A stretch of 41,540 nt of DNA, taken from positions 1-41,540 of the forward strand of contig SIBQ01000021.1 of the NCBI GenBank assembly GCA_009695095.1, given 5' to 3'. Positions 1 to 41,540 of this stretch are shown here, in pieces. The position numbers and the translations under genes are program-made. Origin of the DNA: Lacunisphaera sp. GTDB lineage: Bacteria; Verrucomicrobiota; Verrucomicrobiia; Opitutales; Opitutaceae. Under the pieces are notes generated by a model. That model was not told the DNA's origin, did no database searches, and was given only the letters and a program-made list of their open reading frames with translations. Within the stretch, counting starts at the first letter, position 1. Each line of letters starts with the position of its first letter.

Positions 1-173
1 CAGGGGGGGATTTGGTGGGCTTTAGTGGGGTTTGCAGAAGTTTGCCCGTATGACGTGTTCGTCTGAAACAGAGCCAAGGCTGGTGTTAGTCCGCTCTGTC
101 ACCTCCAGACTAACACTGCGAGTGGACTAGTTTTCGGGGGTCACCTCACCTTGGCGGAGGAGGGCATTACAGC
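1..173. other. Gene-free left edge with repeats and interleaved inverted repeats
   Basis: No credible coding region is visible here. Positions 11-50 form four consecutive 10-base blocks that each begin with TTT; the first two (TTTGGTGGGC, TTTAGTGGGG) are clearly related, and the run is G-rich. Further right, ACAGAGC (68-74) can pair with GCTCTGT (93-99), and GTGTTAGTC (83-91) can pair with GACTAACAC (108-116). These arms interleave, so they could form a pseudoknot or two alternative hairpins. GTCTG (61-65) can also pair with CAGAC (106-110). Function is unknown. Confidence 0.4.
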
Positions 174-198
174 GGCGATTCGGTTACCGGGAATCGCC
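174..198 (-). terminator. Hairpin just past the deoA stop, possible terminator
   Basis: GGCGATTC (174-181) and GAATCGCC (191-198) form a perfect 8-bp stem with a 9-nt loop, starting 2 nt beyond the deoA stop codon. No U-run follows on the minus strand, so this could be a rho-independent-like terminator without a tail or only an mRNA 3'-end stabiliser. Confidence 0.4.
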
Positions 199-200
199 AT

Positions 201-1526
201 CTACTGAATCAAATCCTGGATGAGCGGTTCCTGCTTAGGGACCACCGGTGTGAGCTTCACGGCTTCGCGAATGATGGCCTCGGCGCGCGCGCCTTTTTCG
301 TCGTCATTGATGTGCAGCGTGCACAGACGGGTGCCGGCGCTGACCGGTTCGCCAATCTTGATGAGGCTGGCGATGCCGACGGCGTGGTCGACTTGGTCAG
401 TCACCGCCGCGCGGCCGCCGCCAAGCGCCATGATGGCGTGGCCGCATTTGAGCGCATCGACTTCGCTGACAAAACCCTTTGCGTCGGCCGGGGCCTTGAC
501 CTCGAGGAGTTTATTCGCGGTAGGCAGGATCTTGTAGTCCTCGATCACCTTCGGATCCCCGCCCTGGGCGACGCACATTTGGCGAAATTTTTCGAGCGCC
601 GAGCCGTTGGCGATGGCGGCCGTCATTTTCTTTTGCGCCCCGGCTTCATCCCTGACCACGCCGCCGAGGATGAGCATATGGCCGGTCAACGCGCAGGTGA
701 CTTCCATCAGGTCGGCGGCGCCGTGGCCCTTGAGGCACTCGATGGACTCGATGACCTCGGTCGTGTGGCCGGCAGCGCGGCCGAGGGGTTGGTTCATCGC
801 GGTGAGCTGGGCCCACACGGGTTTGCCGGAGACTTGGCCGATGGCGACCATCGCCTTGGCGAGCTCGAGGGCGCGGTCCTTGGACTTCATGAACGCGCCC
901 TTGCCGAACTTCACGTCGAGCACAAGGGAGTCGATGCCCTCGGCAAGTTTCTTGCTCATGATACTGGCGCAAATGAGCGGAATACACTCGATGGTGCCGG
1001 TGACATCGCGCAGCGCGTAGAGCTTGCGGTCGGCCGGCACGACCTGCGGGGTCTGGCCGATCATGGCGGTGCCGACTTTTTTGAGGATGGCGCGAAACTC
1101 GGGCACGGTCAGCTGCACCTTGAAACCGGGGATGGCCTCGAGCTTGTCGAGCGTACCGCCCGTGTGGCCGAGACCGCGACCGCTCATCATCGGCACCTTG
1201 AGGCCGCAGGCGGCGGCGAGTGGCGCAAGGATCAGCGAGACCTTGTCGCCTACGCCGCCGGTGGAGTGCTTGTCGACCTTGGCGCCGGGGACGTCGCTCA
1301 GGTCGATGACTTCGCCGGAGTGCATCATGGCGTCGGTCAGCCAGGCGGTTTCCTGCGGCGTCATGCCGCGCCAGAAAATGGCCATAAGCAGCGCGGTGGC
1401 CTGGTAGTCGGCAAACTTGCCGTCGGACACGCCGCGGGCGAAGAATTCAATCTCTTTCTTCGACAGCGCGCCACCGTCGCGTTTCTTGATGATGATTTCT
1501 TGTGGGGAAAAAGCCGGGGAACTCAT
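201..1526 (-). CDS. deoA: Thymidine/pyrimidine-nucleoside phosphorylase
   Basis: This cytoplasmic enzyme of about 441 residues cleaves thymidine or uridine with phosphate to give the free base and (deoxy)ribose 1-phosphate in pyrimidine salvage. The N-terminal segment PQEIIIKKRDGGALSKKEI, the phosphate-binding motif KHSTGGVGDK, and the SGRGLGHTGGTLDKLE motif are all hallmarks of the family, and the length matches. The ATG at 1526 is chosen. A GTG 18 nt upstream at 1544 is possible but lies inside a dispersed repeat and adds MVHAHP, which has no family support. It is the last of three minus-strand genes (2890 to 201) that could be co-transcribed, with gaps of 29 and 93 nt. The DeoA and Pdp subtypes cannot be separated by eye. 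Confidence 0.95.
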   Translation of the reverse strand: MSSPAFSPQEIIIKKRDGGALSKKEIEFFARGVSDGKFADYQATALLMAIFWRGMTPQETAWLTDAMMHSGEVIDLSDVPGAKVDKHSTGGVGDKVSLILAPLAAACGLKVPMMSGRGLGHTGGTLDKLEAIPGFKVQLTVPEFRAILKKVGTAMIGQTPQVVPADRKLYALRDVTGTIECIPLICASIMSKKLAEGIDSLVLDVKFGKGAFMKSKDRALELAKAMVAIGQVSGKPVWAQLTAMNQPLGRAAGHTTEVIESIECLKGHGAADLMEVTCALTGHMLILGGVVRDEAGAQKKMTAAIANGSALEKFRQMCVAQGGDPKVIEDYKILPTANKLLEVKAPADAKGFVSEVDALKCGHAIMALGGGRAAVTDQVDHAVGIASLIKIGEPVSAGTRLCTLHINDDEKGARAEAIIREAVKLTPVVPKQEPLIQDLIQ

Positions 1527-1539
1527 TGGATGGGCATGA

Positions 1540-1600
1540 ACCACAAAGGCACGAAGGGCGGATCTTGGAAGAGGATTCTCCTCTTTGTGTCTCTGTGTTT
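1540..1600. repeat. Dispersed 'ACCACAAAGGCACGAAG' type intergenic repeat
   Basis: ACCACAAAGGCACGAAGG (1540-1557) and CTCTTTGTGTCTCTGTGTTT (1581-1600) form two loosely inverted arms between deoA and the next gene. The wording resembles the segment at 26161-26192. Such boilerplate intergenic repeats are, from memory, common in Verrucomicrobiota and Planctomycetota. The alternative GTG start of deoA falls inside it. Confidence 0.45.
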
Positions 1601-1619
1601 AGGGTATGAAAATCTTCGC

Positions 1620-2261
1620 TCAGGCGAAGCGCTCTTCCTTCCAGGGATCACCCACATTGTGATAGCCGCGCACCTCCCAGAAGCCAAGGCGGTCCTCAGC
1701 CAGAAACGAGATGCTCTTGACGAACTTCGCGCCCTTCCACGCGTAAAGCTTGGGGATGATGATGCGCGCCGGGCCGCCGTGTTCGCGCGACACGGGTTCA
1801 CCGCCGAATTGCACGGCGACGAGCACGTCATCGTCGAGGCAGTTGGCGAGCGGCACGTTCGTCGAGTAGCCGTCATAGCTGGTGAAATAAACGAATTTCA
1901 CCTCGGGCTTGGGCTGCACCAGCTCGAACAAGGTGATGAAGGCCACGCCACTCCACTGGCAGTCGTATTTGCTCCACGTGGTGACGCAGTGAAAGTCGCT
2001 CACGTCGGTCACCTGTGGGAGGGCGTTGAACTGGTCCCACGAAAGCACCGCGGGGCTTTCCACGAGCCCGTCGAGTGCGAGGGTCCATTCGGCCAGCGGG
2101 ATGTCCGGCTGCACTCCGAGGTCAAGCACGGGGAAGCCGGTGGTAAGCTTCTGACCCGGCGGCAGGCGGTCGGTCGCAGCGACGTCGCGAGGCTTGAAGC
2201 CCTTGGCCAGTTGCTTTTCGGCCCACTTCTGCTTCGCCTCGATGTAGCGTTCCTTGGACAT
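1620..2261 (-). CDS. Sulfite oxidase-like molybdopterin oxidoreductase
   Basis: This 213-residue protein looks like the single-domain molybdopterin-binding core of the sulfite oxidase superfamily, closest in size to the YuiH-like cytoplasmic group. The motif DFHCVTTWSKYDCQWSG (about residues 89-105) contains the Cys expected to bind molybdenum. Other family features are FVYFTSYDGYSTNVPL, HGGPARIIIPKLYAWKGAKF and FWEVRGYHNVGDPW. There is no Tat or Sec signal peptide, unlike MsrP, and no haem or dimerisation domain, so the electron partner must be separate. The substrate is unknown. The gene starts 29 nt after a small membrane-protein gene on the same strand, which might be co-transcribed with it; a haem partner like MsrQ is not evident there. 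Confidence 0.88.
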   Translation of the reverse strand: MSKERYIEAKQKWAEKQLAKGFKPRDVAATDRLPPGQKLTTGFPVLDLGVQPDIPLAEWTLALDGLVESPAVLSWDQFNALPQVTDVSDFHCVTTWSKYDCQWSGVAFITLFELVQPKPEVKFVYFTSYDGYSTNVPLANCLDDDVLVAVQFGGEPVSREHGGPARIIIPKLYAWKGAKFVKSISFLAEDRLGFWEVRGYHNVGDPWKEERFA

Positions 2262-2290
2262 GGGAAAGCGAAATTAGCCCCGGGTTTGGG

Positions 2291-2890
2291 TTAGGCAGGC
2301 GGGCTGTGCGGCGGAGGCACCGGCGAAGTGCTCATCGCCTCGATGACGAAGCGGGCCTTGCTCCGGTAGTAGAGCGCCAGCCCGCCCTGGTAGATGAGAG
2401 AGACGAGAGCCACCGTGCCATAGATAACCAGAAACATCATGCGCACCAAGGGCACAATCTCATCCGCGGTCAGGTCGACCTCCCGCAGTACGTCGTCGAA
2501 ATTGATGCCGAAGAGCAGGAGGTTTTGACGCATTTCCGGGATCAGCTGCTCCTTCAGATAAAGGGCATCAAAGCTGCCCGGCCGGCTGGCACAATAGGCG
2601 AGGATGACGCCGAGCAAAAACAATTGGGCGCGCACCAGCAATTTCATGCCGTCGGGGTCCCGTCGCTTCAGGGCGCTGCGGCCGCGCAACTCCATGACTC
2701 CCGCGGCCAAAACCAGCAGACTGATGCCTAGGCCGAGTAACTCGCCGAACACCAACGTAAGCAGGAGACTCAGGACGGCGATCACGGTCACACTCCAGCC
2801 GTCGAGGCCGGAAATCGTCAGGACGCGCTTGAGCGCCTTTTCCTGCGGGGTGGGTGCGGAGTTGGTCATGCGAATGGCTTTGTTCATCAT
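2291..2890 (-). CDS. Uncharacterised integral membrane protein
   Basis: This 199-residue protein belongs to no family I recognise. Hydrophobic stretches suggest about four transmembrane segments: near residues 33-66 (two close segments around VIAVLSLLLTLVFGELLGLG), 88-102 (LFLLGVILAYCAS) and 152-172 (MMFLVIYGTVALVSLIYQGGL). A charged region RGRSALKRRDPDG sits between the second and third, and the C-terminus is proline-rich. Start codons at 2890, 2887 and 2869 are all possible; the first is used here. It is the first gene of a probable three-gene minus-strand unit and is divergent from the CBS-domain gene at 3023. Confidence 0.7.
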   Translation of the reverse strand: MMNKAIRMTNSAPTPQEKALKRVLTISGLDGWSVTVIAVLSLLLTLVFGELLGLGISLLVLAAGVMELRGRSALKRRDPDGMKLLVRAQLFLLGVILAYCASRPGSFDALYLKEQLIPEMRQNLLLFGINFDDVLREVDLTADEIVPLVRMMFLVIYGTVALVSLIYQGGLALYYRSKARFVIEAMSTSPVPPPHSPPA

Positions 2891-3022
2891 GGGACATCCG
2901 CAGAATCACAAACTTTACCGCCCATGTCCCGTCGAAAGCCCGCCCGGCTTGGAAACAGACGGGGAGTTTTTGCGGTTGTGACGGCCCGAGTTACGTGTAG
3001 GCTGCGCTTAACTCCTTAGCCC

Positions 3023-3466
3023 ATGAATACCACCCTCTCGGCCTTGCTGCAAAGCAAGGGCAGCGCCCTGCACACCGTGCCTTCCAGCCTGACGGTGTCC
3101 GATGCAGTGAAAGAAATGAGCCGGCACAAAATCGGCTCAGTGCTCGTGATGAACGGCGAGAAGCTGGCCGGCATCTTCACCGAGCGCGATGTGCTGACCC
3201 GGGTGGTCGCGGAAAATCTCGATCCTCGGACCACGCCAATCACCAAGGTGATGTCGGGCAGCGTCCTCACGGTCGGACCGGAGATGACTGTGCAGCAGGC
3301 AATGGATATCTTTACTGAAAAGCGCTGCCGGCATCTGCCGGTGATCCAGGGCGGCCGGTTGCTGGGTTTGATTTCAATTGGCGACGTGTCGCGCTGGGTG
3401 GCGAACGCGCACCGGGCCGAGGCGGAGTCACTGCGGCAATATATCTCGGGCGATCTCTCGACGTGA
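3023..3466 (+). CDS. CBS-domain pair protein
   Basis: This 147-residue protein consists almost entirely of two CBS domains, roughly residues 10-62 and 75-127. They show the repeated pattern 'V..A...M....I..V.V...G...GI.TERD', as in KIGSVLVMNGEKLAGIFTERD and CRHLPVIQGGRLLGLISIGD. CBS pairs bind adenine nucleotides such as AMP, ATP or SAM and act as energy or redox sensors. Stand-alone versions have no assigned enzyme and usually regulate an unknown partner. The stop codon overlaps by 4 nt the GTG start of the decayed gene that follows, so the two were probably translationally coupled. Confidence 0.92.
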   Translation: MNTTLSALLQSKGSALHTVPSSLTVSDAVKEMSRHKIGSVLVMNGEKLAGIFTERDVLTRVVAENLDPRTTPITKVMSGSVLTVGPEMTVQQAMDIFTEKRCRHLPVIQGGRLLGLISIGDVSRWVANAHRAEAESLRQYISGDLST

Positions 3467-3882
3467 GGGTCGTCGTGGGCGGGCTGCTGCTGGCGCCCTG
3501 ACTTGCAGCGGGTGCCTTGTGGCCGGGGCACGATCGTGGCCGTCGGCGCAGTGACCGCGGTTTCAGTGAAAACGGCCGGCAAGGTGACCGTGGCCACCGT
3601 GGGGACTACCGACCGCGTGGCTGCGGCGGCCATCACGGAACCCATCCGGCAGGACACGCTCCTAAGCACCTCGGGCGGCGATGTGCAGGTGACGGTGCTG
3701 CAATCCGCCGCGTTTCAACTCGACGCCAGCACGTCCGGGGGGAGGTGGATGCCACCGGCCTGACCCTGACCATCGACCGCGGCGGCATGGGTCGCTCGCG
3801 GCTGGCCGGCAGCGTCCACGGCGGTGGTCCCCGGCTGAAACTTCGCTCCAGCGGCGGCGACATCGTCATCCGTACCAACTGA
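3463..3882 (+). pseudogene. Decayed DUF4097-like (putative adhesin) gene
   Basis: A GTG at 3463 begins a signal-peptide-like stretch (MRVVVGGLLLAP) that hits a stop at 3499-3501. A second frame from about 3503 carries LLSTSGGDVQVTVLQSAAF and FQLDASTSGG. A third frame carries EVDATGLTLTIDRGG and GPRLKLRSSGGDIVIRTN, ending at 3882. The repeated SGGD-type beta-strand motifs and the ending match the C-terminus of DUF4097/DUF4098 repeat proteins. The second frame break falls in a run of six G at about 3736-3741 where seven would restore the frame. The central part is too short for a normal family member, so it looks deleted as well as frameshifted. Confidence 0.7.
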
Positions 3883-3911
3883 TACTTTCACCAGGCAGAC
3901 TGGTGTGTGTG

Positions 3912-3950
3912 CAAAGGAAGCCAGCGCGAAAGCGCTGGCTTCTGCCTTTG
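3912..3950. terminator. Strong hairpin terminator between the pseudogene and tatD
   Basis: GAAGCCAGCGC (3917-3927) and GCGCTGGCTTC (3932-3942) form a perfect 11-bp stem closed by a GAAA tetraloop. The flanks CAAAG and CTTTG extend the pairing, and TGTTTTC follows. The hairpin lies inside the upstream extension of the tatD reading frame, which supports the internal tatD start at 3970. Confidence 0.7.
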
Positions 3951-3969
3951 GCCTGTTTTCAATCGCGGG

Positions 3970-4821
3970 ATGGGCTTGATCGACACCCACACCCACCTCG
4001 ATTCGTTCGCCCGGTGTGGCGAACTGACGGAGGTATTGTCCCGGGCCCGGGCGGCGGGGCTGGAAGCAATGGTGACGGTCGGGACGGATACGGATGATTG
4101 GTCGTTATATCGCGACCTGGCGCGCGGTCATCCCGGCAGCGTGCATTACACGGCGGGGTTGCATCCGTGCAGCGTGGGTGAAGACTGGGCCGGGCGCGTG
4201 GCGCAGTTGGAGGCGTTCTGGGGTGGGGCGAGTCGTCCTGACGAGCCGCCAACGCCAACGGCTCATCCGGAGGATTCGCCCCACCTAAAGCCAGTCGCAC
4301 TTGGCGAGATCGGACTCGACCGGTTTCATTTGCCCAAGGATGACACGGCGGTCGCGGGAAAAATCTTCGGCTGGCAGCGCGCGGCTTTCGCTGAGGAGCT
4401 CCGGTTGGCCAGGACGCTTGGCTGCCCGGTGGTCATTCATTCGCGCGCGACCTTCGCCGATTGTGTGGAGATGATTGATGAGTCCGGGATGGATTGGGGC
4501 CGGGTGGTTTTCCACTGTTTTACCGAGGGGCCGGCGGAGATGGCGGAGTTGTTGCAGCGCGGTGGCTGCGGCTCCTTCACGGGCATCATCACCTACAATA
4601 AAGCCGAGGCGGTACGCGCGGCGGCGCTGGCGCAGGGGCTGGACCGGCTCATGATTGAGACCGACGCGCCCTACCTGGCGCCGATGCCGCATCGCGGAAA
4701 ATCCAATGAGCCGGCTTATCTCCGGCATACGGCCGAATTTTGCGCCGGGCTGTTTGGGGTCAGCCTGGAGCGCTTGACGGAAGCGACGACTGCCAACGCG
4801 AAGAGATTTTACGGACTGTAA
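3970..4821 (+). CDS. tatD: TatD family metal-dependent DNase
   Basis: This 283-residue hydrolase has the TIM-barrel metal ligands of the TatD family: DTHTHLD at residues 4-10, LGEIGLD, PVVIHSRA, VVFHCFTEG and IETDAPYLAPMPHRG. TatD proteins are cytoplasmic 3'-5' exonucleases or deoxyribonucleases linked to DNA repair and degradation. The reading frame is open back to 3907, but the MGLIDTHTHLD start at 3970 fits the family and avoids the upstream terminator hairpin. A loop near residues 90-110 (WGGASRPDEPPTPTAHPEDS) is longer and more proline-rich than usual. The gene converges on the HPr gene, with 7 nt between the stops. Confidence 0.92.
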   Translation: MGLIDTHTHLDSFARCGELTEVLSRARAAGLEAMVTVGTDTDDWSLYRDLARGHPGSVHYTAGLHPCSVGEDWAGRVAQLEAFWGGASRPDEPPTPTAHPEDSPHLKPVALGEIGLDRFHLPKDDTAVAGKIFGWQRAAFAEELRLARTLGCPVVIHSRATFADCVEMIDESGMDWGRVVFHCFTEGPAEMAELLQRGGCGSFTGIITYNKAEAVRAAALAQGLDRLMIETDAPYLAPMPHRGKSNEPAYLRHTAEFCAGLFGVSLERLTEATTANAKRFYGL

Positions 4822-4828
4822 TTTCTAC

Positions 4829-5125
4829 TCAGGTCTCGTCGAATTTCCTCGCGAAAAGCGCCTCGAGCTCCACCAGCATCTTGGCGGCGTCCTCGCCGGT
4901 GGCGAGGAACTTGACCTTGGTGCCATTGGCGGCGGCGAGCATCATGAGCCCCATGATGCTTTTGCCATTCACCTGCTCCTCATCCTTCTCGACGAATACT
5001 TCGGACTTGAACTTGTTGGTCACCCGCACGATCATGGCTGCCGGACGGGCATGAATGCCCATCTTGTTCTGCACGAGGAGTTCCTTCGTGTGGGTGGCGG
5101 CTGGCGTGGTATCGCTCTTTTCCAT
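4829..5125 (-). CDS. ptsH: HPr-family phosphocarrier protein
   Basis: This 98-residue protein carries the HPr active-site motif MGIHARPA with His25, phosphorylated by Enzyme I in PTS systems. It also has the regulatory motif NGKSIMGLMML with Ser56, the equivalent of Ser46 that HPr kinase modifies. An extra N-terminal tail of about 10 residues (MEKSDTTPAA) precedes the domain. No Enzyme I, Enzyme II or HPr kinase gene is in the window, so a regulatory rather than sugar-transport role is possible. The gene is divergent from kdsB, with 81 nt between the starts. Confidence 0.95.
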   Translation of the reverse strand: MEKSDTTPAATHTKELLVQNKMGIHARPAAMIVRVTNKFKSEVFVEKDEEQVNGKSIMGLMMLAAANGTKVKFLATGEDAAKMLVELEALFARKFDET

Positions 5126-5206
5126 TGCGGTTGGGCAGATTGGTCGGATTTAAAGGAAACGCTAAAAGCCGGTAGCGCTCCAGCTTGCAATCATAAAGAC
5201 CCCCGT

Positions 5207-5953
5207 ATGCCCGCCTTCGCCATCATCGTGCCGTGTCGTTTGGAGTCCACGCGGCTCCCGCGCAAGCTGCTGCATCCGATTAGGGGCAAGCCGCTTGTGC
5301 TATGGGTGGCAGAACGCATCTCCGCCCAAGCGCCCGACTTTCCGCTATGGTTCGCGGTGGATCATGAATTGCTGGCTGAGTGCATTGAGAGAGCTGGTTT
5401 TAGGGCGCTAATGACTGATACCAACCACCCCAGCGGCACCGATCGCATCGCCCAGGCTAACCGCACGGTCCGGGCCAGCTACGTGCTCAACGTGCAGGCC
5501 GATGAGCCCCTGGTTAGCGCCGGGCAACTGCATGCCCTGGCGCGGTTGATTCAGGGCGATTGCCCGATGGCGACTCTTTGCACACCCTTCAAGCGGGTCG
5601 TGGATTTTTATAACGTCAACCAGGTCAAGGTGGTCATGACCCGGACCGGCCGGGCGCTGTATTTCTCACGCTCCTGGATGCCGTATTCCCGCGACCTCGG
5701 GCTGACCGTGGACGACGCCTGGGTGGCGGCCAACCCCTGCCACAAGCACCTCGGCCTTTACGCCTATCAGGCGGATTTTTTGGAGAAATTCTCGACCCTG
5801 CCTCCTGGCAAACTGGAGCAGATTGAGAAGCTGGAACAGTTGCGCGTGCTGGAAAACGGCCATCCCATCGCCATCGACGTCACCGACGACCCAACCATCG
5901 GGGTCGACACACCGGAGGATGCGGTGCGCTTCGAGCGGATGCTCGAAGCGTAG
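5207..5953 (+). CDS. kdsB: 3-deoxy-manno-octulosonate cytidylyltransferase
   Basis: KdsB activates Kdo with CTP to make CMP-Kdo for the lipopolysaccharide inner core. The 248-residue protein has the nucleotidyltransferase start MPAFAIIVPCRLESTRLPRK, the PLVLWVAERI segment, TDTNHPSGTDRIAQA, and NVQADEPLV for metal binding. The C-terminal KLEQIEKLEQLRVLENG and TPEDAVRFE segments are also typical. The ATG at 5207 is chosen: the frame is open to 5051, but that extension overlaps the divergent HPr gene and has no homology. Its presence implies an LPS-bearing outer membrane. Confidence 0.96.
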   Translation: MPAFAIIVPCRLESTRLPRKLLHPIRGKPLVLWVAERISAQAPDFPLWFAVDHELLAECIERAGFRALMTDTNHPSGTDRIAQANRTVRASYVLNVQADEPLVSAGQLHALARLIQGDCPMATLCTPFKRVVDFYNVNQVKVVMTRTGRALYFSRSWMPYSRDLGLTVDDAWVAANPCHKHLGLYAYQADFLEKFSTLPPGKLEQIEKLEQLRVLENGHPIAIDVTDDPTIGVDTPEDAVRFERMLEA

Positions 5954-5954
5954 C

Positions 5955-6023
5955 TTTAAGGGATAAGGTTTAAGCCACGGGTTCCCCGCCCTTTTCCTGA
6001 CAGCTTAAAACTTTAACCTTAAA
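5955..6023. terminator. Imperfect AT-rich inverted repeat between kdsB and carA
   Basis: Two 21-nt arms at 5955-5975 and 6003-6023 pair imperfectly, built from TTTAAGG, TAAGC and their complements. They enclose a G+C-rich loop and lie between two convergent stop codons; the right arm overlaps the carA stop. The position suggests a bidirectional terminator. The arm wording also looks like a dispersed repeat. Confidence 0.45.
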
Positions 6024-7191
6024 TCTTACCGGCCTTCCGCTTTTCGATCAGCCGGTGGAAATCCTTAAAGAGCGGGTCGGCGTCGTTGGGCCCCGGCGCA
6101 GCCTCGGGGTGATACTGCACGCAGAAGACCGGGAGCTCCTTGTGCCGCAGGCCCTCAACGGTCTGGTCGTTCAAGTTGATCTCGGTGACCATGGCGCCAC
6201 GGCTCTCGATTGATTTCGGATCGGTGGCGAAGCCGTGGTTTTGGGCCGTGATGGAGACCTTGCCGGTCTCGAGGTTTTTCACCGGCTGGTTCCCGCCGCG
6301 GTGGCCGAACTTCAGCTTGAAGGTCGTGCCGCCCAGCGCATGCGTCAGTATCTGGTGACCCAAACAGATGCCGAAGATCGGGAAATCGGGCAGCAGGCCG
6401 CTGACGGTCTTGTGGATGTAGGGCAGGGCGGCTGGATCGCCGGGGCCGTTGGAGAGGAACACGCCGTCCACGCCGAATTCGCGCACCTGCGCGGCGGTCG
6501 CCGTGGCGGGAAAGACATGCACTTCGAAGCCGTGACGCACCAGTTTGCGGAAAATGGTGTATTTCGCACCATAGTCGAAGGCGGCCACCCTGAACTTCTT
6601 CGCCGGCGCTTGCGTCGCCCCGTTGGTGGTGCCGACGGGCAGATACTGGGTGTTGTGCCGGGTGGCATCATCGCCGCGCCAGAGGAAAGGCTCCCGGCAG
6701 GTGACGTCCTTCACGTAGTCGCTGCCGGCCATGTCCTGCCAGGCCTTGGCGCGCTTGATGGCCTCGGCGTCGCTCATCGGCCGGGTGCTAAGGCAGGATT
6801 TCATCGCGCCATCTACCCGCAGCTTCTTGGTAAGCACGCGGGTGTCGACTTCACTGATGCCCGGGATGCCGTATTTGGCGAGATAGTCGCCGAGCGACAT
6901 TGTGCTGCGCCAGTTGCTGACGACCGGCGAAACCTCACGTACGACAAACCCCGAGCATTTCGGTGCGTGTGATTCCTCGTCCTCGGCGTTGACGCCGCAG
7001 TTGCCGATCTGCGGAGCGGTCATGGTCACGATCTGGCCGAAATACGAGGGATCGGTCAGGATTTCCTGGTAGCCGGTTATCGACGTGTTAAACACGCATT
7101 CGCCGGCGATGGTGGCCTCGGCGCCAAAGGCGGTGCCGCGGAACACACTGCCATCCTCGAGGGCTAGAATTGCTGGTTTGGTTGCGGCCAT
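6019..7191 (-). CDS. carA: Carbamoyl-phosphate synthase small subunit
   Basis: CarA is the glutaminase that hydrolyses glutamine and passes ammonia to CarB to make carbamoyl phosphate for arginine and pyrimidines. The 390-residue protein has the N-terminal CarA domain (ILALEDGSVFRG, FNTSITGYQEILTDPSY, GIPGISEVDTRVLTKKLR). It is followed by a class I glutamine amidotransferase domain with LSNGPGDP, nucleophile Cys276 in FGICLGHQIL, and the His/Glu pair in VQYHPEAAPGP. The start at 7191 (MAATKPAILALEDG) is preferred over the upstream ATGs at 7266 and 7263. carB is not adjacent. Confidence 0.96.
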   Translation of the reverse strand: MAATKPAILALEDGSVFRGTAFGAEATIAGECVFNTSITGYQEILTDPSYFGQIVTMTAPQIGNCGVNAEDEESHAPKCSGFVVREVSPVVSNWRSTMSLGDYLAKYGIPGISEVDTRVLTKKLRVDGAMKSCLSTRPMSDAEAIKRAKAWQDMAGSDYVKDVTCREPFLWRGDDATRHNTQYLPVGTTNGATQAPAKKFRVAAFDYGAKYTIFRKLVRHGFEVHVFPATATAAQVREFGVDGVFLSNGPGDPAALPYIHKTVSGLLPDFPIFGICLGHQILTHALGGTTFKLKFGHRGGNQPVKNLETGKVSITAQNHGFATDPKSIESRGAMVTEINLNDQTVEGLRHKELPVFCVQYHPEAAPGPNDADPLFKDFHRLIEKRKAGKI

Positions 7192-7340
7192 CAGTCGCGA
7201 CGAAATGGGTTTCAACGACCGCTGCCAAGTGTATTTGCGGGGGAATTCCATACGTTTAACCATCACCAGGAGATGGCGGTGCGGTCACAGTATCCCCTGT
7301 TTGACAGCCAGCCGAATCCTGCTAGTTCTCACCACCCGGC

Positions 7341-8525
7341 ATGCCCTACACCGAAGACCGCTCCGTTTGGTTTGAGGGCCAGGGGCTTTGGTCGCATGTG
7401 CCGGCGGCTGACTGGCAGGACTGGGTCTGGCAACTCAAGAATCGCCTCACCATGGTCGAGCAGCTCGAGCGCTACATGACGCTCACGCCGGGGGAGAAGG
7501 CCGGCTGCCTCTTCGCCAACCAGAAGCTGGCGCTGGCTATCACGCCATATTTTTTCAATCTCATCGACCGCAACGATCCGGACTGCCCGATCCGCAAGCA
7601 GGTCATCCCGCACCGTGACGAAATGATCATCTCGTCCGGTGAGATGCTCGACTCGCTCGGCGAGGACGAGCATTCGCCCGTGCCCGGCCTCGTTCATCGT
7701 TACCCGGACCGCGTGCTGTTCCTGGTGACCGACCGCTGCGCGGCCTACTGCCGCTATTGCACGCGCAGCCGGCTCGTCAGCAACGCGCAGGACTATAACT
7801 TCCATTCCGAATACGAACAGGCGCTCCGCTACATCGAGGCGCATCCGGAGATCCGCGATGTGCTCCTCTCGGGCGGCGACCCGCTGTTGCTCTCCGACAA
7901 GAAGCTCGACCACTTGGTCGGCCGTCTGCGCGCCATCAAGCACGTCGAGTTCATCCGTCTCGGCTCGCGCATCCCGGTATTCCTGCCGCAGCGCATCACG
8001 CCGGAACTGTGCGAGATATTCAAAAAGCACGGCCCGATCTGGTTGAGCATTCACCTCAATCACCCCAAGGAGGCCACGCAGGAGTTGAAGGAAGCCTGCG
8101 AGCGCCTGTCATTCGCCGGCGTGCCGCTCGGCAACCAGAGCGTGCTGCTCAAGGGCGTGAATGACGATCCGGATGTGATGAAGGCGCTCGTGCACCGTCT
8201 GCTGCGGATGCGCGTGCGGCCCTACTACATCTACCAGATGGACCTCATCACCGGCAGCGCGCACTTCAAGGTCGATGTCCGCAAGGGCATCGAGATCATC
8301 CGGACACTCCGCGGTCACACCACCGGCTACGCCGTGCCGCAGTACGTCATCGATGCCCCCGGTGGCGGCGGCAAGGTGCCGGTGAATCCCGACTACGTCG
8401 AAAAAATAACCGACGACGAGGTCGTGTTCCACAACTTCGAGGGCAAAATCTTCCGCTATCCGCTCAAGAGCTCCCCGTTGCCCGTGCCGGCTGGCACAGT
8501 GATGCCGGCCGAAATACATATGTAA
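7341..8525 (+). CDS. kamA: Lysine 2,3-aminomutase (radical SAM, PLP)
   Basis: This 394-residue protein has the radical-SAM motif CAAYCRYC (Cys133, Cys137, Cys140) and the PLP lysine Lys345 in DAPGGGGKVP. Asp301 and Asp338 fall at a constant +8 offset from the Clostridium subterminale residues Asp293, Asp330 and Lys337 that I recall as substrate and PLP contacts. That supports true lysine 2,3-aminomutase activity, forming beta-lysine, rather than an EpmB-only role. Beta-lysine serves in lysine fermentation or, with the acetyltransferase AblB, as an osmolyte precursor; neither partner is adjacent. The gene is divergent from carA, with about 150 nt between starts. Confidence 0.92.
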   Translation: MPYTEDRSVWFEGQGLWSHVPAADWQDWVWQLKNRLTMVEQLERYMTLTPGEKAGCLFANQKLALAITPYFFNLIDRNDPDCPIRKQVIPHRDEMIISSGEMLDSLGEDEHSPVPGLVHRYPDRVLFLVTDRCAAYCRYCTRSRLVSNAQDYNFHSEYEQALRYIEAHPEIRDVLLSGGDPLLLSDKKLDHLVGRLRAIKHVEFIRLGSRIPVFLPQRITPELCEIFKKHGPIWLSIHLNHPKEATQELKEACERLSFAGVPLGNQSVLLKGVNDDPDVMKALVHRLLRMRVRPYYIYQMDLITGSAHFKVDVRKGIEIIRTLRGHTTGYAVPQYVIDAPGGGGKVPVNPDYVEKITDDEVVFHNFEGKIFRYPLKSSPLPVPAGTVMPAEIHM

Positions 8526-8527
8526 GT

Positions 8528-8737
8528 AGCTGCAAAGCAGCTGTTAAAAATTACTTGGCCATACTCCGTGGCTCCCTATCGAGGGGTTTATAAGGCCAAA
8601 ATAATTTTTCAACGTTTTGCGCAGGACTGCGTCTATCTTAACGATATCAGTGTGTCGTTTCATAGACGTACATTGTTTGTAGTTCTTACGGTTAGCTTGG
8701 TGTTAGGTCATGCAGGGCGTCCCGCAAGGGGCGCCCT
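8528..8737 (+). terminator. Two hairpins downstream of kamA
   Basis: A short stem, AGCTGC (8528-8533) with GCAGCT (8537-8542), lies just after the kamA stop. A longer 10-bp stem at 8714-8723 and 8728-8737 has a GCAA loop and one G-T pair, and is followed by TCATGTTTTCC. The second, between convergent kamA and the TonB receptor gene, is the better terminator candidate. I see no gene between 8526 and 8788. Confidence 0.5.
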
Positions 8738-8788
8738 TCATGTTTTCCGGGCCGGAGGGGAAGGAGGAGTGTCCCCGGCCTGCGGAAA

Positions 8789-11248
8789 TCAGAAGCTCCA
8801 CACCGCCGTGAGTTTCATTTCCACCGGCGGGCCCTTTGTCACCAGGTTGTTGTGCGAGAAGTTGGGGTCGGCCCCAAGGAAATAGTCCTCGTTAAAAATA
8901 TTCTCCGCGCTCAGCCGCAGCGCCAGCGAGCCGCGTTTCCAATGCACGCTGCTGCGCCAGACGAGTGATCCGGGCAGCACCAGTGTGCGCTCGAAGTTGT
9001 GGTAGAAACGGTGGCTCCAGACTGCGCCGACCGAACACCCCCACGCGGGTGTAATCTGCCAGGCCAAGTCGAGCTTCGCCTGGGTCTCTGGGGTGCCCGG
9101 GTAGATCAGGTTCGGATTGAGGGTGGGAGTGGGGGTAACTCCGGCGTCAAACGCTCCCGATTCCAACGCGATGCGTTCCGCCGTGCCGTAACGGGCGCGG
9201 AAACCGAGAAGATCGAGCCGGAAAACGCGCTGCGACCCGACGGAGGCGATCACGCTCACGCGGGTGGAAGGAGCCCAGGTGATTTCAAACTCTGCGCCGC
9301 GGCCGCGCAGACGCTCGGCGCGGTTTTCGCGGTCGTTGAAACGGGCGTTTCCCCACTGGTAACCGGCCAGGCCGGCGAACAGCCGGCCGTCGAGCAGTGA
9401 GAATTTGGCGCCGGCCTCGCGGAAGTCCGCGACGGCGAAGTTGCTTTTGCTGTTCACGGTGCCCCCTTGGGCGGGCTGGAGGCTGGATCCGCGCTGATAG
9501 GTGGCGTAGAGATTCGCTCCCGCCGCCACACGCCAGATCAGACTGAACGCACCCGAGGCGTGGTCTTTGCCGCCGCGGCGCTGTGCGTCAAGCCGCTGGG
9601 CTGGCATGGCTAGGTCAACTTCGCGCGGCAGGTCGGCGGAGTAACGCGCAGCTTCGGCGCGCGCGGAAACCACGGTGCTGAGCCGCTCCGCCCACCGCGT
9701 GCGGGCGAAGCCGAAGACGGCGGTCTGCCAGAGATCGGACTCGGTGCTCGCGCCCAGACGGTCGGACCACAGGTTCAGACCGTCGGGCCCGGTGTCGGAT
9801 CCGGCGGGCACTACGCTATTGGTCGAGATGTCGGGCCGCGCCAGGTCGCGGCGGTTGAAGGGCTCGGAAGCGAAGTCCTGCACCGTCCACCCGTAGTTGT
9901 AGCGGACGGAGGCGCCGTAGGTGAGTGTGGTTTCGGCCGGGCGCAGGCCAGTCTGTTCGACGAAGAGTTTGTTTTCGAGCACGGCCTGCTTCGTGGCGAT
10001 CGCGTAGCCGTAGCTCGAATGCTTGTCGGTCTCGACCAGTTCGAGCAGCGATTTCCACGTCACCGTGCGGTCGGGGCGGCGGGTCGACACGAGGTCGAGG
10101 AACCAGAGGAAGTCGCGCGCGTCGGCGTGGTCGGCGGGATCGGAGAGCACGGTGCCACCACCGAGCTTGTTTGTGAGCGTCTGTCCGCCGGCGGCGAAAT
10201 AGGCGCTCGTGTAACGGTAGCCGCCGTCGCTGGCCCGGCGGTCCTCCATGAGTGCGAGCAGGGCGGGGGCGATCCGGGTCTCGGCAATGGTGGCAGGCAG
10301 AATGAGCGCGCGAAAATTCACCGGCAGGGCGGGGAAGGCGCCAGGAAACACGGTCAGGCTGCGATTGGCCGCGCCGCCCCAGCTTGGACTGGTGATGTGT
10401 TGCGGCTCGCCAATGATGTATTCGCCGTGATCGATCAGGTCCTGCGTCACGCGGTTCCAGCCGGGGTTTTCGTTGCTGTGGAAATCATAATACTCCGCGC
10501 CGGTGAAGAGACTGACGCCATCGCGCGGGCGGACCTTGAGCGCGGCGTAGGCGGACATATAGTCGTTGCCGACATTCTTCCAGTAGCTGCCGGAGTCCTG
10601 CACCGTGAGCGACACCCGGTAGGCAGCCGGCCAGCGGCCGAGCAGGACCGGGCTGCCGTAGTCGAGCTGCGCCCGATGGTGATCGTGCAAGCCCAGCGCC
10701 ACCGACACCGAGCCGCGCGCGCGGTCAAAGTAGGGCGATTTTGGGATGAAATTGGTGTAGCCGCCCTCGGGCACCGGCCCGAGATGTGCAGGCGCCGGAC
10801 CCTTCACGAGGTCGAGCGCTTCGAGCGAGCCGAAGGAGACCGGCATCTCGTTGCGTTGGTAGGCGCGGGCCATGCCGTTGAAGAACGTGCTGGCCTTCAC
10901 GCCGCGCAAGTAGGGCGTGCCGGAGATGCCGAAATAGTTGGCCGCTTGCGTGCCCGCGCCGATCCGGCCGAGACTGCCCAGATTCTCGAGGTCGAAGCGG
11001 CGCATCAATTCCGGGGTCAGCACGTTGACGGAGCGCGGCAAATCGAGCACCGACTGGCCCGCGCCGAAGACCGAGTCCACCGGCCGCGAGGTTGGCAGCA
11101 CGTTGCCCTCCCGGTATTGCGCGCTTTCCGTGACGATGAACCGTTCGAGCACGGTGACGGGCGAGGACACTTGTGCGCGTCCGGCCGCGCCGGAAATAAA
11201 GACAAAGACGAATGCTGCAATTGAGCTGATCCTCATCGAAAAACGCAT
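8789..11248 (-). CDS. TonB-dependent outer-membrane receptor
   Basis: This 819-residue receptor begins with a signal peptide (MRFSMRISSIAAFVFVFISG) cleaved near GRA-Q. A short motif VTVLERFIVTES follows, then a plug domain with LDLPRSVNVLTPELM, GTPYLRGVKASTFFNG and SLEALDLVKGPAPAHLGP. The rest is a long beta-barrel ending in a terminal Phe (LTAVWSF), the BamA recognition signal. The plug resembles the siderophore-type group, but the substrate cannot be read from sequence. The frame is open to 11587; the ATG at 11248 is chosen because it starts the signal peptide, and an in-frame ATG lies at 11236. It is divergent from a riboswitch-controlled receptor, so both may respond to related nutrients, but the riboswitch is not on this strand. 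Confidence 0.9.
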   Translation of the reverse strand: MRFSMRISSIAAFVFVFISGAAGRAQVSSPVTVLERFIVTESAQYREGNVLPTSRPVDSVFGAGQSVLDLPRSVNVLTPELMRRFDLENLGSLGRIGAGTQAANYFGISGTPYLRGVKASTFFNGMARAYQRNEMPVSFGSLEALDLVKGPAPAHLGPVPEGGYTNFIPKSPYFDRARGSVSVALGLHDHHRAQLDYGSPVLLGRWPAAYRVSLTVQDSGSYWKNVGNDYMSAYAALKVRPRDGVSLFTGAEYYDFHSNENPGWNRVTQDLIDHGEYIIGEPQHITSPSWGGAANRSLTVFPGAFPALPVNFRALILPATIAETRIAPALLALMEDRRASDGGYRYTSAYFAAGGQTLTNKLGGGTVLSDPADHADARDFLWFLDLVSTRRPDRTVTWKSLLELVETDKHSSYGYAIATKQAVLENKLFVEQTGLRPAETTLTYGASVRYNYGWTVQDFASEPFNRRDLARPDISTNSVVPAGSDTGPDGLNLWSDRLGASTESDLWQTAVFGFARTRWAERLSTVVSARAEAARYSADLPREVDLAMPAQRLDAQRRGGKDHASGAFSLIWRVAAGANLYATYQRGSSLQPAQGGTVNSKSNFAVADFREAGAKFSLLDGRLFAGLAGYQWGNARFNDRENRAERLRGRGAEFEITWAPSTRVSVIASVGSQRVFRLDLLGFRARYGTAERIALESGAFDAGVTPTPTLNPNLIYPGTPETQAKLDLAWQITPAWGCSVGAVWSHRFYHNFERTLVLPGSLVWRSSVHWKRGSLALRLSAENIFNEDYFLGADPNFSHNNLVTKGPPVEMKLTAVWSF

Positions 11249-11392
11249 GTGGCCACGGCCCCCCACGGTTGTCCATGCGCAACTTTGTTTATCCGTGTGA
11301 TATGGTTCGGGCCAAGGGGGTAGTATATTTTCTGCCAGCCGATGACACAGTGCAGGGTTGACGGCGGGGCCGGCACGGCTTTGGTGGGAGTT

Positions 11393-11490
11393 GCTCGTAG
11401 GGGTGTCCTCCGCGGAGGACTGAGATTGCGGCACGCCCGGCTGTTCGACCCTCTGAACCTGAAACGGATCATACCGGCGAAGGAAACCAG
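11393..11490 (+). promoter_or_regulatory. TPP (THI-box) riboswitch
   Basis: This matches the thiamine pyrophosphate aptamer. GTAGGGGTGTC (about 11397-11407) leads into a stem GTCCTC/GAGGAC and the invariant CTGAGA (11420-11425). After a variable arm come ACCCTCTGAACCTG (11449-11462) and GGATCATACCGGCGAAGG (11466-11483), the equivalents of the ACCUGAUCUGGAUAAUACCAGCG core. It lies on the plus strand about 70 nt upstream of the TonB receptor ATG at 11559. A GC-rich segment between aptamer and ATG could be the expression platform. High thiamine pyrophosphate should lower receptor expression. Confidence 0.93.
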
Positions 11491-11558
11491 CCAGCAGCGC
11501 CCGGAGCGCCGCCTGTTTCACCCGGGAGTTCGTTTTGGGGTCCGGCATCAACCAACCC

Positions 11559-13898
11559 ATGCAGCTCCCGGCAAGAATTCTCCTCACGACCCTGACTTTG
11601 GGCGCCGCCGCGGTGGCGCGCGCCCAGGAAGGCGAGCCGCTCCAGCTTGAGCGCTACGTCGTCACCGGCGTGCCGCTGGAGCAATCGGTCAACCCGCTCA
11701 CGCGCGACATCTCCACGGTGTTCGGCGACGCCCGCAACATCCTCGACACGCCGCGCGCCGTCAGCTCCATCACGCAGGCCCTGCTCAACGAGCGTGGCAT
11801 CCACGGCGTGCGCGAGTTCGTCGTCTACAGTCCAGGCGGTTATGCCACCGCCAGCTATGGGCTGGCCACCACGCCCAACCTCCGCGGCGACACCGCCGAG
11901 ACCTACCTCAACGGCCAGCGCCGCAGCTACAATCTCTACGGTTTTCTCCCGAGCTGGAACGGCGTCGAGGCGGTCGACATCGTGCGCGGACCCGGCTCCG
12001 CCGTGTTCGGCGCGGGCTTCTTCAGCGGCGGTTACATCAACTACGTGACGAAACAGCCGAAGTTTTCCGGCGCCGAGACCGTAGTCACCACGCGCCTCGG
12101 CACCTTGGTGCCGGGCCAAGGCGGCTCGTATCTGAACGCGTCGCTGCAAATCGACACCACCGCGCCCGTGTCGGGCAAACTCGCCTGGCGCCTCAGCTAC
12201 GAGGGCAAGGGCGGCGACACTTTTTATCGAAAGAACGGGGTGCAGGATGACCGGCAGGATTTGTTCATCGCCCTCATCTGGAAACCGGACGCGCGCCGCA
12301 CCTTCCAGTTCAACGCCCAGTGGGAATGGCAGAACTGGCCCGAAATCCTCGGCGTCAACCGCCCGAGCCAAGAGCTGATTGATGACGGCACCTACTACAC
12401 CGGCATCTCGGCCGACCTGCCTTCCGGCCCCGGACCGATTCAGGTCACCGGCCGGGTGACCATCCCGCGCGACACCGTGCTCTTCGCCCTCGGCGATCTC
12501 TCTAACTCCAATGCCGGCCATGCCCAGCTTATCGCAACGATTGAGCTGACGCCCGCCTTCACGCTCATCAACCGCACCTTGGCCGAGCACATCGCCCGCC
12601 GCCGGTTCAACCAGTCGGAATACTTCGAATACGTCTGGCAGGATACCGTGGAAAACCGCATCGAAGCGCACGTGCAGTCCGAGCTGTTCGGCCGGCCGCA
12701 AAAGAGCATCGGCGGCGCGACTGTGCGCTATGAGGGCCGCAAATCCTACACGAGCTACTTCAATGAATATCTCTACAACTTTGACGTCACGGACCCGTCC
12801 CGCGTGTTCAACCAGGCCGCGCAGTATCCCAGCTCCTATTTTCCGGGTCTTCCCGGGCCGGATGGCCTCCTCTTCTTCCCGGGCGCCTACGATTCGCCCG
12901 AGACGGTCATTTCCTCGCTCTGGAATCCATCTGCGTTCTGGCAGCACGATGTTGCTCTGAGCGACAAGGTCAGTCTGCTCATCGGCCTGCGCGAGGACTG
13001 GTTCATCGCCCGGGCCCGCGATCCGTATGAGGCGCAGACCGGCATCCCGTTTCACGACGCCGCAACCGTCGCCTCGTTCTCCGGCAATGTGAACCTGCTC
13101 TGGCGGCCGAACACGCAGACCTCGTTCTATGCCGCCTACCAGCGCATCCGCGCGGCCAACGGCAACGTGACCGGCGGCGGCGTCATCCTCAACACGCCCG
13201 ACGGGTTGATCAACAAAGACGATTTCCGCAACCTCAGCGAGCTGGCCGAACTCGGCGCGAAATTCAGCATGTTCGACCACAAGCTTTATGCCGGCGCCAC
13301 GCTCTTCGACCAGACCCGCTCGCGCGTCGCACTCGGCGGCCACAAGAGCAACATTGTCGTCCGTGGCCTCGAGCTCGAGGCCGTTTACCAGCCTACGCCG
13401 CGGTTCAATGCGACCTTTAACGCCACGTTCCAGGGCGGACATTACCTTGACTCGCGGCCGTTCCAGATGGGCGGGCGCGACATCTTCGCCGCCTACCTGC
13501 TCGGCACCGGCCCCGGCGGCAAGGGCACCTCGACCGGCTCATTCAACCCGTTTGGCAACCAGGTCCCCAACGGTGACTGGCCGCTGCTCGGCTTCTCAAA
13601 GACGATGCTCAACGGCAGCGTGCGCTATCGGCTGGCCAATGGCTGGGGTGCCGGCGCCAACGCGCAATGGCGGAGCCGCCAGGCCGGCAACCTCGACAAC
13701 CAGTGGCACATCCCCGCGCAATACCTGCTCAACGCCTCGCTCTTCTACGAGACCAAGCGCTGGATGGTGAGTCTCGATTTCCTCAACGTCACCCACGAGC
13801 GCAACTGGTATCACAACGGCGACGCGTTCTCCGGCAGCATCCTCATTTTCCAGGAGCAGCCATTCCGCGTCGAGGGCTATGCCAAGTTTCGATTCTAG
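11559..13898 (+). CDS. TonB-dependent receptor under TPP riboswitch control, probable thiamine importer
   Basis: This 779-residue receptor has a signal peptide (MQLPARILLTTLTLGAAAVARA), the motif LQLERYVVTGVP, and a plug with ILDTPRAVSSITQALLNERG, TTPNLRGDTAETYLNGQR and VEAVDIVRGPGSAVFGAG. A barrel ending in a terminal Phe (VEGYAKFRF) follows. The ATG at 11559 is chosen over 11535 because it opens the signal peptide. The plug resembles siderophore receptors, but the THI-box directly upstream indicates import of thiamine, a phosphorylated form or a precursor across the outer membrane. TonB receptors with THI elements are a known class. No thiamine biosynthesis or inner-membrane transporter gene is in the window. 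Confidence 0.92.
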   Translation: MQLPARILLTTLTLGAAAVARAQEGEPLQLERYVVTGVPLEQSVNPLTRDISTVFGDARNILDTPRAVSSITQALLNERGIHGVREFVVYSPGGYATASYGLATTPNLRGDTAETYLNGQRRSYNLYGFLPSWNGVEAVDIVRGPGSAVFGAGFFSGGYINYVTKQPKFSGAETVVTTRLGTLVPGQGGSYLNASLQIDTTAPVSGKLAWRLSYEGKGGDTFYRKNGVQDDRQDLFIALIWKPDARRTFQFNAQWEWQNWPEILGVNRPSQELIDDGTYYTGISADLPSGPGPIQVTGRVTIPRDTVLFALGDLSNSNAGHAQLIATIELTPAFTLINRTLAEHIARRRFNQSEYFEYVWQDTVENRIEAHVQSELFGRPQKSIGGATVRYEGRKSYTSYFNEYLYNFDVTDPSRVFNQAAQYPSSYFPGLPGPDGLLFFPGAYDSPETVISSLWNPSAFWQHDVALSDKVSLLIGLREDWFIARARDPYEAQTGIPFHDAATVASFSGNVNLLWRPNTQTSFYAAYQRIRAANGNVTGGGVILNTPDGLINKDDFRNLSELAELGAKFSMFDHKLYAGATLFDQTRSRVALGGHKSNIVVRGLELEAVYQPTPRFNATFNATFQGGHYLDSRPFQMGGRDIFAAYLLGTGPGGKGTSTGSFNPFGNQVPNGDWPLLGFSKTMLNGSVRYRLANGWGAGANAQWRSRQAGNLDNQWHIPAQYLLNASLFYETKRWMVSLDFLNVTHERNWYHNGDAFSGSILIFQEQPFRVEGYAKFRF

Positions 13899-13914
13899 GG
13901 CGCATTTTCAAATA

Positions 13915-14001
13915 GTCATTGCGAGGAGGCCCACAGGGTGAGCAGACGAAGCAATCCATCTGGATCGCCACGGCCCGCTGCTGCGGACCGTGGCGATGAC
14001 A
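13915..14001. repeat. GTCATTGCGAGG palindromic repeat, copy 1
   Basis: The element begins GTCATTGCGAGG, contains GACGAAGCAATCCA and TGGATCGCCACGG, and ends GGCGATGACA. The copy at 40169-40242 shares the same order of blocks. The ends are imperfect inverted repeats, typical of REP or MITE-like elements that recur across many bacterial genomes. It fills the gap between two convergent genes. Confidence 0.8.
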
Positions 14002-14035
14002 AGGCATTTGAAGGCACCCGCGTAGATCCCACGCC

Positions 14036-15541
14036 TCACGGCCGGTTCGCCGCGCCCTGGCGCCGCAGGAGATACATCGGCGTGATTTCGAAATTCTTCG
14101 CCGTGGTAAGATGCCCCACGTATTCCGGGCTCACGCCACAGTTCGGTTCGAGCCGCAGCAACGCGGCGAACGCCGCGGTCACATAGACCTCGCCGGTGGG
14201 CGTGCGCGGCTCGATCCGGGCGGCGCGGGTGAGGCCCCGGCCCATCACCATGGGCGCGCGCAGCACCGGATCATACACCGGAACCAACGGCGCCGTATGG
14301 CCGCCCAGCCTCAGGCCCATGTCCGCGGGCAGTCCCGCGGCCACCAGGTCAACCGAGCGCAGCCGCTCCTGCAGGTCGAGGGCGCACCACGCACAGTTCA
14401 CGGTGTCGTCCATCACCACGAACAACCCGTCGCCCCACGTGTTGCGCACAATCACATGCTCGGCGTAGCGATCCAGCACCTCCGCCACCGGCTGCATCAC
14501 CGTGGCGAGGAAAAGCTTGATGTGCTCGTCGTGCAGCCGGCTGAAGCCCTTGAAGTCACCGAAGAGCACCGAGCGGATCACCCGGTTCGTTGACGGAGCG
14601 AAGGGCGTCATCGTGTAGGCGCGGGTCGAGTTGACCCGGATGATATCGGTCGTGCCGCCGGCGCGCCGCCATTCCTGGATGTCGTGGGCGGTGCCGCCCA
14701 TTTCCATTCCCTCCTCACCGTCGAACACGGCCAGCTGCCACTTGCGGGCATCGATGCTCGCGGCACGGTTCATGGCCTGGCCCATGGCGATATGGGCGGC
14801 ATAGGCGAACAGCACATTGTCTCCGAAGTAGGCGCAGTCGCTGGCAATCGTGACCGACGCCGCGGCGGCGAAGCAGTGCCGGAACCGCTCGACCCAGTCG
14901 GGGCCGCCCGGCACCACACTGATCGCCACAAATTCCTCGATGGCGAACGGCAGTACAAGGTGCAGCTCGGCCCCGAGCTCGAGCGCAATCTCCGCGATGA
15001 TGATGTCGGCCCCGCACGCGAGTGAGCCGTGCACGAAACCGACCCGTCGCGCCCTCAGGCGCTCGCGCACCTTTCCCGCCACCCCCGCCTGCTGGGTGTG
15101 CGGGAACCGGGAGGGCGATCCGGGGGGCGCCGTCATGTGTCCGCAAAAGTGCACCACATCGGGCTGCGCCAGCACCTCGATGATCGGCTCGGGATCGACG
15201 CCGATGGCGTGGCTGAGGAAGCGGAGCTGGCGGCGGGTGGTGGCGTGGGCCCCGAGATCATCCTGGGCGCCCATGGCGGCCGTCGCCAGTGCCGCGATCA
15301 CCCCCGCCGTGTCGCCGAGCACCAGCAGTGCTTCCGCCCGCGTCACCCAGGCCCAATAGTGGCCGGCGTCAGTGGGGCCGGTGAGGGCGGACGCTTCGCG
15401 CGCGACGACCTCCAGCACATCGCGGGCGAGTTCGTGCGCGTGTTCCGTGCGACCCGCGATTCGCCACATGGTCGCGGCATTGACCCCGGCATACGAACGG
15501 CGGAGGCGCCGATAGACGTCTTCATACGCGGCGGTAGCCAC
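14036..15541 (-). CDS. SLOG-like + class III nucleotidyl cyclase protein (main part of a split gene)
   Basis: This 501-residue frame starts at a GTG. Residues 1-115 continue a helical repeat region resembling the TRAFs-binding/TPR-S domain (YAGVNAATMWRIAGRTEHA). Residues 128-290 look like a SLOG nucleotide-binding domain (VVHFCGHMTAPPGS, GSLACGADIIIAEIALELGA). Residues 322-492 are a class III cyclase: FGDFKGFS with Asp329, NTWGDGLFVV with Asp371, and GRGLTRAARIEP with the transition-state Arg. The usual Asn before that Arg is Thr here, and the usual Lys before the second Asp is not present, so activity and product are uncertain. It is in the same frame as the upstream piece (15557-15922), separated only by one TGA codon and five further codons. 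The intact gene would be a 628-codon multidomain signalling protein. Confidence 0.8.
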   Translation of the reverse strand: MATAAYEDVYRRLRRSYAGVNAATMWRIAGRTEHAHELARDVLEVVAREASALTGPTDAGHYWAWVTRAEALLVLGDTAGVIAALATAAMGAQDDLGAHATTRRQLRFLSHAIGVDPEPIIEVLAQPDVVHFCGHMTAPPGSPSRFPHTQQAGVAGKVRERLRARRVGFVHGSLACGADIIIAEIALELGAELHLVLPFAIEEFVAISVVPGGPDWVERFRHCFAAAASVTIASDCAYFGDNVLFAYAAHIAMGQAMNRAASIDARKWQLAVFDGEEGMEMGGTAHDIQEWRRAGGTTDIIRVNSTRAYTMTPFAPSTNRVIRSVLFGDFKGFSRLHDEHIKLFLATVMQPVAEVLDRYAEHVIVRNTWGDGLFVVMDDTVNCAWCALDLQERLRSVDLVAAGLPADMGLRLGGHTAPLVPVYDPVLRAPMVMGRGLTRAARIEPRTPTGEVYVTAAFAALLRLEPNCGVSPEYVGHLTTAKNFEITPMYLLRRQGAANRP

Positions 15542-15556
15542 GGCGGCCAGGGCCGG

Positions 15557-15922
15557 TCATTCGGGTGGAGCCGCCTGCAGGGCGTGTTCCTTGGCCACCC
15601 GCGCCGAGAGCGCAGCGATGTCCTCGGCAAGCGCAGGCGGCAGCAGATCGGCCGGCAGGGAAGCCGTGAGACCGACCGCCTCGGCTACCGCGCGCCGCGA
15701 ACTGCCGGAACGGGCCAGCGCGAGCACCCGCAGATACCTGATTTCCGCCCGGGCCACGGGGCCTAGGGCGGGTTGGAACTCATGCCCCTCGGCTTCCTCC
15801 GCGGCATCGTGGGCCGTGAGGTATTCACCACGGCGGACTAGGCCGCGGATGGCGCTGATCGCCTCGGGGCCGCTCGACATCGGGGTCAGGGCAAACTTCG
15901 CGGTGGGGGCGGGGGGAGGCAT
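15557..15922 (-). CDS. N-terminal TPR-like piece of the split SLOG-cyclase gene
   Basis: This 121-residue piece (MPPPAPTAKFALTP...) is an alpha-helical repeat region: SAIRGLVRRGEYLTAHDAAE, ARAEIRYLRVLALARSGSS and EDIAALSARVAKEHALQAA. This pattern opens multidomain proteins with TRAFs-binding/TPR-S modules. It stops at a TGA (15557-15559), after which the same frame continues with PALAAVATAAYEDVYRRL into the downstream piece. A CGA to TGA change would explain the break. The start at 15922 is uncertain; an ATG at 15880 is an alternative. The frame is open to 16066, but that extension overlaps another decayed gene. It may be a nonsense mutation, an assembly error, or two polypeptides produced by re-initiation at the GTG. 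Confidence 0.6.
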   Translation of the reverse strand: MPPPAPTAKFALTPMSSGPEAISAIRGLVRRGEYLTAHDAAEEAEGHEFQPALGPVARAEIRYLRVLALARSGSSRRAVAEAVGLTASLPADLLPPALAEDIAALSARVAKEHALQAAPPE

Positions 15923-15936
15923 GCGGCCGGTGTGGT

Positions 15937-16229
15937 TCAATGAAAACTGACGGCCGCCTTCAGCTCCGGCGGGTTGGGGAACAGCCCGCGAACGATGGAT
16001 TCCACCTGAGTGGTTTGCGCGAGGGGAAGCCGTACTGCGTCTCCACGACGGCCGGTGCGTTGTCACTCACGCGATCGGGCAGGACGATGCGGGCGGAGGT
16101 GGCGCCGCCTTTCATGACCTTGATGATGTGGTTGGGCGACAGCCAGGCGAGGAAGCGGCCGCGTTGGTGGATGGTGGGCAGCGTGGCACGGACAGTGTAA
16201 AGATTGAAGGCATAGTAAGAGTGACCCGC
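15937..16229 (-). pseudogene. C-terminal remnant of an unrecognised gene
   Basis: On the minus strand a coding-like stretch without a start runs from 16229: HSYYAFNLYTVRATLPTIHQ, LAWLSPNHIIKVMKGGATSA, LPDRVSDNAPAVVETQYGFP. After a frame change it continues as LAQTTQVESIVRGLFPNPPE and ends at 15937. The frame is restored if the CCCC run near 16028-16034 is one base short. The 5' end is cut by a stop at the edge of a dispersed repeat (16229-16280). The stop lies 14 nt before the split SLOG-cyclase gene, so this was probably its upstream neighbour. I do not recognise the family. Confidence 0.45.
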
Positions 16230-16280
16230 CTACGCTAAGAGCTTCGGCGAGGTTCGCCCAGCGGCACTGCCGCAGGCGAG
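16229..16280. repeat. CTACGCT/AGCTTCGGCGAGG hairpin repeat, copy 1
   Basis: CCTACGCT, GAGCTTCGGCGAGG and a terminal hairpin GCGGC-ACT-GCCGC followed by AGGCGAG share their order with copies at 17655-17722 and 29924-29977, and partly 21465-21541. It lies between the decayed gene and the M16 operon terminator. Confidence 0.6.
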
Positions 16281-16314
16281 AAAAAACGCCCGACGGCGGT
16301 AGCCAGCGGGCGTT
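16281..16314 (-). terminator. Rho-independent terminator of the M16 peptidase operon
   Basis: Read on the minus strand, AACGCCCG and CGGGCGTT (16307-16314 and 16285-16292) form an 8-bp stem around a 14-nt loop, followed by a run of T (the A-run at 16281-16286). It lies 24 nt past the stop of the peptidase-like gene. Confidence 0.85.
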
Positions 16315-16337
16315 GGAGAGCGGAGCGGATAACCAGA

Positions 16338-17747
16338 TCAGCCCCTCGGCGCCGGGACGGGCATGGCGCCGGGCACCGTGCCGGCCTTGATGAGGATCAT
16401 CTTGGCGGGGTCGAGGTGCTTCTCGATCGCGCCGTTCACTTGGGCGAGGGTAAGGGAGTTGATCCGGGGGCCGAACTCATCGATGAAGCTCAGCGGCAGG
16501 TCGCGGTTCATGGTGTTGAGGATGGCGTCCGCCATGCCGCCGGTGGTGGCGAGGCCCAGCTTGTAGCTGCCGACATATTTGCCCTTGTTGCTGGCCAGCT
16601 CGGCCTCAGTGATGCCGTTCTTATGCCACGCGGCGAGCTGGCGCCTGGTGGAGGAGAGGCCCTTTTCGAGCAGCTCGGGGGCAAACTGCGCGCCGATGCG
16701 CCAGTCGCCGTCGGCGTAGGTGTCGTTGGTCACGGCGGAGTAGATGCCATAGGTCAGGCCCTCCTTGTCGCGGACGTTGGCCATGAGCCGGCCGGTGAAG
16801 CCGCTGCCGAGCGCGGTGGTGCCGATACGCAACGCGAGCCCGTCGGGGTCGCCGTAACGGAGCTGCGTGGCCTGGCCCCAGAGAACGGAGACGCTGGCCT
16901 TGCCGGCCATGAACACGTTCTGGTCGCGGGCGGCGTCGACGGTGCCCGCCTTGGCGGCCTTGGGCGCGGGCGAGCCGCCGGTCCAGCCGGCAAAGGCCTT
17001 GCCGACCTCGCCACGGGCGGCGTCGGGATCGACATCGCCAACGATGACCAGCTTCATGGCGGCGGGCCCGTAGTATTGCTGATAAAAAGCCTTCACCTCG
17101 TCGAGCGTGGCCTTGTCGACATCCGCCAGGAACTGCGCGGTGGCCGGCCGACGGTTGGTGTGGCCGAGGGGAAAGACGGCGTTGTTGAAGGCGATGTCGG
17201 AGCGGGAATCGACATCCTCCATCGCGCGGCGGATGTTGCCGACCAGCTGTTTCTTTAGCTTGGCGAACTCCTCCGGAGAGAACGCCGGCGTGCGGAGCTG
17301 CTCGGCAATGAGGCCGAGCACGAGCGGTAGGTCCGCTCGCAGGCACTTGGCGCTGATATTCAGCGCAGCGGAATTTGTCCCGAAGCTGACGTTGGCGCCA
17401 ACATCGCCCAGCTGCTTGGAGATGGCGAACTTGTCATTCTTGGTTGTGCCCTTGTCGAGCATGCCGGCGGCGAGGTCGGCGAGGGCGCTGTTGGTGTCGG
17501 GGCTGCGGGAATCGCCGGCGGGCAGGTCGCCCCGGATGGTGACGACGTCCCGCACGCCGGTCTTCAGCGCGACGACATCGATGCCGGCGACTTTCTGGCG
17601 CGAGGCGTTTTCAGCGATGCCGGCGTGGAGCGGGGTGATGACGAGCAAGGAGCACCCTGCTACGCTCAGCAAGGCTGAGCTTCGCAGGGCTCGTCCTGCG
17701 GCGGAGCCGCAGGCGAGTAGGACAGAAAGTTGGGACAAGGATTTCAT
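16338..17747 (-). CDS. M16 family peptidase-like subunit without the zinc motif
   Basis: This 469-residue, probably periplasmic protein has the M16 fold (FSPEEFAKLKKQLVGNIRRA, YYGPAAMKLVIVGDVDP, GSGFTGRLMANVRDKEGLTY). It lacks the inverted zinc motif HxxEH. It is the non-catalytic partner in the common bacterial arrangement where one subunit carries the active site and the other helps bind substrate. The N-terminus (MKSLSQLSVLLACGSAAGRA...) is a signal peptide broken up by residues encoded by a dispersed repeat at 17655-17722. It begins 20 nt after the catalytic M16 gene and ends at a clear terminator. Confidence 0.9.
   Translation of the reverse strand: MKSLSQLSVLLACGSAAGRALRSSALLSVAGCSLLVITPLHAGIAENASRQKVAGIDVVALKTGVRDVVTIRGDLPAGDSRSPDTNSALADLAAGMLDKGTTKNDKFAISKQLGDVGANVSFGTNSAALNISAKCLRADLPLVLGLIAEQLRTPAFSPEEFAKLKKQLVGNIRRAMEDVDSRSDIAFNNAVFPLGHTNRRPATAQFLADVDKATLDEVKAFYQQYYGPAAMKLVIVGDVDPDAARGEVGKAFAGWTGGSPAPKAAKAGTVDAARDQNVFMAGKASVSVLWGQATQLRYGDPDGLALRIGTTALGSGFTGRLMANVRDKEGLTYGIYSAVTNDTYADGDWRIGAQFAPELLEKGLSSTRRQLAAWHKNGITEAELASNKGKYVGSYKLGLATTGGMADAILNTMNRDLPLSFIDEFGPRINSLTLAQVNGAIEKHLDPAKMILIKAGTVPGAMPVPAPRG
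17655..17722. repeat. CTACGCT hairpin repeat inside the M16 signal-peptide region
   Basis: CCTGCTACGCTCAGC (17656-17670), GAGCTTCGCAGG and the hairpin CCTGCGGC-GGA-GCCGCAGG followed by CGAGTAGG match the element at 16229-16280 and 29924-29977. It lies within the coding sequence and encodes about 22 residues (including GSAAGRALRSSALLSVAG) inside the signal peptide, without breaking the frame. Confidence 0.65.
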
Positions 17748-17767
17748 AGGGGAAGTGGGGTTGGGGC

Positions 17768-19132
17768 TTATTTGGCGGCGGGGGCGACGACCGGCTCGAA
17801 CCAGCCGGTGGTGCTCTTGTTGGGGTCGAGGTAGAGGCCGGCCACGCGTTTCACGTCGGTCGCGGTGACCTTCCGGAAGGCGTCGGGAAGCGTGACGTAG
17901 AGCGTCCAGTCGCCGGCGGCGATGTCCTCGTTGAGCGTGCTGGCAATGGCGAACGAGCCGTCGCGCGCGTAGGCGACGCTGGCGGTGATCTTGCCGATGG
18001 CGGTGGCGACCTCGGCGTCGGTCACGCCGACGGTGCGGACGCGGGCAGCCTCCTCGTTGACGATTTTCTCGACCTGCTCGTGCGTGATGCCGGGGGCGAG
18101 GTAGGCGTAGACTTGGAAGAGCGCGGGGTCGTGGAAGAAACCGGCGTCGGTCGTGACCTGGGTGGTGAGGTTCTTGTCGGTGAGCGCGCGGTAGAACCGA
18201 CTGGTCTTGCCGCTTCCAAGGATGTTTGCGAGGACCCGGAGGGCGGGGTAATCGGCATGGGAGCCGGCGCAGCTCTTGTAGCTGACGCCGACGACGCCGA
18301 GTTCGCCGGCGCGCTGGACGAGCACGCAGCGCGGGCCGGTCTGCTCCGGTTCCTCGGTGTAGACGGTCGGGATCGGCTGCGGGGCCTTGGGGTAGCCGCC
18401 GTAGTATTTCTTCACGAGGCCGAGCGCGGCGGCGGGATCGAAGTCGCCGATAACGGAGACGGTGGCGTTGTCCGGCCAGTAGAAGGTGTCGTAGAACGCG
18501 CGGAGCTTCTCGATCGGCACCTGCTCGATGTCGGAGCGCCAGCCGATGGTCGAGTGGTGGTAGGGGTGGGCCTGGAAGGCGGCCGCGAAGATCTCCTTGT
18601 CGAGCGCCTGCTGCGGGTCGTTCTCCCCCTGCTCGAATTCATTGCGCACGACGGTCATCTCCGGCCGGCGGTCGTCCTCGCGAATCCAGAGGTTGTGCAT
18701 GCGGTCGGCCTCGATGGCCAGGTAGCCCTCGAGGTGCTCGCTGCCCACCTCGGCGTAATAGTTGGTGCGGTCGAGCCAGGTGGTGGCGTTGTAGTTGCCA
18801 CCGATGCCCTCGAGGAACTGCTTCACGCTGTTGCCCTTCGCGTCGTTGAAGTTTGGGCCGCCCTTGAACATGAGGTGCTCGAGCAGGTGGGTGGCGCCGG
18901 TGCTGCCGGTGACCTCGTTGCGCGAGCCGACGCGATAGGTGACCATGAAGGTCACGACCGGCGCGGTGCGGTCAGACTTGAGGAGGACGCTGAGGCCGTT
19001 GGACTCGAGGCGGTATTCGTCGAAACCGCCGAGGGACTTGACGTGGCTGAAGCCCGGGACGCTAGCCGGGGCCGCTGCGAGGGCTGCGACCGAGACAAAG
19101 CATGCAAGCAACGCGAAGGAACGTTTCATCAT
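17768..19132 (-). CDS. M16 family zinc metallopeptidase (catalytic subunit)
   Basis: The protein of about 454 residues starts with a signal peptide (MMKRSFALLACFVSVAALAA), so it is exported. It carries the inverted zincin motif HLLEH in GATHLLEHLMFKGG, and a further Glu in VVRNEFEQGEND that completes zinc binding. The M16 C-terminal half contains DNATVSVIGDFDP and SGKTSRFYRALTDK. M16 peptidases degrade peptides inside a closed chamber. The frame is open to 19180, but the start at 19132 is preferred because it gives a clean signal peptide. With the downstream partner it forms a two-gene operon. Confidence 0.93.
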   Translation of the reverse strand: MMKRSFALLACFVSVAALAAAPASVPGFSHVKSLGGFDEYRLESNGLSVLLKSDRTAPVVTFMVTYRVGSRNEVTGSTGATHLLEHLMFKGGPNFNDAKGNSVKQFLEGIGGNYNATTWLDRTNYYAEVGSEHLEGYLAIEADRMHNLWIREDDRRPEMTVVRNEFEQGENDPQQALDKEIFAAAFQAHPYHHSTIGWRSDIEQVPIEKLRAFYDTFYWPDNATVSVIGDFDPAAALGLVKKYYGGYPKAPQPIPTVYTEEPEQTGPRCVLVQRAGELGVVGVSYKSCAGSHADYPALRVLANILGSGKTSRFYRALTDKNLTTQVTTDAGFFHDPALFQVYAYLAPGITHEQVEKIVNEEAARVRTVGVTDAEVATAIGKITASVAYARDGSFAIASTLNEDIAAGDWTLYVTLPDAFRKVTATDVKRVAGLYLDPNKSTTGWFEPVVAPAAK

Positions 19133-19261
19133 AGGGGATGGGAAACTGAAAGCTAGCATACCGCCCCGCCCCTGTAACAAGACAAAATCTGCCCGGGCGT
19201 CACGGAATAAAGTTATTCACACCCGGCCGCGCCCACCACCCTGTGCCGAGCGCCCGGCCCA

Positions 19262-21457
19262 CTATTTGGCGGGACTAGCCGCCATCAGGATTTTTTCCCG
19301 GAGGTGGGTGCAGCGGAGTTTCGATTCGGCGTTGCGGACGGCCATGCCGTAGGCGGCGGGATCGCCGACGATGAAGACTTTCTTCCGGCCGCGGGTGATG
19401 GCAGTGTAGATTAGGTTGCGCTGCAGCATCACGAAATGCGCCTTGAGCAGCGGCACGATGACCACGGGATATTCGCTGCCCTGCGACTTGTGGATGCTGA
19501 TGGCGTAGGCGAGGGCGAGGTCGCCGAACTCGCCGCGCTCAAAGGTGTGTTTCACGCCGTCGAAGCGGGCAGTGAGCATGCCCTTCACGCCGTCGATGGC
19601 GAGCACCTCGCCGATGTCACCGTTGAACAGGTCCTTGTCGTAATTGTTGCGGAGCTGGATGAGCTTGTCGCCCGGCCGGTATTCGCCGCTGACCGTCTTC
19701 AGGCTCTGCCGCGACGGGTTCAGCGCAGCCTGCAACTGCGTGTTGAGGTTCGCCACGCCCGCGACGCCCTTGTGCATCGGTGCGAGGACCTGTACATCGT
19801 TGATGGGGTGAAACCATTCGTAGTGTTGTGGAATGAATTTCGTGCAAAGCTCGATGATCTTGGCAAGGCAGTCCTCGGGCGACGCGGCTGCGATGAAGTT
19901 GAGGTCGCTCCACGCCTGGGCCTGGGCGACCTCGCGGACGACGGGCGGGGGCGAACTCTCGCCGCCGTTGATAGCGTGCGCCACGGTGACGATGTGGCTC
20001 TGCTCCTTCTGGCGGTAGACGACCGAGAGGCGCGTGACCGGCACGCGCTCCGTGGCGATGAGGTCCTTGAGCACATTGCCCGCGCCGACACTCGGCAGCT
20101 GGTCGGTGTCGCCGACGAGCACCAGGTGCGCGCGGACCGGCACGGTCTGCAGCAGCGCCGCGGCCAGCCGCGAATCGAGCATCGAGGCCTCGTCGACGAT
20201 GAGGAAATCCGTCGCGAGCGGATGCGACTCGTTGACGGTGAAGCTACCGTTCTCGATCTTGAGCAGCCGGTGGATGGTGGAGGCAAAGCCGCCGGTGGTC
20301 TCGGCGAGGCGCTGCGCGGCGCGGCCGGTCGGCGCGGCGAGGTGCAGGCGGACCTTCTTCGCCTTCAGGATTTCCACGAGGGCGCGCAAGATCGTGGTCT
20401 TGCCGGTGCCCGGGCCGCCGGTGAGAATGCTGAACTTGTGCGACAGGGCGTGACTGAGCGCCGCGCGCTGCAGGGCATGAAACTCGAAGCCGGCTTTGCC
20501 CTGTGCCCAGATGAGGGCGGATTCGATCTTGATCGCCGGCAGACCGGAAGGCACGGAGCTGAGCCGGCGGACGACGTCGGCGATCTTCTTTTCGGCGCGA
20601 TCGTTCTGCAGGAGTTGGAGGAAGCCGTTGTCTTGGCGGACGATGCTTTTCTCCTGCAACAGGGCGGCAATGCGCGCGGTGACCAATTCGGAATTGGTTT
20701 CGAGCAGTTGCGCCGTGTAGTCGCGCAACTCCATCTCGGGATAGGCAGTGTGGCCCTCCTCCTGCAACGTCTCGAGCGCGTAGATGAGGCCGGCGTCGAG
20801 GCGCGGCGGGGCGTCGTTGGCGTAGCCGAGGTTGATGGCAATGCGGTCAGCGGTCTTGAAGCCGATGCCGTCGATCTCGCGGGCGACGCGGTAGGGCTCG
20901 TTGACGATAACCTGTTTCGCCTCGGGGCCGTATTTGTTGACGAGCTTCACGCACTGCGAAGTAGTGACGCCGTAGGTCTGGAGGAAGATGTGCACCTCGC
21001 GCAGGGTCTTCTGTTCCTCCCAGGCGGTCTTGATGGCGGTGGCACGGACCTTGCCGATGCCGGGCACCCGGCGGAGCTTGCCGGATTCCTCGCTGAGCAC
21101 ACGGAAAGTATCGGTGCCGAACGTGTCGACGATCTTGTTGGCGTAAACCTTGCCGATGCCCGGCACGAGGCCGCTGCCGAGGTATTTGCGGATGCCGTAG
21201 ACGGAGGCGGGGAGCTCCGATTTGTGCGTGACGATCTTGAATTGCGCGCCGTGCTGCGCGTGACGCGTCCACTCGCCGGTCAGCTGGAGGGTCTCGCCGC
21301 ACTGCACGCCCGGCAGCGCACCGACGACGGTGACGCGGTCCTCCGCGGATTTCGCGGTTTCCGGGCACAATTCGGCGATGGTGTAGTGATTCTCCTCGTT
21401 GAAGAAGATGATGCGCTCGAGGACGCCAGTCAGGGATACAGAGGAGGGGGACGCCAC
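19262..21457 (-). CDS. recD2: RecD2-type ATP-dependent DNA helicase
   Basis: This superfamily 1B helicase of about 731 residues has an N-terminal OB-like region (SLTGVLERIIFFNEENHYTI) and helix-hairpin-helix repeats (VPGIGKVYANKIV, RVPGIGKVRATAIK, EIDGIGFKTADRIA). The helicase motifs follow: GGPGTGKTT (Walker A), VDEASMLDS (Walker B), LVGDTDQLPSVGAG, AYAISIHKSQGSEYP and TAITRGRKKVFIVGD. RecD2 is a 5'-3' helicase that acts without RecBC in DNA repair. The chosen start is the GTG at 21457. A TTG at 21493 in the same frame lies inside a dispersed repeat. An AGGA 6 nt upstream of the GTG is a fair ribosome-binding site and comes from the edge of that repeat. Confidence 0.95.
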   Translation of the reverse strand: MASPSSVSLTGVLERIIFFNEENHYTIAELCPETAKSAEDRVTVVGALPGVQCGETLQLTGEWTRHAQHGAQFKIVTHKSELPASVYGIRKYLGSGLVPGIGKVYANKIVDTFGTDTFRVLSEESGKLRRVPGIGKVRATAIKTAWEEQKTLREVHIFLQTYGVTTSQCVKLVNKYGPEAKQVIVNEPYRVAREIDGIGFKTADRIAINLGYANDAPPRLDAGLIYALETLQEEGHTAYPEMELRDYTAQLLETNSELVTARIAALLQEKSIVRQDNGFLQLLQNDRAEKKIADVVRRLSSVPSGLPAIKIESALIWAQGKAGFEFHALQRAALSHALSHKFSILTGGPGTGKTTILRALVEILKAKKVRLHLAAPTGRAAQRLAETTGGFASTIHRLLKIENGSFTVNESHPLATDFLIVDEASMLDSRLAAALLQTVPVRAHLVLVGDTDQLPSVGAGNVLKDLIATERVPVTRLSVVYRQKEQSHIVTVAHAINGGESSPPPVVREVAQAQAWSDLNFIAAASPEDCLAKIIELCTKFIPQHYEWFHPINDVQVLAPMHKGVAGVANLNTQLQAALNPSRQSLKTVSGEYRPGDKLIQLRNNYDKDLFNGDIGEVLAIDGVKGMLTARFDGVKHTFERGEFGDLALAYAISIHKSQGSEYPVVIVPLLKAHFVMLQRNLIYTAITRGRKKVFIVGDPAAYGMAVRNAESKLRCTHLREKILMAASPAK

Positions 21458-21464
21458 GTAATAT

Positions 21465-21541
21465 CCTGCTACGCGTAAAGCTTCGCAGGACAAGCACGGA
21501 TCGGCCGTCGCCGAAGCTATGGTCGACAGGTAAGCACGGAT
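21465..21541. repeat. CTACGCT repeat, diverged copy, with a direct repeat
   Basis: CCTGCTACGCGTAAAGCTTCG (21465-21485) followed by CAGGACAA matches the left part of the 17655 copy. AAGCACGGAT occurs twice, at 21492-21501 and 21532-21541, and brackets a 30-nt segment. The element fills the upstream region of recD2. Confidence 0.55.
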
Positions 21542-21613
21542 GAGGAAAGGGAGGGGAAGGGAAGCGCGAAGGCTTGGCCTTGCCGCCGGTCGTGGCGGGC
21601 AATATCAGGGAGC

Positions 21614-21976
21614 ATGACCACTGCCGCCCTCGCCGCCACGGGCCTCGTCGCCCTCCTGCACCTTTATTTTCTGGTGCTGGAAATGTTTCTGTGGACCAAA
21701 CCGTATGGCAGGCGCGTTTTTCAACTCACGCCGGAAAAAGCCGAGATGACCAAGTCGCTGGCGGCGAACCAGGGGTTGTATAACGGATTTCTGGCCGCCG
21801 GGCTGGGGTGGGGCCTGCTGGCCGGAGCGGACGGCCATACGATCAAGGTGTTTTTCCTTTCATGCGTGGTCATCGCCGGCGTGTTCGGGGCGGCGACCGC
21901 CAGCCGGAAAATCCTCTGGGTGCAGGCCGTGCCGGGCGCGCTGGCTCTGGCGCTGGTCTGCGCGATGGCCGGTTGA
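21614..21976 (+). CDS. DUF1304 membrane protein
   Basis: This 120-residue protein has four hydrophobic helices (about residues 4-26, 53-72, 76-93 and 100-118). The DUF1304 signature runs HLYFLVLEMFLWTKPYGRR, with the conserved Glu in the first helix, and then KSLAANQGLYNGFLAAGL. Family members are inner-membrane proteins of unknown function, sometimes linked to stress. It stands alone, divergent from recD2, and is followed 44 nt later by another small membrane protein on the same strand. Confidence 0.9.
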   Translation: MTTAALAATGLVALLHLYFLVLEMFLWTKPYGRRVFQLTPEKAEMTKSLAANQGLYNGFLAAGLGWGLLAGADGHTIKVFFLSCVVIAGVFGAATASRKILWVQAVPGALALALVCAMAG

Positions 21977-22020
21977 GCGAGCAGGGTTGCACTGCCGTCC
22001 GGGTCGCGTAGGGTGGGGGC

Positions 22021-22473
22021 ATGGAATGGTTATCCACCCACTCGCTGTTGCCGGTGATCCAACTGGCGATCACGCCGCTGATCCTGATTTCCGGCATGGG
22101 GGCGCTGATGCTCACCATCACTGGCCGCATGGGGCGCATTGTGGATCGCACCCGCAGCCTGGCCGGTCAGGTGCGGGTGGCGACCGGCGAGGACCGGCGG
22201 CACCTCGATGACCAATTGGAAATTATGTGGCGGCGGGCCCGGTTGATCCGGCGCGCCGTCACCTTCCTCGGCTTGAGCATGCTGGTGGCGTGCCTGCTCG
22301 TGGTGACTATTTTTGGCGGCGCGCTGCTGGGTCGTGACTTCGGCGTGGTGCTGCTGGCGCTTTTTGCCGCCAGCGTCCTTTTGCTGATCGCCGCGCTGGT
22401 CGCTTTCCTGCAGGATATCTATGTTTCGTTGCACGCCCTGCGGCTGGAAGTGGATCGGGCGAGACGTCCCTAG
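22021..22473 (+). CDS. DUF2721 membrane protein
   Basis: This 150-residue protein fits the DUF2721 pattern: an N-terminal helix (VIQLAITPLILISGMGALML), a cytoplasmic segment GRIVDRTRSL, and the charged stretch RRHLDDQLEIMWRRARLIRRA. Two further transmembrane helices span about residues 80-130. Function is unknown. The stop overlaps the convergent HAD hydrolase gene by 4 nt. Confidence 0.85.
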   Translation: MEWLSTHSLLPVIQLAITPLILISGMGALMLTITGRMGRIVDRTRSLAGQVRVATGEDRRHLDDQLEIMWRRARLIRRAVTFLGLSMLVACLLVVTIFGGALLGRDFGVVLLALFAASVLLLIAALVAFLQDIYVSLHALRLEVDRARRP

Positions 22474-23111
22474 TCGACCAGGGCGGGGCCGACGGCGGCC
22501 AGGCTGGCAAAAATCGTCGTGGCTCCCGCCGCGCGTAATTCCCCGGCGGTGTGCGTGCCGGTGGTGACGCCGTAGAAAGCGAGCCCGGCGTTTTGCGCGG
22601 CGGCCAGGTCGTAGGGCGAGTCGCCGATCAATACAGTGGAGGCCGCGTCACCGCCGATGGTCGTGAGCACGTGTTGCACAAATCGCGCGTCGGGTTTGAT
22701 CCAAGGCGTGTCATTGGCGCCAAAGATGCCGTCGAGCAGGCTGGCAATCCCGAGATGGGCGCAGATGCGGCGGGAGGACGGACCGTGCTTGTTGGTGAAC
22801 ACGGCGGTGCGGGCGCCGCCCTGCTTGAGGGCGGTGAGCAGCTCGCGGGCGCCCGGGAGCAGCCGGACATCATCGAGCATGGTGGCGTCCCAATACGGGC
22901 GGTAGATGGCCAAGGCCGCGGCCACCCGCTCCGGCCCGGCGAGCCGGGCGATGGCCTGTTCCATCCCGGCGCCCACGGCCGCCCGCACTTGGGCCATGGT
23001 CGGCTCCGGCAGGCCGAGCTGCCGGAGCGTGTACGCATGGCAGCGGTGGATGGCCTTGAAGTGGTCGATCAGCGTGCCATCGAGATCGAAGAGGATGGTG
23101 CAGTGGCGCAT
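22470..23111 (-). CDS. HAD-superfamily hydrolase (phosphoglycolate phosphatase-like)
   Basis: This 213-residue cytoplasmic phosphatase has HAD motif I FDLDGT with Asp9 and Asp11, a helical cap of C1 type (about residues 15-85), motif II VFTNKHG, the motif III Lys in WIKPDARF, and motif IV IGDSPYDLAAAQNAG. It resembles Gph and PpaX enzymes, but the substrate cannot be fixed. Motif II has Thr-Asn, as expected. The frame extends to 23606, but MRHCTILFDLDGT at 23111 is the clear start. It is divergent from the mla operon. Confidence 0.9.
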   Translation of the reverse strand: MRHCTILFDLDGTLIDHFKAIHRCHAYTLRQLGLPEPTMAQVRAAVGAGMEQAIARLAGPERVAAALAIYRPYWDATMLDDVRLLPGARELLTALKQGGARTAVFTNKHGPSSRRICAHLGIASLLDGIFGANDTPWIKPDARFVQHVLTTIGGDAASTVLIGDSPYDLAAAQNAGLAFYGVTTGTHTAGELRAAGATTIFASLAAVGPALVD

Positions 23112-23208
23112 GCGGAGAACAATCTGCCGACGAAACACACTGATTGGCACTGAAAAAATGAGACTGGCGCAGTTGGCACCACCCTTCACACTTCCGCCCT
23201 GTTCCAAG

Positions 23209-24336
23209 ATGTCCGCTCCCTCCCAGCTTGCCGCCTGTGCCGACACCTCGCTCGAGGGCGACACCTTGGTGGTACGGGTGGGCGGCGGCTGGCGGATCAC
23301 CGAGGCGCACCCGGACTGGCAGGAGACCGTGGCCGGCCATGAACCGAAGCGCTTGCGCGTGACCGGACGGGAGCTCGGCAGCTGGGACAGTTCGCTGGCG
23401 CTTTTTCTGGGCGAGGCGCGGAGCTGGAGCGAGACCCGCGGGATTGCCCTCACCATCGAGGAAGTGCCCGAGGGTGTGGACAAGCTCGCCCGCCTGCTCG
23501 CGCAAAAACCAGCGCTGCCGGCCCAACCCCCCGGATTGCCCAATCCGGTTGCTACCTTGGGCGCGACGACCGTTGCGCTCTGGGTGGAAATCAAGGATCT
23601 GGCCAACCTGGTCGGCGAGTGCGCCTACAGCATCGGGCGGTTTTCCCGCAGCCAGGCGCAATTCCGCTGGCGGGATTGTTTTTCGGAGATGCAGCAATGC
23701 GGCGCGATGGCGCTGCCCATCGTGGGCCTGATCAGTTTCCTGGTCGGCGTCACGCTCGCCTACACGGGCGCGATCGTGGTGCGGCAATACGGCGGCGACA
23801 TCTGGATAGCGGACATGGTGGGGCTGGCGGTGGTGCGGGAGATGGGGCCGATGATGGCGGCCATCGTGCTGGCCGGCCGCACCGGGGCGGCCTATGCGGC
23901 GACCCTCGGCAACATGCAGGCCAACGAGGAGATCGACGCGCTCAAGACGCTCGGCGTCTCACCGATCGACTTTCTGGTCATGCCGCGGGTGGTGGCGCTG
24001 TTTTGCATGATGCCCTTCCTGGCGCTTTATTCGGACTGCCTCGGCGTCCTCGGCGGCATGGCGATTGCCCATGCGCCGCCGTTGAACATCCCTACGAACC
24101 TCTACTGGGCGGAGATGCAAACGATCGTTGACCTGTCCGACATCAACACCGGGGTGATCAAGGCGGCCGTCTTCGGCCTGCTCATCGGGCTGTCCGCCTG
24201 TTTGCGCGGGCTGCAGGCCGAGCGCAGCGCCACTGGCGCGGGTCAGGCGGCCACGTCGGCCGTGGTGACGAGCACCCTGCTGATCATCGTGTCGGATTCG
24301 ATTTTCACCGTGATCTTCAACATTCTCGGCTGGTGA
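23209..24336 (+). CDS. mlaE: MlaE-type ABC transporter permease with an N-terminal STAS-like domain
   Basis: The 375-residue protein starts with a region of about 95 residues resembling a STAS domain (LVVRVGGGWRITEAH, ELGSWDSSLALFLGEARSW), the role played by separate MlaB in E. coli. The MlaE permease follows: GAMALPIVGLISFLVGVTLA, VREMGPMMAAIVLAGRTGAA, ANEEIDALKTLGVSPIDFLV, and hydrophobic helices to the C-terminus. It sits in the inner membrane and moves phospholipid with MlaF and MlaD. The ATG at 23209 is chosen although the frame is open to 22906, because the extension overlaps the HAD gene. It opens an operon mlaE-mlaF-mlaD-lipoprotein. Confidence 0.93.
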   Translation: MSAPSQLAACADTSLEGDTLVVRVGGGWRITEAHPDWQETVAGHEPKRLRVTGRELGSWDSSLALFLGEARSWSETRGIALTIEEVPEGVDKLARLLAQKPALPAQPPGLPNPVATLGATTVALWVEIKDLANLVGECAYSIGRFSRSQAQFRWRDCFSEMQQCGAMALPIVGLISFLVGVTLAYTGAIVVRQYGGDIWIADMVGLAVVREMGPMMAAIVLAGRTGAAYAATLGNMQANEEIDALKTLGVSPIDFLVMPRVVALFCMMPFLALYSDCLGVLGGMAIAHAPPLNIPTNLYWAEMQTIVDLSDINTGVIKAAVFGLLIGLSACLRGLQAERSATGAGQAATSAVVTSTLLIIVSDSIFTVIFNILGW

Positions 24337-24346
24337 CGCCCAACCC

Positions 24347-25150
24347 ATGAGCCCCTCCGCTTCCCCGGCCAGCCAACAGTTCGCGATCGAGGTCGCCAAC
24401 CTCCAGTGCCGTTACGGCGAACGCGTGGTGCTGGATAACGTGTCGTTCACCGTGACGCCGGGAGAGATCTTTTTCATCATCGGCGGCAACGGCTGCGGCA
24501 AAAGCACGCTGTTGCGTCACATGATCGGCCTGAAGCAGCCGGAGCGGGGCAGCGTGAAGTATTTTGGACGCGATTTCACCCACGCGGATCGCGCCGGGCG
24601 CCAGGAATTGCTGCGCACCTTCGGCGTGCTTTACCAGAACGGCGCGTTGTGGAGTTCCATGACGCTGGCTGAGAACGTCGCGCTGCCGCTGGAGCTTTAC
24701 ACCGACATCAACCGCTGGGAGCGCGCCCGGATCGTGGCGCTCAAGCTCGCGCAGGTCGGCCTGGCCGGCTTCGGGGATTACTACCCCGTCGAGCTGAGCG
24801 GCGGCATGAAAAGGCGCGCCGGCCTCGCCCGCGCCTTGGCGCTGGATCCGGCCATCGTGTTCTTCGATGAGCCGTCAGCCGGGCTGGACCCGATCACTTC
24901 GCTCAAGCTCGACGAACTGATCCGGCAGATCCGGGACACGCTGGGCACGACCATCGTCATCGTCTCGCACGAGCTGGCCAGCATCTTCGACATCGCCGAC
25001 CGCATGGTGATGATCGATCCCGGGGCCCGGGGGGTCATTGCCGAAGGCGAGCCCAAGACACTGCGCGACTTCAGCCCGGACGCCCGGGTGCAGGACTTTT
25101 TGAATAGACGCGGCGAACCAGTTGGGCAACAAGAGGGGTTGAAATTGTGA
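24347..25150 (+). CDS. mlaF: MlaF-type ABC transporter ATPase
   Basis: This 267-residue ATPase has Walker A GGNGCGKST, the Q-loop GVLYQNGALWSSMTLAENV, the signature LSGGMKRRAGLARAL, Walker B AIVFFDEPSAGLDP and the switch His in IVIVSHELASIF. The combination of 'NGALW/SMTLAENVALPL' and 'SAGLDPITS' is typical of MlaF. It energises phospholipid movement through MlaE. It begins 10 nt after mlaE and overlaps the mlaD start by 4 nt, indicating translational coupling. Confidence 0.96.
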   Translation: MSPSASPASQQFAIEVANLQCRYGERVVLDNVSFTVTPGEIFFIIGGNGCGKSTLLRHMIGLKQPERGSVKYFGRDFTHADRAGRQELLRTFGVLYQNGALWSSMTLAENVALPLELYTDINRWERARIVALKLAQVGLAGFGDYYPVELSGGMKRRAGLARALALDPAIVFFDEPSAGLDPITSLKLDELIRQIRDTLGTTIVIVSHELASIFDIADRMVMIDPGARGVIAEGEPKTLRDFSPDARVQDFLNRRGEPVGQQEGLKL

Positions 25151-26151
25151 AAACCAAAATCAGCCCCGCGACGGTCGGCATGTTCATCCTGGGTGCCCTG
25201 GTGATCTTCATCGTGGGCTTTCTGTCCTTCGGCGGCTCCAGCATCTTCAGCAAGCCCTCGCGTTTCCTCATCTATTTTGAGGAGTCAGTGAGCGGGCTCG
25301 ATCCCGGGGCACCGCTGAAGTTCAACGGCGTGCGCATCGGCCGCGTCGCGGTGGTCAATGTCCGCTACGACGCCACCACCAAGAAGGCGCTGGTCCAGAC
25401 CATCTGCGAGATCAACCGCAACGTTTTGACCGACAGCGCGGGCGTCATGATCGACCTCACGAACCCGTCGGAATTGCAGGTGCTCATCGACCGCGGGCTG
25501 CGCGCCCGGCTCAATCTCACCGGCATCACCGGCCTGCTGTTTGTGGAGCTCGATTTCGAGGATGTGCGCAAATATCCCGCCGACCCTCGTTTCATGGCCG
25601 AGCCCTACCCGGTCGTGCCGGCCATCCCGTCGCCCATTTCCGAAGTGCAGCAAAGCATCGTGGAAATCGTGGCCAACCTTAAGAAGGTGGATTTTGCCAC
25701 CCTGTCGAAGGATTTGAAAACCCTGCTCACCACCACGAACCAGAAGTTGAGCGCGCTCGACGTAAAGGCCCTCAATGACAAGGTGGGCGCGGCCGCCGAC
25801 GCCGTGAGCACCTTCGTCAATTCCCCCGAGGCCCGGCAGACCTTCCTAAACCTGAACGCTGCCCTCACCGACCTCCGCGTCGTGCTGGCCCGGATTGACG
25901 GCAACGTCGGGCCGGTCAGCGAGGAACTGAAAAAGACGCTCGCCGACGCCCAGGTTGCGTTGAAGTCGCTGGAATCCGCCGCGACCTCGACACAGAATTT
26001 CGTCGCCGCGCAGGGCAACGTGGGCGACGAGGTCACGGCGGCGCTGCGCCAGCTGGGTGACGCTGCGGCCGCCCTCGAGCGGCTGTCCGATTCCCTCACG
26101 CGCAATCCCAGCTCGCTCATCGTCGGCAAGAAAAACCCCGGCACGCCTTAA
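25147..26151 (+). CDS. mlaD: MlaD/MCE-domain periplasmic lipid-binding protein
   Basis: The 334-residue protein starts at GTG within the mlaF stop overlap. It has one N-terminal transmembrane anchor (TVGMFILGALVIFIVGFLSF, about residues 9-28) and an MCE domain at about 38-120 (FEESVSGLDPGAPLKFNGVR, IGRVAVVNVRYD, LTGITGLLFVELDFED). The long C-terminal helical region (about 150-330) has coiled-coil character (LSKDLKTLLTTTNQKLSALD). MCE proteins form hexameric rings that pass lipid between membranes. The C-terminus is longer than in E. coli MlaD, more like the PqiB and cyanobacterial types. Confidence 0.93.
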   Translation: MKTKISPATVGMFILGALVIFIVGFLSFGGSSIFSKPSRFLIYFEESVSGLDPGAPLKFNGVRIGRVAVVNVRYDATTKKALVQTICEINRNVLTDSAGVMIDLTNPSELQVLIDRGLRARLNLTGITGLLFVELDFEDVRKYPADPRFMAEPYPVVPAIPSPISEVQQSIVEIVANLKKVDFATLSKDLKTLLTTTNQKLSALDVKALNDKVGAAADAVSTFVNSPEARQTFLNLNAALTDLRVVLARIDGNVGPVSEELKKTLADAQVALKSLESAATSTQNFVAAQGNVGDEVTAALRQLGDAAAALERLSDSLTRNPSSLIVGKKNPGTP

Positions 26152-26160
26152 ACAGAGGAA

Positions 26161-26192
26161 AACCACGGATGAACACCAATAAACACAGACGG
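26161..26192. repeat. 'ACCACGGATGAACACC' repeat overlapping a gene start
   Basis: AACCACGGATGAACACC followed by AATAAACACAGACGG is a recognisable boilerplate intergenic repeat type related to 1540-1600. The ATG used as the lipoprotein start (26169) lies inside it. A tandem TTCAGCTTTCAGC-like stretch (about 26213-26232) follows. Confidence 0.55.
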
Positions 26193-26729
26193 TCATGGCT
26201 GGCTTTCAGGATTCAGCTTTCAGCTTTCAGCCTTTTGCTTGCTTCCTGCAACCTGCCTTCACCGCAGGCCGACACCGCGCGGCACTTTACGCTCAGCGGC
26301 CCGGTTACGACGGTGGCGGCCGGCGCCACGGTGCGGCCGGTGCAGCTCGCCGGGCATCTGCGTGGCCGCGCGATGGCGGTGCGCGTTGGGGAGAACGAGG
26401 TGATTTACCTGGAGGATGTGCGGTGGGCGGAGCCATTGGACAATGCCATCACCCAGTTGCTGCGCGCCCGGATCGGGGCGGCGGGCGTGGGCCACATGAT
26501 CAACGCGTCGGTGCGGCGCTGTGAACTGGTCCGCTCGGAGGGCAACACGGTCCAGCTCGCCGCGACCTGGACGGTCACGGCCCCGGGCGGGGTGGTGTCG
26601 CCCGGCGCGTTCACGGCGTCACCGCGCACGTGGGACGGCAAGGACTACGCCGCGCTGGTCGGCCTGCTGCGCGACGCCGTTGGCGACATGGGCGACGCCA
26701 TGGCGGCAGCGTTGCCAGAGAAGAAGTAG
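26169..26729 (+). CDS. PqiC-like ABC-transport auxiliary lipoprotein
   Basis: This 186-residue lipoprotein has a signal peptide ending in a lipobox LLLASC (Cys27). Its domain resembles the ABC-type transport auxiliary family (PqiC, DUF330): RHFTLSGPV, VRVGENEVIYLEDVRWAEPL, a DNAITQLLRARIG helix, and a C-terminal helix DAVGDMGDAMAAALPEKK. PqiC-like proteins sit in the outer membrane and work with MCE transporters, so this is the likely outer-membrane partner of the MlaEFD proteins, in place of MlaA/MlaC. Its first residues (MNTNKHRRS) are encoded by a dispersed repeat. The final 73 nt (26657-26729) have a diverged second copy at 28608-28680. Confidence 0.82.
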   Translation: MNTNKHRRSWLAFRIQLSAFSLLLASCNLPSPQADTARHFTLSGPVTTVAAGATVRPVQLAGHLRGRAMAVRVGENEVIYLEDVRWAEPLDNAITQLLRARIGAAGVGHMINASVRRCELVRSEGNTVQLAATWTVTAPGGVVSPGAFTASPRTWDGKDYAALVGLLRDAVGDMGDAMAAALPEKK

Positions 26730-26826
26730 ATTAAGCAGTAACTGGGAACAGGGTTGATTGCCGCCTGCATTCAGGCTGTTTGCCCAACTGCCAGCCAGGT
26801 TTCGGCGCGCTATTGCACATGCCTGC

Positions 26827-27515
26827 ATGCATCACAGTACCATTCTTTGTGTCGAAGATGATGCCCTGCTGCTCGATTTTCTGGTTGTCCACTTGGAAGG
26901 GATTGCACCTGCGGGTGTGTTTGTAATCAAGGCCAGTAACGGTGCCTCCGGGTTGCGGCTCGCCCAAGAATGCAAACCCGGCCTGGTAATTCTCGATCTC
27001 GGATTGCCAGACATGAGTGGCTTTTCCGTTGCTGCAGAGCTGGCCACGCTATGCCCGCCGCCCCGGGTATTGGCAGTTACGGCCTCGGCGCCGGACATGA
27101 TATTGAGCCGGCTGATGAGCAGCCACATTCATGGCCTATTACTGAAATTATCGGCCCATCACACAGAATTGAAACTTGCCTTGCAAGTTATGCTCCTGGG
27201 ACGGACTTATTTTCAGGAGCCGGTGCTTGCCGTCATGGCCAGGGCACAAGGGAGCCGGATTATTTCCTCAAGATACTTTCGCCCCGTGAAATCGAACTCC
27301 TGCCGCTCTTTGGCTATGGCTGGGCGAACGAAAAAATTGCGCATTACACCCGGCTCAGCCCGGCCACCGTGCGCACTCATCATCAGAATATCCTCGGGAA
27401 ATTGAACCTGCATGGGCGCGAGGAACTGATGCGCTGGGCCATCAAGAAAGGTTTTGTTGATTTCCGCTACGAGCCGGGTAATCCGCCCCCCCATGCCGCA
27501 AGAGCACTCGGCTAA
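26827..27515 (+). pseudogene. Frameshifted NarL/LuxR-family response regulator
   Basis: The first frame (from ATG 26827) encodes a receiver domain: ILCVEDDALLLDFLVVHLEG, phospho-acceptor Asp in VILDLGLPDMSGFS, LAVTASAP and LLLKLS. At about 27256-27263 the frame breaks. Another frame continues as DYFLKILSPREIELLPLFGY, then LSPATVRTHHQNILGKLNLH, a LuxR-type helix-turn-helix ending at 27515. One extra base in the GG before ATTAT would join them into a protein of about 229 residues. As read, the DNA-binding half is not translated in frame. No histidine kinase is nearby. Base composition is lower in G+C than the neighbours. Confidence 0.75.
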
Positions 27516-27791
27516 CTAGCCAGCCTGCTCTACGTAAAATTACGTAATCGCAGCGCTTCCTGGGAAGGCACGGGCATTTATTCTTCAGAGCATGCGGAAC
27601 ATCTTGAATCAGTTGCCTCTGGTCGAACTAGTCCAAAAGACTTCGCGATTGCCCGGGCGAAGCACAAGGCACGGTCCCCGCAACTCTCCCATTGCTCTCG
27701 CTGGGGCTATAGACCTGGCAACAATTGAATAGCACTTTTCCCGGGGAAATAGTAGCATGAACATTAACAACAACCGAAAGCGTTAACGCTT
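27516..27791. promoter_or_regulatory. Non-coding region with three perfect inverted repeats
   Basis: TACGTAA-AA-TTACGTA (27531-27546) lies 16 nt after the response-regulator frame and looks like a dimeric regulator site. TTTCCC-G-GGGAAA lies at 27737-27749. AAGCGTTAACGCTT (27778-27791) is a 14-bp palindrome ending directly at the ATG of a mini-ORF. A 9-residue frame, MNINNNRKR (27757-27786), ends within the last palindrome. These are operator candidates only; no promoter could be fixed with confidence. Confidence 0.4.
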
Positions 27792-27893
27792 ATGATCGCG
27801 CTCATCCTGACGCTGCTGGGCTTGACAGTCCTTCCGGGCTTCAAGTGCACGGCGGAAGATGGCAAAGGTGGCAAGATCACAGTCGAACAATGA
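27792..27893 (+). CDS. Small 33-residue ORF, possible membrane peptide
   Basis: The frame encodes a hydrophobic start (MIALILTLLGLTVLPGFK) and a short polar tail (CTAEDGKGGKITVEQ). That could be a single transmembrane segment or a short secreted peptide. There is no clear ribosome-binding site; the palindrome AAGCGTTAACGCTT occupies the 14 nt before the ATG. A strong terminator begins 1 nt after the stop, which supports a short independent transcript. No family is recognised, and the coding call is uncertain. Confidence 0.4.
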   Translation: MIALILTLLGLTVLPGFKCTAEDGKGGKITVEQ

Positions 27894-27894
27894 T

Positions 27895-27934
27895 AACAAT
27901 GTGAGGGAGGCTCATTGGTCTCCCTCACATTGTT
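27895..27934 (+). terminator. Strong rho-independent terminator
   Basis: AACAATGTGAGGGAG (27895-27909) and CTCCCTCACATTGTT (27920-27934) form a perfect 15-bp stem with a 10-nt loop, followed by TCACTTT. It ends the transcript of the mini-ORF and separates it from the lipoprotein gene at 27964. Confidence 0.8.
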
Positions 27935-27963
27935 TCACTTTGAAGTCGTGCTCATACATCAAC

Positions 27964-28599
27964 ATGCTGCTCGGGGTTGCGATGCTGCTAATAAGCGGCT
28001 GTGATGTCGGTTTGCTCGTTAAACTCAGGAGTCAATTACGGCAGCCGCAGCAGTTTTTTGAAATTACCAGCCATGGGGATACCTTCACGGTGCGGTTTCT
28101 TCAGCCGGTGATTCACCGCACAAGCCTGCCAGCACTGGGCTTGGTTGACGTTGATTCTATGCTGTCTGACACAAGAATCGCCTATACGCTGCAGGTGAAT
28201 GGCTTCAGCGGGCGGCGAGTGGACGTAGCGCTGCGTTTCTCCGGGGATTGTCTCCAAAGCATCAGCATGCCCTCGATCATATACGAGATTCTCGGTCGCG
28301 CGAACATCCATGCCATCATGCGGCTGGCTGGCGGGGCGAATTTGCCCGAAGGATCTCTTGAGTCCATTCCGATGGATCGGATCCGTGAAGCGCTGAAAGA
28401 GGAGGGGGCCGGCTGTGACCCGCAGGCGGATTCCGTCAGTATCAAGCTGGCCCCGACCATGGCCCACACAAGGGCCTTGGTCATTATTATCAAACGCCGC
28501 GCCCTTGGGGAAAACTATGAGACAATTAATGTAGTATTCCGGGAAGAGACCGACCTCGCCTCATCCTCTGCCCAGGCCAACCACCTGATCCAGATGTAG
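27964..28599 (+). CDS. Orphan predicted lipoprotein
   Basis: This 211-residue protein begins with a short lipoprotein signal (MLLGVAMLLISGC, lipobox LISGC, Cys13). The rest is soluble and of no family I recognise, with segments such as FFEITSHGDTFTVRFLQPVI, LQVNGFSGRRVDVALRFSGD and IKLAPTMAHTRALVIIIKRR. The alternation suggests a beta-rich domain. The frame is open to 27859, but that would run through the terminator, so the ATG at 27964 is used. It lies in the AT-richer insert between the two copies of the upstream lipoprotein gene's 3' end. Confidence 0.65.
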   Translation: MLLGVAMLLISGCDVGLLVKLRSQLRQPQQFFEITSHGDTFTVRFLQPVIHRTSLPALGLVDVDSMLSDTRIAYTLQVNGFSGRRVDVALRFSGDCLQSISMPSIIYEILGRANIHAIMRLAGGANLPEGSLESIPMDRIREALKEEGAGCDPQADSVSIKLAPTMAHTRALVIIIKRRALGENYETINVVFREETDLASSSAQANHLIQM

Positions 28600-28607
28600 G
28601 GGCCGCC

Positions 28608-28680
28608 GGTCGGCAGGCTGCGCGATGCCGTCGGCGAAATGGGCGACGCCATGGCGGCAGCGTTGTCCGGGAAGAAATGA
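28608..28680 (+). pseudogene. Second copy of the PqiC-like gene 3' end
   Basis: This 73-nt stretch aligns without gaps to 26657-26729, differing at 11 positions (about 85% identity). It encodes LRDAVGEMGDAMAAALSGKK, against LRDAVGDMGDAMAAALPEKK, and ends in TGA instead of TAG. It has no start and lies directly before the dapL stop. The two copies bracket the 26730-28607 insert. Confidence 0.85.
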
Positions 28681-28681
28681 T

Positions 28682-29905
28682 CTACATCACCGCGGTCGCG
28701 ATGCGAGTGAGCGCGGCGGTGACGTTCTCGTGGGTGTTGAACGCACTGATGCGGATGTGACCCTCGCCGCACCGGCCGAAACCGGCACCGGGAGTGATAA
28801 CCACTTGGGCCCGGTTCAGCAACAGATCGAAGAACTCCCATGAGTCGCGGCGGACGTTGACCCAGATGTAGGGGGCGTTGTCGCCGCCGATGCAGCTCAG
28901 GCCAAGTTTCGTCATGGCTTCACGGATGAGCTTGGCGTTGCCGAGATAAAAATCGGTGAGCGCGCGCGTCTGTTTCTGCCCCTCGGGCGTATAGACGGCA
29001 GCGGCGGCCTTTTGCACGGGGTAGGCGACGCCGTTGAACTTGGTCGTGTGCCAGCGGTGCCAGAGCGCATGCACGGCCTGCTGGTGGCCGGCGGCATCGC
29101 GGGCCTGGAGGGTCTTCGGCACGACAGTGTAGGCGCAGCGCAGGCCGGTGAAACCGGCGAGCTTGGAGAAGCTGCGGAACTCGATGGCCACGTCACGCGC
29201 GCCCTCAATTTCGTAGATGCTGCGCGGGATACCCGGCGTGCGGACGTAGGACTCGTAGGCGGCGTCGTAGAGGATGATCGCGCTGTGCTGCCGGGCGTAG
29301 GCGACCCACGCGGCCAGCTGGGCCCGGGTGGCGACGGCGCCGGTGGGATTGTTCGGGAAACAGAGGTAGATGAGATCCGCCGCCTCCTTGGGCGGGGCGG
29401 GCACGTAGCCGTTGGCGACAGTGGAATCGAGGTAGATGATGCCGTCGTAACGGCCATCCCGGTTCATCCCGGTGCGGCCGGCCATGACATTGGTGTCGAC
29501 ATAAACCGGGTAGACCGGGTCGGGAATGGCGAGGCGGGTGTCGGCGGCGAAGATTTCCTGGATGTTCGCGATGTCGCACTTAGAGCCGTCGCTGACGAAT
29601 ACTTCGTCGGGCTCGATCTTTGTGCCGAGAGCGGCGAAGTCGTGTTGCGCGATCGCCTCGCGGAGGAAAGCGTAGCCCTGCTCGGGGCCGTAGCCCCGGA
29701 AGGTGGCGCGGTTCGCCATCTCCTCAGTGGCGGCGTGCAGGGCCGCGATGCACACGGGCGGCAGCGGCTCGGTGACGTCCCCGATGCCAAGGCGAATGAC
29801 CGGCTTGGCAGGGTTCACGGCGACATAGGCGTTCACCCGCTTCGCGATGTCGGCAAAGAGGTAGGAAGCCTTAAGCTTCGTGAAGTGTTCGTTGAGGCGG
29901 ATCAC
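28682..29905 (-). CDS. dapL: LL-diaminopimelate aminotransferase
   Basis: DapL converts tetrahydrodipicolinate directly to LL-diaminopimelate using glutamate, a short route to lysine and peptidoglycan found in plants, Chlamydiae, Verrucomicrobia and others. The 407-residue PLP enzyme shows the family start MIRLNEHFTKLKASYLFADI, GIGDVTEPLPP, SDGSKCDIANIQEIF, CFPNNPTGA (residues 182-190), the PLP Lys248 in FRSFSKLAGFTGLR, and PGAGFGRCGEGHIRISAF. The full set of DapL-specific motifs makes the assignment firm. It is divergent from panC. Confidence 0.96.
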   Translation of the reverse strand: MIRLNEHFTKLKASYLFADIAKRVNAYVAVNPAKPVIRLGIGDVTEPLPPVCIAALHAATEEMANRATFRGYGPEQGYAFLREAIAQHDFAALGTKIEPDEVFVSDGSKCDIANIQEIFAADTRLAIPDPVYPVYVDTNVMAGRTGMNRDGRYDGIIYLDSTVANGYVPAPPKEAADLIYLCFPNNPTGAVATRAQLAAWVAYARQHSAIILYDAAYESYVRTPGIPRSIYEIEGARDVAIEFRSFSKLAGFTGLRCAYTVVPKTLQARDAAGHQQAVHALWHRWHTTKFNGVAYPVQKAAAAVYTPEGQKQTRALTDFYLGNAKLIREAMTKLGLSCIGGDNAPYIWVNVRRDSWEFFDLLLNRAQVVITPGAGFGRCGEGHIRISAFNTHENVTAALTRIATAVM

Positions 29906-29923
29906 AGGGAGTGAGAGGTACCC

Positions 29924-30065
29924 GCCGACGCTCTGGCGAGCTTCGGCGAGGCATGTCCTCAGCGAAGCTGAGGCGAGAAGCGAAGGTGATGGTGAGTAGG
30001 GAAGGTGGAAGGCGGCCCGCCTGCGCCCGTTGGGCTAAGGCTGGCTCGACCTCAGCGAGCTGAGG
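29924..30065. repeat. CTACGCT-type hairpin repeat in the dapL-panC gap
   Basis: GACGCTCTGGCGAGCTTCGG followed by CGAGG, and then the hairpin CCTCAGC-GAA-GCTGAGG with CGAG (29957-29977), follow the same layout as the copies at 16229 and 17655. A second hairpin CCTCAGC-GA-GCTGAGG lies at 30050-30065. The stem bases differ between copies but stay paired. No gene is seen between 29906 and 30124. Confidence 0.6.
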
Positions 30066-30124
30066 CCGGGAGGAAGGCTTGATAAAGCTAACGGGTTCTG
30101 GATAGTTCAAGCCCGATTAGGGCC

Positions 30125-30967
30125 ATGCAAAAAATCGACAAGATAGGCGCCATGCGGGAGGCGGCCGGGGCGCTGCGCCAGGCCGGCGGGCGCATCGCCT
30201 TTGTGCCGACCATGGGGGCGCTGCATGCCGGGCACGTGAGCCTGATCCGTCTGGCGCGGGAGAAGGCGGGCGCCGTCGTCGTGTCGGTTTTTGTCAATCC
30301 GCTGCAGTTCGGGCCGAGCGAGGACCTGGCCAAATACCCCCGCGCCCCGGCGACGGACGTGGCACTGTGTGAGCGGGAAAATGTGGAAGTGTTATTCACG
30401 CCGGCCACCGAGGAGATGTTTCCGCGCGGATTTTCCACCCAAGTGCAGGAGGACGCGGTCGGCAAGCCGTTGTGCGGCGTATCGCGCCCGCAGTTGTTTC
30501 GCGGGGTGCTGACCTGCTGGCTGAAGCTCTTCAACATCGTGCGCCCGGATCTCGTCGTGCTCGGCGAGCGGGACCCGCAACAGGTGGCCGTGATCCGGAA
30601 AGTCGCCGCAGACCTGCTGCTGCCCATCGAGATTATCACCGGACCGACGGTGCGCGATGCCGACGGCCTGGCGCTGAGCGCGCGCAACAATTACCTCACC
30701 CCCAGCCAGCGCGAGGAGGCGCTGGCCGTGTTCGGCGCGCTGCGCCGGGCGAGGGAAATGGTGGTGGCGGGCGTGAAAAGCCCCGACCGGCTGGTGGCCG
30801 AGGTCACCCACCTCATCGCGGCCAATCGGCGGCTGCGGGTGATCTATATTTCGGTGGTCGACCCGCACACCATGGAGCCATTGCGCGAGGTCGCGCCCGG
30901 TCATTGCCTCATGGCGATTTCCTACTGGGTGGATGAAGTCCGGTTGACCGACAACATCACTTTGTGA
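30125..30967 (+). CDS. panC: Pantothenate synthetase
   Basis: PanC joins pantoate and beta-alanine using ATP, the last step of vitamin B5 synthesis. The 280-residue protein has the HIGH-type nucleotidyltransferase motif VPTMGALHAGHVSLI (about residues 27-41), FVNPLQFGPSEDLAKYPR, LNIVRPD-like LFNIVRPDLVVLGERDPQQ, and RDADGLALSARNNYL near the KMSKS-equivalent loop. An in-frame ATG directly at 30125 gives the family start. panE lies 560 nt downstream on the same strand; panB and panD are absent here. Confidence 0.97.
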   Translation: MQKIDKIGAMREAAGALRQAGGRIAFVPTMGALHAGHVSLIRLAREKAGAVVVSVFVNPLQFGPSEDLAKYPRAPATDVALCERENVEVLFTPATEEMFPRGFSTQVQEDAVGKPLCGVSRPQLFRGVLTCWLKLFNIVRPDLVVLGERDPQQVAVIRKVAADLLLPIEIITGPTVRDADGLALSARNNYLTPSQREEALAVFGALRRAREMVVAGVKSPDRLVAEVTHLIAANRRLRVIYISVVDPHTMEPLREVAPGHCLMAISYWVDEVRLTDNITL

Positions 30968-31528
30968 GCGTCGCACGGGCTGCTTGCTGTAGGTCGGGCT
31001 TTATGCCCGATGTGTTGTGCTGATGTCGGGCATCAAGCCCGATCTACAATACGGCCGGCTGTTGAATGAAATCAAACCGCGCCACCACCTGATTTGGGCT
31101 GTTAATAACTTGTCAGTCCACCCGGAATTTTACTCTGAAAAAATCGCCCGGGGTTTTTTGTGAACAGCCCGTGGCCGGGTCACGATAATTTGAGGAAAAA
31201 TAGCGGCTGGATATTCACCTTGATATTGGGGCGATCGACCGCCCAGGAATTGTGGCCGGATCGATTGCGTAAAATGCTGGAGCCAAGCAGATAAGCCGAA
31301 AATAAGTTTCAGCAAACGGTCCCCTTATAGTGTTCAGCGCGCCGCATCCATTCAGCACATTGCCCGTTGAGCCTGACGGCAATCATCGAGTCACCGTCAG
31401 GCCAGAAGGTGATTTTGCGGAGTTCGAACGGTTGACAAGCGCCTGTGAAGAAAGACGGGCGCCGGGCGATCGGACTGACCGACTGCGGGGTTGTATTTTT
31501 TGTCTATCTTTGTGACGACTGAGGCGTT
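30968..31528. other. 560-nt gene-free region between panC and panE
   Basis: Two 23-nt arms at 30988-31010 and 31026-31048 (TGTAGGTCGGGC... and its complement) pair with only two mismatches; this is a REP-like palindrome carrying GTCGGGC and GCCCGA blocks. Further on, AAAAAATCGCCCGGGG with TTTTTT (31137-31158) is a possible weak terminator. GCCTGACGG (31371-31379) pairs with CCGTCAGGC (31394-31402). Frames of about 61 codons exist on both strands but have no recognisable features. G+C is clearly lower than in the flanks. Confidence 0.5.
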
Positions 31529-32485
31529 GTGAGCGCCCCACTGCCTGAAAACCCCCGTATCGCGATCGTCGGTTCTGGCGCATTGGGCTGTTATTATGGC
31601 GCCCGGCTCGCGAAGGCGGGCAACGATGTGCATTTCCTGGTGCGCAGCGGCCGGGCGGCTGTCATGGCTCGCGGCATCCGCCTCAAGACGCCGACCGGGC
31701 GCATCCACGTCAAAAAAGTGGCGGCCTACGGCACGGCCGGAGAGATCGGCCCGTGCGATCTGATCATCGTCAGCGTCAAGGCCACCGCCAACGATGCCCT
31801 CGCGAAAATCCTGCCCCCGTTGATGGGGGCCAACACGCTGGTGTTGACGCTGCAAAACGGGCTGGGTGTCGAGGAACCCGTGGCCAACGTGGTGGGCGCC
31901 GCGCATGTGCTCGGCGCCATCTGTTTTGTCGGCTGCACGCGCACCGCCCCGGGGGTCGTGCAGTGCTCCTTTCCCGGACTGGTGATGATCGGCGAATTCG
32001 GCCGGCCCGTGCAGGCCCGCACCCGCGAGCTGGCGCAGCTGTTTGAAAAAGCCGGCGTCAAGTGCGAGGCCCACGACAATCTCGAGGAAATGCGCTGGAA
32101 GAAACTGGTCTGGAACGTGCCGTTCAACGGTCTGGCCATCGCAGCTGGCGGGGTGACGACCGACATCATCATGGCCGACGAGGGCCTGCGGACGCTGGCG
32201 CGGCGATTGATGGAGGAAATCGTCGAGGCGGCCGCGAAATTGGGCCACGCGATTCCGCGCACTTTCATGGACCTGCAATTCGAGCGCACAGCGAAGTTGG
32301 AGCGCTACAGCCCGTCGAGCCTGATTGATTACCACGAGGGCCGGGAGATTGAGCTCGAGGAAATCTGGGGCGAGCCGGTGCGCCGGGCCAAGACGGTCGG
32401 CGTCCCCGTGCCCCGGCTCGAGATGCTCTACTGGCTGATCAAGCGGCTGCTCGCGGCGCGCAAGGCCGTGAAGAAAGCGCGGTAA
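31529..32485 (+). CDS. panE: 2-dehydropantoate 2-reductase
   Basis: This NADPH-dependent reductase of the ketopantoate family (318 residues) supplies pantoate for PanC. The N-terminal Rossmann motif is IAIVGSGALGCYYGARLAKAG (glycines near residues 15-20). Other family features are DLIIVSVKATAND, TLQNGLGVEE, the catalytic Lys region RWKKLVWNVPFNGLAI, and C-terminal helices with PSSLIDYHEGREIELE. The start is a GTG at 31529. Family members include other 2-ketoacid reductases, but the presence of panC nearby supports the pantothenate role. Confidence 0.9.
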   Translation: MSAPLPENPRIAIVGSGALGCYYGARLAKAGNDVHFLVRSGRAAVMARGIRLKTPTGRIHVKKVAAYGTAGEIGPCDLIIVSVKATANDALAKILPPLMGANTLVLTLQNGLGVEEPVANVVGAAHVLGAICFVGCTRTAPGVVQCSFPGLVMIGEFGRPVQARTRELAQLFEKAGVKCEAHDNLEEMRWKKLVWNVPFNGLAIAAGGVTTDIIMADEGLRTLARRLMEEIVEAAAKLGHAIPRTFMDLQFERTAKLERYSPSSLIDYHEGREIELEEIWGEPVRRAKTVGVPVPRLEMLYWLIKRLLAARKAVKKAR

Positions 32486-32558
32486 TGGTTTCACCTGCGC
32501 ACTCCGGCATTGCCCCCGGAAAGATCCGCCCGCAGCCTCGGCCAAGTTTCGTCCCCGC

Positions 32559-35231
32559 ATGCCCCAACCCTCCCCGTTGAAGTTCGAACCGTTCATCCCC
32601 GCTTCGACCCGGTTGACTGAATTCACCGCGCGCGCCGTCCTGACCGGCATCGTGCTGGGCATGGTCTTCGGCGCCTCGTCGCTTTACCTCGTGCTCAAGG
32701 TCGGCCTGACCGTCAGCGCCTCCATTCCGGTGGCGGTCATCTCCCTGGCGTTGTTCCGAGGCTGGTCGAAAATGGGCGGGCGCGACGCCTCCATCCTCGA
32801 GCACAACATCACGCAGACCGCCGGCTCGGCGGGCGAGTCCATCGCTTTTGGCGTGGGCGTGACGATGCCCGCGATCCTCATTCTCGGTTTCGACCTCGAG
32901 CTGGTCACGGTGATGCTCGTGGCCGTGATGGGCGGCCTGCTCGGCATCCTGATGATGATCCCGCTGCGCCGCGCGCTCATCGTCAAGGAGCACGGCGTGC
33001 TCAAATACCCCGAGGGCACGGCCTGCGCGGCGGTATTGAAGGCCGGTGCCAGCGCTGCCGACCGCGCGGTGGCCTCGCCCTCGGCGCAGGCGGAGATCCG
33101 CGCCGCCCAGGCGGCGGGCCTCGGCGCAGCGCCGGGCGCCAGGGTGATTTTCACCGGCTTCGGCCTCGGCCTGCTCTACAAGACGCTTAACGTGGCCTTC
33201 AAGGGCTGGAAGGACGTGCCGGGAAAAGTCTTCGATGCGCCGTTCAAGTCCGGCTCCATCAGCGCGGAGATTTCGCCTGAGCTGGTAGGCGTGGGTTACA
33301 TCATCGGTCCCTACATCGGGGGGATCATGTGCGCGGGCGGCGTGCTGTCGTATCTGGTCCTGATCCCGCTCATCAAATTCTTTGGCGAGGGCATGGCCGG
33401 GCCGCTGGCGCCGGGCCTGGTCCCGATTTCCGAAATGGGACCGGGACAGATCCGCGGCGCCTACGTGCTCTACATCGGCGCGGGCGCGGTGGCGGCGGGC
33501 GGCATCATCAGCCTGATCCAGGCGCTGCCGACCATCTGGCATGGCCTGCAGGGCGGGCTGCGCGACCTCGGACTCGGCCGCGGCAACGGGGGCGGTGAAA
33601 CCCTGCGCACCGACCGCGACCTTTCGATGAAGTTCGTGGGCATGGGCATCATCGGGCTCATCGCCGCCATCATGCTGGTGCCCTCGCTGCACATGAATTT
33701 CCTCGGCGCCCTGCTCATCATCGCGTTCGGCTTCCTGTTCGTCACAGTCTCCTCGCGCCTGACCGGGGAGATCGGCTCCACGTCCAACCCCATCTCGGGC
33801 ATGACCGTCGCCACGCTGCTGTTCACCTGCCTCGTCTTCTTGTTGGTCGGCTGGACTGGCGGCGGCTACTACGTCACGGCGCTGTCCGTCGGCGCCATCG
33901 TGTGCATCGCCTCGTCCAACGGCGGCACGACCTCCCAGGACCTCAAGACCGGCTTCCTGCTCGGCTCGACCCCGAAGCTCCAGCAATACGCCATCCTGCT
34001 CGGGGCCTTCGGCTCGGCCGTGCTGCTCGGGCCGATCCTGCTCAAGCTGAACGATTCCGCCACCGTCTACGTTCCCGTCGCCGAGGTCGCTCCCGCGGGG
34101 TTGCAGGTCGGCACATCAAATCTTGATCCGAAGCACAAGGAAGCCCTGCGCGGTCCGCAGGCGCGCGACGACTCCCAGACTTATTTCACCTGGCACAAGA
34201 CCGACACCGTCGGCGGACCTGCCGGCAAATACCTAGTCAATGAGCAGGGCGCGGCGGTGTGGCTCGTTGATCCGGGCATAAACGGCACCCACAACAAGCG
34301 CCCCGACGGCTCGGTCGTCCGCAAGTTCGACGCGCCCAAGGCCACGTTGATGTCCTATATCATCAAGGGTATCCTCGACCGGAAACTCCCGTGGGCACTT
34401 GTGCTTCTGGGCGTGATGATCGCCGTCACGCTCCAGATGTCCTTCATCCCCGCGCTGGCTTTCGCGGTCGGGGTCTATCTGCCGCTGTCGTCGTCGTCCC
34501 CCATCTTCATCGGCGGCATGATCCGCTGGCTGGTGGACCGCAAGCTCCGGCAAAACCCGGCCTGCGCGGCCATGGACCAGGACACGTTCAACGCCGAGAG
34601 CGACAAGAGCCCCGGGGTGTTGCTGGCCTCCGGCTACATCGCCGGCGGGGCGATCGCCGGCATCGGTATCGCCTTCCTCGCCGGCGTGCTCGACCGGTTT
34701 GACGCCGCCGTGGCGCAGTGGTCGATGGACCGCAACCCCTTGTTTAACGGTCCCTACGCCGATCTCCTGTCGATCAGTCCCTTCCTGCTGCTGCTGGTGT
34801 TTCTTTATCTCGTGGCGCGGGGAAAGAAACTTGAGGAAATCGGCCATGCCCTGTTCAGGTTCAAGGGACGCCTCAGTTGCGAAATGTATTGGTTGTCCGC
34901 TGTCTGGTTTATCGGGCTTACCGGACTGACCATCGGAGTGGTGGCCATCGCGTCGAGAATTCACCTTGAAGCCGGCGTCAGACTGCCCGCAGCGGCTTGG
35001 GTCGGGGTTCTTTTCTGGGCGGGGGTTACCCTGTGGGTCTCCCTAGCCACGCAAATCAAACGCTGGCATGACCGCGGGAAATCGGGCCGGATGGTGCTGA
35101 TCAATCTCATCCCGGTGGCGGGCGGTTTGTGGGCCTTGGCGGAAACGGGCTTTTTGCGCGGAACCCGCGGGTCGAACCGTTACGGCGACGATCCCATGGT
35201 TTCCGGGGCACCGCGGAAGGACCGGACCTGA
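32559..35231 (+). CDS. OPT-family oligopeptide transporter fused to a C-terminal DUF805 domain
   Basis: Residues 1-760 are a bacterial OPT transporter: FTARAVLTGIVLGMVFGASS, HNITQTAGSAGESIAFGVGV, KYPEGTACAAVLKAGASA, YIIGPYIGGIMCAGG, SSNGGTTSQDLKTGFLLGST and many transmembrane helices. A soluble insertion spans about residues 510-610, as in the TIGR00733-like group. From residue 766 a DUF805 domain follows (FKGRLSCEMYWLSAVWFIGL, QIKRWHDRGKSG, GSNRYGDDP), another small membrane module. At 890 residues it is longer than normal OPTs. The last OPT-like segment (NPLFNGPYADLLSISPF, VFLYLVARGKK) has a diverged twin immediately downstream at 35231-35359. OPT proteins move peptides or metal-ligand complexes inward. 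Confidence 0.9.
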   Translation: MPQPSPLKFEPFIPASTRLTEFTARAVLTGIVLGMVFGASSLYLVLKVGLTVSASIPVAVISLALFRGWSKMGGRDASILEHNITQTAGSAGESIAFGVGVTMPAILILGFDLELVTVMLVAVMGGLLGILMMIPLRRALIVKEHGVLKYPEGTACAAVLKAGASAADRAVASPSAQAEIRAAQAAGLGAAPGARVIFTGFGLGLLYKTLNVAFKGWKDVPGKVFDAPFKSGSISAEISPELVGVGYIIGPYIGGIMCAGGVLSYLVLIPLIKFFGEGMAGPLAPGLVPISEMGPGQIRGAYVLYIGAGAVAAGGIISLIQALPTIWHGLQGGLRDLGLGRGNGGGETLRTDRDLSMKFVGMGIIGLIAAIMLVPSLHMNFLGALLIIAFGFLFVTVSSRLTGEIGSTSNPISGMTVATLLFTCLVFLLVGWTGGGYYVTALSVGAIVCIASSNGGTTSQDLKTGFLLGSTPKLQQYAILLGAFGSAVLLGPILLKLNDSATVYVPVAEVAPAGLQVGTSNLDPKHKEALRGPQARDDSQTYFTWHKTDTVGGPAGKYLVNEQGAAVWLVDPGINGTHNKRPDGSVVRKFDAPKATLMSYIIKGILDRKLPWALVLLGVMIAVTLQMSFIPALAFAVGVYLPLSSSSPIFIGGMIRWLVDRKLRQNPACAAMDQDTFNAESDKSPGVLLASGYIAGGAIAGIGIAFLAGVLDRFDAAVAQWSMDRNPLFNGPYADLLSISPFLLLLVFLYLVARGKKLEEIGHALFRFKGRLSCEMYWLSAVWFIGLTGLTIGVVAIASRIHLEAGVRLPAAAWVGVLFWAGVTLWVSLATQIKRWHDRGKSGRMVLINLIPVAGGLWALAETGFLRGTRGSNRYGDDPMVSGAPRKDRT

Positions 35232-35359
35232 TCACCGCGCACAACCCGTTCTTCCAAGGGCCGAACGCGGATGTGCTCTCCATGATTCCCTTCGTCGCCC
35301 TCTGCGTCTTTCTCTACTTCGTGGCGCGGGAGAAATTGCTGGCGCCGAAGAAAGGATAG
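35231..35359 (+). pseudogene. Orphan OPT C-terminal tail
   Basis: Overlapping the DUF805-fusion stop, another frame encodes ITAHNPFFQGPNADVLSMIP, FVALCVFLYFVAREKLLAPK and a stop at 35359. It is about 64% identical over 33 residues to residues of the same OPT protein (NPLFNGPYADLLSISPF...). It looks like the original transporter C-terminus, cut off when the present tail with DUF805 replaced it. It has no start of its own. Confidence 0.75.
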
Positions 35360-35376
35360 GGCCGCGGCCGTAAAAT

Positions 35377-36180
35377 TCAGACCGGTTCGTTCACCACCGG
35401 ATTGGTCAGTGTGCCGATTTTTTCAATCTCGATGCTCACGGTGTCGCCGGCCTTGAGCCAGACGGGCGGCTTGCGCGCCATGCCCACGCCCTGCGGTGTG
35501 CCGGTCAGGATGACCGTGCCGGGGAGCAGGGTGGTGCTGCCGCTGAGGAACTCAATCAGGGTGGGGACATCGAAGATCATGTCGGCTGTGCTCGAGTCCT
35601 GCATCACCTGCCCGTTGAGCAGGGTTTTGATTTTGAGCGCGTTGGGGTAGGGGAGCTCGTCGCGGGTGACCAGCACCGGGCCAAGCGGGCAGAAGGTGTC
35701 GAAGGTCTTGCCGCGGGACCACTGGCTGCCCCCGAAGTCTTTCTGCCAGTCGCGGGCGGACACATCGTTCGCACAAGTGTAGCCGAGCACATGATTGAGC
35801 GCGTCGGCCTTGCTGACATTCTTGCAGCGCCGGCCGATGACGATGGCCAGCTCGCATTCATAGTCCACCTGCGTGCTGGCCAGCTTCTGAGGCAGTTCGA
35901 TGGGATCGCCGGGATGCTGCACAGCGCCCGGGTTTTTCATGAAGAGCACGGGCCAAATTGGAATTTTGGCGCCGGTCTCGGCGGCGTGCTGGCGGTAGTT
36001 TAGGCCGATGCACAGAATGCTGACCGGCTGGACCGGTGAGAGCAGCTTGCCGGGTTTGACTGCGTTGGTCGTGGCCCGGTGGTCACCAAAAATATCGCCT
36101 TCGATGGCGCGGGCCGAGCCGTCGGGTTGCAGCGCGGCGTAGGCCGGGCCGCCGGGTGTGAGGTGGCGGATGATTTTCAC
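35377..36180 (-). CDS. Fumarylacetoacetate hydrolase-family protein
   Basis: The 267-residue protein has the FAH fold core: CIGLNYRQHAAETGAKIP, PVLFMKNPGAVQHPGDPIEL, metal ligands in QVDYECELAIVIG, GYTCANDVSARDWQ, and TGTPQGVGMARKP. The family includes acylpyruvases, oxaloacetate decarboxylases/tautomerases and 2-hydroxyhepta-diene-dioate isomerases; the substrate cannot be chosen here. A GTG at 36180 (VKIIRHLTPGG) fits the usual start 'MKIIR'. A TTG at 36192 in the same frame is an alternative. It converges on the OPT tail. Confidence 0.9.
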   Translation of the reverse strand: MKIIRHLTPGGPAYAALQPDGSARAIEGDIFGDHRATTNAVKPGKLLSPVQPVSILCIGLNYRQHAAETGAKIPIWPVLFMKNPGAVQHPGDPIELPQKLASTQVDYECELAIVIGRRCKNVSKADALNHVLGYTCANDVSARDWQKDFGGSQWSRGKTFDTFCPLGPVLVTRDELPYPNALKIKTLLNGQVMQDSSTADMIFDVPTLIEFLSGSTTLLPGTVILTGTPQGVGMARKPPVWLKAGDTVSIEIEKIGTLTNPVVNEPV

Positions 36181-36276
36181 GCCAGGAGACAATCACCCTG
36201 ATGAGGGCAAGGCAACGCGACAGTTGGGGGCCTGCGTTGACTCCGCCTCCGGGATGGGCTGGATTGCACCTTTCCT

Positions 36277-37146
36277 ATGAAACTGCGTTTGCCACTCAAT
36301 CGTTCCATTGGCGCCTGGCTCGTCGCCCTTGGCGCCGGCCTGACCCGTGAGGCGGCGGAGCAACTGGCCGGCCTGGCCACGGCTCCGGTTGAATCGGTAC
36401 ATCGGGCGCGCGTAGCCTTGAAACGAGCGCGTTCCACCTTGCGCTTGCTCGAAAAAGCCGGGGCGGACTGGGCGAGCATGACGCGTTACCGTCTGACTCA
36501 GCTGGCGGGCCTGATGTCGGCGGCGCGCGAAGCGGCGGTGGCCCCCGCCCTGGCCGACGTATTATCCCGCCGGCTGCCGGGTCCGGAGCGTGAAGTGGCG
36601 CGATTGCTGGCGGGGAAAAAAGGCCGGTTGGTGCCGTCGGACGCGGAGCAAATCCGTCAGGCGCTGCTCCAGGAGGCGCGTGACCTGGCGATCGCCCCGG
36701 CACCGGTGATCTTGCCGGCGCAGCTGCGCGACCTGCTCCGGCGGAGTCTCGACCGGGCCACCCGCCGGTATTATGAGGCGGCGGTGAAGCCGACGCTCGT
36801 ATCCGTGCACGAATGGCGCAAGGCGGTGATCATCCTGCGCGATCAAACCGCACTCGCCGCTGCCCGTTGGCCGCGGGGCGCAGGCGTCGCTCATCCCTTG
36901 CTGGTGCGATTTGCCCGCCAGCTTGGTCATAGGGGAGACCTGGCGTTGCTCGAGCGCCGCTTGCAACACCTGCAGGTGCCCCCTACGCTCCAACGCGCGC
37001 GGCGCACTCTCCCGACGCGCTTGGAAATACAACGCGAGCAGGCTACACTGACGGCCATGCTCCGCTGGCTGCGGCTGGAGCCGCAGCAGACCCGGCTGCT
37101 CTCGGGAAAAACCCGGTCCCGCCGGACGGCAGAACTGGGAAGGTGA
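36277..37146 (+). CDS. CHAD domain protein
   Basis: This 289-residue, Arg/Ala/Leu-rich helical protein has two halves, each with the CHAD pattern of conserved His and basic residues: ESVHRARVALKRARSTLRLL (about residues 39-58) and SVHEWRKAVIILRDQ (about 179-193). CHAD domains bind polyphosphate through a basic surface and often associate with CYTH triphosphatases or polyphosphate granules. No CYTH domain or polyphosphate kinase gene is adjacent. Divergent from the FAH gene and convergent with gcvP, whose stop lies 12 nt away. Confidence 0.85.
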   Translation: MKLRLPLNRSIGAWLVALGAGLTREAAEQLAGLATAPVESVHRARVALKRARSTLRLLEKAGADWASMTRYRLTQLAGLMSAAREAAVAPALADVLSRRLPGPEREVARLLAGKKGRLVPSDAEQIRQALLQEARDLAIAPAPVILPAQLRDLLRRSLDRATRRYYEAAVKPTLVSVHEWRKAVIILRDQTALAAARWPRGAGVAHPLLVRFARQLGHRGDLALLERRLQHLQVPPTLQRARRTLPTRLEIQREQATLTAMLRWLRLEPQQTRLLSGKTRSRRTAELGR

Positions 37147-37158
37147 GCACGATTTAGT

Positions 37159-40062
37159 TCACGGCCCGCGACCTTCCGCCATAGGCAGCCCGCTACGCTG
37201 TTCCAGCTTGATCGGCCATCCCGCGCACGAGCACACTAAGTTCCGGTCGCCGTAGACATTGTCCACGCGGCCAGTGGCGGGCCAGAACTTGGCGGCGCGC
37301 GTCCACCGGTCGGGAAACGCGGCGGTTTCGCGTGAGTAGGGATGGTTCCAATCGGTGGCACACACGGCCGCCGCAGTGTGGGGGGCGTGCTTGAGCGGAT
37401 TGTTGGTCTTGTCGCTCTCACCGCTGGCGACGGCGGCCATCTCGCTGTGAATGGAAATGAGCGCGTCACAGAAACGGTCGAGCTCGGTCTTCGTTTCGCT
37501 CTCGGTCGGCTCGACCATGAGCGTGCCGGGGACGGGGAACGACATGGTAGGCGCGTGGTAGCCGTAATCGATCAGGCGCTTCGCGACGTCCTCGACCTCG
37601 AGACCATGTTGCTTCCACGGGCGGAACTCGAGGATGCACTCGTGCGCGACAAGCCCGCCCATGCCTTGGTAGAGGACGGGAAAATGATTCTGGAGGCGCC
37701 GGGCAATGTAGTTGGCGTTAAGGATGGCGAACTGGGTCGCCCGCGTCAGGCCGTCGGAACCCATCATCCGGATGAACATCCATGAGATGACCAGAATGGA
37801 GGCGGAGCCGAACGGCGCCGCTGAGACGGCGCCAAGGCGGGAGGCTTGAGGCGAGAGGCTGGCGGAAAACACATGTCCGGGAAGGAACGGCGCGAGGTGC
37901 TTCGCCACGCCGATCGGGCCCATGCCCGGACCGCCGCCGCCGTGCGGAATGCAGAAGGTCTTGTGGAGATTGAGGTGGCAGACGTCGGCGCCGATGTGGC
38001 CGGGGGAGGTCAGGCCGACCTGCGCGTTCATGTTGGCGCCGTCCATGTAGACCTGGCCGCCGTGGCCGTGGACGATCTTGCAGATCGCCTTGATCGAGGT
38101 CTCGAACACGCCGTGGGTGGACGGGTAGGTGACCATCAGCGCGGCGAGATTCGCGGCATGCTCCTGCGCCTTAGCCTTGAGATCGGCGACGTCGATGTTG
38201 CCCTGGGCGTCGCAGGCGACGGCCACGACCTTGAAGCCGCCCATGGCGGCACTGGCGGGATTGGTGCCGTGCGCACTGGTCGGGATGAGGCAGACGTTGC
38301 GGTGGCCCTCGCCGCGCGACTCATGCCAGACGCGGATGACGAGCAAGCCGGCGTATTCGCCCTGCGAGCCGGCGTTGGGCTGCAGCGACACCGCGGCGAA
38401 GCCCGTGATTTCGCCAAGCCATTTCTCGAGCTGGGTGAAAAGCTTCGCGTAACCCTTGGTCTGGTCGGCGGGGGCGAACGGATGCAGGCGGCTGAACTCG
38501 GGCCACGAAACGGGGAACATCTCGCTCGTGGCGTTGAGCTTCATCGTGCACGAGCCAAGCGAGATCATCGAATGACACAGCGAGAGGTCCTTCGCCTCGA
38601 GGCGGCGGATGTAACGGAGCATCTCGTGCTCGGTGTGGTATTGGTGAAAAACCCGGGCGGCGAGGTAGGACGACTGACGCCCCAGCGGCACGGTGTAGTC
38701 GGCGGACTCGGCGCCGGGCGCCGGGAACTGGGCGCCAAAAAAACTGAGCAGCGTCGCGACATCTTCGACCGTCGTCGCCTCGTCGAGCGAGAGGCCGACG
38801 GTGGACGCGTTCACTGGCCGGAGATTGAACTTCGCGGTGGTCGCGGCGGCGTGAATTTTGGCAGCTTCTACGCCGGAGATGGTCAGAGTATCGAAGACCG
38901 GCTCGGCGTTGATCTTGGCGCCGGCGGCCTTGAGGCCGTCGGCCAGCAATTGCGTGAGCCGGCGGACGCGCCGGGCGATTTGTTTCAGGCCCTCGGGGCC
39001 GTGATAGACGGCATACATCGAGGCCATGACCGCGAGCAGCACCTGCGCCGTGCAAATATTGGACGTGGCCTTGTCGCGGCGGATGTGCTGCTCGCGGGTG
39101 CCGAGCGCGAGACGCAGGGCCGGGTTGCCATGCACGTCCTTTGACACGCCGACGAGCCGGCCGGGCATCTGGCGCTTGAACTCATCCTTGGTCGCCAGAA
39201 AACCGGCGTGCGGGCCGCCAAAGCCCATCGGCACACCGAAGCGCTGGGCGGAGCCGACGGCGACATCGGCGCCGAACTCGCCCGGCGCGCGCAGCAGCGT
39301 GAGTGCGAGCAGGTCGATGGCGACAACGCACAGCGCGCCGGCGGTGTGGGCTTTCTGAAAAAAAGCCGCGAAGTCGTGGATGCTGCCCGTCGTGTCGGGA
39401 TATTGCACGAGCACGCCAAAAACCTTGCCCGCAAAATCACAGGTGCGGTGGTCGCCGGTCACAACCGAGATGTTGAGCGGCTTGGCGCGGGTCCGGACGA
39501 GGTCGATCGTCTGCGGGTGGCACTGTTCCGAAACGAAGAAAACGGAGGCATCCTGGCTGTCGCCGAGCTTCACCCGGTGGGCGAGCATCATGGCCTCGGC
39601 GGCGGCGGTGCCTTCGTCGAGCATCGAGGCGTTGGCGATTTGCAGGCCGGTCAGGTCGGAGACGAGCGTCTGGAAATTAAGGAGGGCCTCGAGCCGGCCT
39701 TGGGAAATCTCGGATTGGTAGGGCGTGTAGGCGGTATACCAGCCGGGATTTTCAAAGATATTGCGCTGAATGACCCCCGGCACAGCGGTGTCGTAGTAAC
39801 CCAGGCCGATGAAACTGCGGAAAATTTTGTTCTTCGCGGCGATGGCGCGCAGCTCGGCCAGTGCGGTGCTCTCACTCGCGGCGGCGGGCAGCCGCAGTGG
39901 GCGCTTCAGGCGGATGTTGGCGGGCACCGCGGCGTCGGCAAGGGCGTCGAGCGAGACGTGGCCGACAGTCTGAAGCATCGCAGCGGTATCGGCGGGCGAG
40001 GAGCCATTGTGGCGACGTTCAAAGGTGTCGCGCGGGGCGAGCAAATCGCGGGGCGAATCCAT
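37159..40062 (-). CDS. gcvP: Glycine dehydrogenase (decarboxylating), P protein
   Basis: This full-length 967-residue P protein combines both halves in one chain. It decarboxylates glycine with PLP and passes the aminomethyl group to lipoyl-GcvH. Motifs include [20 protein letters not shown] near the start, [40 protein letters not shown], and the PLP Lys701 in [40 protein letters not shown] sits near the C-terminus. The ATG at 40062 ([18 protein letters not shown]) is preferred to 40122. gcvT and gcvH are not adjacent, and I see no glycine riboswitch in the short upstream region. Confidence 0.96.
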
Positions 40063-40168
40063 GGGCGGACGGTAGGCGGAGGCGGGGGCGGGGCAACTGC
40101 GATTTGGACTGGCCGGCCGCAATTAAGCTTTGTTTCGGGAGCGAAAGCCCGTCTGCTCATTGCAACTT

Positions 40169-40242
40169 GTCATTGCGAGGAGCGAAGCGACGAAGCAATC
40201 CAGCTGGATCGCCACGGCCCGCAAGGCGGGCCTCGCGATGAC
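40169..40242. repeat. GTCATTGCGAGG palindromic repeat, copy 2, overlapping the nth start
   Basis: GTCATTGCGAGG (40169-40180) and CCTCGCGATGAC (40231-40242) are inverted ends with one mismatch. The interior shares GACGAAGCAATCCA and TGGATCGCCACGGCCCGC with copy 1 at 13915-14001. The last bases contain the ATG used by nth. Confidence 0.85.
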
Positions 40243-40903
40243 AAATCCTTATGCAACCAAGCCCGCCCGCGCCGCCTTCATCGACCGGCGGCTGGCGGAG
40301 TTGTATCCGGTGACTCCCATCCCCTTGGCGCACAAGGATGCCTACACGCTGCTCATTGCCGTGCTACTTTCGGCCCAATGCACGGACAAACGGGTGAACC
40401 TGGTCACGCCGCACCTCTGGACGGTGGCGGACAACCCGGCCGACATGGCGCTGGTGCCGGTGGCGAAGATTCAGGGCATCATCCGGCCGTGCGGACTGGC
40501 GCCACAGAAGGCGAAGGCCATCAGCGAGCTCTCGCGTCTCATCATGGAACGGCATGGCGGCGCCGTGCCGCGGACGTTCACGGAACTGGAGGCGCTGCCG
40601 GGCGTCGGGCACAAGACCGCTTCGGTGGTGATGAGTCAGGCGTTCGGCGTGCCGGCATTCCCGGTGGACACGCACATCCACCGGCTGGCGCAACGCTGGA
40701 AACTGACAGCGGGCAAAAACGTGGTGCAGACCGAGCGCGACCTGGAAAAACTTTTTCCAGCGGAACGCTGGAACCAGCTGCACCTGCGGATGATTTACTA
40801 CGGCCGGGAGCACTGCACCGCCCGCGGCTGCGACGGCACCGTCTGCGAGATCTGCCGCGCGCTGTTTCCCGGGCGGCGCCGCGCGGTGCGGACCAGGAAG
40901 TGA
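40238..40903 (+). CDS. nth: Endonuclease III (DNA glycosylase/AP lyase)
   Basis: The 221-residue enzyme removes oxidised pyrimidines and nicks abasic sites. It has LLIAVLLSAQCTDKRVN, the helix-hairpin-helix LEALPGVGHKTASVV with catalytic Lys126, and Asp144 in PVDTHIHRLAQRW. The ATG at 40238 is the only sensible start: the frame runs back to 40130, but that part translates the repeat (IARSEATKQSS). The C-terminal cysteines 193, 198, 203 and 206 are spaced 4-4-2 rather than the E. coli 6-2-5, so the iron-sulfur cluster may be altered or absent. Confidence 0.93.
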   Translation: MTNPYATKPARAAFIDRRLAELYPVTPIPLAHKDAYTLLIAVLLSAQCTDKRVNLVTPHLWTVADNPADMALVPVAKIQGIIRPCGLAPQKAKAISELSRLIMERHGGAVPRTFTELEALPGVGHKTASVVMSQAFGVPAFPVDTHIHRLAQRWKLTAGKNVVQTERDLEKLFPAERWNQLHLRMIYYGREHCTARGCDGTVCEICRALFPGRRRAVRTRK

Positions 40904-40977
40904 ACCCCGCCAAATTGTGCGCAGCATGAGCCAAGGGCTGCGCAGCCGCCCCGGCGCGCGGGGTGTAGTCTTGGACC

Positions 40978-41187
40978 GTGAAAATCAACCTCCATCCGCT
41001 CGCCGGGTTGTCGCGGTTCGAACGCTGGTTTCTGGGCGTGGCCTGGCTGGTGATCGTGGTGAAGTGCTTCGTCGTGGCGTGGGCGATCCCGCACTACAGC
41101 GTGCCGATCGCCCCGATCGTGATCATCGGACCGACCCTGTTCTTCGCCGCGGTCGTGACGGTGCTCTGGATCAGTCATCACGAGTAG
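40978..41187 (+). CDS. Small membrane protein
   Basis: The 69-residue protein starts at a GTG and has two hydrophobic helices: about residues 15-36 (ERWFLGVAWLVIVVKCFVVAW) and 42-65 (VPIAPIVIIGPTLFFAAVVTVLW). The tail HHE is polar. No family is recognised. It is 74 nt downstream of nth on the same strand and could be co-transcribed. Confidence 0.6.
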   Translation: MKINLHPLAGLSRFERWFLGVAWLVIVVKCFVVAWAIPHYSVPIAPIVIIGPTLFFAAVVTVLWISHHE

Positions 41188-41344
41188 CCTCGAACCACGA
41201 CACCCGGAATAAGCCGCTGGCCACGATGGCTGGCGGACGAGCGAGCATCTGATACGCTCAGGATGGCATGCGGCGGGGTAAATCCCGGCGGCAAAAACAA
41301 TGATTGATTTCAAAGGGGTGGCTCCTAATCGTCGGCCTTCCTTT
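41188..41344. other. Short region between the membrane gene and tRNA-Val
   Basis: No coding frame or clear hairpin is visible. It should hold the tRNA promoter, but no convincing -35/-10 pair could be assigned by eye. Confidence 0.3.
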
Positions 41345-41421
41345 GGACGCTTAGCTCAGTTGGTTAGAGCACGTGCTTCACACGCACGGGGTCACTGGTT
41401 CGAGTCCAGTAGCGTCCACCA
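41345..41421 (+). tRNA. tRNA-Val (anticodon CAC)
   Basis: All arms fold: acceptor GGACGCT/AGCGTCC, D-arm GCTC-AGTTGGTTA-GAGC, anticodon arm CGTGC-TTCACAC-GCACG with anticodon CAC, a 5-nt variable loop, T-arm ACTGG-TTCGAGT-CCAGT, discriminator A and an encoded CCA. The total is 77 nt with CCA. CAC decodes the valine codon GUG. Confidence 0.98.
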
Positions 41422-41540
41422 TTCTTACAATCAGTGAGTTACGCGCCGGCTACCCCTCAGCCAACCGCCATCTTTTCCCCCGCTTTTCTTTCCGTTCGCT
41501 GTCTCTACCCCTCATGACGACTACCCCAGAGCTCCTTCCT
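41422..41540 (+). other. Right edge; possible start of an ORF
   Basis: After the tRNA the sequence is pyrimidine-rich. An ATG at 41514 opens a frame (MTTTPELLP) cut by the window end after nine codons, too short to identify. tRNA 3' ends are common integration sites, but nothing here shows an integrase. Confidence 0.25.

Follow-up and report, generated by a model that had tools for sequence, protein, structure and literature searches.

A probable recently inactivated TPR-S-SLOG-cyclase gene in Lacunisphaera sp., and the TIR-SLOG neighbourhood of its relatives

The minus-strand frame at 15922-14036 of the window (the window being the whole stretch of 41,540 nucleotides analysed) is probably a recently inactivated signalling gene, left behind after the loss of its signalling island. 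The gene combines sensor repeats (TPR-S), a putative nucleotide-binding SLOG domain and a cyclase-like domain. As judged by sequence comparison, the window copy bears the marks of a pseudogene: its frame is broken where homologues are continuous, and the conserved upstream region is missing. The features referred to below are the following.

15557..15922, minus strand: N-terminal piece, 121 residues ended by TGA; covers the beginning of the TPR/TPR-S region and is homologous to the six congener proteins at their N-termini
15557..15559, minus strand: in-frame TGA, a sense codon in relatives (Arg in six of six congeners)
14036..15556, minus strand: C-terminal piece, 506 codons plus stop, containing the GTG at 15541 at which re-initiation had been suggested
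15467..15754, minus strand: TPR-S (PF20308) match across the stop, 33 bits, above cut-off, with one TGA inside
14630..15166, minus strand: SLOG (YpsA-like) domain, limits approximate, carried over from an intact relative's model
14048..14587, minus strand: class III nucleotidyl cyclase-like domain, limits approximate, carried over from the model
15930..16013, minus strand: filler of about 84-85 nt that separates the truncated gene from the start of the broken one and occupies the leader position of relatives
16014..16202, minus strand: remnant of a DUF4286-like gene, matching residues 5-67 of a 107-residue protein of congener G013
16338-17747 and 17768-19180, minus strand: two open M16 peptidase genes, which adjoin the full-length DUF4286-like gene in six congeners
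L081:7061-7618 (contig 38 of the source genome): best TIR-TPR match of the source genome, truncated, with an in-frame stop

The interrupted frame and its homologues

The frame holds one internal stop, the TGA at 15559-15557; it reopens at 15556 and runs to the TGA at 14038-14036, which is 501 codons if counted from the GTG at 15541. The first-pass annotation had described two pieces in the same frame, one TGA and five codons apart before the GTG, and a joined protein of 628 codons; both counts are borne out, and the total agrees when the stop position is included. The relatives favour the ATG at 15922 as the start, the mechanical list of open reading frames beginning upstream at 16066. A codon-use scan, which was devised after a hexamer-based scan had overlooked the site and whose thresholds were not blind, finds coding-type codon use in the same frame on both sides of the TGA. 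It finds this at no other in-frame stop of the window, and the interruption therefore exceeds chance expectation.

The C-terminal piece was used as a query against 57 whole genomes (labelled G, with G000 the source genome of the window; L labels denote loci), giving matches in 14, the source genome included. Six congeners that have both the gene and its leader (G004, G010, G011, G013, G015 and G019) match over nearly the full piece at 75-82% identity, with a single open frame each. A seventh congener, G012, matches over the last 97 residues only, at a contig end, and says nothing on the stop. More distant homologues, at 29-33% identity, are present in G036, G037, G038 and G047, which belong to the same family or order, and the matches in G007 and G035 and at second places in G011 and G012 are confined to the cyclase part. 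A search of contigs returned four loci, three of them apparently from congeners (G010, G019 and G015) and one (L022, 47%) from an alphaproteobacterial draft genome; intact loci of relatives lie on LNEH01000155, JACPPI010000005 and JAEUGW010000050. It is worth adding that the L022 homologue (VGES01000065.1) is nearer to the window protein than those of the same-family and same-order genomes, which suggests either horizontal transfer or a misbinned contig. No second copy of the gene was found in the source assembly.

When 11 homologues are aligned with the window protein, all 11 are continuous across the stop position; eight have Arg there (the six congeners together with L012 and L022), and the residue of the remaining three is Gln, Lys or Glu. 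The check proposed with the original annotation, whether homologues too are split at this point, thus comes out at none of 11, and its reading of one gene broken by one stop is supported. The protein is otherwise well preserved: dN/dS on the window branch is 0.11-0.14 (L003 or L004 with a distant outgroup) or 0.26 (the closer pair L003/L004), and all 46 columns that are invariant among the 11 homologues are unaltered in the window protein. The gene was therefore constrained until very recently, and since general decay is absent from the protein, the stop is either very recent or an error; such constraint fits a young nonsense mutation and a base error equally. An excess of GC-to-AT transitions was considered as proof of decay and rejected, being non-specific relative to neighbour genes. 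These transitions make up 38 of 54 window-private changes against 80 of 247 in six relatives pooled. With three references the figures are 49 of 92 against 94 of 343 when three neighbour genes are taken together (P 5e-6), and against 36 of 82 when only the gene at 7341-8525 is compared (P 0.23); two references give 66 of 190 against 318 of 1132 (P 0.07).

The SLOG and cyclase domains that had been guessed for the protein are supported, and both lie wholly 3' of the stop. The stop itself falls within TPR-S: with X at that position the window protein scores 28.0 bits against a curated cut-off of 27.6, the N-terminal piece alone scores 13.7 and the C-terminal piece is unmatched, so that the cut-off is reached only when the frame is read across the stop. 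Three congeners score 32.7-37.1 bits. In the structural model of an intact relative, the SLOG domain shows a Rossmann-like fold of the YpsA type and the cyclase-like domain the class III nucleotidyl cyclase fold; the SLOG domain may bind or process nucleotides. Among solved structures searched by sequence, cyclase chains are best at E 9e-5 and the remainder are mostly repeat proteins. Guanylate_cyc (PF00211) gives 12.4-13.0 bits for the window protein against a cut-off of 21.9, and throughout the genus the domain either scores under that Pfam cut-off or goes unmatched. The class III catalytic motif contains an Asn/Arg pair; the genus has Thr at the Asn position (GLTRAAR) and retains the Arg, and distant homologues have Asn or Ser. 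Because of the weak or absent Pfam match and this Thr, cyclase activity in the genus is uncertain, and the domain may sense without catalysing. An NCBIfam search at E 1 gave no match to either piece, and PADLOC models at E 0.001 gave none to two intact TPR-S-SLOG-cyclase homologues, the TIR proteins matching models that carry TIR.

The upstream region and the TIR partner

All six congeners share a conserved stretch of about 100 nt that leads up to the ATG, with the core CTTAGNCCTTGCCAGNYCAAAC lying 36-38 nt ahead of that codon. We infer that this leader acts as a promoter; a search of the leaders of five loci against Rfam at gathering scores gave no match. The core motif occurs once per genome in nine of 21 genomes of the genus and nowhere in the source genome, and the conserved leader was not found upstream of the window gene. 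Its place is taken by the filler, beyond which stands the truncated DUF4286-like gene (a family assignment that stays under the Pfam cut-off even at full length, 24.4 against 25.8). A genus search with this upstream gene gave 17 rows outside the source genome, none extending beyond 16015 and nine stopping exactly there. The roughly 85 nt have no convincing match in the loci compared, and none of the other 20 genomes of the genus gives a row that passes 16015.

In G013, G015 and G019 the DUF4286-like gene and the TPR-S gene share a contig and a strand, the former ending 15.1, 14.4 and 25.8 kb short of the latter, and the interval holds TIR_2-TPR, SIR2_2-TIR_2 and nSTAND1 proteins (five identified by Pfam, the others by eye). 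In G007, G017 and G020 the DUF4286-like match adjoins a SLOG/SLATT gene instead. The ancestral order was probably DUF4286-like gene, island, TPR-S gene. All six congeners have a TIR domain in the gene that diverges from the leader: TIR_2 by Pfam in G004, G010, G015 and G019, a protein match in G013, and in G011 a SIR2-TIR type, from similarity to the G015 protein and a TIR match. A separate SIR2_2-TIR_2 protein also lies inside the G015 island, and in G013 large TIR-TPR genes form a tandem array (L023:3229-18088).

At E 0.001 no TIR match was obtained in the window or in 12 stretches sampled from the source genome. The whole source assembly has two TIR-TPR matches, the better of which is the fragment on contig 38; as the assembly is 91.5% complete, in 41 contigs, absences are not absolute. 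Such matches, which are pieces and not genes and some of whose counts are lower bounds, number 7-37 in the seven congeners with a TPR-S-SLOG-cyclase match, 4-18 where a SLOG/SLATT match is present (seven genomes) and 0-5 where neither is (six genomes). Genomes with either output gene differ from those with neither by a Mann-Whitney P of 0.001, a comparison that ignores relatedness and the lower completeness of some genomes. The highest count in the genus, up to 37 matches, is that of G012. The first reading had overlooked the loss of the leader, the truncation of the upstream gene and the absence of the TIR partner.

Other genes of the source genome also appear decayed. The codon-use scan of the 12 own-genome stretches (214 kb) gave ten same-frame candidates. 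Nine were dropped, eight as likely gene junctions by eye and one as a pair of two unrelated Pfam families. The one retained is an in-frame TAG in an alpha/beta hydrolase-type gene (L037:3679-3681, contig 14 of the source genome) that is open in all five congeners having it. The hexamer-based scan added a candidate at L039:2939-2941. The relatives gave no same-frame candidate in 140 kb, a weak comparison because a smaller genome may hold more tight gene junctions. Within the window, the 3' end of a 442-codon frame that is open in G019 (L025:6942-8270) survives as a remnant at about 3626-3879, with a change of frame, and the assembly measures 2.14 Mb, 18 of 20 congeners having 2.8-5.2 Mb. The several apparently decayed genes point to gene loss in the source lineage, and make an erroneous stop less likely.

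The origin of the stop

The original annotation had left three options, a nonsense mutation, a sequence error or re-initiation. Independent lesions around the stop tip the balance towards the nonsense mutation. The TIR island of 14-26 kb, which in three relatives separates the DUF4286-like gene from the TPR-S gene, would have been lost by deletion, together with the promoter of the TPR-S-SLOG-cyclase gene. The gene, no longer useful or expressed, would then have acquired the nonsense mutation. The TGA could instead be a wrong base, or a variant of a minority strain that became fixed in a draft assembly of the completeness and fragmentation given above. The good conservation of the rest of the protein and the second lone in-frame stop in the own-genome sample speak for this, but an error would leave the missing leader, the truncated DUF4286-like gene and the loss or breakage of TIR genes unexplained, and the window holds no further same-frame candidate; we regard it as a possible but unlikely alternative.

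That the gene is a true two-part system, an N-terminal sensor and a SLOG-cyclase protein re-initiated at the GTG, is considerably less likely still. The GTG lies 15 nt beyond the stop and both SLOG and cyclase-like domains are encoded entirely past it, but the stop falls inside the TPR-S domain and not in a linker, none of the homologues is split there, and the leader is lost. Moreover the GTG is not conserved, the aligned codon being GTG in two of the six congeners and GCC, ACC, GCG and GCG in the other four, and no purine-rich ribosome site is seen by eye ahead of it, so that this part of the earlier proposal is not upheld. A lone in-frame TGA flanked by coding sequence is also what recoding or readthrough would give (selenocysteine, a suppressor tRNA or another genetic code). 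TGA is, however, the commonest terminator, ending 78 of 152 open reading frames of at least 200 residues in the own-genome sample, and the relatives carry Arg, Gln, Lys or Glu at the position. The tRNA-Sec model has 12 matches in the assembly, none above cut-off, the controls all matching (14 of 14) with five above it. Recoding was rejected on terminator usage and the tRNA-Sec scores, and strikes us as barely credible.

The island in relatives and comparison with known systems

As a gene interrupted by a stop, the window copy is ordinary, and its worth lies in the island to which it points. It resembles a natural knock-out, in which loss of TIR genes is linked to decay of the SLOG neighbour, and this supports the view that the two are functionally coupled; relatives offer intact loci that are candidates for a nucleotide-signalling system in Verrucomicrobiota. 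In these relatives the TIR protein would produce an NAD-derived nucleotide signal, the SLOG domain would read it, the TPR part would sense or dock a partner, and the cyclase-like domain would relay the signal.

The leader core precedes the TPR-S-SLOG-cyclase gene in six genomes and a SLOG/SLATT-like gene in three (L084 in G003, L088 in G007 and L083 in G017). In the two SLOG/SLATT-like proteins scanned the SLATT matches are near the cut-off, and the start resembles SLOG by eye; the G007 gene is itself in two parts, at C98:648-1562 and 1553-2086. The divergent gene carries TIR at eight of the nine leader loci, that of G007 resembling an ATPase. The two outputs never occur together in 21 genomes, with a hypergeometric P of about 0.015-0.022 that ignores relatedness; the match in G009 covers the C-terminal part only. 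We put forward tentatively, as a plausible idea that falls short of being probable, that this genus of Opitutaceae has an undescribed modular TIR-SLOG system. One leader per genome would lie between a TIR gene that diverges from it and a SLOG output gene that can be exchanged, the output being TPR-S-SLOG-cyclase or SLOG joined to a SLATT-like membrane part, and the SLOG gene would decay once the TIR side is lost. A literature search found no paper title on such an island.

Outside the genus the homologue neighbours a TIR_2/ThsB_TIR-FGE protein in G037, a DUF4062-NACHT-TPR protein in G047, and a subtilase and an ABC protein with a cNMP-binding domain in G036. This set fits a scheme in which TIR would provide a nucleotide signal to SLOG, to be relayed by the cyclase product. 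The ABC protein (L079:10496-13615) is encoded by the next gene, which overlaps the homologue, and is possibly a reader of that product. By eye, the neighbours of the G038 and L022 homologues include nothing suggestive.

SLOG systems were reportedly introduced in a 2015 paper. The nearest YpsA-clade comparison, Bacillus subtilis YpsA (2nx2), has 14% identity, and is a single domain of 178 residues. Relative to the class III cyclases, the genus domain differs in the Thr and the low Pfam score described above. The nearest counterparts of the TPR-S region are the TPR-S and MAP3K TRAFs-binding (PF13281) proteins and, by fold, the central regulatory region of ASK1, a fold match tied by other TPR proteins (LGN at 14.6 and kinesin-light-chain TPR at 14.3). 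Unlike ASK1, the window gene has no kinase, and SLOG and cyclase-like domains are fused instead; the window copy with X is missed by PF13281 (17.0 against a cut-off of 24.1), the break lying within TPR-S.

The closest system in organization is Thoeris, in which TIR-made cADPR variants are read by the SLOG domain of ThsA (PMC9503650). A TIR gene adjoins the SLOG gene in all six congeners, and is lacking in the window; the G037 neighbour also matches ThsB_TIR. In contrast to ThsA, Pfam scans found no sirtuin domain in the window protein or the scanned homologues, the congener SLOG protein having TPR and cyclase-like domains in its place, and the TIR proteins of the island are mostly fused to TPR and arranged in arrays.
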